The notes under the pieces: generated by a model
Told to the model about the DNA's origin: nothing
What the model saw: only the letters and a program-made list of their open reading frames with translations
Database searches by the model: none
Part shown: piece after piece, positions 1-64,000 of the stretch
How positions within the stretch are numbered: position 1 is the stretch's first letter
Layout: the number at the start of each line of letters is the position of its first letter
Translations under genes and position numbers: made by a program
Assembly (NCBI RefSeq): GCF_024497955.1
Contig: NZ_JANHKP010000002.1
Coordinates: forward strand, 1 to 64,000
Length of the DNA: 64,000 nucleotides
Source: Streptomyces sp. C10-9-1
Lineage (GTDB): Bacteria > Actinomycetota > Actinomycetes > Streptomycetales > Streptomycetaceae
Direction of reading: 5' to 3'

Positions 1-3
1 CCA

Positions 4-306
4 TCACGACGGCCGGGCTGCCATTTGCCGACGAGCGGCGTCCCAGACCTGCTTGAACTCGTCAGAGGTCATCTGCTCCGGATCGTGGCCTTCCCACTCG
101 GAGACGGACAGTTCTGCTGTGATCCCGAACCGGTTGACGAACTCGTCGAGGCGGTCTGTGCCGGAGGCCTGCTGCCATTCGGCGAGGGAGGCGGCTGCGA
201 TCGGGGTCAGCTCAGGCCCTTCGAGTTCGATCTGCCGGATCACCCAGCCTTCGGCGTCGACCTCGAAGTAGAACCAGGTGTCTTCCTCGTCCCAGTAGCA
301 GCGCAT
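4..306 (-). CDS. Hypothetical acidic protein, about 100 aa
   Basis: I do not know a function for this gene. It is small, acidic and soluble, with an aromatic patch near the start (MRCYWDEEDTWFYFEV) followed by a helical stretch rich in Ala, Glu and Gln; no signal peptide or membrane segment is visible. The reading frame stays open upstream to 531, but the part that looks coding starts around this ATG; a GTG at 318 is an alternative and neither has a convincing ribosome binding site. It lies 58 bp downstream of another hypothetical gene on the same strand, so the two may be co-transcribed. From memory, similar short proteins occur scattered among Streptomyces. Base composition is lower in G+C than the core genes to the right, which fits accessory DNA. 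Confidence 0.55.
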   Translation of the reverse strand: MRCYWDEEDTWFYFEVDAEGWVIRQIELEGPELTPIAAASLAEWQQASGTDRLDEFVNRFGITAELSVSEWEGHDPEQMTSDEFKQVWDAARRQMAARPS

Positions 307-364
307 CCATGTGGTCACCAGGCCATGATGCCGGGCCAGATGCGCCGCGCTACTCCTCTTTGTC

Positions 365-700
365 TCATGGTTGAGTGATGAATCCTGCGGATCGGTCAAG
401 CTGGAAAGGGGAGCCGCCCCGGGTTGGATCCCAGCCTTGATCCCGTGCCTCTCGAATGCCGGCAGCAACGTGAGCTGGGCGAATGGGCTCGGTCTCGACG
501 GCCACCCAGTTACTGGGATGGGCCTGGCCACTGGTGACGATCAAGGTCGTGCCCGGCTGGCTGCCGCCGGCCGCTTCAACCGCGTAGGTCATCGGTGTCC
601 AGCAGAGTCCCTGCATGTAGGAGGGCTTCCTGCGGATCCGCCAGCGGTATTCGATCCCGTCAACGGTTATGTGCCGGGAGCCCTTCTTGTTCAGCGCCAT
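365..700 (-). CDS. Hypothetical protein, 111 aa
   Basis: Function unknown. The start is well defined: an ATG at 700 preceded by a GAGGAGGAAG ribosome binding site. The protein begins MALNKKGSRH, then has a basic, aromatic region (EYRWRIRRKP) and a central beta-rich part ending near NWVAVE, then a helix (AAGIREARDQGW). There is no signal peptide or membrane helix. From memory, relatives are common in Streptomyces, usually uncharacterised and often located in variable regions. It runs in the same direction as the small gene downstream (4-306) and as the HTH remnant upstream, and all three lie beyond the 3' end of dnaB. Confidence 0.75.
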   Translation of the reverse strand: MALNKKGSRHITVDGIEYRWRIRRKPSYMQGLCWTPMTYAVEAAGGSQPGTTLIVTSGQAHPSNWVAVETEPIRPAHVAAGIREARDQGWDPTRGGSPFQLDRSAGFITQP

Positions 701-850
701 CTTCCTCCTCCGGTGTCGGACTGTAGCGCCGTGCGACAGGTCCGTCTCCTGGGGTGGCCATTCGCTCAGCGCAGACGGCAGACTCCAGCGGTGACCTTCA
801 CCTCCCCGCGCCCCGCTCGACCACGAACCGACTCCTGCCAACCCTGATCT

Positions 851-1474
851 CTATCCGGATCTCGCGGCCAGTGCCTTTCCGAGGTCCCGTTCGAGGCGGT
901 TGATCTGGACCACCAGGGCCGACTGGTGGATGCCGAGATCTTGGGCTGCTTCGGTGAGGGTGGGATAGGACTGGGCTGCCAGGAATCGCGCGAGTCGTTG
1001 CCGCGCGTATGGGCCAGTGAGGGCTTTGCGGAGAATGACGGGAAGAGCCTCGGCTTCGTCGCCGCTGCGGAGAACGGTCTGGTGGCTCGCACCGCCGCGT
1101 GGCCGGAGGGGAATGTTGTGGGTGTGGGCCCAGCGGGCCATGTTCGCGGTGCTCATGCCGGCTTCTCGGGCGAGGTCCGGCAGGGTCCGGCGGCGGTGGA
1201 CGTACTGCTCGATGAGCCAGTCCCGTCCGACGGTGCCGCGGCGCTTGTAGTCCTTGGGGCCCACGCGGAGCGGGATGCCGTAGTCCTTGGCGAGGCCGGT
1301 CAGCACGCTGCGGGAGAAGCCGGTGAGGGCGGCGATCTGCTGGAGGGACCGGTGTTCTTCGAGGTAGAGCCGGGTCAGGCGCTCTGCCGGGATGGCTTGC
1401 CCCGTGCGCCGGGCTGAACGGCCGGGACGCCCCCGGAGGCAACCCTGATGGCATCGCGACCGAGAAAATGGCAC
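851..1474 (-). pseudogene. Truncated HTH (TniQ-type C-terminal) remnant
   Basis: The open frame codes for at least two helix-turn-helix-like units (around LQQIAALTGFSRSV and LPDLAREAGMSTANMARW) and a C-terminal LysR-like segment (LTEAAQDLGIHQSALVVQINRLE). This series resembles the C-terminal half of streptomycete TniQ-family or multi-HTH DNA-binding proteins, which normally carry a longer N-terminal domain. Here the N-terminus is missing: residues 1-30 are compositionally odd and the frame begins only 27 bp from the dnaB stop. The C-terminus ends abruptly (LGKALAARSG) where family members, as I recall, continue, so a frameshift is possible. I read it as a decayed remnant of a mobile-element gene; an intact short HTH protein is the alternative. 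Confidence 0.5.
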
Positions 1475-1500
1475 GGGACTTGAGAACCTACAACCCGGGC

Positions 1501-2991
1501 TCAGGTCTGGGCCATGTCCACGAAGCGGGAGTAGTGGCCCTGGAAGGCGACGGTGATGGTGGCCGTCGGGCCGTTGCGGTGCTTGGCCACGATCAGGTCT
1601 GCCTCACCCGCGCGCGGGGACTCCTTCTCGTAGGCGTCCTCGCGGTGCAGGAGGATCACCATGTCGGCGTCCTGCTCGATGGAACCCGACTCGCGGAGGT
1701 CGGAGACCATCGGCTTCTTGTCCGTACGCTGTTCGGGACCTCGGTTCAGCTGGGAGAGCGCGATGACCGGGATCTCCAGCTCCTTGGCCAGCAGCTTGAG
1801 GTTACGGGACATGTCGGAGACCTCCTGCTGCCGGCTCTCCGCACGCTTGGAGCCGCCCGACTGCATCAGCTGGAGGTAGTCGATGACCACCAGCTTGAGG
1901 TCGTTGCGCTGCTTCAGGCGCCGGCACTTGGCGCGGATCTCCATCATCGACAGGTTCGGGGAGTCGTCGATGTAGAGCGGGGCCTGGGAGACGTCGGGCA
2001 TCCTGCGGGCCAGACGGGTCCAGTCCTCGTCGGTCATGGTGCCCGAGCGCATGTGGTGCAGGGCGACCCTGGCCTCGGCCGAGAGGAGCCTCATGGCGAT
2101 CTCGTTGCGCCCCATCTCCAGGGAGAAGATGACGCTGGGCAGGTTGTTCCTGATCGACGCCGCCCGGGCGAAGTCCAGCGCCAGGGTCGACTTGCCCATC
2201 GCCGGACGGGCCGCGATGACGATCATCTGCCCCGGGTGGAGCCCGTTGGTCAGCGAGTCGAAGTCGGTGAACCCGGTGGGGACTCCGGTCATCTCGCCGC
2301 TGCGGGAGCCGATCGCCTCGATCTCGTCGAGGGCCCCCTCCATGATGTCGCCGAGCGGGAGGTAGTCCTCGCTCGTCCGCTGCTCGGTGACCGCGTAGAT
2401 CTCCGCCTGCGCGGAGTTCACGATCTCGTCGACGTCGCCGTCGGCCGCGTACCCCATCTGCGTGATCTTGGTGCCGGCCTCGACGAGGCGCCTCAGCACC
2501 GCTCGTTCGTGGACGATCTCGGCGTAGTAGGAGGCGTTGGCCGCCGTGGGAACCGACTGCACCAGGGTGTGGAGGTAGGGGGCCCCTCCCACACGGGTGA
2601 TCTCGCCCCGCTTGACCAGCTCCGCGGCGACGGTGATCGGGTCGGCGGGCTCGCCCTTGGCATAGAGGTCGAGAATGGCCTGGAAGACCGTCTCGTGCGC
2701 CGGACGGTAGAAGTCGTGGCCCTTGATGATCTCGACGACGTCCGCGATGGCGTCCTTGGAGAGCAGCATGCCGCCGAGCACCGACTGCTCGGCGTCGAGG
2801 TCCTGGGGCGGGACGCGCTCGAAGGCCGGGCCACCGTCCCAGGCTCCGTCGCTGCCGCGGTCGTGGCGGTCCTCACGGCTGTCACGGCTCCCGCGACCGC
2901 CCTGGGGCTCGCCTCCCCGACGTCGGGCAGGCAGACGGTCCCCCGGTGTGTCGGCCGCCCACGGGTCGTCCAAGGGCTCGGAGATACTCAC
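1501..2991 (-). CDS. dnaB: Replicative DNA helicase DnaB
   Basis: This is the ring helicase that unwinds DNA ahead of the replisome. The product is 496 aa from a GTG start at 2991, chosen because AGGAGGT lies 8 nt upstream and the N-terminus SISEPLDDPW resembles streptomycete DnaB; the frame is open to 3057 but without a site. The first about 60 residues form a charged Arg/Gly-rich tail, then the DnaB N-terminal domain starts at PPQDLDAEQS (about 61-70). The RecA-like ATPase domain has Walker A ARPAMGKST at about 261-269 and a Walker B-like VVIDYLQLM. No intein interrupts it. The likely loader, a DciA-family protein, is encoded about 40 kb away at 42961-43503. A group of DnaA boxes lies upstream of this gene. 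Confidence 0.97.
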   Translation of the reverse strand: MSISEPLDDPWAADTPGDRLPARRRGGEPQGGRGSRDSREDRHDRGSDGAWDGGPAFERVPPQDLDAEQSVLGGMLLSKDAIADVVEIIKGHDFYRPAHETVFQAILDLYAKGEPADPITVAAELVKRGEITRVGGAPYLHTLVQSVPTAANASYYAEIVHERAVLRRLVEAGTKITQMGYAADGDVDEIVNSAQAEIYAVTEQRTSEDYLPLGDIMEGALDEIEAIGSRSGEMTGVPTGFTDFDSLTNGLHPGQMIVIAARPAMGKSTLALDFARAASIRNNLPSVIFSLEMGRNEIAMRLLSAEARVALHHMRSGTMTDEDWTRLARRMPDVSQAPLYIDDSPNLSMMEIRAKCRRLKQRNDLKLVVIDYLQLMQSGGSKRAESRQQEVSDMSRNLKLLAKELEIPVIALSQLNRGPEQRTDKKPMVSDLRESGSIEQDADMVILLHREDAYEKESPRAGEADLIVAKHRNGPTATITVAFQGHYSRFVDMAQT

Positions 2992-3141
2992 CCGGGGCCA
3001 CCTCCTCCCGTCCGCACCGCGGACCTCTGCCGTGGCACTCTTTCTACGCCACGACACCGACAGATCGAGCCGCCCGACCCCCCTCGCGGCGCGTCGGGCG
3101 ACGGTCCACGGTAGGCCCGGCGGGGGCGTCAGCCAATCTGG

Positions 3142-3230
3142 TTATCCACAGGCTGTGTGGATGAAAGACCAGATGCTGTGGAGAACTCTCCCGAACCTGT
3201 GCACGGAGCAGGGGACAGCACTGTGGACAA
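3142..3230. promoter_or_regulatory. DnaA-box group upstream of dnaB
   Basis: The 426-bp gap between dnaB and the MATE gene holds no gene but contains two perfect DnaA boxes, TTATCCACA at 3142-3150 and the reverse of TTGTCCACA at 3222-3230, with two weaker reverse boxes between them at 3156-3164 (TCATCCACA) and 3177-3185 (TTCTCCACA). DnaA binding here could control dnaB or titrate DnaA. The box sequences are seen directly; function is inferred. Confidence 0.6.
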
Positions 3231-3417
3231 CAGCGCACCACGACCAACAGCCCCTGGCTGACCTGCGATTTTTACATCCACCGGCTGTGCAGGAGAAAAA
3301 CTTCCCCACCCGGCGCAAGATCAGCCGAAGCGCCCCCGCCGCCACCTTCGACCCAGCGATCATGTAAGGGATGCAGGCACATTGCATCTCTTACCTGTGG
3401 AAGATTAGATTGATCCC

Positions 3418-4755
3418 ATGACCCAGGCCCCTGCGACCTCCCGAGCGCACAGAAGTCGCCATGACCGCGAGATCGTCTCCCTGGCCGTCCCGGCCTTCGG
3501 CGCCCTGGTCGCCGAGCCTCTCTTCGTCATGGCGGACAGCGCCATCATCGGCCATCTGGGCACCCCCCAGCTCGCCGGACTCGGCGTCGCCGCCGCCCTT
3601 CTGATGACCGCCGTCAGCGTTTTCGTCTTCCTCGCCTACGCAACCACGGCCGCGGTGGCCCGACGCGTCGGCGCGGGCGATCTGCGAGCGGCCCTGCGCC
3701 AGGGAATGGACGGGATCTGGCTCGCGCTTCTGCTGGGCATCGCGGTCGTCGTCGTCACGCTTCCGTCGGCACCGTGGTGGGTGGCCCTCTTCGGAACGTC
3801 CGACACCGCGACTCCCTATGCCGTCACCTATCTCCGCATCTCCAGCCTCGGCATCCCCGCCATGCTGATCGTGCTGGCGGCCACCGGCGTGCTGCGCGGG
3901 CTCCAGGACACCAGGACTCCCCTGTATGTGGCGATCGGCGGCTTCACAGCCAACGCCCTGCTCAACCTGGCCCTTGTCTACGGTGCCGGCCTCGGCATCG
4001 CGGGCTCCGCATGGGGCACCGTCGCCGCCCAGTACGGCATGGCTCTCGCCTATCTGCTCGTGGTCGTCCGAGGCGCACGCCGCCACCACGCCTCGCTCCG
4101 CCCGGATGCCGCCGGCATCCGGGCGAGTGCCCATGCGGGCGTCCCCCTGCTCATCAGGACCCTGTCCCTGCGCGCCGTGCTGATGATCGCCACGGCGGTC
4201 GCGGCACGCCTGGGCGACGCGGACATCGCCGCGCACCAGATCGTCCTCTCCTTGTGGAGCCTGCTCGCCTTCGCTCTCGACGCGATTGCCATCGCCGGTC
4301 AGGCGATCATCGGCCGCTACCTCGGGGCCGGTGACGCGGAGGGGGCGCGGCAGGCGTGCAGACGGATGGTGCAGTGGGGCATGGCGACGGGTGTGGCCTT
4401 GGGCATCCTGGTGATCGCTGCACGTCCTCTGTTCATCCCTCTCTTCACCAGTGACCCGACCGTGCAGGACACCCTTCTGCCCGCGCTGCTCGTGGTGGCG
4501 GTGTCCCAGCCGATCGCCGGCGTCGTGTTCGTCCTCGACGGTGTGCTCATGGGCGCGGGGGACGGTCCCTATCTCGCAGGCGCCATGGTCGTCACACTGG
4601 CCGCCTTCGCTCCCGCCGCCCTGCTGGTACCGCACCTCGGCGGCGGACTCACCGCACTGTGGTGGGCGATGACCCTGATGATGGCCGTGCGCCTGGTCAC
4701 TCTCTGGTGGCGCGCACGCTCGGGCCGCTGGATCGTGACCGGCGCAGCTCGGTGA
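3418..4755 (+). CDS. MATE family multidrug/DinF-type efflux protein
   Basis: A 445-residue integral membrane protein of the multidrug and toxic compound extrusion family, which exports cationic compounds in exchange for Na+ or H+. After about 20 polar residues it starts IVSLAVPAFGALVAEPLF, the typical first MATE helix, and continues with about twelve hydrophobic segments in two similar halves. The second half begins near AGVPLLIRTLSLRAVLM. Similarity to the DinF branch is suggested by the N-terminal pattern VMADSAIIGHLG. It is transcribed away from dnaB and is followed directly by two palindromic parS sites that probably end transcription. The substrate cannot be told from sequence. Confidence 0.9.
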   Translation: MTQAPATSRAHRSRHDREIVSLAVPAFGALVAEPLFVMADSAIIGHLGTPQLAGLGVAAALLMTAVSVFVFLAYATTAAVARRVGAGDLRAALRQGMDGIWLALLLGIAVVVVTLPSAPWWVALFGTSDTATPYAVTYLRISSLGIPAMLIVLAATGVLRGLQDTRTPLYVAIGGFTANALLNLALVYGAGLGIAGSAWGTVAAQYGMALAYLLVVVRGARRHHASLRPDAAGIRASAHAGVPLLIRTLSLRAVLMIATAVAARLGDADIAAHQIVLSLWSLLAFALDAIAIAGQAIIGRYLGAGDAEGARQACRRMVQWGMATGVALGILVIAARPLFIPLFTSDPTVQDTLLPALLVVAVSQPIAGVVFVLDGVLMGAGDGPYLAGAMVVTLAAFAPAALLVPHLGGGLTALWWAMTLMMAVRLVTLWWRARSGRWIVTGAAR

Positions 4756-4770
4756 CGGGAGAAATGCCCT

Positions 4771-4784
4771 GTTTCACGTGAAAC
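4771..4784. other. parS: parS site 1 (ParB binding), in a 26-bp palindrome
   Basis: Perfect GTTTCACGTGAAAC, the streptomycete ParB centromere sequence. It is centred in a perfect palindrome covering 4765-4790, just after the MATE stop codon, so it may also act as a hairpin terminator. Confidence 0.95.
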
Positions 4785-4809
4785 AGGGCAGCTTGCTCTG
4801 TGTGGTCCT

Positions 4810-4823
4810 GTTTCACGTGAAAC
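4810..4823. other. parS: parS site 2 (ParB binding), in a 24-bp palindrome
   Basis: Second perfect copy of the parS core, 25 bp after the first. The symmetry extends to 4805-4828 with flanks different from site 1, so the two arose separately or have diverged outside the core. Confidence 0.95.
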
Positions 4824-4855
4824 AGGACGAGGAGCAGGGGTGACCGAGCACGGCG

Positions 4856-4887
4856 AAGGGCCGCACCCCTTGACGGGTGCGGCCCTT
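4856..4887 (-). terminator. Terminator after rplI
   Basis: A perfect 13-bp G+C-rich stem (4856-4868 with 4875-4887) and a 6-base loop lie 33 bp after the rplI stop. It probably ends the rpsF-ssb-rpsR-rplI transcript and faces the MATE/parS region. Confidence 0.85.
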
Positions 4888-4920
4888 CATCGGCTCAGAC
4901 GAGCGGGGTCACGAGCGGCC

Positions 4921-5367
4921 TCAGGCGGCGACGACCTCGACGCCGAGCGCAGCAGCGACCTCGGGGTGCAGACGCACGGACACCTGGTGCGAACCCAGGG
5001 TCTTGATCGGCGCACCGAGCTCGACACGACGCTTGTCGACCTCCGGGCCACCGGCGGCCTTGATCGCCGAAGCGATGTCGGCCGGCGTGACGGAGCCGAA
5101 GAGGCGTCCGGCGTCGCCGGAGCGAACGGACAGGCGCACCTTCACGGACTCGAGCTGGGCCTTCACGGAGTTGGCCTGCTCGATGGTCGCGATCTCGTGG
5201 ATCTTGCGGGCGCGGCGGATCTGCGCCACGTCCTTCTCGCCGCCCTTGGTCCAGCGGATCGCGAAACCACGCGGGACCAGGTAGTTGCGAGCGTAGCCGT
5301 CCTTGACGTCGACGACGTCGCCAGCGGCACCGAGGCCGGAGACCTCGTGGGTGAGGATGATCTTCAT
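4921..5367 (-). CDS. rplI: 50S ribosomal protein L9
   Basis: Structural protein of the large ribosomal subunit that binds 23S rRNA domain V and helps keep the reading frame. It has 148 residues, the usual length. The N-terminal domain signature [24 protein letters not shown] and [10 protein letters not shown] are present, followed by the long connecting helix and the C-terminal domain ending LGVEVVAA. It is the last gene of the rpsF-ssb-rpsR-rplI operon, with 18 bp between it and rpsR and a strong hairpin terminator beyond. Confidence 0.98.
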
Positions 5368-5385
5368 GATTCGGTCACCCTTCCC

Positions 5386-5622
5386 TTATCGCGCGGTGGA
5401 CGTGTAGGGCAGCAGCGCCATCTCACGGCTGTTCTTGACGGCCGTGGCGACGTCACGCTGGTGCTGCGTGCAGTTGCCGGTCACGCGACGGGCACGGATC
5501 TTGCCGCGGTCGGAAATGAACTTCCGCAGCATGTTCGTGTCCTTGTAGTCCACGTACGCGGTCTTGTCCTTGCAGAACGCGCAGACCTTCTTCTTAGGCT
5601 TGCGCACAGGCGGCTTCGCCAT
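5386..5622 (-). CDS. rpsR: 30S ribosomal protein S18
   Basis: Small-subunit protein that pairs with S6 on the platform of the 30S subunit. The 78-residue product has the family core [22 protein letters not shown]. It keeps a CxxC pair (KVCAFC) and a third cysteine (GNC), so it looks like the zinc-binding (C+) type; actinomycetes often have a second, cysteine-free copy for zinc shortage, which is not in this window. It sits between ssb and rplI in the conserved operon next to its partner rpsF. Confidence 0.97.
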
Positions 5623-5665
5623 GGTGTTTCTCCTGTGTGATCAAGAAGTGGGAGTACGAGCTGCC

Positions 5666-6280
5666 CTAGAAGGGAGGCTCGTCCGAGGAGCCGCCACCGG
5701 AACCGCCGGGGCTTCCGCCCCAGCCGCCACCGGAACCGCCGGAGCCTCCGCCCCAGCCGCCGCCGCCCTGCTGCTGACCCCCGCCGGCCGGTGCGCCGGT
5801 GGCCCACGGGTCGTCGGCGGGAGCCCCGCCGCCACCCTGCTGGCCGCCGCCGGGGCCCTGGCCCCAGCCGCCGCCACCCTGCTGGCCGCCGCCGTAGCCG
5901 CCCTGGCCGCCTCGACCGGTGGTCTTGGTGACCTTGGCCGTGGCGTTGCGGAGGCTGGGGCCGACTTCCTCGACGTCCAGCTCGAAGACCGTGCGCTTGA
6001 CGCCCTCGCGGTCCTCGTAGGACCGCTGCTTCAGACGCCCCTGCACGACGACACGCATGCCGCGCTGCAGGGACTCGGCGACGTTCTCCGCCGCCTGCCG
6101 CCAGACCGAGCAGGTCAGGAACAGGCTCTCGCCGTCCTTCCACTCATTGGTCTGCCGGTCGAAGGTGCGGGGAGTGGACGCGACGCGGAACTTCGCGACC
6201 GCCGCACCGGACGGGGTGAAGCGCAGCTCGGGGTCGTCGACGAGATTGCCGACGACCGTGATGACGGTCTCGCCTGCCAT
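5666..6280 (-). CDS. ssb: Single-stranded DNA-binding protein SSB
   Basis: Coats single-stranded DNA at forks and during repair, and recruits partners through its C-terminal tip. The 204-residue product has the OB-fold domain at about 1-110 ([13 protein letters not shown], the [14 protein letters not shown] core), then a flexible Gly/Gln/Trp-rich linker with repeats, and ends in the acidic tip DEPPF that contacts replication proteins. Its place between rpsF and rpsR and the long glycine linker mark it as the essential housekeeping paralogue (SsbA) rather than the shorter one used in sporulation. The strong repeats in the linker are encoded by near-identical DNA units at 5691-5756. Confidence 0.97.
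5691..5756. repeat. Two 33-bp tandem repeats in ssb
   Basis: Units at 5691-5723 and 5724-5756 differ at two positions and encode the Gly/Ser/Trp repeat near the SSB C-terminus. The in-frame length suggests slippage-driven change in linker length between strains. Confidence 0.8.
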
Positions 6281-6353
6281 GGGGGAACCTCTCGGCGGGG
6301 ATTGCTTCTGGCTGCTTGCTGCTACTCGGACCCGATGACCTTGAGCCGGAGGC

Positions 6354-6644
6354 TCAGTGGGTCTCGGGACGGAGGACCTTGGTCCGGAGGACCGACTCGT
6401 TCAGGTTCATCTGGCGGTCGAGCTCCTTGACGACCGCAGGCTCGGCCTGCAGGTCGATGACCGAGTAGATGCCCTCGGGCTTCTTCTTGATCTCGTAAGC
6501 GAGACGACGACGGCCCCAGGTGTCGACCTTCTCGACCTTTCCGTTGCCCTCACGGACGACGGAGAGGAAGTTCTCGATCAGCGGGGAGACAGAGCGCTCC
6601 TCGAGATCGGGGTCGAGGATGACCATCACCTCGTAGTGACGCAT
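6354..6644 (-). CDS. rpsF: 30S ribosomal protein S6
   Basis: Partner of S18 on the 30S platform. The 96-residue product starts [19 protein letters not shown] and contains the family motif [16 protein letters not shown]; the length is typical. The start at 6644 is fixed by an excellent ribosome binding site (AAAGGAGGTGGG) upstream, although the frame is open further. It is the first gene of the rpsF-ssb-rpsR-rplI operon; the promoter should lie in 6645-6926, which I could not resolve further. Confidence 0.97.
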
Positions 6645-6926
6645 GTGGAACCCACCTCCTTTGGACTCAGCGGCCACGGTCGTTCCGTGGCAGGAGGGTC
6701 GTGATGCGTGCGCAACGGTATCGGCGGCCACTGACAACGCCGTCCGGACCACGCGGATCGCGGACGGGCGCGCCTGGGCCTGGGCAGAGACCGGTGCAGA
6801 CCGTACAGCGTACCCGTCCACAGGCTTCCGGTTGAAATCCGGGAGCGAATGGCCGCAATCTGTACGCATCGGGTGCATGCGGCGCTACGATGCGCGCCGC
6901 CTCTCGGCACAGCCAGGAGGTGCCTC

Positions 6927-7271
6927 ATGGCACAGACAATGCGACGCCAGGCCACCGCATCACTGCGGCGGCAGTCCTCCTCCCCCGCCTCCCTGCTCGC
7001 CACCGACGGCAAGCCCCATCCCCTGCAGGACACCCTGATGGCGGCCACGCTGGTGCTGGGCGCCGTGGCCTTCATCACCGCGATGTGGCACAACCTCCAT
7101 CTGCTCAGCTCGTGGGCGGGCCTGGTGGGCATCATCACCGGCGCCTACGGCCAGTTCATCTCGGCGACGACCCGTGAACGCTTCCTGCTGATCATCGGTC
7201 TGGGCGCCTCCGCGGTGGGCTTCTTCCTCGGGATGGCCCACGGCGGGCTCTTCGGAGGAGTCCTCGGCTGA
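6927..7271 (+). CDS. Small membrane protein, 114 aa
   Basis: I do not know its function. After a basic N-terminal tail of about 45 residues (MAQTMRRQATASLRRQ) come three hydrophobic segments: about 46-62 (MAATLVLGAVAFITAMW), about 66-83 (WAGLVGIITGAYGQF) and about 88-110 (LLIIGLGASAVGFFLG), ending glycine-rich. The start is supported by AGGAGG 6 bp upstream; an upstream in-frame ATG at 6849 lacks one. It is divergent from rpsF and lies ahead of femX. The same position is held by a conserved small membrane protein in other streptomycetes, as I recall. Confidence 0.8.
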   Translation: MAQTMRRQATASLRRQSSSPASLLATDGKPHPLQDTLMAATLVLGAVAFITAMWHNLHLLSSWAGLVGIITGAYGQFISATTRERFLLIIGLGASAVGFFLGMAHGGLFGGVLG

Positions 7272-7468
7272 CTCCGGTGCCCCGCCCGCAACCGCCGCCG
7301 CGGCACCGGGCGAACGAGGGGCGCGGGCCGTGCGCGGCCCGCGCCCGCGTACGGTGTGACCCGCAGCTGTGCACAGACATTCGGGGCGCTGCGCAGGCGC
7401 AGTAGGCTTCGGCGCGAGAGCCGGAGCCCCTGTACCCATGGGGACACACCTGCCGAGGAGCGCCCCGC

Positions 7469-8587
7469 ATGAGCCTGACCCTGAGGACCATCAGCCGTGA
7501 GCAGCATCTGGCCTATATCCAGAGCCTGCCCTCGGCGAGTCACTGCCAGGTCCCGGCGTGGGCTGATGTGAAGACCGAATGGCGCTCGGAGAACCTGGGC
7601 TGGTTCGACAGGAACGATCAGCTGGTCGGCGCCGGGCTGGTCCTGTACCGCCAGCTGCCGAAGATCAAGCGCTATCTCGCGTACCTGCCCGAGGGACCGG
7701 TGATCGACTGGTACGCGCCCAACCTCGACGACTGGCTCCAGCCCATGCTGGCGCACCTGAGGAACCAGGGCGCGTTCTCCGTCAAGATGGGGCCTCCGGT
7801 CGTCATCCGCCGGTGGGACGCCCCCGCGATCAAGGCCGGCATCCAGGACCCCGACGTGAAGCGCCTGCGGGACGTCCAGGCCACCCACGTCGAGCCGCGC
7901 GCCTTCGAGGTGTCCGACCGCCTCCGCAAGATGGGCTGGCAGCAGGGCGAGGACGGCGGCGCCGGCTTCGGCGACGTGCAGCCGCGGTACGTCTACCAGG
8001 TCCCGCTGGCCAACCGCTCGCTCGACGACGTCCTCAAGGGCTTCAACCAGCTCTGGCGCCGCAACATCAAGAAGGCCGAGAAGGCCGGCGTGGAAGTCGT
8101 GCAGGGCCGCTACGAGGACCTGGAGGAGTGGCAGCGCCTGTACGAGATCACGGCCGTGCGCGACCGCTTCCGCCCCCGCCCGCTCTCCTACTTCCAGCGC
8201 ATGTGGACCGTCCTCAACAACGAGGACCCGAACCGCATGCGTCTCTACTTCGCCCGGCACAACGGCGTGAACCTCTCGGCGGCGACCATGCTGGTCGTCG
8301 GCGGCCACGTCTGGTACTCCTACGGCGCCTCCGACAACATCGGCCGCGAGGTGAGGCCCTCCAACGCGATGCAGTGGCGGATGCTGCGCGACGCCTACGC
8401 CATGGGCGCCACCGTCTACGACCTCCGCGGCATCAGCGACTCGCTCGACGAGACGGACCACCTCTTCGGCCTGATCCAGTTCAAGGTCGGCACCGGCGGT
8501 GAGGCCGTCGAGTACATCGGCGAGTGGGACTTCCCCCTCAACAAGCTGCTCCACAAGGCGCTGGACATCTACATGTCGCGCCGCTGA
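7469..8587 (+). CDS. femX: FemX-type peptidoglycan branch aminoacyltransferase
   Basis: A 372-residue member of the FemABX family, which uses aminoacyl-tRNA to add the first residue of the interpeptide bridge to lipid II. In S. coelicolor the FemX at this locus is reported to add glycine to LL-diaminopimelate and to be essential. The protein shows the two-GNAT-domain layout: N-terminal half through VSDRLRKMGWQ, and a second half with the lysine-rich coiled arm LWRRNIKKAEKAGVEV around residues 192-207. Conserved segments YSYGASD and YDLRGI near residues 290-325 fit the family. It starts at an ATG with GAGGAG upstream and is followed by a gene of the alanine-racemase fold, which suggests a wall-related unit. 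Confidence 0.9.
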   Translation: MSLTLRTISREQHLAYIQSLPSASHCQVPAWADVKTEWRSENLGWFDRNDQLVGAGLVLYRQLPKIKRYLAYLPEGPVIDWYAPNLDDWLQPMLAHLRNQGAFSVKMGPPVVIRRWDAPAIKAGIQDPDVKRLRDVQATHVEPRAFEVSDRLRKMGWQQGEDGGAGFGDVQPRYVYQVPLANRSLDDVLKGFNQLWRRNIKKAEKAGVEVVQGRYEDLEEWQRLYEITAVRDRFRPRPLSYFQRMWTVLNNEDPNRMRLYFARHNGVNLSAATMLVVGGHVWYSYGASDNIGREVRPSNAMQWRMLRDAYAMGATVYDLRGISDSLDETDHLFGLIQFKVGTGGEAVEYIGEWDFPLNKLLHKALDIYMSRR

Positions 8588-8692
8588 CGCGGCGGGGCGG
8601 CCCCGGCACGGGAGGCGGCCGCCCGGCGCACGACTCCGTACCCTCGTACACACCCCCTGAACACCGCAGCCACCAGAAAGGGTCCGGCCAGT

Positions 8693-9724
8693 ATGGCGCT
8701 CTCCCTCTACGTCGACACCGCGCGCTGGCGGGCACACCAGAAGTCGGTCATCGACCAGTTCCCCGGCCTCGTCCCGGTCTGCAAGGGCAACGGGTACGGC
8801 TTCGGCCACGAGCGCCTCTGCGAGGAGGCGGCCCGCTTCGGGACCGACATGCTGGCCGTGGGCACCACGTACGAGGCGGCGCGCATCAAGGACTGGTTCG
8901 GTGGTGACCTGCTCGTCCTCACCCCGTTCCGGAGGGGCGAGGAGCCCGTGCCGCTGCCGGACCGCGTGGTGCGGTCCGTGTCCTCCGTCGACGGCGTGTA
9001 CGCGCTGGTGGGCGCCCGGGTGGTGATCGAGTGCATGAGCTCGATGAAGCGCCACGGGATCACCGAGGAGGAGCTCGGCCAGCTCCACGCGGCGATCGAG
9101 GACGTCCGCCTCGAAGGCTTTGCCCTGCATCTGCCCCTCGACCGCACCGACGGTTCGGACGCCGTCGAGGAGGTCATCGCCTGGATGGACCGGCTCCGCG
9201 CCGCGCGTCTGCCGCTGGGCACCATGTTCGTCAGCCATCTGCGGGCCGACGAGCTGGCCCGCCTGCAGCAGCAGTTCCCGCAGACCCGGTTCCGCGCCCG
9301 CATCGGCACCCGGCTCTGGCTGGGGGACCATGAGGCCACCGAGTACCGCGGAGCCGTTCTGGACGTCACCCGCGTGGTCAAGGGCGACCGGTTCGGCTAC
9401 CGGCAGCAGAAGGCCGCCTCGGACGGCTGGCTGGTGGTGGTCGCCGGGGGCACCTCGCACGGTGTGGGGCTGGAGGCTCCCAAGGCCCTGCACGGGGTGA
9501 TGCCCCGGGCCAAGGGTGTGGCGCGGGCCGGACTGGCGACCGTGAACCGCAATCTGTCGCCCTTCGTGTGGGCGGGCAAGCAGCGTTGGTTCGCCGAGCC
9601 GCCGCACATGCAGGTGTCGATCCTCTTCGTGCCGGCCGATGCCCAGGAGCCCAAGGTCGGCGACGAGCTGGTCGCCCATCTGAGGCACACCACGACCCAG
9701 TTCGACCGCCTCGTGGACCACTGA
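8693..9724 (+). CDS. Alanine racemase-fold PLP protein
   Basis: The N-terminal barrel of an alanine racemase-like protein: PVCKGNGYGFGH at about residues 29-40 aligns with the PLP-binding lysine motif (V-K-A-N-A-Y-G-H-G) with Lys31 as the likely Schiff-base residue. The C-terminal domain carries VMPRAKGVARAGL. It differs from a standard Alr/DadX in several barrel motifs and is shorter (343 aa), so it may act on another amino acid or be a divergent racemase rather than the main cell-wall alanine racemase. It follows femX by 105 bp on the same strand; the context favours a role in peptidoglycan amino acids, but that is inference. Confidence 0.8.
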   Translation: MALSLYVDTARWRAHQKSVIDQFPGLVPVCKGNGYGFGHERLCEEAARFGTDMLAVGTTYEAARIKDWFGGDLLVLTPFRRGEEPVPLPDRVVRSVSSVDGVYALVGARVVIECMSSMKRHGITEEELGQLHAAIEDVRLEGFALHLPLDRTDGSDAVEEVIAWMDRLRAARLPLGTMFVSHLRADELARLQQQFPQTRFRARIGTRLWLGDHEATEYRGAVLDVTRVVKGDRFGYRQQKAASDGWLVVVAGGTSHGVGLEAPKALHGVMPRAKGVARAGLATVNRNLSPFVWAGKQRWFAEPPHMQVSILFVPADAQEPKVGDELVAHLRHTTTQFDRLVDH

Positions 9725-9754
9725 CGGTCCCCCGACCGGGAGTGCCGCCGCGGG

Positions 9755-9782
9755 GCGGGTGCAGGAGCCTTCCTGCACCCGC
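9755..9782. terminator. Bidirectional terminator
   Basis: A perfect 12-bp stem (9755-9766 with 9771-9782) and a 4-base loop between two convergent genes, the racemase-like gene and the GT87 glycosyltransferase. Confidence 0.8.
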
Positions 9783-9821
9783 TCCGCACCGCCTTGGGGG
9801 ACGCCGGCGGCGTCAAGGGCC

Positions 9822-11390
9822 TCAGACCGCGCTGCGCGGTGCCTTGTCCGCTCCCGGGCCGCTCAGCGCCCCGCGAGGGGCGTACGCCTGCTCCCCACCG
9901 CGGTCCGGGGTGTCCTTCCGGGAGCCGTCCGCGCCGAGGACGAACACGTCGCCGGCGCCGTCGAGGATCCCGCCCGACGGGTCGTCGTCTCCGTCCCGGC
10001 GCACCACGTCGCGCTCCGGCCGCAGGATGTCCCGCAGGATCACGGCACAGAGGTAGAGCGTCCCCAGCAGGTGCAGGGCGATGGCGAGCTGGTATCCCTC
10101 GACCGGCAGTCCCTGGTGCTTCTCGCTGGTCGTGTACGCCAGGTACATCCAGATCCCGAGGAAGTACAGCACCTCGCACGCCTGCCAGATGAGGAAGTCC
10201 CGCCAGCGGGGCCGGGCAAGGGCGGCCAGGGGGATCAGCCACAGGACGTACTGCGGTGAGTAGACCTTGTTGGTCAGGATGAAGACCGCGACCAGCAGGA
10301 AGGCCAGCTGGGCGAACCGGGGGCGGCGCGGGGCCTTAAGGGTGAGCAGGCACAGGCCGACGAAGGCCACGACCACCAGCGCGATCGCCGCGTCGTTGAC
10401 GAACTGCACGTCGATGGGCTTCCCGGTGCGCTGGGTGATGACGAGCCAGAAGGAGCCGAAGTCGATCGACCGCTCCTGGCTGAAGGCGTAGAACTTCTTC
10501 CAGCCCTCGGGGGCGAGCACCATCACGGGCAGGTTGACCGCGAGCCACGCCCCGGCCGCCGACAGGCAGGCGGTGAGGAACGGGCGCCAGCGTCCGGTGC
10601 GCCAGCACAGGGGGAGCAGGGGGGCGAGCAGGAACACCGGGTACAGCTTCGCGGCCGTCGCCAGTCCGATGAGGATGCCGAAGGCCAGGACCCGCCCGCG
10701 CGACCACATGAGCATCGCGGCGGCGGTGAGGGCGACCGCGAAGAGGTCCCAGTTGATGGTGGCCGTCAGGGCGAAGGCGGGGGCCAGGGCGACGAGCATG
10801 CCGTCCCACGGCCGGTGGCGGTGGGTGCGGGCCACGCACACGGCGATCACCGCGGTGCACACCATGAGCATGCCCGCGTTGACCAGCCAGTAGAGCTGCT
10901 CGCGCTGCATGACGTCGCCGTCGGAGACGCCCAGCCAGAAGCCGATGTCACTGATCCAGGAGGCGACCTGCATGAACAGTCCGGTGAGCACGGGGTACTC
11001 CAGGTACTCCATGTCGCCGGGCAGGCGGTCGAAGTAGGGGACGAGCCCCTCGGAGAAGCCGCGGCCCAGGTACAGGTGCGGGATGTCGGAGTAGCAGGCG
11101 TGGGTGTACTGGGAGCTGGCTCCCCGGAACCAGGCCCAGTTGTAGCAGGGCAGCTTCTGCACCATGCCCAGCGCGAACATGCCGATCGCGGTCAGTGCGA
11201 CCACGGCCGCGGGGGTGAGCCGCCCGGCCGTGCCGCCGCGCGCCCGACGGCCGAGAGGCCCTCCGATCAGCTCGGAGGCGGCCGCGGCGATGCTGTCGCT
11301 CCGGGTGGGAGCCACGTCGGGGCGGTCCTGGCCCACCGGGCCCGCACCGGGGCGTTCCGGGTGCGCGGTGGTCTCTTCTGGGCTGGGCAT
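9822..11390 (-). CDS. GT87-type membrane glycosyltransferase
   Basis: A 522-residue multi-pass membrane protein of the DUF2029/GT87 type, whose characterised actinobacterial members are polyprenol-phosphate-dependent mannosyltransferases of lipoglycans and glycolipids. An N-terminal tail of about 65 residues precedes the first helix (TPAAVVALTAIGMFALGMV). A periplasmic loop has DIPHLYLGRGF and GDMEYLEYPVLTG, with acidic residues typical of the catalytic loop of GT-C enzymes. About ten hydrophobic segments follow, and the C-terminal 75 residues are charged and cytoplasmic. The start at 11390 is chosen because GGCAGG lies upstream; an ATG at 11399 is too close to it. It runs in the same direction as the PBP gene but is separated from it by a terminator. 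Confidence 0.85.
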   Translation of the reverse strand: MPSPEETTAHPERPGAGPVGQDRPDVAPTRSDSIAAAASELIGGPLGRRARGGTAGRLTPAAVVALTAIGMFALGMVQKLPCYNWAWFRGASSQYTHACYSDIPHLYLGRGFSEGLVPYFDRLPGDMEYLEYPVLTGLFMQVASWISDIGFWLGVSDGDVMQREQLYWLVNAGMLMVCTAVIAVCVARTHRHRPWDGMLVALAPAFALTATINWDLFAVALTAAAMLMWSRGRVLAFGILIGLATAAKLYPVFLLAPLLPLCWRTGRWRPFLTACLSAAGAWLAVNLPVMVLAPEGWKKFYAFSQERSIDFGSFWLVITQRTGKPIDVQFVNDAAIALVVVAFVGLCLLTLKAPRRPRFAQLAFLLVAVFILTNKVYSPQYVLWLIPLAALARPRWRDFLIWQACEVLYFLGIWMYLAYTTSEKHQGLPVEGYQLAIALHLLGTLYLCAVILRDILRPERDVVRRDGDDDPSGGILDGAGDVFVLGADGSRKDTPDRGGEQAYAPRGALSGPGADKAPRSAV

Positions 11391-11427
11391 GGTGCACATC
11401 CTGCCGTACCGGGTGGGGTAAACGGCC

Positions 11428-11483
11428 GGGGCCGTCGCTTCCGGCGGGCGCCGGGCGCCCTTCGTGCCGGATGCGACGGCCCC
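11428..11483 (-). terminator. Terminator after the PBP gene
   Basis: A long stem of 11 bp (11428-11438 with 11473-11483) plus 6 bp (11440-11445 with 11466-11471), broken by one mismatch, lies just after the PBP stop. It separates PBP transcription from the glycosyltransferase gene. Confidence 0.75.
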
Positions 11484-11500
11484 GGGGCCGCGTGCGGGGA

Positions 11501-14257
11501 TCAGGTGCCGTCGGACCCGCCGATGAGCCCGCCGCCGTTCCCGCCGTTCCCGCCGTTCCCGCCGCCGTTGGACCCTCCGCCGCTGTCGGCACCGCCGTCG
11601 ACGCCGCCGTCGACACCGCCGTCCGTCGTGGAGGGCGAGGGGCTGGTGGTGACACCGCCGTTGGTCGAACCCTCGTCCGTACCGCCGTCGGTACCGCCGG
11701 TGGGCCGGCAGGTCCAGTCCTCCCACGGGTTGCAGGAGGGGGAGGGGCGGCCGGGCGACTTGGAGGGCGAGGGCTCGGCCTCGGACTCCGAGGGCGACGG
11801 CGAGGGGGAGGACGAGGGAGAGGTGCTGGGCGTGGGCTCGGGGCTCTCCGCGCCGCCGCCCCAGACGGCCTCGGCGTCCAGCTCCTCCGGGGCGGGGAAG
11901 GTCATGACCTTCTCGCCCTTGAGCGCCGAGGACATGTAGTCCTGCCAGATGCGGGACGGGAACGACGAGCCGTGGACCTTCGGCTGGTCACCCGTGCCGT
12001 ACATGTCCTCGAACTTGCGCTTCTTGTTGTTCTCGTCGTCGTCGAGGCGGTACATGTCGATCGCCGTGGACAGCTGCGGCGTGTAGCCGACGAACCACGC
12101 CTGCTTGTTGCCGTCGGTCGTACCGGTCTTGCCGGCGACCTGGCGGCCGGGGATCCGCGCCTTGCGGCCGGTGCCCTCCGGGTCGTCGACGACGGAGCGG
12201 AGCACGTCGGTGACGTTGGTGGCGACGGCCCGGCTGAAGGCCCGCTCGGCCTTGTCCTCGTGCTCGTAGACCGTCTCGCCCTCGTACTGGACGCGCTCCA
12301 CGGAGTAGGGGTCGCGCTGCTCGCCGTCGGCGGCGAAGGTGCCGTAGGCACCGGCCATGCGGATGGCGCTGGGGGAGGAGATGCCGAGCGAGAACGAGGG
12401 GACGTCCGACTTCACCAGGCTGGACTCCAGCAGGCCGGCGTCGAGCGCCGCCTGGCGGACCGAGGGGATGCCCACGTCCATGCCGAGCTGCACATAGGGC
12501 GAGTTGGCCGAGTGGATCATCGCCTCGCGGAGGCTGATGTCGCCGTAGCTGGCGTCGTCGTCGTTGACCTGGTTCCACTCCTCCCCGTTCTGGTCGTGCC
12601 ACACGGAGCCGTCGTAGTTCCTGACCGTCAGCTTGTTCTCGCCGCTGTAGCGGCTCTTGTCGGGATCGACGCGGGTACGGCTCTCCGGGCCCTGCTCCTT
12701 GCCGCCCCCGGGGTCGCGGACGCCGTCGCGCATGGCTGCGGCCAGTACGAAGGGCTTGAAGGTCGATCCGACCTGGGCACCGGTGGCGTCCGAGTTGTTG
12801 GTGAAGTGCTTGGTGGCGTCCGTGCCGCCGTAGATGGCGATGATCTTGCCGGTCTCGGGCTCGACCGACGCCCCGCCGAACTGGACGTGGGTGTCCGTCT
12901 CGGGGCGCTTCTCCGGGTCGATGTACTCGTCCAGGATCTTGTTGACCGACTTCTCGAGCAGGGCGACCTTCTTCTTGTCGAAGGTCGTGTGGATCTCGTA
13001 CCCGCCCTGGGCGAGGTCCTCGGCGCCGATGTCCCGGTCGTTGTTGTTGATGAAGTTGGCCTTGGCGAGGTCCACCAGATAGCCGATCTGACCGCTGAGC
13101 TGCGCGTTCTTCTTCGGCTTGTCCGGCATGGGGAACTCGGTGTAGGTGGCTCGCTCGGCCGCCTCGAGGTGCCCGTCCTTGACCATCTCGTCCAGGATCC
13201 ACGCCCAGCGCTCGGTGGCGCGGGCGGTGTTGTTGGCGGCCGTGGCCTCGGGGTCGATCGCCTCGGAGCCAGCCGGGTCGAAGTAGGTCGCACCCTTGAG
13301 CAGCGAGGCGAGGAAGGCGCTCTCGCTCGCGTCGAGATCCTTGGCGTCCTTGCCGTAGTACGTGCGGGCGGCGGCCTGGATGCCGTAGGCGCCGCGGCCG
13401 TAGTACGCGGTGTTGAGGTACCCCGCCATGATCTCGTCCTTGTCGACCTCGGAGTCGATCTTGATCGAGATGAAGAGTTCCTTGAGCTTGCGGGTCACCG
13501 TCTGGGACTGGTCGTTCAGCCGGTTGTTCTTGACGTACTGCTGGGTGATCGTCGAGCCGCCCTGGGTCTGGCCACCGGTCGCCATGTTGAACACGGCGCG
13601 GCCGATGCCCTTCGGGTCGATGCCCGAGTCCTTCCAGAAGGTCTTGTTCTCGGCGGAGACCACCGCGTTCTGCATGTCGCGGGGGATCTGGTCGAAGCCG
13701 ATGATCTGCCGGTTGGTCTCACCGCCGGTGGCCGCCATCTGCGAGCCGTCGGCCCAGTAGTAGACGTTGTTCTGGGCCGTGGCCGCCTCGTCCGGGTTGG
13801 GGACGACCACCATGGCGTAGGCGATGGTGGCGGCGGTCATCATGCTGCCGAAGAAGGCGATGATCAGGCCGGTGACCAGCTTCCAGGAGGGCACCCAGCG
13901 CCGCCACCCGTACTTGTCGTACCTCGGGTAGTCGATGATCCGGCGCTTTCTCGGCCCCTGGCCGCCGCCTCCCCCGTTGCCGCCGGTGCCGCGCCGTCCG
14001 CCGCCGCGACCGCCCTGGCCGCCACCCCCGGCCCCCGGCTCGTCACCCCGCCGCCGGCCGCCCCGCTGCGCGGCACGGCGGGCCTCGGCGCGGCTGCCGT
14101 AGGCGGGACCCTCGGCGCCGTGGGAGGCGCCGGGGGAGGCGGATGTGGCACTTGGGCCGGGTGCTGCGCGACGGCCCGACGGCTGCTGGGCGGCGCGACG
14201 GGCCGCGGCGCGCCCGCCACCCTGCGGCTGTGGCGGTTTGCGACGGTGCTCGCTCAT
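11501..14257 (-). CDS. Class A penicillin-binding protein (transglycosylase/transpeptidase)
   Basis: A bifunctional peptidoglycan synthase of 918 aa. Residues 1-125 are a basic Arg/Gly-rich cytoplasmic tail, a membrane anchor is at about 128-151, then the GT51 glycosyltransferase domain (ENKTFW with Glu203; GGSTITQQ at 233-240). The transpeptidase domain has STFK with Ser498 and Lys501, SAN at 583-585 and KTGT at 710-713. The C-terminal about 110 residues are low complexity, rich in Ser/Pro/Glu then Gly/Asn, probably spanning the wall. Streptomycetes have several such enzymes; this one sits between a membrane glycosyltransferase and a PadR regulator that is transcribed divergently. Confidence 0.95.
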   Translation of the reverse strand: MSEHRRKPPQPQGGGRAAARRAAQQPSGRRAAPGPSATSASPGASHGAEGPAYGSRAEARRAAQRGGRRRGDEPGAGGGGQGGRGGGRRGTGGNGGGGGQGPRKRRIIDYPRYDKYGWRRWVPSWKLVTGLIIAFFGSMMTAATIAYAMVVVPNPDEAATAQNNVYYWADGSQMAATGGETNRQIIGFDQIPRDMQNAVVSAENKTFWKDSGIDPKGIGRAVFNMATGGQTQGGSTITQQYVKNNRLNDQSQTVTRKLKELFISIKIDSEVDKDEIMAGYLNTAYYGRGAYGIQAAARTYYGKDAKDLDASESAFLASLLKGATYFDPAGSEAIDPEATAANNTARATERWAWILDEMVKDGHLEAAERATYTEFPMPDKPKKNAQLSGQIGYLVDLAKANFINNNDRDIGAEDLAQGGYEIHTTFDKKKVALLEKSVNKILDEYIDPEKRPETDTHVQFGGASVEPETGKIIAIYGGTDATKHFTNNSDATGAQVGSTFKPFVLAAAMRDGVRDPGGGKEQGPESRTRVDPDKSRYSGENKLTVRNYDGSVWHDQNGEEWNQVNDDDASYGDISLREAMIHSANSPYVQLGMDVGIPSVRQAALDAGLLESSLVKSDVPSFSLGISSPSAIRMAGAYGTFAADGEQRDPYSVERVQYEGETVYEHEDKAERAFSRAVATNVTDVLRSVVDDPEGTGRKARIPGRQVAGKTGTTDGNKQAWFVGYTPQLSTAIDMYRLDDDENNKKRKFEDMYGTGDQPKVHGSSFPSRIWQDYMSSALKGEKVMTFPAPEELDAEAVWGGGAESPEPTPSTSPSSSPSPSPSESEAEPSPSKSPGRPSPSCNPWEDWTCRPTGGTDGGTDEGSTNGGVTTSPSPSTTDGGVDGGVDGGADSGGGSNGGGNGGNGGNGGGLIGGSDGT

Positions 14258-14550
14258 CGAACGACTACTCCTCGGGCAGGCAAGACGCCTGGAAGCGGCA
14301 GTTGAGTTCCGGTCCCCCCGAAATGGATACGGACGAGTTCCGGTCGGAACTCATCCGCTGCGCATCCACGGCGATGACGCTCGGCGGCGTCACTTGGTTC
14401 CCGGTGGTCTGCATGCCGCACAGACTACGCACGTCCAAAACCCCCTGAAGCCGAAGTTCGCCCTATTTCCGGCATCACGGCTGTGGCGAATTGGTGATGT
14501 GACGCCGTTCACCACGCCCCCCCTTGTCGCGGAGGTGACACCGTTCTATC

Positions 14551-14581
14551 GTGCTGATGTATCGATTCGATACATCAGCAC
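14551..14581. promoter_or_regulatory. 31-bp palindromic operator upstream of the PadR gene
   Basis: A perfect inverted repeat with 15-bp arms (14551-14565 and 14567-14581) around one central base. It contains ATGTAT...ATACAT, the spacing seen for PadR dimers. It lies 47 bp upstream of the PadR-type gene at 14628, in a region of lower G+C, and is likely the autoregulatory site; it might also affect the divergent PBP gene 294 bp away. Confidence 0.85.
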
Positions 14582-14627
14582 GACACATCGCGGTGGAGTA
14601 CGAGCAGAAACGGCGAAGGAGGCGGCA

Positions 14628-15344
14628 GTGAGCAGACGCTCCGGCATCCTCGAGTTCGCCGTGCTCGGACTGCTCCGCGAGGCCCCGATGCACGGGTACG
14701 AGCTGCGCAAGCGGCTCAACACCTCGCTGGGAATCTTCCGGGCCTTCAGCTACGGAACCCTCTACCCCTGCCTCAAGACGCTGGTCGCCAACGGCTGGTT
14801 GATCGAGGAACCGGGGAGCGCGCCGGAGGACGCCCTCGCCGCCTCCCTCGCGGGGCGCCGCGCAAAGATCGTCTACCGGTTGACGGCGGAAGGTAAGGAG
14901 CACTTCGAGGAGCTGCTCTCCCATACCGGCCCCGACACCTGGGAGGACGAGCACTTCGCCGCCCGTTTCGCCTTCTTCGGCCAGACGGAGCGAGAGGTGC
15001 GGATGCGCGTCCTGGAGGGCCGTCGCAGCCGGCTGGAGGAGCGCCTGGAGAAGATGCGCGCCTCTCTCGCCCGCACCCGTGAGCGCCTCGACGACTACAC
15101 GCTCGAGCTGCAGCGCCACGGCATGGAGTCCGTGGAGCGTGAAGTGCGCTGGCTGAACGAGCTGATCGAGAGCGAGCGAGCGGGGCGGGATCAGCGACGA
15201 CCCTCCCCGGAGAGCACCGCTCAGCAGGACACCACATCTGGAGCGACGGGCGGCCTGCCCCGGCCGGAAGGAACCGAGCCCTCCGCGGGGACACCCCCGG
15301 TCGGCTCCACTCCGCCGGATCCGTCCGACGACACCGCCAAGTGA
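14628..15344 (+). CDS. PadR-family transcriptional regulator
   Basis: A 238-residue DNA-binding protein. The N-terminal winged helix begins ILEFAVLGLLREAPMHGYELRKRL, the classic PadR signature, followed by FSYGTLYPCLKTLVANGWL. A C-terminal coiled dimerisation region (about 110-185) has many Glu and Arg residues, and a Pro/Ser/Gly-rich tail of about 45 residues follows, which is longer than usual. The GTG at 14628 has AAGGAGG upstream. A perfect 31-bp palindrome just upstream is the likely operator. The gene ends 60 bp ahead of ino1 on the same strand, so the two may be co-transcribed or ino1 may be its target. The ligand is unknown. Confidence 0.92.
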   Translation: MSRRSGILEFAVLGLLREAPMHGYELRKRLNTSLGIFRAFSYGTLYPCLKTLVANGWLIEEPGSAPEDALAASLAGRRAKIVYRLTAEGKEHFEELLSHTGPDTWEDEHFAARFAFFGQTEREVRMRVLEGRRSRLEERLEKMRASLARTRERLDDYTLELQRHGMESVEREVRWLNELIESERAGRDQRRPSPESTAQQDTTSGATGGLPRPEGTEPSAGTPPVGSTPPDPSDDTAK

Positions 15345-15404
15345 GGCTCTGCGGATCCGCAGGGTTTCATCCGGAACACCGAGAACACACAGGGAGCAAC
15401 CGGA

Positions 15405-16487
15405 ATGGGTTCGGTTCGCGTAGCCATCGTCGGCGTGGGCAACTGCGCCGCCTCGCTGGTGCAGGGCGTCGAGTACTACAAGGACGCCGACCCGGCCGGC
15501 AAGGTGCCGGGTCTGATGCACGTCCAGTTCGGCGACTACCACGTGCGTGACGTCGAGTTCGTCGCCGCCTTCGACGTGGACGCCAAGAAGGTCGGCCTCG
15601 ACCTGTCGGACGCCATCGGCGCCAGCGAGAACAACACCATCAAGATCTGCGACGTGCCGTCGAGCGGCGTCACCGTGCAGCGCGGCCACACCCTGGACGG
15701 CCTGGGCAAGTACTACCGCCAGACCATCGAGGAGTCCGCCGAGGACCCGGTCGACGTGGTCCAGGTCCTCAAGGACAAGCAGGTCGACGTCCTGGTCTGC
15801 TACCTGCCCGTCGGCTCCGAGGACGCGGCGAAGTTCTACGCGCAGTGCGCCATCGACGCCAAGGTCGCCTTCGTCAACGCGCTCCCGGTCTTCATCGCGG
15901 GCACGAAGGAGTGGGCCGACAAGTTCACCGAGGCCGGTGTCCCGATCGTCGGCGACGACATCAAGTCCCAGGTCGGCGCCACCATCACGCATCGTGTGAT
16001 GGCCAAGCTGTTCGAGGACCGCGGTGTCATCCTGGACCGCACCATGCAGCTGAACGTCGGCGGCAACATGGACTTCAAGAACATGCTCGAGCGCGAGCGC
16101 CTGGAGTCCAAGAAGATCTCGAAGACGCAGGCCGTCACTTCGCAGATCCCGGACCGCGACCTGGGCGAGAAGAACGTCCACATCGGCCCGTCCGACTACG
16201 TGGCCTGGCTCGACGACCGCAAGTGGGCGTACGTCCGCCTCGAAGGCCGCGCCTTCGGCGACGTCCCGCTGAACCTCGAGTACAAGCTCGAGGTCTGGGA
16301 CTCCCCGAACTCGGCCGGTGTCATCATCGACGCCCTGCGCGCTGCGAAGATCGCCAAGGACCGCGGTGTCGGCGGCCCGATCCTCTCCGCGTCCTCGTAC
16401 TTCATGAAGTCCCCGCCGGTCCAGTACTTCGACGACGTGGCCCGCGAGAACGTCGAGAAGTTCATCAAGGGCGAGACCGAGCGCTGA
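15405..16487 (+). CDS. ino1: Inositol-3-phosphate synthase
   Basis: Converts glucose-6-phosphate to 1L-myo-inositol-1(3)-phosphate using NAD+, the first step to phosphatidylinositol and to mycothiol, the main thiol of actinomycetes. The 360-residue protein starts with the Rossmann motif [13 protein letters not shown], and carries catalytic-domain segments [20 protein letters not shown] and LNVGGNMDF. The length is that of the shorter bacterial form. AGGGAG precedes the ATG. It follows the PadR gene by 60 bp and is closed by a strong hairpin terminator. Confidence 0.96.
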
Positions 16488-16509
16488 GCGCTCCGTCTCG
16501 ACACCGGAC

Positions 16510-16540
16510 AGGGTCCCCGGGGCGATGCCCCGGGGACCCT
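16510..16540 (+). terminator. Terminator after ino1
   Basis: A perfect 13-bp stem (16510-16522 with 16528-16540) with a 5-base loop, 22 bp after the ino1 stop codon. Confidence 0.9.
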
Positions 16541-16563
16541 CCCCGTATGTGACGCTTGCTCGC

Positions 16564-17835
16564 ATGCCCCCCGTACGTGACCTGCGCGTACTCCTGCGCC
16601 TGACCGACTTCCGCCGCCTGCTGACCGTCCGGCTGCTCTCCCAGTCGGCCGACGGCGTGTACCAGGTGGCCCTCGCCACCTATGTGGTCTTCTCCCCCGA
16701 GCGCCAGACCTCCCCGGCGGCCATCGCCTCCGCCATGGCAGTCCTGCTGCTGCCCTACTCCCTCGTCGGCCCCTTCGCCGGAGTCCTGCTCGACCGCTGG
16801 CGGCGCCGCCAGGTGCTCTTCTACGGCAGTCTGCTGCGCACCTGCCTGGCAGCCTCCACTGCGGTCCTCATGGTCAGCGGAGCTCCCGACGGGCTCTTCT
16901 ACGCTTCCGCTCTCGCCGTCACCGCGGTCAACCGCTTCGTACTGGCGGGGCTCTCGGCAGCGCTGCCCCGGGTCGTGGACTCCCCGCGCCTGGTCGTGGC
17001 GAACTCCCTGTCCCCCACCGCGGGCACCCTGGCAGCCACAGCGGGAGGCGGCCTGGCCTTTGCCGTCCGTCTCATCGTGTCGGACTCCGACGCTGCCGTG
17101 GTCGTCCTCGGCGCCCTGCTGTACCTGGCCGCGGGCGCGGCCTCGCTGCGCATGGCACGCGACCTGCTGGGACCGGACACGACCCTGGCCACCTCACAAC
17201 TGCTGCCCGCACTGGCCTCCACCGTGCGCGGCCTGCACCACGGGCTCCTGCACCTCAGGGAACGGCGGAGCGCCGCGCGGGCTCTGCTGGCGATGACACT
17301 GCTGCGCTTCTGCTACGGAGCCCTCACCGTGACCGTGCTGATGCTCTGCCGGTACGCATGGTCCGATACCGAAGCGGACGGCCTCACCCTGCTCGGTCTC
17401 GCGCTCGCGGCTTCCGGAGCGGGGTTCTTCATCGCCGCCGTGGTCTCCCCCTGGACGATCAGGCGACTGGGCCGCACCGGCTGGATGGCCGCCTGTGCCG
17501 GGTCCGGAGCCGTTCTGGTGCCCGCCCTGGGGCTACCCTTCGCCCCCGTACCGATGCTGGCCGCCGCCTTCGTTCTCGGCCTGCTCACACAGGGAGCGAA
17601 GATCGCCACGGACACCGTGGTGCAGACGGCTGTGGACGACGCCTACCGCGGCAGGATCTTCTCCCTCTACGACATGCTCTTCAATGCCGCGTTCGTCGGG
17701 GCGGCAGGAGTCGTGGCGCTGATGCTGCCTCCGGACGGGCGCTCCGTCCCGGTACTGCTCATGGTGTCCGCGATCTACGCGGTGGTGGCCGTGGGCCTTG
17801 CCCGGAGCCGCCGCAGCCTGCCGGACACGCCATGA
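16564..17835 (+). CDS. MFS transporter
   Basis: A 423-residue membrane protein with about twelve hydrophobic segments. The start chosen is MPPVRDLRVLLRLTDFRRLL; the in-frame ATG at 16525 lies inside the upstream terminator and is unlikely. No clear ribosome binding site precedes it, so a leaderless or weakly translated start is possible. The motif GPFAGVLLDRWRRRQVL (about residues 72-88) is the cytoplasmic loop 2-3 signature of the major facilitator superfamily. The substrate is unknown; relatives are annotated as drug exporters. The gene ends within a 58-bp palindrome centred on a parS site. Confidence 0.85.
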   Translation: MPPVRDLRVLLRLTDFRRLLTVRLLSQSADGVYQVALATYVVFSPERQTSPAAIASAMAVLLLPYSLVGPFAGVLLDRWRRRQVLFYGSLLRTCLAASTAVLMVSGAPDGLFYASALAVTAVNRFVLAGLSAALPRVVDSPRLVVANSLSPTAGTLAATAGGGLAFAVRLIVSDSDAAVVVLGALLYLAAGAASLRMARDLLGPDTTLATSQLLPALASTVRGLHHGLLHLRERRSAARALLAMTLLRFCYGALTVTVLMLCRYAWSDTEADGLTLLGLALAASGAGFFIAAVVSPWTIRRLGRTGWMAACAGSGAVLVPALGLPFAPVPMLAAAFVLGLLTQGAKIATDTVVQTAVDDAYRGRIFSLYDMLFNAAFVGAAGVVALMLPPDGRSVPVLLMVSAIYAVVAVGLARSRRSLPDTP

Positions 17836-17847
17836 CAGCGGGGTCGT

Positions 17848-17861
17848 GTTTCACGTGAAAC
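17848..17861. other. parS: parS site 3, centre of a 58-bp palindrome
   Basis: Perfect parS core. The inverted symmetry runs without a mismatch from 17826 to 17883, covering the MFS stop codon, so the same DNA can be both a ParB site and a transcription terminator for the MFS gene and for the convergent CCA gene. Confidence 0.95.
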
Positions 17862-17890
17862 ACGACCCCGCTGTCATGGCGTGGCGCGGT

Positions 17891-17904
17891 GTTTCACGTG
17901 AAAC
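17891..17904. other. parS: parS site 4, in a 24-bp palindrome
   Basis: Perfect parS core with symmetry extended to 17886-17909, 29 bp after site 3 and 15 bp before the end of the convergent CCA-adding enzyme gene. Confidence 0.95.
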
Positions 17905-17919
17905 ACCGCACCGCACCGG

Positions 17920-19386
17920 TCACTGCTGCTGCGACCACCACTCCTTCAGTGCCGTCACGGCTTCGTCGCGCGCCATCGGGCCGTTCTCAAGGCGCAGCTC
18001 CAGAAGGAAGGAGTACGCCTGGCCAATCAGCGGCCCCGGGCCGATACCCAGAACCTCCTGGATCTCGTTGCCGTTGAGGTCGGGCCGGATGGCGTCCAGC
18101 TCCTCCTGCTCCTGCAGCTGAAGAATGCGCTCCTCCAGTCCGTCATAGGTGCGGGAGAGCGCGGCGGCCTTCTTCTTGTTCCGCGTGGTGCAGTCCGACC
18201 GGGTCAGCTTGTGGAGGCGGTCCAGCAAGGGGCCGGCATCGCGCACATAGCGACGCACCGCCGAATCAGTCCACTCCCCGCCCCCGTAGCCATGGAAACG
18301 GAGGTGCAGCTCGACCAGCCGGGAGACGTCCCTGACCATGTCGTTCGAGTACTTCAGCGCCGTCATGCGCTTCTTGGTCATCTTGGCGCCCACCACCTCG
18401 TGGTGATGGAAGGAGACCCGGCCGTCCTTCTCGAAGCGCCGCGTCCGCGGCTTGCCGATGTCATGGAGCAGAGCGGCGAGACGCAGCACCAGATCCGGGC
18501 CTTCCACCTCCAGGTCGATCGCCTGGTCGAGCACGGTGAGTGAGTGCTCGTACACATCCTTGTGGCGATGGTGCTCGTCACTCTCCAGGCGCAGTGCCGG
18601 AAGCTCCGGAAGCACATGCTCGGCCAGCCCGGTCTCGACGAGCAGTCCCAGCCCCGTGCGCGGCCGGGGCGACAGCAAGAGCTTGTTGAGCTCGTCACGG
18701 ACGCGCTCTGCGGAGACGATCTCGATACGCTCGGCCATCGCCGTCATCGCGGTGACCACGTCCGGCGCCAGCGTGAAGTCCAGCTGCGCGGCGAACCGGG
18801 CAGCGCGCATCATCCGCAGCGGATCGTCCGAGAAGGAATCCTCGGGGGTACCGGGGGTCCGCAGAACACGGTCCGCCAGGTCGTCGAGCCCTCCATGGGG
18901 GTCGATGAACCGCTTCTCCGGGAGTGCCACGGCCATGGCGTTCACCGTGAAATCGCGGCGGACCAGGTCCTCCTCGATGGAGTCGCCATAGGAGACCACG
19001 GGCTTGCGCGAGGTCCGGTCGTACGCCTCGGAGCGGTAGGTGGTCACCTCGATCTCGAAGCGCTGCACCTCCTCGCCGACGCGCCCGTCCTTCTGGGCAC
19101 CGACCGTGCCGAAGGCGATGCCCACGTCCCAGACCGCATCCGCCCAGGGACGCATGATCTTCAGGACGTCCTCGGGCCGGGCGTCCGTCGTGAAGTCCAG
19201 GTCGTTGCCGAGCCGCCCGAGCAGCGCATCGCGGACGGAGCCGCCGACGAGGGCGAGCCGGAACCCGGCCTCCTGGAATCGGCGTGCGAGGTCGTCGGCG
19301 ACCGGCGAGACACGCAGCAGTTCGCTCACCGCGCGGTGTTGCGCCTGGTTCAGGGCAGTGGGGAGGTCTTCTTTGGCGTTCGGCAC
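17920..19386 (-). CDS. cca: CCA tRNA nucleotidyltransferase
   Basis: Adds or repairs the 3'-CCA end of tRNA from CTP and ATP. The 488-residue protein has the class II nucleotidyltransferase head ALVGGSVRDALLGR at about 45-58 with the metal-binding DLDF that follows, the RRDFTVNAMA motif and DDPLRMMRAARFAAQ. A C-terminal HD domain is present (LAALLHDIGKP). In S. coelicolor the protein at this place was first considered a poly(A) polymerase (PcnA); CCA addition is the safer call. The GTG at 19386 has no clear ribosome binding site. It is convergent with the MFS gene, with two parS palindromes between. Confidence 0.93.
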   Translation of the reverse strand: MPNAKEDLPTALNQAQHRAVSELLRVSPVADDLARRFQEAGFRLALVGGSVRDALLGRLGNDLDFTTDARPEDVLKIMRPWADAVWDVGIAFGTVGAQKDGRVGEEVQRFEIEVTTYRSEAYDRTSRKPVVSYGDSIEEDLVRRDFTVNAMAVALPEKRFIDPHGGLDDLADRVLRTPGTPEDSFSDDPLRMMRAARFAAQLDFTLAPDVVTAMTAMAERIEIVSAERVRDELNKLLLSPRPRTGLGLLVETGLAEHVLPELPALRLESDEHHRHKDVYEHSLTVLDQAIDLEVEGPDLVLRLAALLHDIGKPRTRRFEKDGRVSFHHHEVVGAKMTKKRMTALKYSNDMVRDVSRLVELHLRFHGYGGGEWTDSAVRRYVRDAGPLLDRLHKLTRSDCTTRNKKKAAALSRTYDGLEERILQLQEQEELDAIRPDLNGNEIQEVLGIGPGPLIGQAYSFLLELRLENGPMARDEAVTALKEWWSQQQ

Positions 19387-19572
19387 AGCAGAACAGGTTA
19401 CGTGCCCCGACCGCCCGGGGCCGCCCGGTTAACCGGCCCACGGATTCCATGATCTTGGTACACCACTCCGCGGCACTTCGACACAGCGGGCCTCGTTACC
19501 ATTCGTGGACGCACGAACCAGAGCACCGGCGAACCACCACCGGCGGGCAGACGACGAGAGACGGGCGAGCGC

Positions 19573-21948
19573 GTGGCCGAGGCGGCAGACTTCCAGGGGA
19601 TGCGTACCTCTCCTGCGCGCCGGTGGCTGCGCCGCACGGTTCCCCTGGCCCTCGGGCTCCCCCTGATCGCCGGTCTGCTCGGGGTACCCGCGGCCCAGCC
19701 CGCGTCGGCCGCGGAGGAGGCCACCGGCACCCGCACCGTCGACGTGTCCCTGGACACGGTGGCCCCGGCCGCTCCCGGGGCCAAGGACACGCTGACCGTC
19801 TCAGGGACAGTGACCAACCGCGGGAAGCAAACGATCACCGATGCCCAGGTGGACCTCCGCATCGGCCAGAAGTTCGCCAACCGCACCTCCATGGACCAGG
19901 TGCCGAACCGCACCGGCTTCGACCCCTCGGTGGACGGCCGGGCCGTCGACGACGAGTACGCGGTGGTCGTTCCCCGACTGGCTTCCGGAATCAGCAGGGA
20001 CTTCACCCTCTCCGTCCCGGTCGAGGAACTCGACCTCGGCGAGGACGGTGCGGTCTACCAGCTGGGCGTCACCCTTACCGGGCAGACCTCGAGCGGCTCC
20101 TTCGATCAGGTACTCGGCATCCAGCGGACCTTCCTTCCCTGGCAGCCCGAGGCCCTGAAGAAGAAGACCGGCCTCACCTACCTCTGGCCGCTGGTCTCCT
20201 CCACGCACCTGACGGCCGAGACCGGATCGGACCCCGAGCAGACCCCCGTCTTCGAGGACGAGCGCCTGGCCGGAGAGCTGGCCCCCGGCGGCCGCCTGGA
20301 ACGGCTGGTGGCCCTCGGCAGCCGGCTGCCGGTCACCTGGGTCGTCGACCCCGACCTGCTGGCAAGCGTGGACGCGATGGCCGAGAACTACGCGGTCAAG
20401 CAGGGCGACACCACCGTTCCCGGCAAGAACCAGGCCGTGGCCAAGCGCTGGCTGAGCTCGCTCGGCGCGGCGGTGCAGAACAGCAAGGTGATCGCGCTGC
20501 CCTTCGGGGATCCCGACCTCGCTTCCCTTGCGCACCGGGGCACCTCCGTGTCCGGCTCGCTGAGCCACCTCCAGCCGGCGACCGACGTCGCCTCCACGAC
20601 GGTGGAGACCGTGCTCCATGTGAAGCCGTCGGTCGAATTCGCGTGGCCGGTGGAGGGCGCCATCGACTCCTCCATCGTCGACGTCGCCACCTCGGCCGGA
20701 GCCGACAACGTCATCGTCCGGAGCGACAGCCTCCGTGACGATCTCACCTACACGCCGACAGCAGCCCGCCCCATCGGCGGCGGCACCACCGCAGTGGTGT
20801 CCGATGCGCGGCTCTCCACGGCCTTCGAGGGCGATATGAGCCGGTCGGGGGCCTCCACCCTCGCCGTTCAGGAGTTCCTCGCCCAGTCGCTCGCGATCAC
20901 GCTCCAGGTGCCCGGGAAGCAGCGCAGCATCGTGGTGGCGCCCCAGCGCATGCCCAGCGCCGCCCAGGCCCAGTCCATGGCGCAGGCGGTGGAGGGTCTG
21001 TCCGGCAAGCGCTGGACCGAGCCGCTGGACCTGGTCGAAGCCGCGACGGCCAAGCCGGATGCAGACGCCAACACCGCCGTGCCCCGCGGCGCCCGCTATC
21101 CCGACCGCCTTCGCAAGCAGGAGCTCCAGGTCGGCGCCTTCGAGGAGATCCGCTCCACGCAGCAGAGCCTCGACATGTTCGAGGGCATCCTCACCCAGGC
21201 CGACCGGGTCAACACCCCCTTCGGGCGGGCCGTGGACCGGGAGCTCTCCACCTCCTGGCGCGGGAACCCCGAGGGAGCCGAGCAGTACCGCGACGGCGTC
21301 CGCACCTACCTCAAGGACCTCACCGGCGAGGTCCAGCTGATCCAGAAGTCGGATGTGACCCTCTCGGGGCGCAGCGCGATGATCCCGGTCACCGTGCAGA
21401 ACCAGCTGGTGCAGGACGTCGACGACCTGGTGCTGCGTCTTCGCTCGCACAGCCCGACGCGCCTGGGGCTGGAGGAGAAGGCGATGGCCGAGCAGGCCGT
21501 CCGGGTCGGCGGCGGCCACAGTCAGACGGTGCAGTTCCCGGCCGCGGCCAATGCCAACGGCCAGGTGCAGATGACCGCCCAGCTGTTCACCAAGGACGGC
21601 AAGCCCTACGGCAAGGCCATGGACTTCACCGTCAAGGTCTCGGAGATCACTCCTCAGGTGATGCTTGTCATCGCGGGTGGGGTGCTGCTTCTCGTCCTCG
21701 CAGGCATCAGGATGTACACCCAGCGCAAGCGGGCAGCAGCCGAGGCGGCCGTCTCACCGGACCCCGCTGTCGACGGCGAGGAGACCGACGCCCCTGCGGA
21801 GGCCCCCGGCGCCGGAGACCCCGGGAAGCACGACGGAGCCGCCGGCGACGCCGGCCACCGGGAGCACGGGCACCCGGGTGACCCGGCACCGGACACCCGA
21901 CCCGAAAGCGGCGACCCGTCGGGCGCTGGTGAGAAAGTGGACCGTTGA
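19573..21948 (+). CDS. Secreted, membrane-anchored DUF6049 protein
   Basis: A 791-residue exported protein of unknown role. Residues 1-47 include a signal sequence (LALGLPLIAGLLGVPAAQPASA), then beta-sandwich-like domains (VDVSLDTVAPAAPGAKDTLTVSGTVTNRG), a central region with LTYLWPLVSSTHL, and a stretch resembling a polysaccharide-deacetylase-like fold in its order of motifs. One transmembrane segment is at about 694-713, then a low-complexity Glu/Gly/Asp tail. It starts with GTG and ends 45 bp ahead of murJ. The conserved order DUF6049-murJ-pseudokinase-sigM across streptomycetes, as I recall it, suggests a role linked to MurJ and wall synthesis. Confidence 0.85.
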   Translation: MAEAADFQGMRTSPARRWLRRTVPLALGLPLIAGLLGVPAAQPASAAEEATGTRTVDVSLDTVAPAAPGAKDTLTVSGTVTNRGKQTITDAQVDLRIGQKFANRTSMDQVPNRTGFDPSVDGRAVDDEYAVVVPRLASGISRDFTLSVPVEELDLGEDGAVYQLGVTLTGQTSSGSFDQVLGIQRTFLPWQPEALKKKTGLTYLWPLVSSTHLTAETGSDPEQTPVFEDERLAGELAPGGRLERLVALGSRLPVTWVVDPDLLASVDAMAENYAVKQGDTTVPGKNQAVAKRWLSSLGAAVQNSKVIALPFGDPDLASLAHRGTSVSGSLSHLQPATDVASTTVETVLHVKPSVEFAWPVEGAIDSSIVDVATSAGADNVIVRSDSLRDDLTYTPTAARPIGGGTTAVVSDARLSTAFEGDMSRSGASTLAVQEFLAQSLAITLQVPGKQRSIVVAPQRMPSAAQAQSMAQAVEGLSGKRWTEPLDLVEAATAKPDADANTAVPRGARYPDRLRKQELQVGAFEEIRSTQQSLDMFEGILTQADRVNTPFGRAVDRELSTSWRGNPEGAEQYRDGVRTYLKDLTGEVQLIQKSDVTLSGRSAMIPVTVQNQLVQDVDDLVLRLRSHSPTRLGLEEKAMAEQAVRVGGGHSQTVQFPAAANANGQVQMTAQLFTKDGKPYGKAMDFTVKVSEITPQVMLVIAGGVLLLVLAGIRMYTQRKRAAAEAAVSPDPAVDGEETDAPAEAPGAGDPGKHDGAAGDAGHREHGHPGDPAPDTRPESGDPSGAGEKVDR

Positions 21949-21993
21949 GCGATGTCGTGGCCGGTCGGCCGGGGACGATGAGGTGGGGTAGGC

Positions 21994-24177
21994 ATGAACG
22001 CGCCGTATGACGGTGACCGCGGCCAGGGCGCGGGTGGCGGAAGCCCCGCAGGCCACGGCCGGCAGCCTCAGTATCCCACCCCCGATCACCAGGCGTCACA
22101 GGACGCATACGCTCCGGACCCCTATGTGCAGGACGCCTACACGCCCGACCCCTTCCGGGCGCAGGACCTTGCGGCCCAGGACCCCGTCTCCGAGGCCCTC
22201 TACGATCGCTCGGAGCACCCGCCGCCTCCGCCCGGCACCTACCAGGACCCCCAGGCGCTCTACCAGCAGCCCGCAGCGCCCACGCACGCACCGGACCCCC
22301 GGGTGTGGGCGCAGACGCCCCCACCCGAGCCGGACGGCCCGTCCAGACACCTTCCCTACGGCGACGACGCCCGCACCACGCAGTTCACGGGTGTGGACGA
22401 CCTGGTCACGCACGCCTCGGCGGAGAAGCCGGAGCCTGACGCCTTCGCACACCTCTTCCGCGACCAGCAGTCATCGGGGTCGGGGCAGCCCGCGGAGGTC
22501 CCCCCGCCGCAGCCGGAGCCCGCTCCCGCAGCCCCGAAGAAGCCCACCGGCCGCGCATCCGGGCTGCTGAAGTCCAGTGCGGTGATGGCGGCGGGCACTC
22601 TGGTGTCACGCCTCACCGGCTTCGTCCGCAGCCTGGTCATCACCGCCGCGCTCGGCGCCGCGCTCCTCGGCGACACCTTCACCATCGCCTACACCCTGCC
22701 CACGATGATCTACATCCTCACCGTGGGCGGCGGTCTGAACTCGGTCTTCGTGCCCCAGCTGGTACGGGCGATGAAGAGCGACGAGGACGGCGGCGAGGCG
22801 TTCGCCAACCGGCTGCTGACGCTGGTGATGGTGACGCTGGGCGGCATCGTGGTGCTCGCGGTGTTCGCCGCGCCCCTGCTGATCCGGCTCATGTCGGACA
22901 CGATCGCCGGCGACCCCGCGTCCAACAGCGTGGCGGTCACCTTCGCCCGCTACTGCCTCCCGACGATCTTCTTCATGGGCATCCACGTGGTGATGGGGCA
23001 GATCCTCAACGCGCGCGGCAAGTTCGGCGCCATGATGTGGACCCCGGTCCTGAACAACATCGTCATGATCACCACCTTCGGGCTCTTCATCTGGGTGTAC
23101 GGCACCTCTGCCGAGTCCCGGATGGGCGTGGAGACGATCCCGCCGGAGGGTGTGCGCCTTCTGGGCATCGGCACCCTGCTGGGCCTGGTGGTGCAGGCAC
23201 TGGCGATGATCCCGTACCTGCGCGAGACCGGGTTCCGGTTCCGCCCCCGCTTCGACTGGAAGGGCCACGGGCTCGGCAAGACGGTCAAGCTGGCCAAGTG
23301 GACCGTGCTCTTCGTACTGGCCAACCAGGCAGGCGTTCTGGTGGTCACCCAGCTCGCCACGGCCGCCGGTGAGGCCTCGGGGCGCCAGGGAGCGGGCTTC
23401 ATCGCCTACACCAATGCCCAGCTGATCTGGGGCATGCCCCAGGCCATCATCACCGTCTCCGTGATGGCCGCCCTCCTGCCGCGGCTCTCCCGTGCGGCCC
23501 ACGACGGCGACCCGGGGGCGGTGCGCGACGACATCTCGCAGGGGCTGCGCAACTCCGCGGTGGCCATCGTCCCGGTGGCCTTCGCCTTCCTGGCACTGGG
23601 CGTCCCGATGTCCACCCTGCTCTTCGCCTCCACCGGCGGGGAGGCGGCCCGCGGCATGGGCTTCATCCTGATGGCCTTCGGCCTCGGGCTGATCCCCTAC
23701 TCGGTCCAGTACGTCGTCCTCCGCGGCTTCTACGCCTACGAGGACACCCGGACCCCCTTCTACAACACCGTGATCGTCGCCGCCGTCAACGCCGGTGCCT
23801 CGGCACTCTGTTTCGCCCTGCTGCCGGCCCGCTGGGCGGTCGTCGGCATGGCCGCCTCCTACGGCCTCGCCTACGCGGTCGGCGTGGGCGTCGCCTGGCG
23901 GCGCCTCAGCAAGCGCCTCGGAGGCGACCTGGACGGGGCCCATGTGCTGCGGACCTACGCCCGGCTGTCCATGGCCTCGGTGCCCGCGGCGCTCGGCGGC
24001 GGCCTTGTGGCCTACGGCATCCTCACCACGCTGGGCAGCGGCGCCGGGGGCTCGCTGGTGGCGCTGGTGATCGGCGGCATCGTGCTGGCGGGCGTCTTCT
24101 TCGTCTCCGCGAAGAAGATGCGCATCGCGGAACTCAACGCCCTGGTGGGAATGGTCCGCGGGCGGTTGGGCCGCTAG
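21994..24177 (+). CDS. murJ: MurJ (MviN) lipid II flippase
   Basis: Moves lipid II across the membrane for peptidoglycan synthesis. The 727-residue protein has a long N-terminal extension of about 190 residues, low in hydrophobicity and rich in Pro, Asp, Gln and Tyr, which is typical of actinobacterial MurJ. The membrane part begins SSAVMAAGTLVSRLTGFVRSLVI, followed by GDTFTIAYTLPTMIYILTVGGGLNSVFVPQL, the conserved MurJ core, and about fourteen hydrophobic segments. The pseudokinase that is fused to the C-terminus of MviN in Mycobacterium tuberculosis is here a separate gene directly downstream. The start ATG is at 21994. Confidence 0.95.
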   Translation: MNAPYDGDRGQGAGGGSPAGHGRQPQYPTPDHQASQDAYAPDPYVQDAYTPDPFRAQDLAAQDPVSEALYDRSEHPPPPPGTYQDPQALYQQPAAPTHAPDPRVWAQTPPPEPDGPSRHLPYGDDARTTQFTGVDDLVTHASAEKPEPDAFAHLFRDQQSSGSGQPAEVPPPQPEPAPAAPKKPTGRASGLLKSSAVMAAGTLVSRLTGFVRSLVITAALGAALLGDTFTIAYTLPTMIYILTVGGGLNSVFVPQLVRAMKSDEDGGEAFANRLLTLVMVTLGGIVVLAVFAAPLLIRLMSDTIAGDPASNSVAVTFARYCLPTIFFMGIHVVMGQILNARGKFGAMMWTPVLNNIVMITTFGLFIWVYGTSAESRMGVETIPPEGVRLLGIGTLLGLVVQALAMIPYLRETGFRFRPRFDWKGHGLGKTVKLAKWTVLFVLANQAGVLVVTQLATAAGEASGRQGAGFIAYTNAQLIWGMPQAIITVSVMAALLPRLSRAAHDGDPGAVRDDISQGLRNSAVAIVPVAFAFLALGVPMSTLLFASTGGEAARGMGFILMAFGLGLIPYSVQYVVLRGFYAYEDTRTPFYNTVIVAAVNAGASALCFALLPARWAVVGMAASYGLAYAVGVGVAWRRLSKRLGGDLDGAHVLRTYARLSMASVPAALGGGLVAYGILTTLGSGAGGSLVALVIGGIVLAGVFFVSAKKMRIAELNALVGMVRGRLGR

Positions 24178-24413
24178 GGCGTCCGGGCAGGGCCACGCGG
24201 CACAGCGTGGGGCGGCGTGCTCTCCGGCGCCCGACGGCAGGAGAGCGGGAGGTGGCCGACGCGCTGTGCGGCCGACGGAGCGATTCGCGGTACGGGCTTC
24301 GGTCCCTGGCACAACCTTCCACCGCCGCCGTGTGTCGTGCATAGCGCCGGACTGTGGGCACAATTGGCATGGCGTCTGAGTACAGCGCAATGGATGGGGA
24401 GGCAGGAACGACG

Positions 24414-26153
24414 GTGGCGGAACGTAGCACGGCTGCCGTCGACGTGGCCGACAACGGCGGTAACGAACCGCTGTCCGCGCAGGAGCGCAAGGCCACGGCC
24501 GACGGGGCGGCTGGATCCCAGAAATCTGCGGAGAAGACCGCATCCGACCCGGGCGAGACGGCGAAGGAAGACCCGGCACCCGGGAACACGTCCGGTGTCA
24601 CGGCACCTGAACTGCACAGCGGCCACAAACTCGCCAAGCGCTACCGACTGGAGGAGTGCGTCACCCGTCTGGACGGCTTCAGCAGCTGGCGGGCAGTGGA
24701 CGAGAAGCTGCGTCGGGCCGTCGGCGTCCACGTCCTGCCGGCCGAGCACCCCAGAGCCCGTTCGGTGCTGGCCGCCGCACGCTCCTCGGCGCTCCTCGGC
24801 GACCCCCGCTTCGTCCAGGTCCTGGACGCGGTGGAGGAGGGCGACCTGGTCTACGTCGTCCACGAATGGCTGCCGGACGCGGTGGAGCTGACCGCTCTCC
24901 TCGCAGCGGCACCGCTCGAAGCCCACGACGCCTACCAGCTCGTCGAGCAGGTGTCGTTGGCGATGACCGCCGCGCACCGCGAGGGCCTGGCCCATCTCCG
25001 CCTGACTCCGAGCGCGGTCCTGCGCACGTCGACCGGCCAGTACCGGATCCGCGGCCTGGCGGTGAACGCCGCGCTGCGGGGCATCTCGGTGGAACGTCCG
25101 CAGCGCACGGACACGGAGGCCATCGGAGCGCTGCTGTACGCCGCTCTCACCCAGAGGTGGCCCTACGAGAACGATGCCCACGGGCTTACGGGCCTCCCCA
25201 AGGGGGTCGGGCTCCTCCCGCCCGACCAGGTACGGGCAGGCGTTCACCGCGGGCTGTCCGAACTGGCCATGCGGGCCCTGGTGAACGACGGAGCCACGGC
25301 GTCCCGGCAGGACCCTCCCTGCACCACGCCCGACGAGCTCGCGAAGGCGGTGGCGGCCATGCCGCGTATCCGCCCGCCGGAGCCGACGTTCACCGCGCCT
25401 CCGGACTACCAGCGGACCACCTACCAGCAGGGCGGCTACGGGCGCCCTGCGGTGCACCCCCGTGCCGTCGCCGCCCGGACGCCCGTGGTTCCCCCGGCAC
25501 CGCTGGAGAGCCGCACGGGCAAGGCCCTGAAGTGGACGGTCTCGGCTTTGCTGATCGCCGCGCTGGGACTCGGGAGCTGGCAGGTCGCGGACCGCCTGCT
25601 CGACCAGGGGAAGAACTCCCGAGAAGCCCCCACCTCCTCCGAGACCTCTCCGCCGGAAGGCGACGACAAGCCGAACACGCCCGTTCCCCTCGCCATCCAC
25701 GGCGCACAGGAGTACGCACCGGACGGGTCCCCTCAGAACCCCTCCACCGTCGGCTCGACCTACGACCAGGACAGCTCCAGCTACTGGCGCACCAAGACCT
25801 ACTTCGACGGACCGGAGTTCGCTCCTTCCATCAAGCAGGGAGTCGGCATCGTCTATGACCTGGGCAGCGAGAAGACCGTGACCGGGGGATCCATAGCGTT
25901 GCGCTACGGCGGGAACCACACGGCGATCAGCCTCTACGCGGTCGACTCCCTCACGCCGTCCGGACCTGTCAGCTCCATGACGAAGATCGCGAACGGCCAG
26001 ACCGGAAGTTCCACGCTGAAGCTGACAGCGGAGAAGCCTGTCACCGGCCGCTATGTACTCGTGTGGATGACCGCGATGCCTCACTCACCGAAGGACGGGT
26101 TCAGCGACCCCGGATACAAGCAGGCCATCACGGACGTCTCCTTCACCGGCTGA
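24414..26153 (+). CDS. MviN-associated membrane pseudokinase
   Basis: A 579-residue protein (GTG at 24414, with AGGA 6 bp upstream; ATGs at 24369 and 24390 are alternatives). Residues about 70-300 have a Ser/Thr kinase fold, but catalytic residues are lost: the catalytic loop reads HLRLTPSAVL instead of HRDxKPxN, and no DFG is seen. One transmembrane segment is at about 372-395, followed by an extracellular part of about 185 residues that looks like a discoidin/carbohydrate-binding domain (SSYWRTKTYF, GIVYDLGSEK, VTGRYVLVWMT). In M. tuberculosis an equivalent region is the C-terminal part of MviN (Rv3910), reported to be phosphorylated by PknB and bound by the FHA protein FhaA. Here it lies between murJ and sigM. 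Confidence 0.88.
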   Translation: MAERSTAAVDVADNGGNEPLSAQERKATADGAAGSQKSAEKTASDPGETAKEDPAPGNTSGVTAPELHSGHKLAKRYRLEECVTRLDGFSSWRAVDEKLRRAVGVHVLPAEHPRARSVLAAARSSALLGDPRFVQVLDAVEEGDLVYVVHEWLPDAVELTALLAAAPLEAHDAYQLVEQVSLAMTAAHREGLAHLRLTPSAVLRTSTGQYRIRGLAVNAALRGISVERPQRTDTEAIGALLYAALTQRWPYENDAHGLTGLPKGVGLLPPDQVRAGVHRGLSELAMRALVNDGATASRQDPPCTTPDELAKAVAAMPRIRPPEPTFTAPPDYQRTTYQQGGYGRPAVHPRAVAARTPVVPPAPLESRTGKALKWTVSALLIAALGLGSWQVADRLLDQGKNSREAPTSSETSPPEGDDKPNTPVPLAIHGAQEYAPDGSPQNPSTVGSTYDQDSSSYWRTKTYFDGPEFAPSIKQGVGIVYDLGSEKTVTGGSIALRYGGNHTAISLYAVDSLTPSGPVSSMTKIANGQTGSSTLKLTAEKPVTGRYVLVWMTAMPHSPKDGFSDPGYKQAITDVSFTG

Positions 26154-26180
26154 CGCACAGGATCGGGAGGGGGCTCACCG

Positions 26181-26885
26181 TTGGACGACTCGACGCTCCG
26201 TGACACAAGCGACCAGGACCTTCTCGCGCAGCATGTCGCGGGAGACCCGGATGCCTTCGGTGAGCTCGTCCGCCGTCACAGGGACCGCCTGTGGGCGGTG
26301 GCCCTGCGGACGCTCGGTGACCGCGAGGAAGCCGCGGACGCCGTGCAGGATGCCTTCGTCTCGGCCTTCCGCGCGGCAGCCACCTTCCGTGGCCAGGCGG
26401 CCGTCACCACCTGGCTGCACCGCATCACGGTCAATGCCTGCCTGGACCGGGTCAGGAAAGCCGACTCACGCAGGACGGCACCGGTGGACGACACCGAACG
26501 GCTGGAGCAGCTCCTGGAGCCCCACGAGTCAGCCGAGGCGCCGGCCGAACGCCAGGATCTCCATCGGGAACTCCTGAGGGCCCTGGGCACCCTGCCGCCG
26601 GAGCAGCGTGCCGCGCTGGTCCTCGTCGACATGCAGGGGTACCCCGTGGCCGAGGCGGCGAAGGTTCTGGACGTTCCCACGGGAACCGTCAAGAGCCGCT
26701 GTGCACGGGGGAGAGCCCGGTTGCTGCCGATGCTCACCCATCTGCGGGGCAATGGCGTGGATAGCCCGGAGATTCCCAGGGAAAGGAACCGGACGACGGG
26801 GACGGCCGTCCGACCGGAGTCGGCAGCGAACGAGCCGGGGCCGAACGGTTCGGCGGCAGTGAAGGGCGGAGGTGGGCGAGCGTGA
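26181..26885 (+). CDS. sigM: ECF sigma factor SigM
   Basis: An extracytoplasmic-function sigma factor of 234 aa. Region 2 starts about residue 13 (DLLAQHVAGDPDAFGELVRRHRDRLWAVALR) with AVQDAFVSAFR, and region 4 is LGTLPPEQRAALVLVDMQGYPVAEAAKVLDVPTGTVKSRCARGR. The C-terminal 45 residues are a Pro/Arg/Asn-rich tail not usual for the family. It starts with TTG; GGGAGGGG lies 8 bp upstream. The stop overlaps the anti-sigma gene by 4 bp, indicating translational coupling. It follows the pseudokinase by only 27 bp, so murJ, pseudokinase and sigM may be read together. Related SigM proteins in M. tuberculosis and Bacillus respond to oxidative or envelope stress. Confidence 0.93.
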   Translation: MDDSTLRDTSDQDLLAQHVAGDPDAFGELVRRHRDRLWAVALRTLGDREEAADAVQDAFVSAFRAAATFRGQAAVTTWLHRITVNACLDRVRKADSRRTAPVDDTERLEQLLEPHESAEAPAERQDLHRELLRALGTLPPEQRAALVLVDMQGYPVAEAAKVLDVPTGTVKSRCARGRARLLPMLTHLRGNGVDSPEIPRERNRTTGTAVRPESAANEPGPNGSAAVKGGGGRA

Positions 26886-27784
26886 CATCCTCGACCGACA
26901 CGAACCGGCACCCTGATGTCTCGGAGATCGCCGATCTCACCGAGGGCCTTCTGCCCCTCGACCAGGCGGCCGAGCTCCGCCGCCATCTGAAGGGCTGTGC
27001 CGTATGCGCCGATGTGCGGACCTCCCTCGAAGAGATCAGAGGGCTGCTCGGCACCCTTCCCGGGCCGGGTCGGATGCCCGGCGATGTCTCCGGCAGAATC
27101 GATGCCGCTCTGGCCGCGGAAGCACTCCTCCACGCCACGGCTCCCGGCCCGGCCGACGATGTTTCACGTGAAACGACGGGCTCCTCAGCCGACGGCGCTT
27201 CTCCCTCACGACCTGGCCGTCCCGCCGGACACCCCAGGGCAGCCACGGGACCGGGGCGCAGCCGTCGAAGCCGTCGACGGCTCGCGGCTTTCGGAGCCGT
27301 CCTGGGTGCTGCCGCGGTAGGCCTGGGTGTGCTCGTTCTCCAGGGCTTGCCCTCCACGACGGCCGGAGAGGCGGGCAGGGCGCAGGACACCAGCCTGAGC
27401 TCCGCCGCGGGTGCCGACGGGGACTTCTCCGGAGAGCCGGTCGACGAGCGGGTCCGGACACTCCTGTCTGCACCGATCGACGCGGCGGAGCCCCGCATCG
27501 AGAAGGAACCGTCCCTGGAGGCCGAAGCTCCGGGCATGGTCACACCGCAGAGCTCTCCCGACTCGCCGCTCCCCCCGTGTATCCAGCGCGGCACCGGCCG
27601 CGCCGAGCAGCCTCTCGCCTTCGAGCAGGGGCAGTACCAGGGGACCGACGCCTACCTCGTCCTGCTGCCGCATGCCACGGACCGCGCTCAGGTCGACGCC
27701 TACGTCGTCGACGCCTCCTGTACCGAGGACGGCGGCGCAGACGTCGGCTCCCTGCTCCTTGACGGGACCTACCCCCTCGACTGA
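26882..27784 (+). CDS. Anti-sigma factor of SigM
   Basis: A 300-residue membrane protein starting with GTG inside the sigM stop codon. The N-terminal cytoplasmic part has the zinc anti-sigma motif HLKGCAVC (H-x3-C-x2-C) at about residues 38-45, preceded by DLTEGLLP. A transmembrane segment is at about 138-156 (AAFGAVLGAAAVGLGVLVL), and an outside domain of about 140 residues with two conserved cysteines (PPCIQRG, DASCTED) ends the protein. It should hold SigM at the membrane until stress releases it. The codons at 27161-27174 form a perfect parS site and read VSRET within the linker. Confidence 0.9.
   Translation: MTSSTDTNRHPDVSEIADLTEGLLPLDQAAELRRHLKGCAVCADVRTSLEEIRGLLGTLPGPGRMPGDVSGRIDAALAAEALLHATAPGPADDVSRETTGSSADGASPSRPGRPAGHPRAATGPGRSRRSRRRLAAFGAVLGAAAVGLGVLVLQGLPSTTAGEAGRAQDTSLSSAAGADGDFSGEPVDERVRTLLSAPIDAAEPRIEKEPSLEAEAPGMVTPQSSPDSPLPPCIQRGTGRAEQPLAFEQGQYQGTDAYLVLLPHATDRAQVDAYVVDASCTEDGGADVGSLLLDGTYPLD
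27161..27174. other. parS: parS site 5, inside the anti-sigma gene
   Basis: Perfect parS core inside a reading frame; it is translated as part of DVSRETT in the linker of the anti-sigma protein. The symmetry does not extend beyond the core. Confidence 0.93.
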
Positions 27785-27823
27785 CCCGGCTCGGCGTCCG
27801 TCCTCTGTGCCGAGCGGCAGCAT

Positions 27824-27850
27824 GGGAATGCCCGCCCCTTAGGATCCGTT
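27824..27850 (+). promoter_or_regulatory. Sigma-R type promoter of trxB-trxA
   Basis: GGGAAT at 27824-27829 and GTT at 27848-27850 with an 18-base spacer match the disulfide-stress sigma-R consensus (GGGAAT-N18/19-GTT). It lies 69 bp before the trxB start, and trxBA is a known sigma-R target in S. coelicolor. Confidence 0.85.
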
Positions 27851-27918
27851 GGGTGGGGTGAGAGCGATGAACCCGCCCCGTACGCAGTAGGCAGTCGGCA
27901 GAGACGAGGAAGCACCCC

Positions 27919-28893
27919 GTGAGCGACGTTCGTAACGTGATCATCATCGGCTCCGGGCCCGCGGGCTACACGGCTGCCCTCTATACCGCGCGCGCTTCGC
28001 TGAAGCCGCTGGTGTTCGAGGGAGCCGTCACCGCCGGTGGCGCACTGATGAACACGACCGATGTGGAGAACTTCCCGGGTTTCCGCGACGGCATCATGGG
28101 TCCGGACCTGATGGACAACATGCGTGCCCAGGCCGAGCGCTTCGGTGCCGAGCTGGTTCCGGACGACGTCGTGGCCGTCGATCTCTCCGGTGAGATCAAG
28201 ACCGTCACCGACACCGCCGGCACCGTCCACCAGGCCAGGGCCGTGATCGTCACCACGGGTTCCCAGCATCGCAAGCTGGGTCTGCCTCGCGAGGACCAGC
28301 TGTCCGGGCGCGGGGTCTCCTGGTGTGCCACCTGCGACGGCTTCTTCTTCAAGGACCAGGACATCGCGGTCGTCGGTGGTGGGGACACCGCCATGGAGGA
28401 GGCGACCTTCCTCTCGCGCTTCGCCAAGTCCGTCACCATCGTCCACCGGCGTGACACCCTGCGCGCCTCGAAGGCCATGCAGGATCGCGCCTTCGGGGAC
28501 CCGAAGATCTCGTTCGCCTGGGACAGCGAGGTCGCCGAGATCCATGGCGAGCAGAAGCTGTCCGGCCTCACCCTGCGGAACACCAAGACGGGCGAGCTCT
28601 CGCAGCTCGCCGTCACCGGTCTCTTCATCGCTGTCGGCCACGACCCCCGGACCGAGCTTTTCAAGGGACAGCTGGAGCTCGACGACGAGGGCTACCTGAA
28701 GGTGGATGCGCCCTCCACGCGCACCAACCTCACCGGAGTCTTCGCCGCCGGAGACGTGGTGGACCACACCTACCGGCAGGCCATCACCGCTGCCGGTACG
28801 GGCTGCTCTGCCGCCCTCGACGCCGAGCGCTTCCTCGCGGCCCTGTCGGACAGCGAGCAGGCCGCAGAGCCCGAGAAGACCCCCGTCGTCTGA
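27919..28893 (+). CDS. trxB: Thioredoxin reductase
   Basis: FAD enzyme that reduces thioredoxin with NADPH. The 324-residue product begins [20 protein letters not shown], the FAD-binding GxGxxG, has the active-site pair WCATCDG at about residues 135-141, the NADPH motif [12 protein letters not shown] and the second FAD motif [10 protein letters not shown]. It starts with GTG. The trxA gene follows 46 bp later, and a sigma-R promoter precedes the pair, so both are induced by thiol oxidation. Confidence 0.97.
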
Positions 28894-28939
28894 CCGACCG
28901 CACCCTCACCCCTCCCCCGAGCAACGTAAGGAGGCCGCC

Positions 28940-29272
28940 GTGGCCGGCGCCCTGAAGAACGTGACCGACGCTACCTTCGAAGAGGACGTCCTCAAGAGCG
29001 ACAAGCCCGTCCTGGTGGACTTCTGGGCGCCCTGGTGCGGCCCCTGCCGCCAGATCGCCCCGTCGCTCGAGGCCATCGCGGCCGAGCACGGTGACAAGAT
29101 CGAGATCGTCAAGATGAACATCGACGAGAACCAGGCGACCGCCATCAAGTACGGCGTGATGTCCATCCCGATGCTCAACGTCTACCAGAACGGCGAGGTC
29201 GCCAAGACGATCATCGGAGCCAAGCCCAAGGCGGCGATCATCCGCGATCTGGAGACCTTCATCCAGGAGTAG
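28940..29272 (+). CDS. trxA: Thioredoxin
   Basis: Small redox protein that reduces disulfides in cytoplasmic proteins and in ribonucleotide reductase. The 110-residue product has the active site WAPWCGPCRQ at about residues 30-39 and the cis-proline motif SIPML. The GTG at 28940 has TAAGGAGG upstream. It is the second gene of the trxB-trxA operon, closed by a hairpin. Confidence 0.97.
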   Translation: MAGALKNVTDATFEEDVLKSDKPVLVDFWAPWCGPCRQIAPSLEAIAAEHGDKIEIVKMNIDENQATAIKYGVMSIPMLNVYQNGEVAKTIIGAKPKAAIIRDLETFIQE

Positions 29273-29282
29273 CCGTCAGGCT

Positions 29283-29296
29283 GTTCCACGTGAAAC
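29283..29296. other. parS: parS-like site 6 (one mismatch)
   Basis: GTTCCACGTGAAAC differs from the perfect core at one position, between trxA and its terminator. It may be a weaker ParB site. Confidence 0.7.
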
Positions 29297-29303
29297 AGGC
29301 AGA

Positions 29304-29334
29304 GTGGGCTCATTCCCAGCCGGAATGGGCCCAC
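29304..29334 (+). terminator. Terminator after trxA
   Basis: A 13-bp stem (29304-29316 with 29322-29334, with one G-T pair) and a 5-base loop between the convergent trxA and acetyltransferase genes. Confidence 0.75.
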
Positions 29335-29370
29335 TGTGCTGTGCGGCGGACGACACCACCCGCCGAACGA

Positions 29371-29988
29371 TCACAGCGGTCGGAGTACCGGATCCTTCTG
29401 CACCGCGCCGAGCAGACGGTCCAGGGCCAGTTCCACGTCCTCCTTCCACGACAGCGTCGTCCTCAACTCCAAACGCAGACGTGGATGGCTCGGATGCGGG
29501 CGCACGGTCTTGAAGCCCACGGCCAGGAGATGGTCAGCCGGCAGGACACAGGCTGGTTCCTTCCAGCGCGCGTCGCCGAAGGCCTCGATCGCACGAAAGC
29601 CCCGTCGCAGCAGGTCTTTGGCAACCGTCTGCACCATGACCCGGCCCAGGCCCTGCCCCTGGTAACCCGGCGTGATCCACCCCGTGATCAGCTGTACGGC
29701 GTCCGCAGCGACCGGGCTGGTGGGAAAGGCCGCTGAGCGGGGGACGTAGGCAGGGGGCGCGTAGAGCACGAAACCGACGGGCTTCTCATCGACATAGACA
29801 ACCCGTCCACAGGATCCCCAGTCGAGTAGTACTGCGGAGATCCACGCCTCCTTCTCCCACTGAGGCGTGCCCGCCGCTACCGCGGCCTCCCCACTGACGG
29901 GGTCGAGTTCCCAGAAGACACAGGACCGGCACCGCTTGGGAAGGTCCGAGACATTGTCCAAGGTGAGTGGTGCGAGCCGGCGCCCCAT
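29371..29988 (-). CDS. GNAT family N-acetyltransferase
   Basis: A 205-residue protein with the acetyl-CoA-binding motif ITPGYQGQGLGRVMVQTVAKDL (motif A, R/Q-x-x-G-x-G/A) at about residues 107-128. A cysteine pair near the N-terminus (RCRSC) and the beta-strand SCGRVVYVDEKPVGFVLYAPP precede it. The ATG at 29988 has GAGGAAC upstream. The substrate is unknown. It lies between trxA and parB, convergent with trxA; the same order is found in S. coelicolor, as I recall. Confidence 0.85.
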   Translation of the reverse strand: MGRRLAPLTLDNVSDLPKRCRSCVFWELDPVSGEAAVAAGTPQWEKEAWISAVLLDWGSCGRVVYVDEKPVGFVLYAPPAYVPRSAAFPTSPVAADAVQLITGWITPGYQGQGLGRVMVQTVAKDLLRRGFRAIEAFGDARWKEPACVLPADHLLAVGFKTVRPHPSHPRLRLELRTTLSWKEDVELALDRLLGAVQKDPVLRPL

Positions 29989-30134
29989 GAAGGCTGTTCC
30001 TCACTTCGTCGTTCCGCGACGCTGAGCGCTGCCGCCAGCGCACTCCTCTCACTCAGCATGCTGGCGACGAAACCGCCCAGCGCTCCCAGTACCAGCCCTG
30101 CGGTCACCAGTCGGCCGCGGCTCGCCACTCGCAT
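29877..30134 (-). CDS. Possible small membrane protein overlapping the GNAT gene
   Basis: A frame of 85 codons with an ATG at 30134 preceded by GGGAGGG. Its first half codes for a basic start (MRVASRGR) followed by one hydrophobic helix (LVTAGLVLGALGGFVASML) and a charged helix. The last 112 bp overlap the start of the GNAT gene in another frame, where the sequence looks non-coding. It could be a real small membrane protein that ends in the overlap, or chance. It is not similar to anything I recognise. Confidence 0.3.
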   Translation of the reverse strand: MRVASRGRLVTAGLVLGALGGFVASMLSERSALAAALSVAERRSEEQPSWGAGSHHSPWTMSRTFPSGAGPVSSGNSTPSVGRPR

Positions 30135-30248
30135 GGCCCCGCCCTCCCCAGGAGATGGCTCAAGGTGGATGCGTCGTACCAGAACGCATCGTATCCACCC
30201 AGCCCCGACGCGGGTACCGGATACCGGCCAGAGTTGGGGCCCGGACGA

Positions 30249-30288
30249 CACAGGGCGGATGGTGCCCGAAGGCACCATCCGCCCTGTG
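30249..30288. terminator. Terminator after parB
   Basis: A perfect 18-bp stem (30249-30266 with 30271-30288) and a 4-base loop, 33 bp after the parB stop. Confidence 0.92.
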
Positions 30289-30321
30289 CGGGGGAGGGGA
30301 GGGATCGCCCACCCTCGTGTC

Positions 30322-31419
30322 TCAGGATTCGGCTTCCGCCGCGTCCGGGTCCAGCCGCTGCTCCAGCACCCGGCCCTCGCCGGGTGCGAGGGTGCCCAGG
30401 ATGCGCTCAAGGTCCTCCATCGACGCGAACTCGACGACGATCTTGCCCTTCTTCTGACCCAGGTCGACCTTCACCCGGGTTTCGAAACGGTCGGAGAGCC
30501 GCGAGGCCAGGTCGTTCAGTGCAGGCGAGCGCCTCGTGCCGGCGCGCGGACCCTTGGGCTTCGCTGAGACCTCCCTGCCGGAATTGATCAGCGTGACGAT
30601 CTCCTCCACCGCACGCACCGAGAGCCCCTCGGTGACGATGCGGTGGGCCAGCCGGTCCTGCTCCTCCGGCTCCTCGACCGAGATCAACGCGCGGGCATGA
30701 CCGGCGGAGAGGACACCTGCGGCCACCCGTCGCTGAACCGGCGGAGAGAGCTTCAGCAGGCGCAGAGTGTTGGTGACCTGCGGCCGGGACCGACCGATCC
30801 GATCGGCGAGCTGATCATGGGTGCAGTTGAAGTCCTTGAGGAGCTGGTCGTAGGCGGCGGCCTCTTCCAGGGGATTCAGCTGCGCACGGTGGAGGTTCTC
30901 CAGCAGCGCATCCAGCAGAAGCTTCTCGTCCTCCGTATAACGGACGATGGCAGGGACTGCCTCCAGCCCTGCCTTCTGGCAGGCCCGCCACCGACGCTCG
31001 CCCATGATGAGCTCGTAGCGGTCGGCACCCAACTGGCGAACCACCACGGGCTGGAGAAGTCCGACTTCCTTGATGGAGGTCACCAGCTCGGCGAGAAGGT
31101 CCTCGTCGAAGTCCTTGCGAGGCTGCCGCGGATTCGGTGTGATCGCGCCGAGCGGCACTTCCATGAAGTGGGCGCCGACCGGCTCGCTGGCCGGGGAAGC
31201 GGCCTGAGGCGGCGCCACGGAAGCGCCTCCACTCTGCGGCGCGGGCGCTGCCGGGGGAAGCGTGGTGACCTTGGCCGCCGCGACACCGCGATCGGCCGCA
31301 AAGACGGAGGAGGAGGCAGGGGCTCCCGCTCCCGTCGTGCTTCCGCCCTGCGGTTCCTGAGGGGCAGGGGGAATCAGGGCACCGAGCCCACGCCCCAGCC
31401 CTCTACGTCGCTCGCTCAC
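30322..31419 (-). CDS. parB: Chromosome partitioning protein ParB
   Basis: Binds parS sites, spreads with CTP and forms the origin complex that ParA moves during sporulation. The 365-residue protein starts at a GTG (31419) with GGAGGG upstream and overlaps the parA stop by 4 bp. The N-terminal tag [15 protein letters not shown] is the ParA-contact motif. The ParB/Srx domain has [15 protein letters not shown] and GERRWRA, then the HTH domain ([24 protein letters not shown]) and a C-terminal dimerisation domain. Between the N-terminal tag and the ParB domain lies a variable Ala/Pro-rich linker. Confidence 0.97.
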
Positions 31420-32489
31420 TGGATGCCCTCCGGCGTGTTCTGCTGTGCGTTCTGTGCCCCGTGCGCGTGCTGCGGGTCGTAGCGGACCCCGACACCGCGC
31501 AGGGCGATTTCCCGTGCCGCCTCCAGATAGGAGAGAGCACCACTGGAACTCGGATCGTAGGTCAGCACCGTCTGCCCATAGCTCGGAGCCTCCGAGATGC
31601 GGACCGACCGCGGGATGCTGGTCCTCAGGACCTCTTCCCCGAAGTGGCTCCGGACCTCTTCCGCAACCTGAGAGGCAAGCCGGGTCCGACCGTCGTACAT
31701 CGTGAGCAGGATCGTGGAGACATGGAGGGCCGGATTCAGATGGCCTCGCACCAGATCCACGTTGCGTAGCAGCTGCCCGAGCCCTTCCAGTGCGTAGTAC
31801 TCGCACTGGATCGGGATCAGTACCTCCGCGCCGGCCACCAGCGCGTTGACCGTCAGCAGGCCCAGAGAGGGCGGGCAGTCGATGAGGATGTAGTCCAGCG
31901 GCTGCTCGTATGCCTGGATGGCACGCTGCAGCCGGCTCTCCCGCGCCACCAGGGACACCAACTCGATCTCCGCACCGGCGAGATCGATGGTGGCGGGGGC
32001 GCAGAAGAGTCCTTCGACGTCGGGGACTGGCTGGACGACCTCGGAGAGGGGCCTGCTGTCCACCAGGACGTCATAGATCGAGGGAACCTCCGCGTGGTGG
32101 TCGATACCCAGCGCGGTGGAGGCATTGCCCTGGGGATCAAGGTCGACCACCAGAACGCGGGCGCCATGGAGCGCGAGCGAAGCGGCGAGATTGACCGTGG
32201 TGGTGGTCTTCCCCACACCACCCTTCTGATTGGCGACGATCATGACGCGTGTCTGCTCAGGTCGGGGAAGACCCTCGCCGGCACGGCCCAGCGCCGCCAC
32301 GGCCAGCTGAGCAGCTCGACCGATGGGGGCGTCGTCCATCGGCGGCGGTGTTTCACGTGAAACATCCTCCGCCGCGAACTCGGAACGGGGGCCGGGGACC
32401 GGATCGGTCATCGGTCCCGCGATATTGGCGTCGGACCGCAAGGATTCACTCTCCTCGACTTCAGGCTCGCGATGCACAGAGCCTGCCAT
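31416..32489 (-). CDS. parA: Chromosome partitioning ATPase ParA
   Basis: A Walker-type ATPase that organises ParB-origin complexes in aerial hyphae and interacts with the polar Scy/DivIVA machinery. The P-loop is [10 protein letters not shown], followed by [25 protein letters not shown] and [12 protein letters not shown]. The start is uncertain: I chose the ATG at 32489 ([10 protein letters not shown]) from remembered homologues, giving 357 aa, but the frame is open upstream past 32655, through a parS site, and no ribosome binding site decides it. The N-terminus before the ATPase is disordered. One parS site (32350-32363) lies inside the gene. Confidence 0.93.
32350..32363. other. parS: parS site 7, inside parA
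   Basis: Perfect parS core in the N-terminal part of parA, translated as VSRET in the peptide DVSRETP. Confidence 0.94.
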
Positions 32490-32543
32490 GCTTTCGGGCT
32501 CGTGAACCAGCGAGGCCCCTGGTTCTGTGGAGGAATCCACCTC

Positions 32544-32552
32544 TGTGGACAA
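32544..32552 (-). other. Perfect DnaA box near the parA start
   Basis: Reverse copy of TTGTCCACA in the region between the chosen parA start and rsmG. It may link initiation to parAB expression. Confidence 0.6.
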
Positions 32553-32641
32553 CCCCGTAGCCCGCACGAGGGGCTTACGCGCCCTCCCGGGGGCCGCGGC
32601 CGCACGGCCGCGGCTGATGATTCCCTGCAGCAGTGAGCGAC

Positions 32642-32655
32642 GTTTCACGTGAAAC
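32642..32655. other. parS: parS site 8, between parA and rsmG
   Basis: Perfect parS core in the 249-bp gap upstream of the chosen parA start. In the open extended frame of parA it reads FHVKR. Confidence 0.94.
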
Positions 32656-32738
32656 ACGATGCATGCGCCACCGCGGGCTACCGGGAAGACACTCCGCTCC
32701 GAGCGCGTATGGCAGCCGTACGGCACCACACGCAAGCG

Positions 32739-33455
32739 TCACCTGCGCCGGCGGGTCCGGCTCGTGCGGGCCGCCTTGGCCCGCTTGGCGGCGAATCGCA
32801 CTCCGCCGGGGCTCTCCCCGACCTCCACGCGCACCACGGTCGACAAGGGATCGACGACCCCCTGGCCCACCTGCAGAACGGAGGTCTCGACGACACCGAG
32901 CTTGCCGAGGGCCGAGCGGGCACTGCTCAGCTCCTCCTCCGCGGTGTCCCCCTTCAGGGCCAGCATCTCGCCGTAGGGACGCAGCAGAGGAACACCCCAG
33001 CCGGCCAGACGATCCAGCGGAGCCACCGCACGAGCGGTGACCACATGCACGGGCGGGACCTTGCCCATCATCTCCTCGGCACGTCCCCGGACCACCGTCA
33101 CATGGTCGAGGCCGAGCAGCTCCACGACCTCCTGAAGGAAGGTGGTGCGTCGCAGCAGCGGCTCCAGAAGAGTGATCTTGAGATCACGGCGGACCAGGGC
33201 GAGCGGAATACCGGGCAGCCCCGCGCCCGAGCCGACATCGCACACCGTGACGCCTTCTGGCACCACCTCGGAGAGAACGGCGCAGTTGAGCAGGTGCCGC
33301 TCCCACAGGCGGGGCACCTCACGGGGACCGATGAGCCCGCGCGTCACTCCGGCGTCCGCGAGCAGCTCCGCATAGCGCACGGCTTCCGGGAAGTACTCGC
33401 CGAAAACCGTCCTCGCCTCTTCGGGTGCTTGAGGGAGCTCCGCTGCCTCCGTCAC
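32739..33455 (-). CDS. rsmG: 16S rRNA (guanine-527-N7)-methyltransferase
   Basis: Methylates G527 (E. coli numbering) of 16S rRNA with S-adenosylmethionine; loss gives low-level streptomycin resistance. The 238-residue protein has the SAM-binding motif VCDVGSGAGLPGIPLAL at about residues 70-86 and TARAVAPLDRLAGWGVPLL. The C-terminus is very basic (AKRAKAARTSRTRRRR). It starts with GTG at 33455. The gene is in the usual place between parA and khpB; a hairpin at 33532-33559 separates it from khpB. Confidence 0.95.
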   Translation of the reverse strand: MTEAAELPQAPEEARTVFGEYFPEAVRYAELLADAGVTRGLIGPREVPRLWERHLLNCAVLSEVVPEGVTVCDVGSGAGLPGIPLALVRRDLKITLLEPLLRRTTFLQEVVELLGLDHVTVVRGRAEEMMGKVPPVHVVTARAVAPLDRLAGWGVPLLRPYGEMLALKGDTAEEELSSARSALGKLGVVETSVLQVGQGVVDPLSTVVRVEVGESPGGVRFAAKRAKAARTSRTRRRR

Positions 33456-33531
33456 GGGGAACCGTCCTTCCGTACCGCACGTCGCTGTCCGCGTGGGGAC
33501 CGTGGTGAGCTGATTTCAGGCTGACAAGGAG

Positions 33532-33559
33532 CGGCCCCGCCTGCGAGCAGACGGGGCCG
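33532..33559 (-). terminator. Hairpin between khpB and rsmG
   Basis: Imperfect stem with an 8-bp outer part (33532-33539 with 33552-33559) after the khpB stop. It suggests rsmG-parA-parB are at least partly transcribed separately from the rpmH cluster. Confidence 0.5.
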
Positions 33560-33573
33560 GGGGAACACGTGGG

Positions 33574-34083
33574 TCAGGCAGGCAGGACGACGACGAAGCG
33601 CTGCGGCTCCTCGCCCTCCGACTCGCTGCGCAGCCCCGCGGCCGCCACGGCGTCGTGGACGACCTTGCGCTCGAAGGGGGTCATCGGGTCGAGCTTCACG
33701 GGCTCACCGCTCGACCTGACCTCAGCCGCCGCCTTGGCTCCGAGCTCCGCGAGCTCGGAGCGCTTCTGGGCGCGGAAGCCGGCGATGTCGAGCATCAGGC
33801 GGCTGCGGTCGCCGGTCTCCCGGTGCACCGCCAGACGCGTCAGCTCCTGGAGCGCCTCCAGGACCTCCCCGTCGCGTCCCACGAGCTTCTGGAGGTCGCG
33901 GCTGCCCGCCTCGCTGATGATGGAGACCGCGGCCCGGTCCGCCTCGACATCCATGTCGATGTCGCCGTCGAGGTCGGCGATGTCCAGCAGGCCCTCGAGG
34001 TAGTCGGCCGCGATTTCACCCTCCTGCTCCAGGCGGGTGAGGGTGTCGCCACCCTCGGCGGCGGAGATGGTGCCTTCCGTCAC
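33574..34083 (-). CDS. khpB: KhpB/Jag-type RNA-binding protein
   Basis: A 169-residue RNA-binding protein. It has an acidic N-terminus, a KH domain (about 45-90, with LVGRDGEVLEALQELTRLAV) and a C-terminal R3H domain (FERKVVHDAVAAAGLRSESEGEEPQRFVVV). In Firmicutes this family works with KhpA on envelope and division mRNAs; in actinobacteria the gene regularly follows yidC. It starts with GTG. Confidence 0.92.
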   Translation of the reverse strand: MTEGTISAAEGGDTLTRLEQEGEIAADYLEGLLDIADLDGDIDMDVEADRAAVSIISEAGSRDLQKLVGRDGEVLEALQELTRLAVHRETGDRSRLMLDIAGFRAQKRSELAELGAKAAAEVRSSGEPVKLDPMTPFERKVVHDAVAAAGLRSESEGEEPQRFVVVLPA

Positions 34084-34097
34084 GGATGGACTCCTTC

Positions 34098-35360
34098 TTA
34101 CTTCTTCGACGACGGGTGCTTGGGACGCTGGGGCCCCTTGCGCTGACCGGACTTGGGCTGGCGAGTGGAACCGGCCGCCTTGGCGCCCGCGGACTTGGCC
34201 TGGGGAGCCTCACCCGCCTGTCCCTTCTGGAGGGACGGCTTGGAGGCGGCGGCACCGGCGGTGCTGTCGGCGCCCTTGGTGGTCGACTGCGCGGACTGCC
34301 TCTGGGCCTTGCTCTGGCGCTTGGGCTGCTGGCGACGGTGGGATCCGCCTTCTGCCTCGGCCATGGCGGTGTCGCTCTTGGCCACCGTGCCGTCGGCCTG
34401 GGCCACCAGTCCCGCCTTGGCGAGGCCCGTGACGAAGCGCCGCTCGTTGTCGTTGCGGTCCGGTCCCTTGGCGACGATCGTCTGGACCACGGTCCGCTTG
34501 CGGCGGGAGCCGACCTGCCCGCTCGTGGTGATGCCCTTCAGCATGCGCTGGAGGTACTGGTCCTGTGCCTTGCTGCCCGGCGTGGGGTTCTGGTTGATCA
34601 CGTACATCTGCTGGCCCATGGTCCACACGTTGGTGGTCAGCCAGTAGACGAGGACACCGACCGGGAAGTTGATGCCCATCACGGCGAAGATCACCGGGAA
34701 GATGTACATGAGCATCTTCTGCTGGTTCATGTACGGCGTCTTGACCGTGAGGTCGACGTTCTTCTGCATCAGCTGGCGCTGGGTGTAGAACTGCGACGCC
34801 GACATCAGGACGATCATGACCGCGGTGACGATGCGGACGTCGAGCAGCGTGGCGTCGAGCGCCTGGACCTTCTCGGGCGAGTCCATGAACTTCGCGGCGA
34901 TCGGCGCACCGAAGATGTGCGCCTGGCGGGCGCTGTCCACGAGGCTCTGGTTGAGAACGCCGATCTCCTGGCCGGAGGCGATCTTGCTGAGCACGTGGTA
35001 GAGGGCGAAGAAGAACGGCGACTGCGCCAGGATGGGCAGGCACGAGGAGAGCGGGTTGGTCCCGGTCTCCTTGTACAGCTTCATCATCTCTTCGGACTGC
35101 CGCTGGCGGTCCGACTTGTAGCGCTCCTGGATCGCCTTCATCTTGGGCTGGAGCGCCTGCATGTTCCGCATCGACTTGATCTGCTTCACGAAGAGCGGGA
35201 TCAGGCAGATACGGATCAGCACCACCAGGGACACGATGGACAGTCCCCAGGCCCAGCCCGTGTCCGGGCCGAAGACGGCCCCGTAGAGCGAGTGGAACTG
35301 GACGATGATCCACGAGACAGGTGTGGTGATAAAACTGAAGAGACTGGCAATCGTGTCCAC
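34098..35360 (-). CDS. yidC: Membrane protein insertase YidC
   Basis: Inserts proteins into the membrane, alone or with SecYEG. The 420-residue protein has five hydrophobic segments in the Oxa1/YidC fold: [12 protein letters not shown] near the N-terminus, the loop [17 protein letters not shown], and [23 protein letters not shown]. The C-terminal 100 residues are a basic, Lys/Gln/Ala-rich tail that can contact the ribosome. It starts with GTG and lies 3 bp after yidD. Confidence 0.96.
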
Positions 35361-35363
35361 TAA

Positions 35364-35723
35364 TCAGGCTCCTTGAGCATTGGGCGAGGTCTCTGCGACC
35401 GGGGCCGTGGCCTCGGCAGCCGATCCCGGGGCCGGCACATCAGCGGCGGAGTGCCCGCCCTTGCTGCCACGCAGGGCATCGCGCAGCATTTCGTGCCATC
35501 GGGGCCGCTTGCGCGGCGGGACGTGGTCCACTCCGCCCGGGGACCACGGGTTGCACCGCAGGATCCGCCAGGCGGTCAGGGCTGTTCCCTTGACCGCGCC
35601 GTGCCGGTCGATGGCCGTGAATCCGTAGTGGGAACACGACGGGTAATACCTGCACACAGGTCCCAGCAGCGGGCTGATCGTCCACTGGTAGATCTTGATC
35701 AGTGCCAGCAGCGGGTACTTCAT
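35364..35723 (-). CDS. yidD: Membrane protein insertion efficiency factor YidD
   Basis: A 119-residue membrane-associated protein that assists YidC. Family signature [25 protein letters not shown] with the conserved cysteines, then [13 protein letters not shown]. The last 50 residues are a variable Ala/Pro-rich tail. It overlaps rnpA by 4 bp. Confidence 0.95.
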
Positions 35724-36091
35724 CGCGCGCCCCCTCCCAGCAGCCGCCGGAGAGCGGCGTCCAGGTCTTGGGCCAGCTGTGCGTGTTCGGCGTCACCCGC
35801 ACCGGGCAGCGCCCGTACGACCACCAGGCTACCGGGGGGCAGCTCGGAGAGCCGATCCCGCATGAGGTGGCGCAGTCTCCGCTTCACCTTGTTCCGAACC
35901 ACGGCACCGCCCACGGCCTTGCTCACGACGAAACCCGCACACGTCTGGGAGGCGCTCTCCCCAGGCGCGTGCGGGTCCATGGCACCGCTTCGAAGGTGGA
36001 CGACGAGGAGCGGGCGTCCGGCCCGGCGCCCTCGGCGTACCGCAGTCGCGAAGTCCTCGCGCCGCCTCAGCCGATTCTCGGTAGGCAGCAC
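35720..36091 (-). CDS. rnpA: Ribonuclease P protein component
   Basis: Protein subunit of RNase P, which trims tRNA 5' ends. The 123-residue protein starts [27 protein letters not shown] and contains the RNR signature [15 protein letters not shown] at about residues 66-80. It lies 21 bp after rpmH. Confidence 0.95.
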
Positions 36092-36112
36092 GTCATGACC
36101 TGTTTAAGGCGA

Positions 36113-36250
36113 TCAGGCGGACAGGTTGGCGCGACCCTTGCTGCGGCGGTTCGCCAGGATGGCGCGGCCGGCACGGGTACGCATGCGCAGGCGGAAACCG
36201 TGGGTCTTCGCACGACGACGGTTGTTCGGCTGGAAGGTGCGCTTGCTCAC
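36113..36250 (-). CDS. rpmH: 50S ribosomal protein L34
   Basis: A 45-residue ribosomal protein, [18 protein letters not shown] followed by [12 protein letters not shown] and ending RANLSA. It starts with GTG at 36250. It is the first gene of the leftward cluster rpmH-rnpA-yidD-yidC and is divergent from dnaA. Confidence 0.97.
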
Positions 36251-36481
36251 TCGGGGGCTCCAGAAATGATTCGTTGGTGGCGGGACATCGCCTGGCTGTC
36301 ACCGTGCGCCCACGAGTAGCTCGCGTTCACGCCCGAGTGCACCGCTTCTCGACCACGGACCGTGGTCTTTGCCCATCGGAGGCAGGCGGCAGCAGCCATC
36401 GACAACTCGACCTGGTTACGGTACGCGCGGCTACGCCATCCGGTCAAACCACGTGGATGGCGGGGTGCCCTGTACACAGGC

Positions 36482-36524
36482 TGTGGACAACAACTTGAAC
36501 CGCACGGGTCGGCCTGACTACCGT
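36482..36524 (+). promoter_or_regulatory. DnaA box and promoter of dnaA
   Basis: A perfect reverse DnaA box (TTGTCCACA) at 36482-36490 is followed by TTGAAC (36495-36500), an 18-base spacer and TACCGT (36519-36524), a plausible housekeeping promoter. DnaA bound to the box would touch the -35 region, a simple autorepression layout. The rest of the 360-bp rpmH-dnaA gap shows no gene. Confidence 0.65.
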
Positions 36525-36610
36525 GGCTGAACTCGGATTCTTTTCCTGCCTGTCTTCCTATCCCGTCCCGAGAACCACACATTCGTGGGACCTGCGAGAG
36601 AGCGTGCTTT

Positions 36611-38491
36611 GTGGCTGACGTACCTGCCGATCTTGCCGCAGTGTGGCCGCGAGTGCTCGAGCAGCTTCTCGACGAGGGCCAGCAGGGCGTCGAGCCCAAG
36701 GACAAGCAGTGGATCGAGCGCTGCCAGCCTCTGGCCCTGGTCGCCGACACGGCGCTGCTCGCCGTACCCAACGAGTGGGGCAAGCGCGTGCTGGAGGGCC
36801 GCCTCGCCCCGCTGATCAGCGACACCCTCAGCCGGGAGTGCGGCCGCCCGATCCGTATCGCGATCACGGTCGACGACTCCGCGGGCGACAGCTCGGCGCC
36901 CGCCTCCCAGCAGCCGGGCGCCCCGCGCTATCCCGCCTCCCCGCACGAGGACCCGCGCGGCGGCGAGGGCTACGAGGGCGGGCGGGGGTCCGAGGGCTAC
37001 GACGGCGGGCGCCCGGGCGAGGGCTACGGGGCTCCCCGCCAGCAGGACGCCTACGAGCCGCCCCGCCCCGGTGAGGGCTACGGCTCCCCGCGTGCCGACC
37101 GCTACGAGGGATACGGCCGCCGCGGCGAGACCGACGAGGGACTGCCCTCGGTGCGCCCCGCCTACCCCGAGTACCAGCAGCGCCCCGAACCGGGCTCCTG
37201 GCCGCGCAGCCAGGAGGACCTGTCCTGGCAGCAGCCCCGGCTCGGCGGCTTCCCGGAGCGGGACCCGTACGCGACGCCGCCGCCCGGCCGCGGGCAGCAC
37301 GACTACCGCCGGCCCCAGCCCGCCGACCACCAGCCGTACGACCCGCGCGCCGAGCGCAGGGACCTGGGCGAGCCCACGCCGCCCCACCGCGGGGGACCCG
37401 GGGGCGACACCGGTCCGCTCGGGGCCAAGCCGGCTCCGGCACCGGGGCCCGGGGAGCCGCACGCCCGGCTGAACCCGAAGTACCTCTTCGACACCTTCGT
37501 GATCGGGGCGTCCAACCGCTTCGCGCACGCGGCCGCGGTGGCGGTGGCCGAGGCGCCGGCCAAGGCCTACAACCCTCTTTTCATCTACGGGGAGTCGGGG
37601 CTCGGGAAGACGCACCTGCTGCACGCGATCGGGCACTACGCCCGCAGCCTCTACCCGGGCACCCGGGTGCGGTACGTGAGCTCCGAGGAGTTCACCAACG
37701 AGTTCATCAACTCCATCCGCGACGGCAAGGGCGACACCTTCCGCAAGCGGTACCGCGACGTGGACATCCTGCTGGTCGACGACATCCAGTTCCTGGCGAG
37801 CAAGGAGTCCACGCAGGAGGAGTTCTTCCACACCTTCAACACCCTGCACAACGCCAACAAGCAGATCGTGCTCTCCTCCGACCGGCCCCCCAAGCAGCTC
37901 ATGACGCTGGAGGACCGGCTGCGCAACCGCTTCGAGTGGGGGCTGACGACGGACGTCCAGCCCCCCGAGCTGGAGACCCGCATCGCGATCCTGCGCAAGA
38001 AGGCGGTGCAGGAGCAGCTGAACGCGCCCCCGGAGGTGCTGGAGTTCATCGCCTCCCGGATCTCCCGGAACATCCGGGAGCTGGAGGGTGCGCTCATCCG
38101 GGTCACCGCCTTCGCCTCGCTCAACCGGCAGCCGGTGGACCTGGGGCTGACGGAGATCGTCCTCAAGGACCTGATCCCGGGTGGCGAGGACGCCGCCCCC
38201 GAGATCACCGCGGGGGCGATCATGGCGGCCACCGCCGACTACTTCGGCCTGACCGTCGAGGACCTGTGCGGCTCGTCACGCAGCCGGGTCCTGGTGACGG
38301 CGCGCCAGATCGCGATGTACCTGTGCCGCGAGCTGACGGATCTCTCCCTGCCCAAGATCGGCGCCCAGTTCGGCGGCCGGGACCACACGACCGTGATGCA
38401 CGCGGACCGGAAGATCCGTGCGCTGATGGCGGAGCGCCGCTCGATCTACAACCAGGTGACGGAGCTGACCAACCGGATCAAGGCGGGCTGA
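36611..38491 (+). CDS. dnaA: Chromosomal replication initiator DnaA
   Basis: Binds DnaA boxes at oriC and opens the DNA with ATP. The 626-residue protein starts with GTG. Domain I is at about 1-90 ([13 protein letters not shown]), then an unusually long disordered domain II of about 200 residues rich in Gly, Pro, Tyr and Arg, which is characteristic of streptomycetes. The AAA+ domain III has Walker A GESGLGKT at about 327-334, Walker [11 protein letters not shown] and the box VII arginine region. Domain IV ends with the DNA-binding signature [15 protein letters not shown]. Confidence 0.98.
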
Positions 38492-38520
38492 GCGGGGGTC
38501 CGCCGGACGGAGCGGGGACG

Positions 38521-38553
38521 AGGGGCGCACGGGACATCCTCCCGGGCGCCCCT
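38521..38553 (+). terminator. Terminator after dnaA
   Basis: An 8-bp stem (38521-38528 with 38546-38553) extended inward by 4 bp (38530-38533 with 38541-38544), 29 bp after dnaA. Confidence 0.6.
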
Positions 38554-39577
38554 TCGCCGTTCGCGGCCCCGCAGGCCGGGCCCCCGGTGGCGCGGACGCC
38601 CCCGGGGCGGGCACCGGCCGGGGTGGGGCTGCGGAGCGGGTGACGGCCGCGGAGGAGCAGCACGGCGGGCACCGGCCGGGACGAGGAGGGCCCGGAGCGG
38701 CGTCCGGCGGCTTCCGGCGGGACGCCGCCGCCTTCCGCAGTGCCGGGGCGGATCGCCGTCGCACGGGACCGCCGGAAGGCGTGCGGGCCGGCGAAGGCGG
38801 CTCCGCGCGCCCCGCATGCCCCGCGGTCAGCGGTCCGGCTGTGTTCGAATACCGGCGGGCCGGGACGGTTCTCCACAGATCGGGTGCGGAAACGCCGTCC
38901 ACAGGCTGGGGATCCGCAGGTTGTCCCGAACCTGTCCACAGGTGCCCGCCTCGCCGTGCCGTCGGCCCTGCTCAGCCGGTTGTGGACTTGTGGCCGAAGG
39001 ATCTCCACAGGCTGTGGAGATCCCGATCTTCCCGAAACCCCGATCCTCGTCGTCCACCGGCGGCCCACAAGGAGCCCGCGGTTGCCCACAGCTTTTCCCC
39101 ACCCCTGTCCACTGTTCGGCAACGCAACACCGTCCCTCACCGGGTGGAGTGAAAGCCGTCACACCAAGCTGCCGGGTTGGCCTGTGGGGAACGTGGGTAA
39201 AGCTGGGGACGCCGTTGGGGAGAAGTCCCCCGGGGCTGTGCATCGACTGTGCAGAACTTTCGCGCGTCCACAGGCGGCGCCGGTTGTCCACGGCCCCGGC
39301 CCACAGGGGCGGTGGACAAAAAACCGTGCTTGACCTGCGCCAACGGCGTTATCCACGGTTTCCACAGGCCCTACTACTACTCCCACTCAGAGTTACCGGG
39401 GAATCCGCTTGGAAGGGGGGCCTGTGCACAACCCGAGCCCGGTGCCCCCGGCCTCCCCCGTCCCGACTTGACCCCGAGCCGCACCGAGTGTCCGCGCCGT
39501 GCGTCAGACTGGTCTCCGGCATCAAGCCGACGACGAAGGCCAGCAGGGCGAGCCAGCAACAGCAGGAGGCGGTTCCG
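38554..39577. other. oriC: Replication origin oriC
   Basis: The dnaA-dnaN gap. DnaA-box-like 9-mers are dense from 38869 to 39366. Clear ones are at 38869, 38895, 38932, 38981 (reverse), 39001, 39013 (reverse), 39082, 39183 (reverse), 39264, 39284, 39311 (reverse), 39349 and 39358. None is a perfect TTGTCCACA or TTATCCACA; the closest are TTGTCCACG (39284), CTGTCCACA (38932), TTATCCACG (39349) and the reverse of TTGTCCACC (39311). Mixed orientation and many weak boxes match the known streptomycete origin. No A+T-rich repeat block is obvious. Confidence 0.95.
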
Positions 39578-40708
39578 GTGAAGATCCGGGTGGAGCGCGA
39601 TGTACTCGCGGAGGCGGTGGCCTGGGTGGCCCGGAGCCTTCCGGCCCGTCCGCCGGCGCCGGTTCTCGCTGGCCTTCTGCTGAAGGCGGAGGACGGCGCG
39701 CTCAGCTTCTCCAGCTTCGACTACGAGGTCTCGGCCCGGGTCTCGGTGGAGGCGGAGGTCGAGGAGGACGGCACGGTCCTGGTCTCCGGCCGCCTGCTCG
39801 CGGACATCTGCCGCGCCCTGCCCAACCGCCCCGTGGAGATCTCCACCGACGGCGTCCGGGCGACCGTGGTCTGCGGCTCCTCCCGCTTCACGCTCCACAC
39901 CCTGCCCGTGGAGGAGTACCCGGCCCTGCCGCAGATGCCCACCGCCACGGGCACCGTGCCGGGCGAGGTCTTCGCCTCGGCCGCCGCCCAGGTGGCCATC
40001 GCCGCCGGGCGCGACGACACGCTGCCGGTGCTGACGGGCGTGCGCATCGAGATCGAGGGGGACACCGTCACCCTCGCGTCCACCGACCGCTACCGCTTCG
40101 CGGTCCGCGAGTTCCTGTGGAAGCCCGAGAGCCCGGATGCCTCGGCCGTCGCCCTGGTGCCCGCCAAGACCCTGCTCGACACCGCCAAGGCGCTCACCAG
40201 CGGCGACACGGTCACGCTGGCGCTGTCCGGCTCCGGTGCGGGCGAGGGCCTGATCGGTTTCGAGGGGGCGGGGCGCCGCACCACCACCCGTCTGCTCGAG
40301 GGCGACCTCCCGAAGTACCGCACGCTGTTCCCCACCGAGTTCAACTCGGTGGCCGTGATCGAGACGGCTCCGTTCGTCGAGGCCGTCAAGCGCGTGGCCC
40401 TGGTCGCCGAGCGGAACACGCCGGTGCGGCTCAGCTTCGAGCAGGGCGTGCTGATCCTGGAGGCCGGTTCCAGCGACGACGCGCAGGCCGTGGAGCGCGT
40501 GGACGCCCAGCTGGACGGCGACGACATCTCGATCGCCTTCAACCCGACCTTCCTGCTCGACGGCCTGAGCGCCATCGACTCCCCGGTCGCCCAGCTCTCC
40601 TTCACCACCTCCACCAAGCCCGCGCTGCTCAGCGGCAAGCCCGCCGTCGACGCGGAGGCGGACGAGGCGTACAAGTACCTGATCATGCCGGTCCGCCTCA
40701 GCGGCTGA
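39578..40708 (+). CDS. dnaN: DNA polymerase III sliding clamp (beta)
   Basis: Ring-shaped clamp that keeps polymerase on DNA and recruits many partners. The 376-residue length equals that in other streptomycetes. It starts at a GTG (39578) with AGGAGG 8 bp upstream (MKIRVERDVLAEAVAWVARS) and ends YKYLIMPVRLSG, the usual clamp C-terminus. The three-fold repeated clamp domains are evident from length and the LEAGSSDDAQ region. The frame is open upstream into oriC, but that part is not coding. Confidence 0.97.
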   Translation: MKIRVERDVLAEAVAWVARSLPARPPAPVLAGLLLKAEDGALSFSSFDYEVSARVSVEAEVEEDGTVLVSGRLLADICRALPNRPVEISTDGVRATVVCGSSRFTLHTLPVEEYPALPQMPTATGTVPGEVFASAAAQVAIAAGRDDTLPVLTGVRIEIEGDTVTLASTDRYRFAVREFLWKPESPDASAVALVPAKTLLDTAKALTSGDTVTLALSGSGAGEGLIGFEGAGRRTTTRLLEGDLPKYRTLFPTEFNSVAVIETAPFVEAVKRVALVAERNTPVRLSFEQGVLILEAGSSDDAQAVERVDAQLDGDDISIAFNPTFLLDGLSAIDSPVAQLSFTTSTKPALLSGKPAVDAEADEAYKYLIMPVRLSG

Positions 40709-40717
40709 CCCGCGTGC

Positions 40718-40743
40718 GGTCCGGGCGGGCCCCCGCCCGGACC
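40718..40743 (+). terminator. Terminator after dnaN
   Basis: A perfect 12-bp stem (40718-40729 with 40732-40743) with a very short 2-base spacing, so the real loop uses inner bases. It lies just after dnaN. Confidence 0.65.
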
Positions 40744-40901
40744 GGGTGCGCCGCCCTGACGCGCCGCCGGCTTGCCGGCGACTGCCGCGAGGCGGCTGAG
40801 CAGGGCTTCTGAGCGCGTGACCCCACAGGTGTGCGCCGGTCGCCGGGCGTAGTCTCGGAGCCGGGCAGGAACACGGCACACAAACGATTGAGGAATCTCA
40901 G

Positions 40902-41780
40902 ATGGAGCTCGGTCTCGTCGGCCTCGGCAAGATGGGCGGCAACATGCGCGAGCGCATCCGCCGCGCAGGCCACACCGTCATCGGCTACGACCGCAACCCG
41001 GACCTCGCGGACGTCCACAGCCTGGAGGAGCTCGTGGGCAGCCTCAAGGGCCCGCGCGTGGTGTGGGTCATGGTCCCGGCCGGAGCCGCGACCCAGTCCA
41101 CCATCGACGAGCTGGCGGAGCTGCTCTCCCCCGGCGACGTGGTCGTCGACGGCGGCAACTCCCGCTGGACGGACGACGAGAAGCACGCCGTCGAGCTGGG
41201 CATCAAGGGCATCGGTTTCGTCGACTGCGGTGTCTCCGGCGGCGTCTGGGGCCTGGAGAACGGCTACGCCCTGATGTACGGCGGCGATGCCGAGCACGTC
41301 GCGAAGGTCCAGCCGGTCTTCGACGCGCTCAAGCCGGCCGGCGCCCACGGCTCCGTGCACGCCGGCAAGGTCGGCGCCGGCCACTTCGCCAAGATGGTCC
41401 ACAACGGCATCGAGTACGCCATGATGCAGGCCTACGCCGAGGGCTGGGAGCTGCTGGAGAAGGTCGACTCGGTCACCGACGTGCGCGAGGTGTTCCGCTC
41501 CTGGCAGGAGGGCACGGTCATCCGCTCCTGGCTGCTGGACCTCGCGGTCAACGCCCTGGACGAGGACGAGCACCTCGACCGGCTGCGCGGCTACGCCCAG
41601 GACTCGGGCGAGGGCCGCTGGACGGTGGAGGCGGCCATCGACAACGCCGTACCGCTCCCGGCGATCACGGCCTCGCTCTTCGCGCGGTTCGCGTCCCGCC
41701 AGGACGACTCCCCGCAGATGAAGATGATCGCCGCGCTGCGCAACCAGTTCGGGGGCCACGCGGTCGAGAGCAAGAAGTAG
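40902..41780 (+). CDS. gnd: 6-phosphogluconate dehydrogenase, short type
   Basis: Decarboxylates 6-phosphogluconate to ribulose-5-phosphate. The 292-residue protein is the short (GndA/YqeC-like) form, with the NAD(P)-binding motif [27 protein letters not shown] and the catalytic segment [19 protein letters not shown]. In streptomycetes it regularly separates dnaN from recF, an unusual placement of a metabolic gene in the origin cluster. Confidence 0.95.
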
Positions 41781-41836
41781 TCCACAGCCCGTGCACACCC
41801 CGTGCACGGGCCGCCGCGGGAAGGTCGGCGCACACC

Positions 41837-42960
41837 ATGCACGTCACGCACCTGTCGCTGGCCGACTTCCGCTCCTACGCCCGGGTCGAGGTACCCCTCG
41901 GCCCGGGCGTCACCGCGTTCGTCGGGGCGAACGGCCAGGGCAAGACCAACCTCGTGGAGGCCGTCGGCTATCTGGCCACGCTCTCCAGCCACCGGGTCTC
42001 CTCGGACGCCCCGCTGGTCCGCATGGGCGCCGAGCGCGCCGTGGTCCGGGCCGCCGTCACCCAGGGCGAGCGCTCCCAGCTGATCGAGCTGGAGCTCAAC
42101 CCGGGCAAGGCCAACCGGGCGCGGATCAACAGGTCCTCGCAGGTCAGACCACGCGACGTGCTCGGCATCCTGCGCACCGTGCTCTTCGCCCCGGAGGATC
42201 TGGCCCTGGTCAAGGGCGATCCCGGGGAGCGGCGGCGCTTCCTCGACGACCTGGTCACCGCCCGCTCGCCGCGGATGGCGGGTGTGCGCTCCGACTACGA
42301 GCGGGTCCTCAAGCAGCGCAACACCCTGCTGAAGTCCGCAGCCATGGCCCGGCGCCACGGTGGCCGCTCCATGGACATGTCCACCCTGGACGTGTGGGAC
42401 CAGCACCTGGCCCGTGCCGGCGCCGAGGTGCTCGCCCGGCGCGGCGAGCTGATCACCGCGCTCCAGCCGCTCGCCGACAAGGCCTACGAGGCGCTGGCGC
42501 CGGGAGGCGGACCCGTGGCGCTGGAGTACCGTTCCGCCTCCGCCGGGGCCGGGGAGGCGCACGGGCGCGAGGAGTTCTACGCGCACCTGCTCGCGGCCCT
42601 GGAGGAGGCGCGCCGCCAGGAGATCGAGCGCGGTGTGACGCTGGTCGGCCCCCACCGGGACGACCTGGTGCTCCGGCTCGGCCGGCTGCCGGCCAAGGGC
42701 TACGCCAGCCACGGGGAGTCCTGGTCCTTCGCCCTCGCACTGCGCCTCGCCTCCTACGAACTGCTGCGTGCCGAGGGGAACGAACCGGTGCTCGTGCTGG
42801 ACGACGTCTTCGCGGAGCTGGACGCGCGCCGCCGCGAGCGCCTCGCGGAACTGGTGGCCCCCGGTGAGCAGGTGCTGGTCACCGCGGCCGTGGGCGACGA
42901 CGTTCCCGCGGTGCTCGCCGGCAGCCGGTACACCGTGGCCGACGGGGAGGTGCGCGGGGC

Positions 42961-42964
<4 letters not shown>
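41837..42964 (+). CDS. recF: DNA replication and repair protein RecF
   Basis: An SMC-like ATPase that loads RecA at gaps together with RecO and RecR. The 375-residue protein begins [19 protein letters not shown], Walker A is [17 protein letters not shown] (about 34-50), the ABC signature-like region lies near [14 protein letters not shown], and Walker B is [16 protein letters not shown]. The stop overlaps the start of the next gene (ATGA). Confidence 0.96.
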
Positions 42965-45904
<2,940 letters not shown>

Positions 45905-45945
45905 GTCGGTCTCAGCTGACCGCACGAAAGGACTGAAGACCAGCA

Positions 45946-48540
<2,595 letters not shown>

Positions 48541-48542
48541 GC

Positions 48543-49187
48543 GTGAGTGGAGCCACGGGTGCCGGAGCGTCCGCTTCCGGAGCGAACGGTGCCCGTGGCC
48601 CTGCCGCGGACTCCCAGGGGGCCACAACAGTGACGGACACCCGGGGACAGCAGTCCCCCTACGAGACGTACGGCGACGAGCAGCCCGAGCGTGAGCCGTA
48701 CCACCCGCCGCAGGCCTACCAGGCGCCCGGCGGAACCCAGGGCGGCCAGGCCCGTCCGGGGCAGCAGGCCGCCTCGGCGGTGCGCCTTCCGCGCACCGGC
48801 GCCCGCACCACGCCGCGAACCCGCAAGGCACGGCTGCGGGTGGCGAAGGCCGACCCCTGGTCGGTGATGAAGGTCAGCTTCCTGCTGTCGATCGCCCTCG
48901 GCATCTGCACCGTGGTCGCGGCCGCGGTGCTGTGGATGGTCATGGACGCGATGGGGGTCTTCTCCACGGTCGGCGGCACGATCAGCGAGGCCACCGGATC
49001 CAACGAGAGCAACGGCTTCGACCTCCAGTCGTTCCTGTCGCTGCCCCGTGTCCTGATCTTCACCTCGGTCATCGCCGTGATCGACGTGGTGCTCGCCACG
49101 GCGCTGGCGACCCTGGGCGCCTTCATCTACAACCTCTCGGCCGGCTTCGTGGGCGGTGTGGAGCTCACGCTCGCCGAGGACGAGTAG
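48543..49187 (+). CDS. DUF3566 transmembrane protein
   Basis: A 214-residue protein with a variable, Pro/Gly/Gln-rich N-terminal half and a conserved C-terminal part: basic region TRKARLRVAKADPWSVMKVSF, a first membrane helix (about 112-136) and a second (about 180-203) separated by an outside loop. DUF3566 proteins follow gyrA in most actinobacteria (Rv0007 in M. tuberculosis), which suggests involvement in division or septum positioning, but the function is unknown. It starts with GTG 2 bp after the gyrA stop. Confidence 0.9.
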   Translation: MSGATGAGASASGANGARGPAADSQGATTVTDTRGQQSPYETYGDEQPEREPYHPPQAYQAPGGTQGGQARPGQQAASAVRLPRTGARTTPRTRKARLRVAKADPWSVMKVSFLLSIALGICTVVAAAVLWMVMDAMGVFSTVGGTISEATGSNESNGFDLQSFLSLPRVLIFTSVIAVIDVVLATALATLGAFIYNLSAGFVGGVELTLAEDE

Positions 49188-49237
49188 CCGCTGGTCCGCC
49201 GCGGGGCGGCTCCGGGCCGACCCCGCGGGAACCGATT

Positions 49238-49266
49238 TTGGCGCTGCGCGTCAGGTGCGCTAATCT
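49238..49266 (+). promoter_or_regulatory. Promoter of the tRNA-Ile gene
   Basis: TTGGCG (49238-49243), a 17-base spacer and TAATCT (49261-49266), 25 bp before the mature tRNA. Confidence 0.75.
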
Positions 49267-49290
49267 TCAGAGGTCAGCGCGCAGCGCGGA

Positions 49291-49364
49291 GGGGCTATAG
49301 CTCAGTTGGTTAGAGCGCATCCCTGATAAGGATGAGGCCACAGGTTCAAATCCTGTTAGCCCCA
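49291..49364 (+). tRNA. tRNA-Ile (GAT)
   Basis: 74 nt. The 5' GGGGCTA pairs with TAGCCCC at the 3' end, and the anticodon GAT is at 49325-49327. The D loop (AGCTCAGTTGGTTAGAGC) and T loop (GGTTCAAATCC) are standard. The CCA end is not encoded. Confidence 0.97.
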
Positions 49365-49370
49365 CATGAG

Positions 49371-49408
49371 ACGAGGGCCCCCGACCGGAACCGGTCGGGG
49401 GCCCTCGT
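49371..49408 (+). terminator. Terminator after tRNA-Ile
   Basis: Perfect 18-bp stem (49371-49388 with 49391-49408) that starts 7 bases after the tRNA. Confidence 0.9.
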
Positions 49409-49529
49409 GCGTGCCACCCCCGGTCTCCGCGCCGGGTGCGGCCGGGCACGGGCCGTCAGACGCGGGGTGCCCCGGTGGGATTCCCCCGCGCCGTCTCCCG
49501 GAGGAGGTCCGGCCCGCGCTGCTCCTCCG

Positions 49530-49961
49530 TCATCCCGCCTCGCGGTGCATCCCCGTGCACAGTGCCCAGACGATGAAGATGTTGACGGCCACCAGGACCA
49601 GGGCCCACAGCGGGTAGTACGGGATCCACAGGAAGTTGGCGATCGCGCCCAGGCTCGCCACGAACACGCCGAAGAACCGGGCCCACAGCGCTCCGCTGCC
49701 GAGTACGGCGATCCCGGCGAGGACGAGGACGAATCCCAGGATGAGATGCACCCATCCCCAGCCCGTCAGGCTGAACTCGAAGACGTAGTTGCGTGTCGCG
49801 ACGAACAGGTCGTCCTCGGCGATGGCGGAGATGCCCTCGAAGATCGCCATCACACCACCGAAGATCATCAGCGAGGCGGCGAGGACCGTCGCGCCGGAGG
49901 TGTGGCCGTGGGGGGCGGTCGGCTGCGCAGAGGCTGATCCGGGACGGGTGTCAGCGGCCAT
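49530..49961 (-). CDS. Membrane protein, DUF7144-like
   Basis: A 143-residue protein with four hydrophobic segments (about 25-45, 69-87, 93-108, 112-132), a short polar N-terminus and the sequence SLTGWGWVHLILGFVLVLAGIAVL, typical of a family common in streptomycetes. It has an acidic outside loop (EDDLFVATRNYVFEF). The function is unknown. It is transcribed away from DLW-39, and the 297-bp gap between them shows only the promoter listed next. Confidence 0.8.
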   Translation of the reverse strand: MAADTRPGSASAQPTAPHGHTSGATVLAASLMIFGGVMAIFEGISAIAEDDLFVATRNYVFEFSLTGWGWVHLILGFVLVLAGIAVLGSGALWARFFGVFVASLGAIANFLWIPYYPLWALVLVAVNIFIVWALCTGMHREAG

Positions 49962-50181
49962 GTCGGCCTCCTCGGGTGTCGGGGTGCTGCCGTGCGGGCG
50001 GACCCCCCGGGCCGGTGCGGCCCGACTTCAGCGTGGCACGGCGGCAGGGGGTCGGCACCCCGGCCCGGCGGCGGCCGGCCCCGGGCGGGCCGTTCCGCGG
50101 GGCGGTCCGCCGGAAGGATCGGCTCCGCCGCGCGGGCCCGCGGGCACGTGCGAGGGGCGGCGTCCGGAGTCCGTACGCAGG

Positions 50182-50212
50182 TAACCGATCGGTATCGGCC
50201 GGTGTGTATAGT
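50182..50212 (+). promoter_or_regulatory. Possible promoter of the DLW-39 gene
   Basis: A good -10 element TATAGT at 50207-50212, 46 bp before the start codon. The -35 is weak (TAACCG at 50182-50187). Confidence 0.4.
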
Positions 50213-50258
50213 CGGGCGCCAGAAGCCCTCATACGTCAAGGAAAGACGAGGTCGCGCG

Positions 50259-50393
50259 GTGAAGAAGCTCCTCCTGGTCGCACTGGCCGCCATCGGCGGG
50301 CTCCTCGTGTACCGCCAGATCCAGGCGGATCGCGCCGAGCAGGACCTGTGGACGGAGGCGACCGACTCCGTGCCCGCAGGTTCGGGTGTGTGA
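50259..50393 (+). CDS. DLW-39 family small protein
   Basis: A 44-residue protein (VKKLLLVALAAIGGLLVY, then RQIQADRAEQDLWTEATDSV). It has an N-terminal hydrophobic segment and the invariant DLWTEAT that names the family. In actinobacteria it sits downstream of gyrA and near tRNA-Ile. The function is unknown; a membrane-bound microprotein is likely. It starts with GTG. Confidence 0.9.
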   Translation: MKKLLLVALAAIGGLLVYRQIQADRAEQDLWTEATDSVPAGSGV

Positions 50394-50414
50394 GACACAG
50401 AACGCTGAGACGAG

Positions 50415-50443
50415 AACCCCGGCCGCAGGATGCGGCCGGGGTT
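50415..50443 (+). terminator. Terminator after DLW-39
   Basis: Perfect 13-bp stem (50415-50427 with 50431-50443) with a 3-base loop. Confidence 0.85.
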
Positions 50444-50509
50444 CCGTGCACCCGGGGATCGAACGGTCTTCCGGCCCTGCCTGCGGCGGGGGTCCTCACG
50501 AGTTCACCA

Positions 50510-50536
50510 TCGCAACTTGCTGACTTGCGATAGCAA
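50510..50536. promoter_or_regulatory. Operator-like element upstream of the VWA gene
   Basis: Two interlocked inverted repeats, TCGCAA/TTGCGA (50510-50515, 50525-50530) and TTGCT/AGCAA (50517-50521, 50532-50536), with TTGC also repeated directly 8 bp apart. It lies 20 bp before the VWA start and looks like a regulator site. Confidence 0.45.
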
Positions 50537-50556
50537 ACCTACGGGGAGGGGGCGTC

Positions 50557-52602
50557 GTGCGAGTACGGCAGCGCAGACGAGCCGCGGTCGCGGTCGGAGC
50601 CGCTCTGCTCCTCGCGGCGGCGGGACCGCAGGCTGTGGCGGACGGGAGTGCGGGCACCGCGCGGGAGGGGCCGCAACGCGGCGCACCGCCCGCCGGTGAC
50701 CGGGGCGCACTGGTGCTCGTCCTCGACAGCTCCGCCTCGATGGCCGGGGACGACGGCACCGGCCGTACCCGTCTGGAGTCGGCCCGGCAGGCCGTCGGGA
50801 CCGCGGTCGCCACTCTCCCCGCGGGCCATCCCACCGGCCTGCGGATCCACGGCGCCGAACCGGCCGGGGACTGCACGGGCACCCGGGAGCTGGTCCCCGT
50901 CCACCCGCTCGGCAAGGCCGGGCTGACACGTGCCCTGCGGTCCCTCGAGCCCCGCGGGGACAGTGCGGTCGGGACGGCGCTGGAGCGGGCGGCGCAGGAC
51001 CTTCCCGCGGCCGTCGGCCGTGCGTCGGGCACCCGCACGATCGTGCTGGTCTCGGACGGGCGCGACGGCTGCGGGCTGCCGCCCTGCGAGGCGGCCCGCA
51101 AGGTGGCCCGCGGCACCCCGGGGGTGCGCATCGACGCCATCGGCTTCCAGGTGGGCGGTGCCGCCCGAGCCGAACTGGAGTGCGTCGCCGCGGCGGGGGC
51201 CGGGCGCTACCGCGACGCCCCGGACGCCGGGGCGCTCGCCCGGGAGCTGCAGCGCAGCGCGCAACTCGCCGCGGACTCCTACCGCCTGCGCGGTACCCCG
51301 GTGTCCGGTTCCGTCTCAGGCGACCGGGCCCCGGGGCTCGCACCGGGGCAGTACCTCGACTCCCTCGGACCGGGCGAGCGGCGCCACTACTCCCTCCGGC
51401 TGGACGGCGTGTCCACGGCGACCCTCTCGGCGACTGCGGTGCCCCACCCCGGGGCTGCGGCCGACCCCGGTGCCGGACTGCGGACACGGCTGCTCAGGGA
51501 CGGGTCCGCACGCGGCGCGGAGGAAGGCGAGGGAAGCGCCTGCGCGACGGGCGCGGAGTCCTTCGCCCAGGCGGAGGGCGCCGTACCGCTGACCTCCGCG
51601 GTGGCGCGTGTGCCGAGCCGCCGGGGAGCCGGGCGGTGCGACGATGCGGGCCGCTACCTGCTGGTGGTGGAGCGGACGGGCGAGGACGGGCAGGGGGGCG
51701 CACCCTGGCCGCTGGAACTCGCCTACACCCTGGAGGAGCCGCCGGATGAGGACGCGGCACCGCCGCCGGTCGGGGACGGCGGGGAGGCCGCGCTCCCCGC
51801 TTCGGCCGAACTCCCGCACGGCGAACCCGTTGAGGTCCGCGGAGGAAGCGGCTTCAACGACGCACGGGAGATCGGGCCGGGGGTCTGGCGGGACGGCCTG
51901 CTCCCCTCGCAGACCGTCTGGTACCGCGTGGCCGTCGGCTGGGGCCAACGGCTGCGGTACTCGGTGGAGTTCACCGGGGAGCCCGTGGTCGAGGGCTGGT
52001 CCGGGAAGCACTCGTACGGTGCCACGCGGGTGTACACGCCGACCCGGGTCCCGGTCGGGGAGGCGGACGGCCGCACCCGGCGCACGGCCTACGCCGGGCG
52101 GTCGGCGTCACTGGACATGGCGACGGTGCCCGTCGCCTGGGCCAACCGCTACGGAAGCGGGGCCCATGTCGGCCCCGTGCACACGAGCGGGGGCTTCTAC
52201 ATCGCGGTGACACTGGGGGCCGGGGCCGCCGAGATCGCGGACGATCCGCGGGTGGGCGTGGTGCTCAGGCTGTCGGTCATCGGTGAGCGGAGGGACGGGG
52301 CGGGTCCCGGGGCACCCGCGGCGGACGGCGGTGGACCGGCGGACCCGGCGGCCGACGGGACCCCGGTGGACCGGGGGCGTGAAGCACCCCCTCGCGCGGA
52401 CAACGCCCATGACTCCGGGGCAGGATGGTCCGGCATGGCGCTCGCCGCCCTCGCCGGAGCGGCCACGGTGCTCCTGGTGCGCAGGCGCAGGGCGGCGGCG
52501 GAACGGGCGCCCGCCGTGTGCCGGGCTGCAGAGGCGGTGGGCGCCGCCGGAGACGGGGCCGCCACGGTGGCGGACCCCTCGGACGCAAGGAGGCGTGCGT
52601 GA
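50557..52602 (+). CDS. Secreted, membrane-anchored VWA protein
   Basis: A 681-residue exported protein. The N-terminal signal sequence (about 1-28, AAVAVGAALLLAAAGPQAVA) precedes a von Willebrand A domain with a MIDAS motif DSSAS (about 57-61) and SDGRDG. Two further beta-rich modules follow: one beginning YLDSLGPGERRHYSLRLD and one beginning GSGFNDAREIGPGVWRDGLLPSQTVWYRVAVGWGQ. A transmembrane helix is at about 628-646 with a basic cytoplasmic tail. It starts with GTG; GGGGAGGGGG lies upstream. The stop overlaps the start of the next gene, which has the same two modules. Confidence 0.85.
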   Translation: MRVRQRRRAAVAVGAALLLAAAGPQAVADGSAGTAREGPQRGAPPAGDRGALVLVLDSSASMAGDDGTGRTRLESARQAVGTAVATLPAGHPTGLRIHGAEPAGDCTGTRELVPVHPLGKAGLTRALRSLEPRGDSAVGTALERAAQDLPAAVGRASGTRTIVLVSDGRDGCGLPPCEAARKVARGTPGVRIDAIGFQVGGAARAELECVAAAGAGRYRDAPDAGALARELQRSAQLAADSYRLRGTPVSGSVSGDRAPGLAPGQYLDSLGPGERRHYSLRLDGVSTATLSATAVPHPGAAADPGAGLRTRLLRDGSARGAEEGEGSACATGAESFAQAEGAVPLTSAVARVPSRRGAGRCDDAGRYLLVVERTGEDGQGGAPWPLELAYTLEEPPDEDAAPPPVGDGGEAALPASAELPHGEPVEVRGGSGFNDAREIGPGVWRDGLLPSQTVWYRVAVGWGQRLRYSVEFTGEPVVEGWSGKHSYGATRVYTPTRVPVGEADGRTRRTAYAGRSASLDMATVPVAWANRYGSGAHVGPVHTSGGFYIAVTLGAGAAEIADDPRVGVVLRLSVIGERRDGAGPGAPAADGGGPADPAADGTPVDRGREAPPRADNAHDSGAGWSGMALAALAGAATVLLVRRRRAAAERAPAVCRAAEAVGAAGDGAATVADPSDARRRA

Positions 52603-54014
52603 GGAAGCGCAGCGCAGCCCGGAGCGCACTGGCCGGAGCCGTCGCGGTGTGCGCGTTCGCGGCACCGTCCGCTCCGGCCGCGGCAGCGGAGGGGCCCGGA
52701 CCGGGCGCGTACACCTTCGACACGGGGGCGCACCGGGTGTCCGGCGCCTCCGTGAACACCGAGGGCCCCGTGCTGGAGGCCGGTTCGACCTACCGGGACA
52801 GCATCGCGCCGGAGGGCAAGCGCTACTACCGGATCGACCTCGACGACCGGGTGGACGCCTACCTCTCCGCGGTGGCCGTCCCGGAGCCGGGCAGCCGGGT
52901 CGCCTACGGCGACGGACTCTCGGTGACGATCGAGGACCGCTCCGGGCGCTCGTGCGACAGCGGCACGGCGCGCTTCGGGTCGGCGGACTACGCCCGTCCG
53001 ATCGCCGACTACGCCGAGCGGCGGATCACCGGACGGAGCACCTGCCAGGAGGCCGGGCCCTACTACGTGCTGCTGGAGCGGAACGGCGAACAGGACTCCT
53101 CGCCCGGCCCGTGGCAGGTGGAGATCCGTCTCGTCACCGAGCCGAGGCCCGCGGCCCCGGTACCCACCGAGGCTCCCGAGGAGTGGCCCTCGGCCTCCCC
53201 GGCGGCTCCGGCCGGCGGCCCGACGGCACGCGCGGGCGGCCACGGGTTCCATGACGCCACCGGGCTCGACCAGGGGGAGTGGCAGGACGAGATCGCGCCG
53301 GGCGAGACGCTGTTCTACCGGGTCCCCGTCGACTGGGGGCAGCAGCTCTTCGTCAGCGCCGACCTCGGCAGCAGCACCGCGGAGGGGGACGGCGTCGGCA
53401 ACGCGCTCGCGGTCTCCCTGTACAACCCGGCCCGCGGCCTGGTGGACCGGGAGTCCGCGGTGAGGTACGACGGCAAGCAGAAGAGCCTGTCGATCGACCC
53501 GCTGCCGCCGGTCGCCCACGAGAACCGCCACGACTCCGACAGCAGCGTGGGCGCCATGCGCTTCGCCGGCTGGTACTACCTGTCGGTGACGCTCAGCCCG
53601 GAGACGGCCGGGTCCTTCGGCGACCGGCCGCTGCCGCTCACCCTGCGCGTCGACGTCACCGGGGAGGCGGGGGCGGGTCCGGGGTACGAGGGACCGGCGG
53701 GTGACTTCCGGGTCACCTCCGAGGACCGGTCCGCCGCGGACTCCGGTCGCAACGCCGCGCAGGAGAGCGGTGGTGCCATGGCCGTGGTCGCCGCCGTGGC
53801 CCTGGGCACCGGAACCCTGCTGGTGCTCGGGCTCGGGGTGTGGACCCTGGCGGCACGGCGGCGCGCGGCCATGGGCACGGGGGCGGCCGCCCTGCCCGCC
53901 CAAGCGGCGGGGGCGCCGCCGGTGCCCGGTTTCGGTCCGGACGACGGGTACCCGGGCCGGTACGAGGCGCCGGTGCACGGGCAGGGCGGGTACGGGCCGC
54001 CGCCCGCCTCCTGA
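52599..54014 (+). CDS. Secreted, membrane-anchored partner of the VWA protein
   Basis: A 471-residue exported protein translated from a GTG that overlaps the VWA stop. It has a signal sequence (about 1-30), then the same two modules as the VWA protein but without the VWA domain: YRDSIAPEGKRYYRIDLDDRV, and GGHGFHDATGLDQGEWQDEIAPGETLFYRVPVDWGQQL. A linker of Pro, Ala and Glu separates them. A transmembrane helix is at about 387-410, and the cytoplasmic tail is rich in Gly, Pro and Tyr. The repeat of modules in two coupled genes points to a heteromeric surface complex. No function is known. Confidence 0.82.
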   Translation: MRKRSAARSALAGAVAVCAFAAPSAPAAAAEGPGPGAYTFDTGAHRVSGASVNTEGPVLEAGSTYRDSIAPEGKRYYRIDLDDRVDAYLSAVAVPEPGSRVAYGDGLSVTIEDRSGRSCDSGTARFGSADYARPIADYAERRITGRSTCQEAGPYYVLLERNGEQDSSPGPWQVEIRLVTEPRPAAPVPTEAPEEWPSASPAAPAGGPTARAGGHGFHDATGLDQGEWQDEIAPGETLFYRVPVDWGQQLFVSADLGSSTAEGDGVGNALAVSLYNPARGLVDRESAVRYDGKQKSLSIDPLPPVAHENRHDSDSSVGAMRFAGWYYLSVTLSPETAGSFGDRPLPLTLRVDVTGEAGAGPGYEGPAGDFRVTSEDRSAADSGRNAAQESGGAMAVVAAVALGTGTLLVLGLGVWTLAARRRAAMGTGAAALPAQAAGAPPVPGFGPDDGYPGRYEAPVHGQGGYGPPPAS

Positions 54015-54117
54015 GCGGGAGGGCAGGGCGCTCCGGACCCCGCGCAGCCCGTGTGCCTCCGTCGCTGTCGAGGCGGACCGGTCACCGTGCCCGCGCCTCG
54101 GGCCTGGTGAGCACGGG

Positions 54118-55458
54118 TCAGATACGGGTCAGGGCCCAGATCCCGACGGCGAAGCAGAGCAGCGCCACGACGAGGACGGGCACGGCGACCCTCGTGGGCG
54201 GTCCCGGCCGGCGGGGGGACTCCGGAGCGGCCACCGGGCCCGTGGTGAAGGCACCCTGGGCCGCCGCCGGGGGCGCACCGTGCTCCGTGTAGGCCCGGGT
54301 CGGTGCCGAGGGGTCGTGGGGCGCGGGGGCCGGGTGCGCGGTGAACGGCGGGGCAGGTGGGACCGGGGCGGCGGGCGCGGGCGGCACGCCTGCCGCCGAC
54401 GGTCCGGCCGGCCCCGGCTCGGGCCGCGGCACTCCCTGCCCCGGGGGAGCGCTGCCGGTGGCCGAGGTGCCCGTGGGCGCGTGGTGCCGTGGTGCCGAGG
54501 GCCCAGGCGGAGGGGCGAGGCGGAAGCTGCCGGTCTCCGAGGCCGGGGTGGCGCCGGACCGCGTGCCGGAGTCGGCCGTCGCGGGGCCGGACGGGCCGAA
54601 ACCGGGAGGCAGCGGTCCCAACTGGTCGAAGATCTCCACCGGTTCCTCTTCGGGCGCCGCTTCGGGCAGCAGCTCCACTGCCGCGGCAAGGGCCTTGCGC
54701 GCACCCGTCGCGGTGCGGAACCGCGCCTGTGGATCCGGTTGGAGCAGACCGGCGAGCACCTGCCACAGGGGCTCGGCGACGCCGTTCGGTGCCCCCGGGG
54801 TCCCGTGCAGGGCGAAGTACTCGATCAGGGCCCGGGCGTCGGGTTTGCTCCCCTGGAGGAGGTACAGGCCGACCAGCCCGGCGGCGAAGAGGTCCGCGGG
54901 GAAGTCGGGCTCGGCCCCCAGCATCTGCTCGGGGGCGAAGTACCCGGGCGTCCCCACGACGTAGTCGGTCTCGGTCAGGCGGGGCTCGCCCTTGCGCATC
55001 GCGATGCCGAAGTCAGAGACGCGCAGATGCGGCCTGCCGGTGCCGGTGGCCTCCAGCAGCAGGTTGGCCGGCTTGATGTCCCGGTGCACGACCCCCTCGG
55101 CGTGCACCGCGGCCAGTCCGGACAGCAGCTGGTCGAGCAGGGTGCACACGAAGCGCGGAGGCAGCGGACCGTAGTCGCCGATGACGTGCGCCAGGGAGCC
55201 CCCGGCGACCAGGTCCATGGTGAACAGGACCTTGTCGTCGTCCGCCGCCCAGCTGGCGGGGGCGAGCACATGCGGGTGGTCGATGCGCAGGGCCTGCTCG
55301 CGGACGAAGCGCAGAAGGGTGTGCGCGTCGCTCTGCTGGAGCACCTTGGCGGCCACGTACCGCCGCCTGCGGTGGTCCCAGGAGCGCCAGACCGCCCCGA
55401 CGGCACCGCGTCCGATCGGATCCACCAGCTCGTACCGTCCGGCGAAGACCTCACCCAT
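54118..55458 (-). CDS. Ser/Thr protein kinase with C-terminal membrane anchor
   Basis: A 446-residue kinase with catalytic residues intact: GRGAVGAVW glycine loop (about 16-24), Lys38 in VAAKVL, HRDIKPAN at 125-132, DFG at 149-151 and GTPGYFAPEQ. The kinase domain covers about 8-260; a Pro/Ala/Gly-rich linker follows, and a single membrane segment is at about 425-443 close to the end, with no outside sensor domain. Such anchors are seen in several streptomycete kinases. It is convergent with the VWA pair and lies 57 bp downstream of the XRE gene. Confidence 0.93.
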   Translation of the reverse strand: MGEVFAGRYELVDPIGRGAVGAVWRSWDHRRRRYVAAKVLQQSDAHTLLRFVREQALRIDHPHVLAPASWAADDDKVLFTMDLVAGGSLAHVIGDYGPLPPRFVCTLLDQLLSGLAAVHAEGVVHRDIKPANLLLEATGTGRPHLRVSDFGIAMRKGEPRLTETDYVVGTPGYFAPEQMLGAEPDFPADLFAAGLVGLYLLQGSKPDARALIEYFALHGTPGAPNGVAEPLWQVLAGLLQPDPQARFRTATGARKALAAAVELLPEAAPEEEPVEIFDQLGPLPPGFGPSGPATADSGTRSGATPASETGSFRLAPPPGPSAPRHHAPTGTSATGSAPPGQGVPRPEPGPAGPSAAGVPPAPAAPVPPAPPFTAHPAPAPHDPSAPTRAYTEHGAPPAAAQGAFTTGPVAAPESPRRPGPPTRVAVPVLVVALLCFAVGIWALTRI

Positions 55459-55515
55459 GTCCGCTGCGCCCGCTCCTCGTCGCCTCGTGTTCCCCGTGCC
55501 GAGTCGTGAAGCCCG

Positions 55516-56064
55516 TCAGCTCTGGTGCGCCTCGTAGTGGGCGACCGCGTCGGCCGTCCGGCCCGCGCCGTACACCCGGAGGAACTCCGCCAGCTCCGGG
55601 TGGGTCTGTGCGAGGGAGTCGGCCGCGTCGATGATGTCGCCGGCGGCGGCCACGGAACGCAGCAGCGACTGGATCTCGCGCACCACGCGCTTGACCGTGG
55701 GGGCTCCCGAGGTTCCGCCGGAGTGGCTGGTGGCGGTGAGGACCGAGCCGCCCTGCGACTTCTTGATCTCCTCCATGCGGGTCGTGGCCTCGACCGCGCT
55801 CACACTGCCGTCCGCGACCTGGCCCGCGAGCTCCTGGAGAGCCTGCACGCGCTGCACCACCGCCGGGTTTCCGATCTTGGCCCGCTGGCCGCTCATCAGC
55901 TGCGACAGCATGGGGGCGGACAGCCCGAGGACTCCGGCCAGCCGCGCCTGGTTGAGCCCCAGGTCGTCGATGAGCCTGCGGAAGAGCGCCCCCAGCGGCT
56001 CTCCGTACCAGCTGCGCTGCAACTCCCGGGCTCTTGCCGTCGTCTCCTGCTGTGCCGCGTCCAT
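55516..56064 (-). CDS. XRE-type DNA-binding protein
   Basis: A 182-residue protein with a helix-turn-helix (LGLNQARLAGVLGLSAPMLSQLMSGQRAKIGNP at about 35-67) and a C-terminal helical region (about 110-180). Upstream of the same-direction kinase gene with a 57-bp gap, the two may be co-transcribed, and the kinase may control the regulator. The targets are unknown. Confidence 0.85.
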   Translation of the reverse strand: MDAAQQETTARARELQRSWYGEPLGALFRRLIDDLGLNQARLAGVLGLSAPMLSQLMSGQRAKIGNPAVVQRVQALQELAGQVADGSVSAVEATTRMEEIKKSQGGSVLTATSHSGGTSGAPTVKRVVREIQSLLRSVAAAGDIIDAADSLAQTHPELAEFLRVYGAGRTADAVAHYEAHQS

Positions 56065-56171
56065 CGCGCCTCCCCATCGCTGTCCCCGACCGGGCTTCGC
56101 TGCTGCGAACCCGCCTGCATCCTACGGAGCGCGGCCCGCCGCCGGGAGGCCCGAGAGGACTCCGGTCCTTA

Positions 56172-56202
56172 TTGCGGGATCACGGGGATGACCCGGTACT
56201 CT
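56172..56202 (+). promoter_or_regulatory. Possible promoter of the tRNA-Ala gene
   Basis: TTGCGG (56172-56177) and TACTCT (56197-56202) with a 19-base spacer, 56 bp before the tRNA. The spacer is long, so the call is weak. Confidence 0.4.
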
Positions 56203-56258
56203 GGTCCGCGACGGTGACGGGTCCGCCCGCTCCGTCCTGCGGCGGTCCGTCCGTTCGC

Positions 56259-56331
56259 GGGGCCTTAGCTCAGTTGGTAGAGCGCTGTCTTTGCATGGCA
56301 GATGTCAGGGGTTCGACTCCCCTAGGCTCCA
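56259..56331 (+). tRNA. tRNA-Ala (TGC)
   Basis: 73 nt. GGGGCCT pairs with AGGCTCC, with one G-T pair; the anticodon TGC is at 56292-56294. D-arm and T-arm elements are normal. CCA is not encoded. Confidence 0.97.
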
Positions 56332-56338
56332 CTTTCTC

Positions 56339-56373
56339 ACCCCTCTGACCTGCGAAGACATGGTCAGAGGGGT
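56339..56373 (+). terminator. Terminator after tRNA-Ala
   Basis: Perfect 12-bp stem (56339-56350 with 56362-56373) with an 11-base loop, followed by a short T-rich run. Confidence 0.8.
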
Positions 56374-56878
56374 GTTTGCGTCCCGTGCTCCGCGCTGATG
56401 CCGCGGGGCGGCACGGCTGCCGGGCGCCCGGCTTCGCCGTCCGCTGCGGTGCCCGTGCCCGCCGTGTGCGAGCGGAGGGCCAGCGGCACCCGGGGCGGGC
56501 GCACGGGCCCGGGTGCCGCTGCACCCGCCGCCGGTCCCGACGCCTCGGGCTGCCGTGCCGCGATGCCGGTCTCGTCCCCTGTCCACACTCCTCAAGACAC
56601 CGCCGCGCGGCGGCTTGTGACGGTGCGTGCAGCAGGTTCGCCCCTCCGGGGCCGCGGTGGCCGCCCAGCCGCCCGGAGGCGGCCGCATACGGCACCCCTA
56701 CCCCGCGTATCCGGGGCCCGCATCCGGTGCGCGCCCTTTCAGGGCGGGTGGTGTCTGCGCCGGACGGGTGGTGTTCATCGGAAGAACTGCGCGGTGGTGG
56801 CGTCGCTCCCACACTCCCCGAGATGCGTACACATCATGAGAAAGGTATGTAAAGCGCTCAACCCGAAAGTGAGGGGTC
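56374..56878. other. 505-bp gap without a recognisable gene
   Basis: Several open frames cross this stretch on both strands, but none has a start with a ribosome binding site or a recognisable product. The last 40 bp are A-rich and contain GTATGTAAAG, which may be part of the promoter of the downstream gene. Confidence 0.6.
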
Positions 56879-57544
56879 ATGGCTGCCAACACGGCCAGGA
56901 ATCTGTGGACCGCGGTCGTCACCGCGTTCTTCGCACTGCTCGCCGCACTGGGCTTCGGCACCGCCGCCGCGTCCACCGCCGGCTCCGCCGCCGCGCCGAA
57001 CCCGGCCGCTCCCCGGGCGGACCGTACCGCCGCCCCGCGGACGCGGAAGCCGCGCAGCGCGGTACCGGCCCAGAGGAGAAGGTCGGTCGACGCCGCCCGG
57101 TACACCGCACGGGACCGGTCGCTGCCGCCCACGATGAAGCAGCGCATCCGCGCCGAGGCGCACGGTGCCGCGCCGGCCGCCCGCCAGCTCGCCCTGCCCG
57201 CCCCCTCCGGTGCGGCCGTCGGGCATCCCGTCCCGGCCGCGTGCGGAGCAGGGAGCCCGTCCGGGGCGTCCGCGCATCCGCTCAGCGGCCGACGAGCCCT
57301 GCTCAGCGCCCGCACCGCCGCCCGGCTGGCCCGCCCCGCAGCGACCCTCGGCCGCCTCTGCGCCGCCGCGGTGGTCGTCCGCCCCGCCCGTGCCCTCTTC
57401 GCCCGGTCCACCGCGGGCCGTGCGCCCCGCACCGCCGCCCACGTCGCCGAGCGCCACGCGGCCGCCGCGCAGGCCACCGGCTCCGACCCGGCACGCGCCG
57501 AGGCCGTCGCCGCCCACCGCGACGCCTATGTGATCGCAGCATGA
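56879..57544 (+). CDS. Hypothetical membrane protein, Ala/Arg-rich (DUF6344-like)
   Basis: A 221-residue protein of unknown function. It starts with MAANTARNLWTAVVTAFFALLAALGFGTAAAS, a likely N-terminal membrane segment or signal, followed by a basic region rich in Ala, Arg and Pro. The name DUF6344 is from memory and not certain. It is convergent with the DUF5324 gene. Confidence 0.65.
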   Translation: MAANTARNLWTAVVTAFFALLAALGFGTAAASTAGSAAAPNPAAPRADRTAAPRTRKPRSAVPAQRRRSVDAARYTARDRSLPPTMKQRIRAEAHGAAPAARQLALPAPSGAAVGHPVPAACGAGSPSGASAHPLSGRRALLSARTAARLARPAATLGRLCAAAVVVRPARALFARSTAGRAPRTAAHVAERHAAAAQATGSDPARAEAVAAHRDAYVIAA

Positions 57545-57605
57545 GGCGCCGGGAGCGTCCGCCTCTCCCGGCGCCTCGGTCCGCGGGGAACCGGCCCGGC
57601 CCGCG

Positions 57606-58286
57606 TCAGCGGCCCTCGTCGCCTTCCGCAGCCTCCGACTCGTCCTGCTTCGCCCGGACCTCCGGGTCCAGACCGGCCTGCTCGCTGCCGTCCACGGACG
57701 ACAGGCGACCTCGCTCGGAGACCTCGGTGGCCGCCGGCGGCTCCACCAGCCAGTCCGGGTTGGCCTGCCGGTCCCACCACTTCCACAGGGCGATCAGACC
57801 GCCGGCCACCACACCGGCGACCGCCAGGCCCTTGACCGTGCGGCCGGTGCGTGAGCGCCGCTCGTGCTTCCTCACCAGCTTCTGGACGTCCTTGGCGCTC
57901 ACCTGGCCGCGCAGCGCCGCCATGGCGGCGGCCGAGCGGGCTGCCGCCTCCCTGCCGACGGGCTGCGCCGCGGCCAGTGCGTACTCCACCCGGGGGGTCG
58001 TGTAGTCCGCCGCCTGACGTGCGGCCTTGCGGGCATGCACGGCGGCACGGTGCGCGGCCTCGTCGACCTTGGGCGGCACGCGCGGCGCCACGTACACGTC
58101 GTACTGGGCGCGTGCCTGCGCGGCGGCCCTGTGGACCGAGGGCGCGAGCCTGACGCGTGCTTCGCGCGCGTAGAGAACGGCATGGTCCCTGGCCGTGCCG
58201 GCGTAGGGCGCCACCACTTCCGCGGCGTGCAGGACGCTGTCCTTCGCCGAACCGGTCGCGGCGCGCACGCTGTCGTTGCGGGTCAC
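57606..58286 (-). CDS. DUF5324 family protein
   Basis: A 226-residue protein. It has a helical, Ala/Arg/Val-rich N-terminal two-thirds ([36 protein letters not shown]) that resembles apolipoprotein-like or coiled repeats, a basic stretch ([14 protein letters not shown]), one membrane helix at about 151-170 ([19 protein letters not shown]) and an acidic C-terminal tail. The family occurs in streptomycetes and has no known function. Confidence 0.8.
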
Positions 58287-58609
58287 GGGATCCTCCTCCT
58301 CGGTGGCGTTCTGAGGGCCTGCTTATGTCCCCTTATGGGGCACAGTTACGCCTTTCCACCCGATGGCACATCATGCCCGGGTCAGGCCGCCTCGGCATGC
58401 GGGGCGGGCATCCGGGTCACCCCGGACACGTACGGGCGGGTCGCCGAGGGCTGCCCCGCCGACCCCCGCCGAGCCGGTGCCGCGTGCGCCACCGGTCCCT
58501 TTCGCATGCCCACCGGCCGCTTCGGCATTCCCACGGCCCCGTCCGTGCGAGGATCGGGCAGTCGGCCGGCAGGCCGGGGAAGACACACAGACCTTTCGGA
58601 AGGCACACC
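58287..58609. promoter_or_regulatory. Gap between DUF5324 and the cyclophilin gene
   Basis: 323 bp of divergent upstream sequence with no gene. A small inverted repeat (TGTCCCC/GGGGCACA around 58326-58342) is the only feature I noticed. Promoters for both genes are expected here. Confidence 0.4.
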
Positions 58610-59143
58610 GTGGCCGAGCAGCTCTACGCCACCCTCAAGACCACTCGCGGCGACATCGAGGTCCGGCTCCTGCCGTTTCACGCGCCGAGGACCGTGAAGA
58701 ACTTCGTGGAGCTCGCGACAGGCGAGCGCGAGTGGGTGCACCCGGCCACCGGGGCGGCCTCCCGGGACCCGCTCTACGACGGGACCGTCTTCCACCGGGT
58801 GATCGGCGGCTTCATGATCCAGGGCGGTGACCCGCTGGGCAACGGCACCGGAGGACCCGGCTACGAGTTCGCCGACGAGTTCCACCCCGAGCTCGCCTTC
58901 GACCGTCCCTATCTGCTGGCCATGGCCAACGCCGGCCCGGGCACCAACGGCTCGCAGTTCTTCATCACGGTCTCGCCGACCGCGTGGCTGACGCGCAAGC
59001 ACACCATCTTCGGAGAGGTGAGCACCGAGGCCGCCCGGAAGGTCGTGGACGCCATCGCCGCCGCGCCGACCAACCCCCGCACCCATCGCCCGATCGAGGA
59101 CATCGCGATCGAGACCGTCGTCGTCGAGACCCGCGAACGCTGA
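58610..59143 (+). CDS. Cyclophilin-type peptidyl-prolyl isomerase
   Basis: Speeds cis-trans isomerisation of proline bonds in proteins. The 177-residue cytoplasmic protein has the cyclophilin core: [39 protein letters not shown] and HTIFGEV. The start is a GTG; the frame is open upstream, but that part is not coding. It precedes the rhomboid gene by 150 bp. Confidence 0.95.
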
Positions 59144-59293
59144 CCGTACGGGCCCTTCGGGGACGTCCCGAGGGGGACGGGCGGGGCGGGCGCCCGGCAC
59201 GGGCCCCTGTGTGGCGGCCCCGGGAACCTCCCGGCCCGCCCGTCCGTAAGGATGGGCAGGGCGTAGTCGCGAGCCCGGAAGGACGGGGACCTC

Positions 59294-60196
59294 ATGGACC
59301 AGGAGCCAGGCAGCCCGCAGAATCCGCGGGGAGCGCACGAGCTGCCGCGCTGCTATCGGCACCCGGAGCGGGAGACGGGCATCCGGTGCACCCGCTGCGA
59401 GCGCCCCATCTGCACGGAGTGCATGATCAGCGCCTCGGTCGGCTTCCAGTGCCCGGAGTGCGTGCGCACCGGCTCCGGCACGGGCCATTCACCGGGCGCC
59501 AGCATGCCGCGGACCCTCGCCGGCGGCGCGGTTGCCTCGGACCCGAGGCTGGTCACCAAGGTGCTCGTGGGGCTCAACGCCGCGGTCTTCCTGCTGACGC
59601 TGGTCCTCGGCGACCAACTCGTGCACCGGCTGACCCTGATCGGCGGCGCCTACGACCCGCAGCTCCGCGACGTGGTGGGGGTGGCCGCCGACGGAGAGTG
59701 GTACCGCCTGGTCACCTCGGTGTTCCTGCACCAGGAGATCTGGCACATCTTCTTCAACATGCTGCTGCTGTGGTGGTTGGGCGGCCCGCTGGAGCAGGCG
59801 CTCGGCCGGGTGCGCTTCCTCGCCCTCTACCTGGTCTCCGGCTTCGCGGGCAGCGCCCTCACCTATCTGATCGCCGCGCCGCAGCAGGGGTCGCTGGGGG
59901 CCTCGGGGGCGGTCTACGGGCTCTTCGGGGCGACCGTCGTCCTGATGCGGAGGATGCGGCAGGACCTGCGCCCCGTCGTGGTCCTGCTGGCGATCAACCT
60001 GGTGATCACGTTCGTGGCGCCGGGGATCGCCTGGGAAGCCCATGTCGGCGGTCTGGTCGCCGGGGCGGCGATCGCGTACGGGATGGTGCACGCGCCGTCC
60101 GGCCGCAAGCGGGTCCCCGTGCAGTTCGCGACGTGCGCTCTGGTGCTCCTGGTCGCGACCGGTGTCGTCGTCGGCCGGACGATGGCGCTCACCTGA
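59294..60196 (+). CDS. Rhomboid protease with N-terminal zinc finger
   Basis: An intramembrane serine protease of 300 aa. The N-terminal 50 residues contain a B-box-like zinc site (CYRHPERETGIRCTRCERPICTECM, FQCPECV). The membrane domain has about six or seven helices with FFNMLLLWWLG, the active-site GASGAVYGLFG (Ser204) and the second-residue histidine in WEAHVGGL (His250). The natural substrates are unknown. It is followed by a group of DnaA boxes. Confidence 0.93.
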   Translation: MDQEPGSPQNPRGAHELPRCYRHPERETGIRCTRCERPICTECMISASVGFQCPECVRTGSGTGHSPGASMPRTLAGGAVASDPRLVTKVLVGLNAAVFLLTLVLGDQLVHRLTLIGGAYDPQLRDVVGVAADGEWYRLVTSVFLHQEIWHIFFNMLLLWWLGGPLEQALGRVRFLALYLVSGFAGSALTYLIAAPQQGSLGASGAVYGLFGATVVLMRRMRQDLRPVVVLLAINLVITFVAPGIAWEAHVGGLVAGAAIAYGMVHAPSGRKRVPVQFATCALVLLVATGVVVGRTMALT

Positions 60197-60224
60197 GCGG
60201 TTCCGCGGGTGTCGCTCCCCGGCT

Positions 60225-60436
60225 TTCCCCACAGTTGTCCACAGTGGGTGGCGGATCTTGTGCGCCGTGTGGGGGACGCCAGTGCCCCTCGCTGTTGACC
60301 TGGAGTTTTCCGGTCAGGGTGAGGGGCACGGTGGTTCACCGGCATGGGTGAAGCGGTCAGATCGGCGTCAACGGAGTGTTGGTTATCCACAGATCTTCTG
60401 ACCTTTTCCCCGGGCTGTGGATAACCGTGTGGACAA
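60225..60436. other. DnaA-box cluster between the rhomboid gene and crgA
   Basis: Four perfect DnaA boxes: 60235-60243 (TTGTCCACA), 60383-60391 (TTATCCACA), 60416-60424 (reverse TTATCCACA) and 60428-60436 (reverse TTGTCCACA). A weaker one is at 60225-60233 (TTCCCCACA). All lie in the 320-bp gap between the rhomboid gene and crgA, about 21 kb from oriC. A DnaA-box cluster outside oriC that acts on replication has been reported in S. coelicolor; whether this is the same locus I cannot confirm. Confidence 0.85.
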
Positions 60437-60516
60437 CCGGTGCGGCCTCGGCGCGGCAGAGCGCCGCCGCCCGGGTGCCCGTCAGCCGGGACCGGCCGCG
60501 GCCGGCCGCGGAGACG

Positions 60517-60774
60517 CTACTTCCACTGCGTGGAGACGCCGAAGCCCGCGGCGATGAAGCCGAAGCCGGCGACGATGTTCCAGTTGCCGAAGCTCTGGAC
60601 CGGCAGCTCGCCCTCGGTCACGTAGAAGAGGACGATCCAGACCAGGCCGATGAGGAACAGCGCGAGCATGACCGGCGCGACCCAGCTGCGGCTCGTCAGC
60701 TTGATGCTCGCTGCCTGCTTGGCGGCAGGCGGCGGCGTGAAGTCGGCCTTCTTGCGGATACGTGACTTCGGCAC
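60517..60774 (-). CDS. crgA: Cell division protein CrgA
   Basis: An 85-residue protein with two membrane helices (about 32-52 and 64-80) and a basic N-terminus ([16 protein letters not shown]). CrgA coordinates growth and septation in Streptomyces and inhibits early FtsZ rings. It is transcribed divergently from the DUF881 gene and its downstream end faces the DnaA-box cluster. Confidence 0.95.
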
Positions 60775-60914
60775 GAGGGACTCTCCTGTCGATGCGCTGC
60801 GTGACCGCGCAGATAACGGTGGCTGGCGCCGCTTCGGGCGTGAGGGGGACCACGGCCTCCCCCGGGCGTCCGTTAGCGTAGTGCTTCCGCGGTGCCGAAG
60901 GAGATAAGGGTACG

Positions 60915-61682
60915 TTGAGCAATTCCGCCGACTCTCCCCGAGGGCCGGTCAGCCGCTTCACCTGGCGACCGGTCCGCCTGCTCACGGCTGCCGTCTTCGC
61001 CCTGGCGGGCGTCATCTTCGTGACCAGTTTCAACACCGCCAAGGGTACGGACCTGCGCACCGATGCGTCCATGCTCAAGCTGAGCGACCTGATCGAGCAG
61101 CGCAGCACGGACAACAAGGACCTGGAGGAGTCCACCGCCGCCGTACGAGCGGACGTGGAGGCGCTCGCCGAACGCGACGACGCCTCGACCGGGTCCCAGG
61201 ACGCCGAGCTCAGGGCCCTGGAGAAGGCGGCCGGCACCGAGGAGCTCACCGGCGACGCGGTCACGGTGACCCTCGACGACGCCCCGCCGAACGCCCGCGC
61301 GGCCCCCGGCTACCCCGAGCCCCAGGCCAACGACCTGGTGATCCACCAGCAGGACCTCCAGGCCGTGGTCAACGCGCTGTGGCAGGGAGGCGCCGAGGGC
61401 ATCCGCGTCATGGACCAGCGGCTCATCTCCACCAGTGCCGTGCGCTGCGTGGGCAACACCCTGATCCTCCAGGGGCGCGTCTACTCGCCGCCCTACAAGG
61501 TCACCGCCATCGGTGACCAGGAGGCGCTGCGCAAGGCGCTCACCGCGTCACCCGCGATCCAGAACTACCAGCTCTACGTGAAGGCCTACGGCCTCGGCTG
61601 GAAGGTCGAGGAGGACGGCAAGGTCACCCTGCCCGGCTACACCGGCACCGTCGACCTCCAGTACGCCGAGCCCGCCGGTTAG
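60915..61682 (+). CDS. DUF881 membrane protein
   Basis: A 255-residue protein starting with TTG. It has one N-terminal membrane anchor ([18 protein letters not shown], about 23-40), a coiled coil (about 55-110) and the conserved C-terminal DUF881 domain ([62 protein letters not shown]). DUF881 genes are usually found beside crgA or fts genes in actinobacteria, which suggests a division or wall role. Confidence 0.9.
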
Positions 61683-61841
61683 CCGCACGCTCCGCCACCC
61701 CGCCCGGTGGCGCCTCCGGCTCCCGCGGCCACCGCTCCGGGCCCCGGGCCGGCCGACCGGTCGCCCCGGCTTTCCACAGCCCGCCCGCAGGCCCGCGCCC
61801 GCCCCGTAACCTGTTCCCGTAACGAAACGGAAAGGGACGGC

Positions 61842-62015
61842 ATGTACGGCTGGATCTGGCGTCATCTGCCGGGCAACGCGTGGGTGCGGGGGGCCATCTC
61901 GCTCGTGCTGGTCCTGGCGGTCGTCTACGTGCTGTTCCAGTACGTCTTCCCGTGGGCGGAACCGCTGCTCCCGTTCAACGATGTCACCGTCGACGGGGAA
62001 GGAGCCGCCCGGTGA
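61842..62015 (+). CDS. Small membrane protein, 57 aa
   Basis: A 57-residue protein beginning MYGWIWRHLPGNAWVRGAI, followed by one membrane helix (SLVLVLAVVYVLFQYVF). Its stop overlaps the pabA start (GTGA). The function is unknown. Such a short gene between the DUF881 gene and pabA is common in Streptomyces. Confidence 0.85.
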   Translation: MYGWIWRHLPGNAWVRGAISLVLVLAVVYVLFQYVFPWAEPLLPFNDVTVDGEGAAR

Positions 62016-62650
62016 GCGCCCGCATCCTGGTGGTCGACAACTACGACAGCTTCGTCTTCAACCTGGTCCAGTACCTCTACCAACTCGGCGCCGAGTGCGA
62101 GGTGGTGCGCAACGACGAGGTCTCCACCGCGCACGCCCAGGACGGCTTCGACGGCGTCCTGCTCTCCCCGGGGCCCGGGGCGCCGGAGCAGGCCGGTGTG
62201 TGCATCGAGATGGTGCGCCACTGCGCCGCGACGGGCGTGCCCGTGTTCGGCGTGTGCCTGGGGATGCAGTCCATGGCCGTCGCCTACGGGGGCGTGGTCG
62301 ACCGCGCCCCCGAACTGCTGCACGGCAAGACCTCCCTCGTCACCCACGAGGGCAAGGGCGTGTTCGCCGGCCTCCCCTCGCCGTTCACGGCCACCCGCTA
62401 CCACTCGCTGGCCGCCGAACCGGCCGATCTGCCCGGCGAACTGGAGGTCACGGCCCGCACCGCCGACGGCATCATCATGGGGCTGCGCCACCGAGACCTG
62501 CCCGTCGAGGGAGTGCAGTTCCATCCCGAGTCGGTGCTCACGGAGCACGGGCACCTGATGCTCGCCAACTGGCTGGGGCAGTGCGGGGACGAGGGGGCCG
62601 TCGGGCGTTCCGCCGGGCTGGCGCCGGTGGTGGGCAAGGCGAGCGCGTGA
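62012..62650 (+). CDS. pabA: Glutamine amidotransferase (anthranilate/aminodeoxychorismate synthase component II)
   Basis: A 212-residue class I glutamine amidotransferase: the start SARILVVDNYDSFVFNLVQYL, GPGAPEQAG, the nucleophile GVCLGMQ (Cys about 79) and QFHPES. It supplies ammonia to the partner synthase (TrpE or PabB), which is not in this window; the family name TrpG is equally possible. It overlaps the previous gene by 4 bp and the sortase gene by 4 bp. Confidence 0.9.
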   Translation: MSARILVVDNYDSFVFNLVQYLYQLGAECEVVRNDEVSTAHAQDGFDGVLLSPGPGAPEQAGVCIEMVRHCAATGVPVFGVCLGMQSMAVAYGGVVDRAPELLHGKTSLVTHEGKGVFAGLPSPFTATRYHSLAAEPADLPGELEVTARTADGIIMGLRHRDLPVEGVQFHPESVLTEHGHLMLANWLGQCGDEGAVGRSAGLAPVVGKASA

Positions 62651-64000
62651 GCGCCGGGGGTCCCGGGCGCGACGGCCAGGTGCCCGAAGGCCGCGGCGGG
62701 GGCGGCGGGTACGACCCGCTGACCGACCCGCTGACCGGTCCGCTGCCGTCCGGTGCCCAGGGACCGCCGTGGGCCGGGGAGCCCACCGCTCCCGGCTCGG
62801 ACAGCCCGGCCGGTGACCGGGCCCTCCGCAGGCCCGCCGAGGAACCCGTCGACTGGTACGACCGCGAGGGCTACGGACAGGACTGGTACGGCTCGGCGCC
62901 CCCGGTCGCTCCTCCGCCCCCCGGAGCCGTACCTCCCGGCCCGGACGCCCTCGCCCGGGGCGGGGGCGCCCCCGCGTCGGCCCCGCCGCCGCACCGCCCG
63001 GAGGTGCCGGAGGCCCGCCATGCGCGGGGCGGGCGGACCCGGCCCGCGGTGGAGGGCGAGGAGACGGCCGTCCTGCCGCCCGTACGGGACGAGCGGCCCT
63101 CGGGCACGGCATCCTCCGCGGCCGGAGCCGACCCCGCCTCCGTGGCCGACGCCGAGACCGTGGCGCTGCGCACCGTGGCGTCACCGGGGGCTCCCGAGGC
63201 GCCTCCCGGGCCGGGCCGGGCCGAACGCCGGCGGGCCGCCAAGGGCAAGGGCAGCCGCCGCAGGAGCGCCCCGGCGGCCCCGAGGCAGCCGACCGGCCCC
63301 GGTGCGGAGCCGGGACGGCCGATGTCGCGCATGGAGGCCCGCCGTGCGGCCAAGGCGGCCAAGGACAGCCCCGCTGTCATCGCCAGCCGGGCCATCGGCG
63401 AGTTCTTCATCACCTGCGGCGTGGTGATGCTGCTGTTCGTCACCTACCAGCTGTGGTGGACCAACGTCCTGGCGGGCCAGCAGGCCGACCGGGCGGCGAA
63501 CCAGATCCAGGACGACTGGGCCAACGCCGAGGACCCGCGGCAGCCCGACGCCTTCGAGCCCGGCACCGGCTTCGCCATCATGTACATCCCCAAGCTGGAC
63601 GTGGTCGTGCCGATCGCGGAGGGCATCGACAAGAACAAGGTGCTGGACCGGGGCCTGGTCGGCCACTACGGCGAGGGAAAGCTCAAGACGGCGATGCCCC
63701 AGGACAAGGAGGGCAACTTCGCCGTCGCCGGACACCGCAACACCCACGGTGAACCGTTCCGCTACATCAACCGCCTGAAGCCCGGTGACCCGATCGTGGT
63801 CGAGACGCGGGACACCTACTACACCTACGAGATGGCGAGCATCCTGCCGCAGACCTCGCCGTCCAACGTGGCCGTGATCGATCCGATCCCCGCCGGCTCG
63901 GGCTTCGAGGAACCCGGCCGCTACATCACCCTCACCACCTGTACCCCCGAGTTCACCAGTACCTTCCGGATGATCGTGTGGGGCAAGATGGTCGACGAAC
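62647..64000 (+). CDS. srtE: Class E sortase (partial at the right edge)
   Basis: A membrane transpeptidase that attaches LAxTG-type proteins, such as chaplins, to the wall. The window ends before the stop. A disordered Pro/Gly/Ala-rich cytoplasmic part of about 240 residues is followed by a membrane helix (about 248-272) and the sortase domain with His363 (AGHRNTHGEPFRYI), Cys432 (LTTCTPE) and an arginine in TSTFRMIVWG. S. coelicolor has two such genes side by side here (SrtE1 and SrtE2). The start GTG overlaps pabA. Confidence 0.92.
   Translation, partial: MSAGGPGRDGQVPEGRGGGGGYDPLTDPLTGPLPSGAQGPPWAGEPTAPGSDSPAGDRALRRPAEEPVDWYDREGYGQDWYGSAPPVAPPPPGAVPPGPDALARGGGAPASAPPPHRPEVPEARHARGGRTRPAVEGEETAVLPPVRDERPSGTASSAAGADPASVADAETVALRTVASPGAPEAPPGPGRAERRRAAKGKGSRRRSAPAAPRQPTGPGAEPGRPMSRMEARRAAKAAKDSPAVIASRAIGEFFITCGVVMLLFVTYQLWWTNVLAGQQADRAANQIQDDWANAEDPRQPDAFEPGTGFAIMYIPKLDVVVPIAEGIDKNKVLDRGLVGHYGEGKLKTAMPQDKEGNFAVAGHRNTHGEPFRYINRLKPGDPIVVETRDTYYTYEMASILPQTSPSNVAVIDPIPAGSGFEEPGRYITLTTCTPEFTSTFRMIVWGKMVDE

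What the first reader, a model, noticed from the sequence alone, without database searches (positions are those of the whole stretch)
60225..60436. Perfect DnaA-box cluster 21 kb from oriC
Four perfect DnaA boxes in two orientations lie within 202 bp between the rhomboid gene and crgA, while I found no perfect box in oriC itself. Boxes 60416 and 60428 are 3 bp apart and may form a high-affinity pair. Such a locus could titrate DnaA or act as a datA/DARS-like element, and it also sits next to crgA, which controls septation. A similar cluster has been reported in S. coelicolor; I cannot confirm that it is this one.
Basis: partly seen in the sequence, partly recalled or inferred. Interest (0 to 1): 0.7.

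Follow-up and report, generated by a model that had tools for sequence, protein, structure and literature searches.

The report
Ancient DnaA-binding site beside crgA
Between two genes 21 kb from the replication origin, this Streptomyces-type chromosome carries four perfect copies of the short sequence recognised by DnaA, the protein that starts DNA replication; boxes of this kind stand at the same place in all 17 genera of its family that were sampled and in most other actinomycete families sampled, so the spot likely binds DnaA and would help control DnaA and the start of replication rather than its neighbour genes.

Summary
In detail: four perfect DnaA boxes in 202 bp (60235-60436), of 37 TTRTCCACA in 6.43 Mb. 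They lie where the 3' ends of rhomboid and crgA converge, so in neither promoter. All 80 relatives fetched keep at least three TTNTCCACA boxes; all 17 Streptomycetaceae genera read keep at least two. In four relatives crgA is inverted about 5 kb away and the boxes stay with rhomboid. Spacing changes between boxes cluster near whole helical turns. Beyond the family, 30 of 40 loci (16 of 24 families) have a perfect box within 300 bp after crgA: 51 boxes in 12 kb against 10 in 191 kb. In Mycobacterium the matching place, Rv0010c-Rv0011c (Rv0011c is crgA), is bound by DnaA in vitro and in vivo, and site variants resemble dnaA mutants (PMC7738170); its authors saw no counterpart elsewhere. Best reading: an old DnaA-control locus acting on DnaA in trans (titration or datA/DARS-like), not a crgA switch. 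Binding in Streptomyces and the sign of the effect are untested. The cluster is probably one of three described for S. coelicolor in 2006 (recalled; paper not held).

The parts
60197..60516 (.). whole element: 320-bp intergenic region between the convergent 3' ends of rhomboid and crgA
   Evidence: ORFs; Pfam Rhomboid and CrgA; box order kept in 76 of 76 rows with both genes in this arrangement
60235..60243 (+). DnaA box 4 (TTGTCCACA), rhomboid side
   Evidence: last box in all 76 rows, third base G 65, A 10, T 1
60383..60391 (+). DnaA box 3 (TTATCCACA), all nine letters the same in 76 rows
60416..60424 (-). DnaA box 2 (TTATCCACA), half of the tandem double box
60428..60436 (-). DnaA box 1 (TTGTCCACA), 3 bp from box 2
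   Evidence: a second + strand box is perfect in 32 of 76 rows
60225..60233 (+). near-box TTCCCCACA (one mismatch), possibly a weak DnaA site
60392..60412 (+). conserved stretch next to box 3 (starts GATC; then TTCTGACCTTTTCCCC); with the last base of box 3 it reads AGATCT
   Evidence: GATC directly beside box 3 in 75 of 76 rows; matched sequences listed
60282..60329 (.). hairpin between box 4 and box 3, predicted on both strands; likely the shared end of transcription of the two genes (no T run)
   Evidence: (126-nt stretch, z -4.46 and -4.34)
59294..60196 (+). rhomboid-family protein gene
   Evidence: Pfam PF01694
60517..60774 (-). crgA, cell-division protein gene
   Evidence: Pfam PF06781
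38492..39577 (.). oriC region between dnaA and dnaN (reference point; 14 boxes within one mismatch, one of them a perfect TTNTCCACA)
3142..3230 (.). second DnaA-box cluster, upstream of dnaB (3 perfect TTNTCCACA)
   Evidence: 30 of 30 Streptomycetaceae genomes searched have at least 2 boxes there
36482..36490 (-). perfect box in the gap upstream of dnaA (rpmH side; rpmH named by eye)

Best explanation
This is a non-coding cluster of four perfect DnaA boxes (a tandem pair 3 bp apart on one strand, two more boxes on the other strand) that is likely bound by DnaA in the cell and would act on DnaA itself, holding or switching it soon after oriC has fired, rather than on the genes on either side. 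Inferred mechanism: the double box and box 3 nucleate a DnaA complex; boxes 3 and 4, kept near whole helical turns, would come onto the same face of the DNA so that the complex can close over the hairpin between them; [quoted passage not shown] Shown here: the boxes, their number, their conservation across the family and class, their independence of crgA, the spacing pattern. Shown by others for the matching place in Mycobacterium: DnaA binding in vitro and in vivo. Not shown: binding in Streptomyces, the helical contact, and whether the site lowers (titration, datA-like) or raises (DARS-like) DnaA activity. I put titration/datA-like at about 0.5 and a DARS-like or other activity switch at about 0.2.
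For: 37 TTRTCCACA in the genome, 11 of them in the first 89 kb of this contig against 0.5 expected. Order +,(+),-,- of perfect TTNTCCACA in 76 of 76 rows with the rhomboid-crgA gap: 44 with three, 32 with four; the 5 rows set aside also have three boxes. 348 of 392 genomes of the genus match TTATCCACAN{15,45}TGTGGATAA, reversed control 0 in the rows shown; 5 of the 44 without it were opened and all 5 have a cluster with another spacing or third base. At least two boxes between crgA and rhomboid in 70 of 70 family loci read, 17 of 17 genera. Class: perfect box within 300 bp after crgA in 30 of 40 loci, 51 boxes in 12,000 bp against 10 in 191,495 bp of the same loci, 0.1 expected from genome density; with one mismatch allowed 38 of 40 loci, 108 boxes in 12,000 bp against 66 in 191,495; 500 scrambled patterns hit on average 0.15 loci, at most 12. 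crgA inverted away in four relatives, cluster still at rhomboid. Net indels between box 3 and box 4 phase at 10.5 bp, p 7e-5. Mycobacterium: DnaA pull-down and ChIP at Rv0010c-Rv0011c, oriC, rpmH-dnaA, upstream of dnaB and one more place (PMC7738170, sections 7, 9, 10, 12); Rv0011c is crgA (PMC3989709, passage). The window has boxes at four of these five places.
Against: No binding or mutant data for this organism. In M. tuberculosis the dnaA variants did not change the initiation rate, and dnaA and site variants made cells longer, as low-activity dnaA alleles do elsewhere, which fits a DnaA-activating site at least as well as titration. Four boxes are few to titrate an abundant protein (general knowledge). 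The helical phasing weakens across the family (11 merged values, Rayleigh p 0.04, and p 0.08 against the window's own phase) and one Streptomyces indel of -48 bp is out of phase. Ten of 40 class loci lack a perfect box, two of them even a one-mismatch box.
Confidence: 0.62

Rival explanations
1. DARS-like site: the complex on the boxes exchanges ADP for ATP on DnaA and so promotes initiation.
For: M. tuberculosis site variants lengthen cells as dnaA variants do, and low-activity dnaA alleles do so in other bacteria. The core of E. coli DARS is three DnaA boxes (PMC4585315, passages), and a double box 3 bp apart is reported at DARS2 (PMC11317965, passages), as here.
Against: Three papers say in passing that the S. 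coelicolor clusters repress untimely initiation. No accessory-protein site was tested here.
Confidence: 0.2
2. DnaA acts here as a transcription factor for crgA or rhomboid and so couples replication to septation.
For: A perfect box stands just behind crgA in 30 of 40 class loci, and CrgA affects septation (PMC4255298, passages).
Against: The boxes lie past both stop codons; in four relatives crgA is about 5 kb away and the boxes stay with rhomboid; in 21 of 40 class loci rhomboid is absent or ends more than 600 bp from crgA, and 15 of these 21 still have a perfect box within 300 bp, so no one neighbour is constant; dnaA mutants of M. tuberculosis do not change expression of either flanking gene (PMC7738170).
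Confidence: 0.06
3. The inverted boxes are only the arms of a transcription terminator, or DnaA bound there is a roadblock that ends convergent transcription.
For: Convergent genes; perfect 12-nt inverted repeat; orientation-dependent termination at DnaA boxes in E. coli (title of a 1989 reference seen, paper not read).
Against: Another hairpin lies between box 4 and box 3 and could do the job. The arms keep the DnaA 9-mer and show no paired changes: third bases of first + box and box 3 are A/A 74 and G/A 2. Box 4 and the tandem box are not arms of this repeat. Some class loci have same-strand boxes without a perfect inverted partner (L159, L161, L167, L168). A DnaA roadblock itself is not excluded.
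Confidence: 0.08
4. A helper of oriC: a remote part of the origin that loads or hands over DnaA to oriC.
For: oriC has mostly weak boxes and one perfect TTNTCCACA, the cluster four perfect ones.
Against: PMC3411110 (passages) speaks of minichromosomes that replicate from oriC; that they lack this cluster is my inference. No unwinding-type sequence was looked for.
Confidence: 0.05

Closest known systems
DnaA-binding site Rv0010c-Rv0011c of Mycobacterium (PMC7738170)
   Same: Non-coding DnaA boxes directly 3' of crgA (Rv0011c), inverted boxes, one of five strong DnaA sites together with oriC, rpmH-dnaA and upstream of dnaB, places that also carry boxes in this window.
   Different: Downstream neighbour is Rv0010c rather than rhomboid; the paper describes a palindrome of two box-like sequences in a cluster of scored sites rather than four perfect boxes; no Streptomyces link was drawn in the sections read.
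DnaA-box clusters of Streptomyces coelicolor (Smulczyk-Krawczyszyn 2006, not held; recalled as H69, H24, D78)
   Same: Clusters of DnaA boxes said by later papers to repress untimely initiation. Recalled cosmid names would put H69 at crgA, H24 at dnaB, D78 at serS-pheA; this genome has clusters at all three places.
   Different: Identity of the loci could not be checked. The serS-pheA cluster was found within 600 bp upstream of serS in 25 of 30 Streptomycetaceae and within 1 kb in 0 of 29 other class genomes; the crgA and dnaB ones reach across the class.
E. coli datA
   Same: DnaA-box cluster outside oriC.
   Different: datA has five boxes and an IHF site (PMC4585315, passages); no IHF-type site was tested here.
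E. coli DARS1/DARS2
   Same: Core of three boxes; a double box 3 bp apart is reported at DARS2.
   Different: Nucleotide exchange untested; E. coli DARS2 needs IHF and Fis (PMC4585315, passages).

Membership tests
Non-origin DnaA-box cluster | several consensus DnaA boxes within a few hundred bp, beyond chance | tested here: met
Non-origin DnaA-box cluster | bound by DnaA in vivo | not testable with these tools
   only shown for the matching place in Mycobacterium (PMC7738170)
crgA-linked DnaA site (Mycobacterium type) | boxes directly 3' of crgA | tested here: met
   60235-60436, crgA ends at 60517; 30 of 40 class loci
crgA-linked DnaA site (Mycobacterium type) | companion sites at oriC, rpmH-dnaA and dnaB | tested here: met
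   boxes at 36482 and 3142-3230; in oriC 14 within one mismatch, one perfect
crgA-linked DnaA site (Mycobacterium type) | companion site at Rv3843c-RVnc0040 | tested here: inconclusive
   serS-pheA cluster in this genome; that these genes lie near Rv3843c is recalled; only 1 kb upstream of serS was read in 29 other class genomes, no box
crgA-linked DnaA site (Mycobacterium type) | mutation mimics dnaA mutants | not testable with these tools
   -
datA | IHF-type bending site and stimulated DnaA-ATP hydrolysis | not testable with these tools
   no biochemical test; conserved non-box letters exist
DARS | core of three boxes | tested here: met
   at least three in 81 of 81 Streptomyces-set rows, but only two perfect in 8 of 70 family loci; arrangement not compared letter by letter with DARS
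DARS | release of ADP from DnaA | not testable with these tools
   -
DnaA-controlled promoter | boxes in a promoter of a regulated gene | tested here: not met
   gap between convergent 3' ends; 0 sigma-70-type promoter-like sites in 59900-61000, 0.1 expected by chance, so the scan adds little

The most novel reading that the evidence does not exclude
One inherited locus: the Streptomyces crgA cluster and the 'cryptic' M. tuberculosis DnaA site are the same ancient element, fixed behind crgA since early in the Actinomycetes and, together with the dnaB-upstream site, the class's own counterpart of datA/DARS. Its boxes are held on one face of the helix, so it works as a closed DnaA complex and not as loose decoy sites.
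Probability: 0.5. Interest if true: 0.82.

Novelty: new member of a known kind. Interest (0 to 1): 0.62.

Why it matters
How actinomycetes limit replication to the right moment is less well known than in E. coli (general knowledge). A conserved non-coding site that can be removed in harmless Streptomyces makes it testable whether DnaA is controlled by chromosomal sites in this class. It also gives the mycobacterial site, reported as having no obvious correspondence in other species, a likely counterpart in a second large group, and says that the flanking genes are probably not its target.

Tried and rejected
The spacer method (longest minus-strand ORF) cut many gaps short; replaced by rhomboid homology. 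One search found no crgA because its pattern asked for ATG; mended. One search counted boxes upstream of serS without turning the loci (13 of 30); one search turns them (25 of 30) and is the one used. Of the 5 misses two have boxes 1.1-1.4 kb upstream, one has a single box at 1.2 kb, two none in the locus, and one of these matched serS weakly. In one search, 5 of 29 serS matches were weak (E above 1e-14) and only 1 kb was read. In one search the 200 scrambles did not exclude the pattern itself and one reached 30 loci; one search repeats with exclusion (500 scrambles, mean 0.15, top 12 for NTTATCCAC, which overlaps the true box by a shift). Rfam finds two tRNAs in the window and nothing at this site. 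The terminator scan finds none in 59900-61000, the hairpin having no T run.

Rejected: control of crgA (inversions, position); simple RNA hairpin (no paired changes); chance (controls above). A helical-phase claim for the whole family is kept weak: 21 distinct spacings give R 0.548, Rayleigh p 0.0018, but p 0.025 when the period is scanned, p 0.04 after merging near-equal values by hand and p 0.08 against the window's phase. The 14 indel sizes were read by hand from the tree, which counts 14 class changes; that tree is a quick one with 20 of 76 inner branches open.

Papers: the 2006 S. coelicolor paper is not held, and a search for D78 with DnaA boxes and Streptomyces found nothing. That nobody has joined the Streptomyces and mycobacterial sites rests, whose listings were partly cut (20 of 78, 20 of 120, 20 of 47,720 and 25 of 69 shown), and on the sentence in PMC7738170; it is a statement about this library only.

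Full report
What is there. The window is contig 2 of a 6.43-Mb genome. Of the 80 nearest CrgA relatives fetched, 79 are titled Streptomyces and one Microtetraspora glauca. Between the rhomboid gene (59294-60196, +) and crgA (60517-60774, -) lie 320 bp with four perfect DnaA boxes, two per strand, and one near-box. Read from crgA: box 1 and box 2 in tandem, 12 bp start to start (3-bp gap); box 3 inverted, 33 bp on; box 4, same strand as box 3, 148 bp further. Both genes end here, so the site is in no promoter. TTRTCCACA is rare: 37 copies against 5 of the reversed control. Other groups are upstream of dnaB (3142-3230), in the gap upstream of dnaA (36482, single), between serS and pheA on contig 16, at 34.5 kb on contig 16, and at 88.9 kb on this contig.

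Conservation in the genus. Of these plus the window, 76 have rhomboid in the expected place, and all 76 have three (44) or four (32) perfect TTNTCCACA in the same order and orientation. The five set aside also have three boxes: L017 runs into other sequence after box 3 and shows no rhomboid; in L009, L038, L049 and L051 the segment with crgA is inverted, crgA lies about 5 kb off, and the boxes remain 3' of rhomboid with spacings of 147-148 and 43-55 bp. A pattern search found the inverted TTATCCACA pair in 348 of 392 genomes of the genus, control 0; 5 of the 44 misses were opened and have the cluster. Beyond the boxes, GATC directly beside box 3 is in 75 of 76 rows, and GGGGAAAA and TTGACGCCGG blocks nearby are conserved, most columns at 0.6 to 0.99, while much of the spacer drifts.

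Family. CrgA is in 101 of 101 family genomes searched. I read 70 loci, from 62 of these 101 genomes and all 17 genera: every one has at least two perfect boxes between crgA and the end of rhomboid (two 8, three 28, four 33, five 1), many with the tandem pair and inverted box 3.

Spacing. In Streptomyces the box 3-box 4 distance falls in classes 138, 147-150, 156-160, 167-170 and 191, with one 101. On a quick tree of 79 rows the class changes 14 times, most rows being 148/149. The 14 net indels, read by hand, keep phase at 10.5 bp (mean cosine 0.65; p 7e-5 against random shifts of up to 5 bp), 13 of 14 within a quarter turn of whole turns, -48 being the exception. Across the family the effect is weaker (p 0.002 to 0.08 by treatment). 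I infer that boxes 3 and 4 tend to face the same way; no contact was shown.

Class. Of 148 class genomes 141 have CrgA, 11 of them from the window's own genus. Forty loci outside the family (of 130 such genomes; 24 families) were fetched. Thirty have a perfect box within 300 bp after crgA: 51 boxes in 12,000 bp against 10 in the other 191,495 bp. These genomes hold 1,835 boxes (reversed control 1,007) in 205.9 Mb, so 0.11 would be expected. Allowing one mismatch, 38 of 40 loci and 22 of 24 families have one. In 21 of the 40 loci rhomboid is absent or ends over 600 bp away, and 15 of these still have a perfect box behind crgA. Upstream of dnaB, 30 of 30 family genomes have at least two boxes (81 in 18 kb, 0 in 85 kb elsewhere) and 22 of 30 class genomes at least one (46 in 21 kb, 3 in 77 kb). 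The serS-pheA cluster is in 25 of 30 family genomes and, within 1 kb, in 0 of 29 others. So the crgA and dnaB sites look old, the serS-pheA site younger.

Direct evidence elsewhere. In M. [quoted passage not shown] ChIP-seq in M. smegmatis finds homologues of the same five; gel shift confirms Rv0010c-Rv0011c; site variants lengthen cells like dnaA variants; neither flanking gene changes in dnaA mutants; the authors see no obvious correspondence in other species for this site (PMC7738170, sections 7, 9, 10 and 12 read). Rv0011c is crgA (PMC3989709, passage). This window has boxes at four of the five places. I take the crgA site to be the same locus; shared position and boxes support this, but short boxes could also have been regained.

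Mechanism. E. coli DnaA binds mainly pairs 2-3 bp apart (PMC11317965, abstract and passages), S. coelicolor DnaA binds a single box only weakly (PMC4285127, passages), and E. coli boxes gather near oriC, which favours titration (PMC12371093, abstract and passages). Three papers report in passing that S. coelicolor clusters repress untimely initiation (PMC5742627, PMC4585315, PMC10950094, passages). A DnaA complex that works in trans and is duplicated early fits this. Its sign is open: mycobacterial variants look like reduced DnaA activity, which points to activation.

Novelty. The kind (non-origin DnaA-box clusters) is known, this cluster probably too in S. coelicolor (recalled), and the mycobacterial site is published. 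New here, as far as the searches named show, are the class-wide link, the family-wide layout, its independence of crgA and the spacing rule.

Noticed in passing
window 3142-3230: Second DnaA-box cluster upstream of dnaB; a 35-bp pair in 26 and a 44/45-bp pair in 18 of 30 Streptomycetaceae loci, and boxes in 22 of 30 other class genomes.
   Followed up: partly
G000 contig 16, 43969-44259 (L082 16970-17260): DnaA-box cluster between serS and pheA, present in 25 of 30 Streptomycetaceae and, within 1 kb, in none of 29 other class genomes; probably the D78 cluster of S. coelicolor (recalled).
   Followed up: partly
G000 contig 16, 34455-34534 (L082 7456-7535): Three perfect TTGTCCACA within 80 bp; place and genes not examined.
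   Followed up: no
G000 contig 2, 88910-88958 (L081 9911-9959): Two perfect boxes in opposite orientation near the start of an AsnC/Lrp-like regulator gene and a branched-chain keto-acid dehydrogenase-like operon (names from reading the ORFs, not searched).
   Followed up: no
window 60391-60396: AGATCT overlaps box 3; GATC is beside box 3 in 75 of 76 rows. PMC4285127 (passage) names AGATCT as another DnaA-recognised sequence, so far exclusive to E. coli; meaning here unknown.
   Followed up: no
L009, L038, L049, L051: crgA lies inverted with its 3' end facing a PknB-like kinase gene (kinase named by reading), in two pairs of relatives on the tree.
   Followed up: partly
window 32544-32552: A lone perfect TTGTCCACA some 80 bp from a parS-like GTTTCACGT sequence, by eye.
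   Followed up: no
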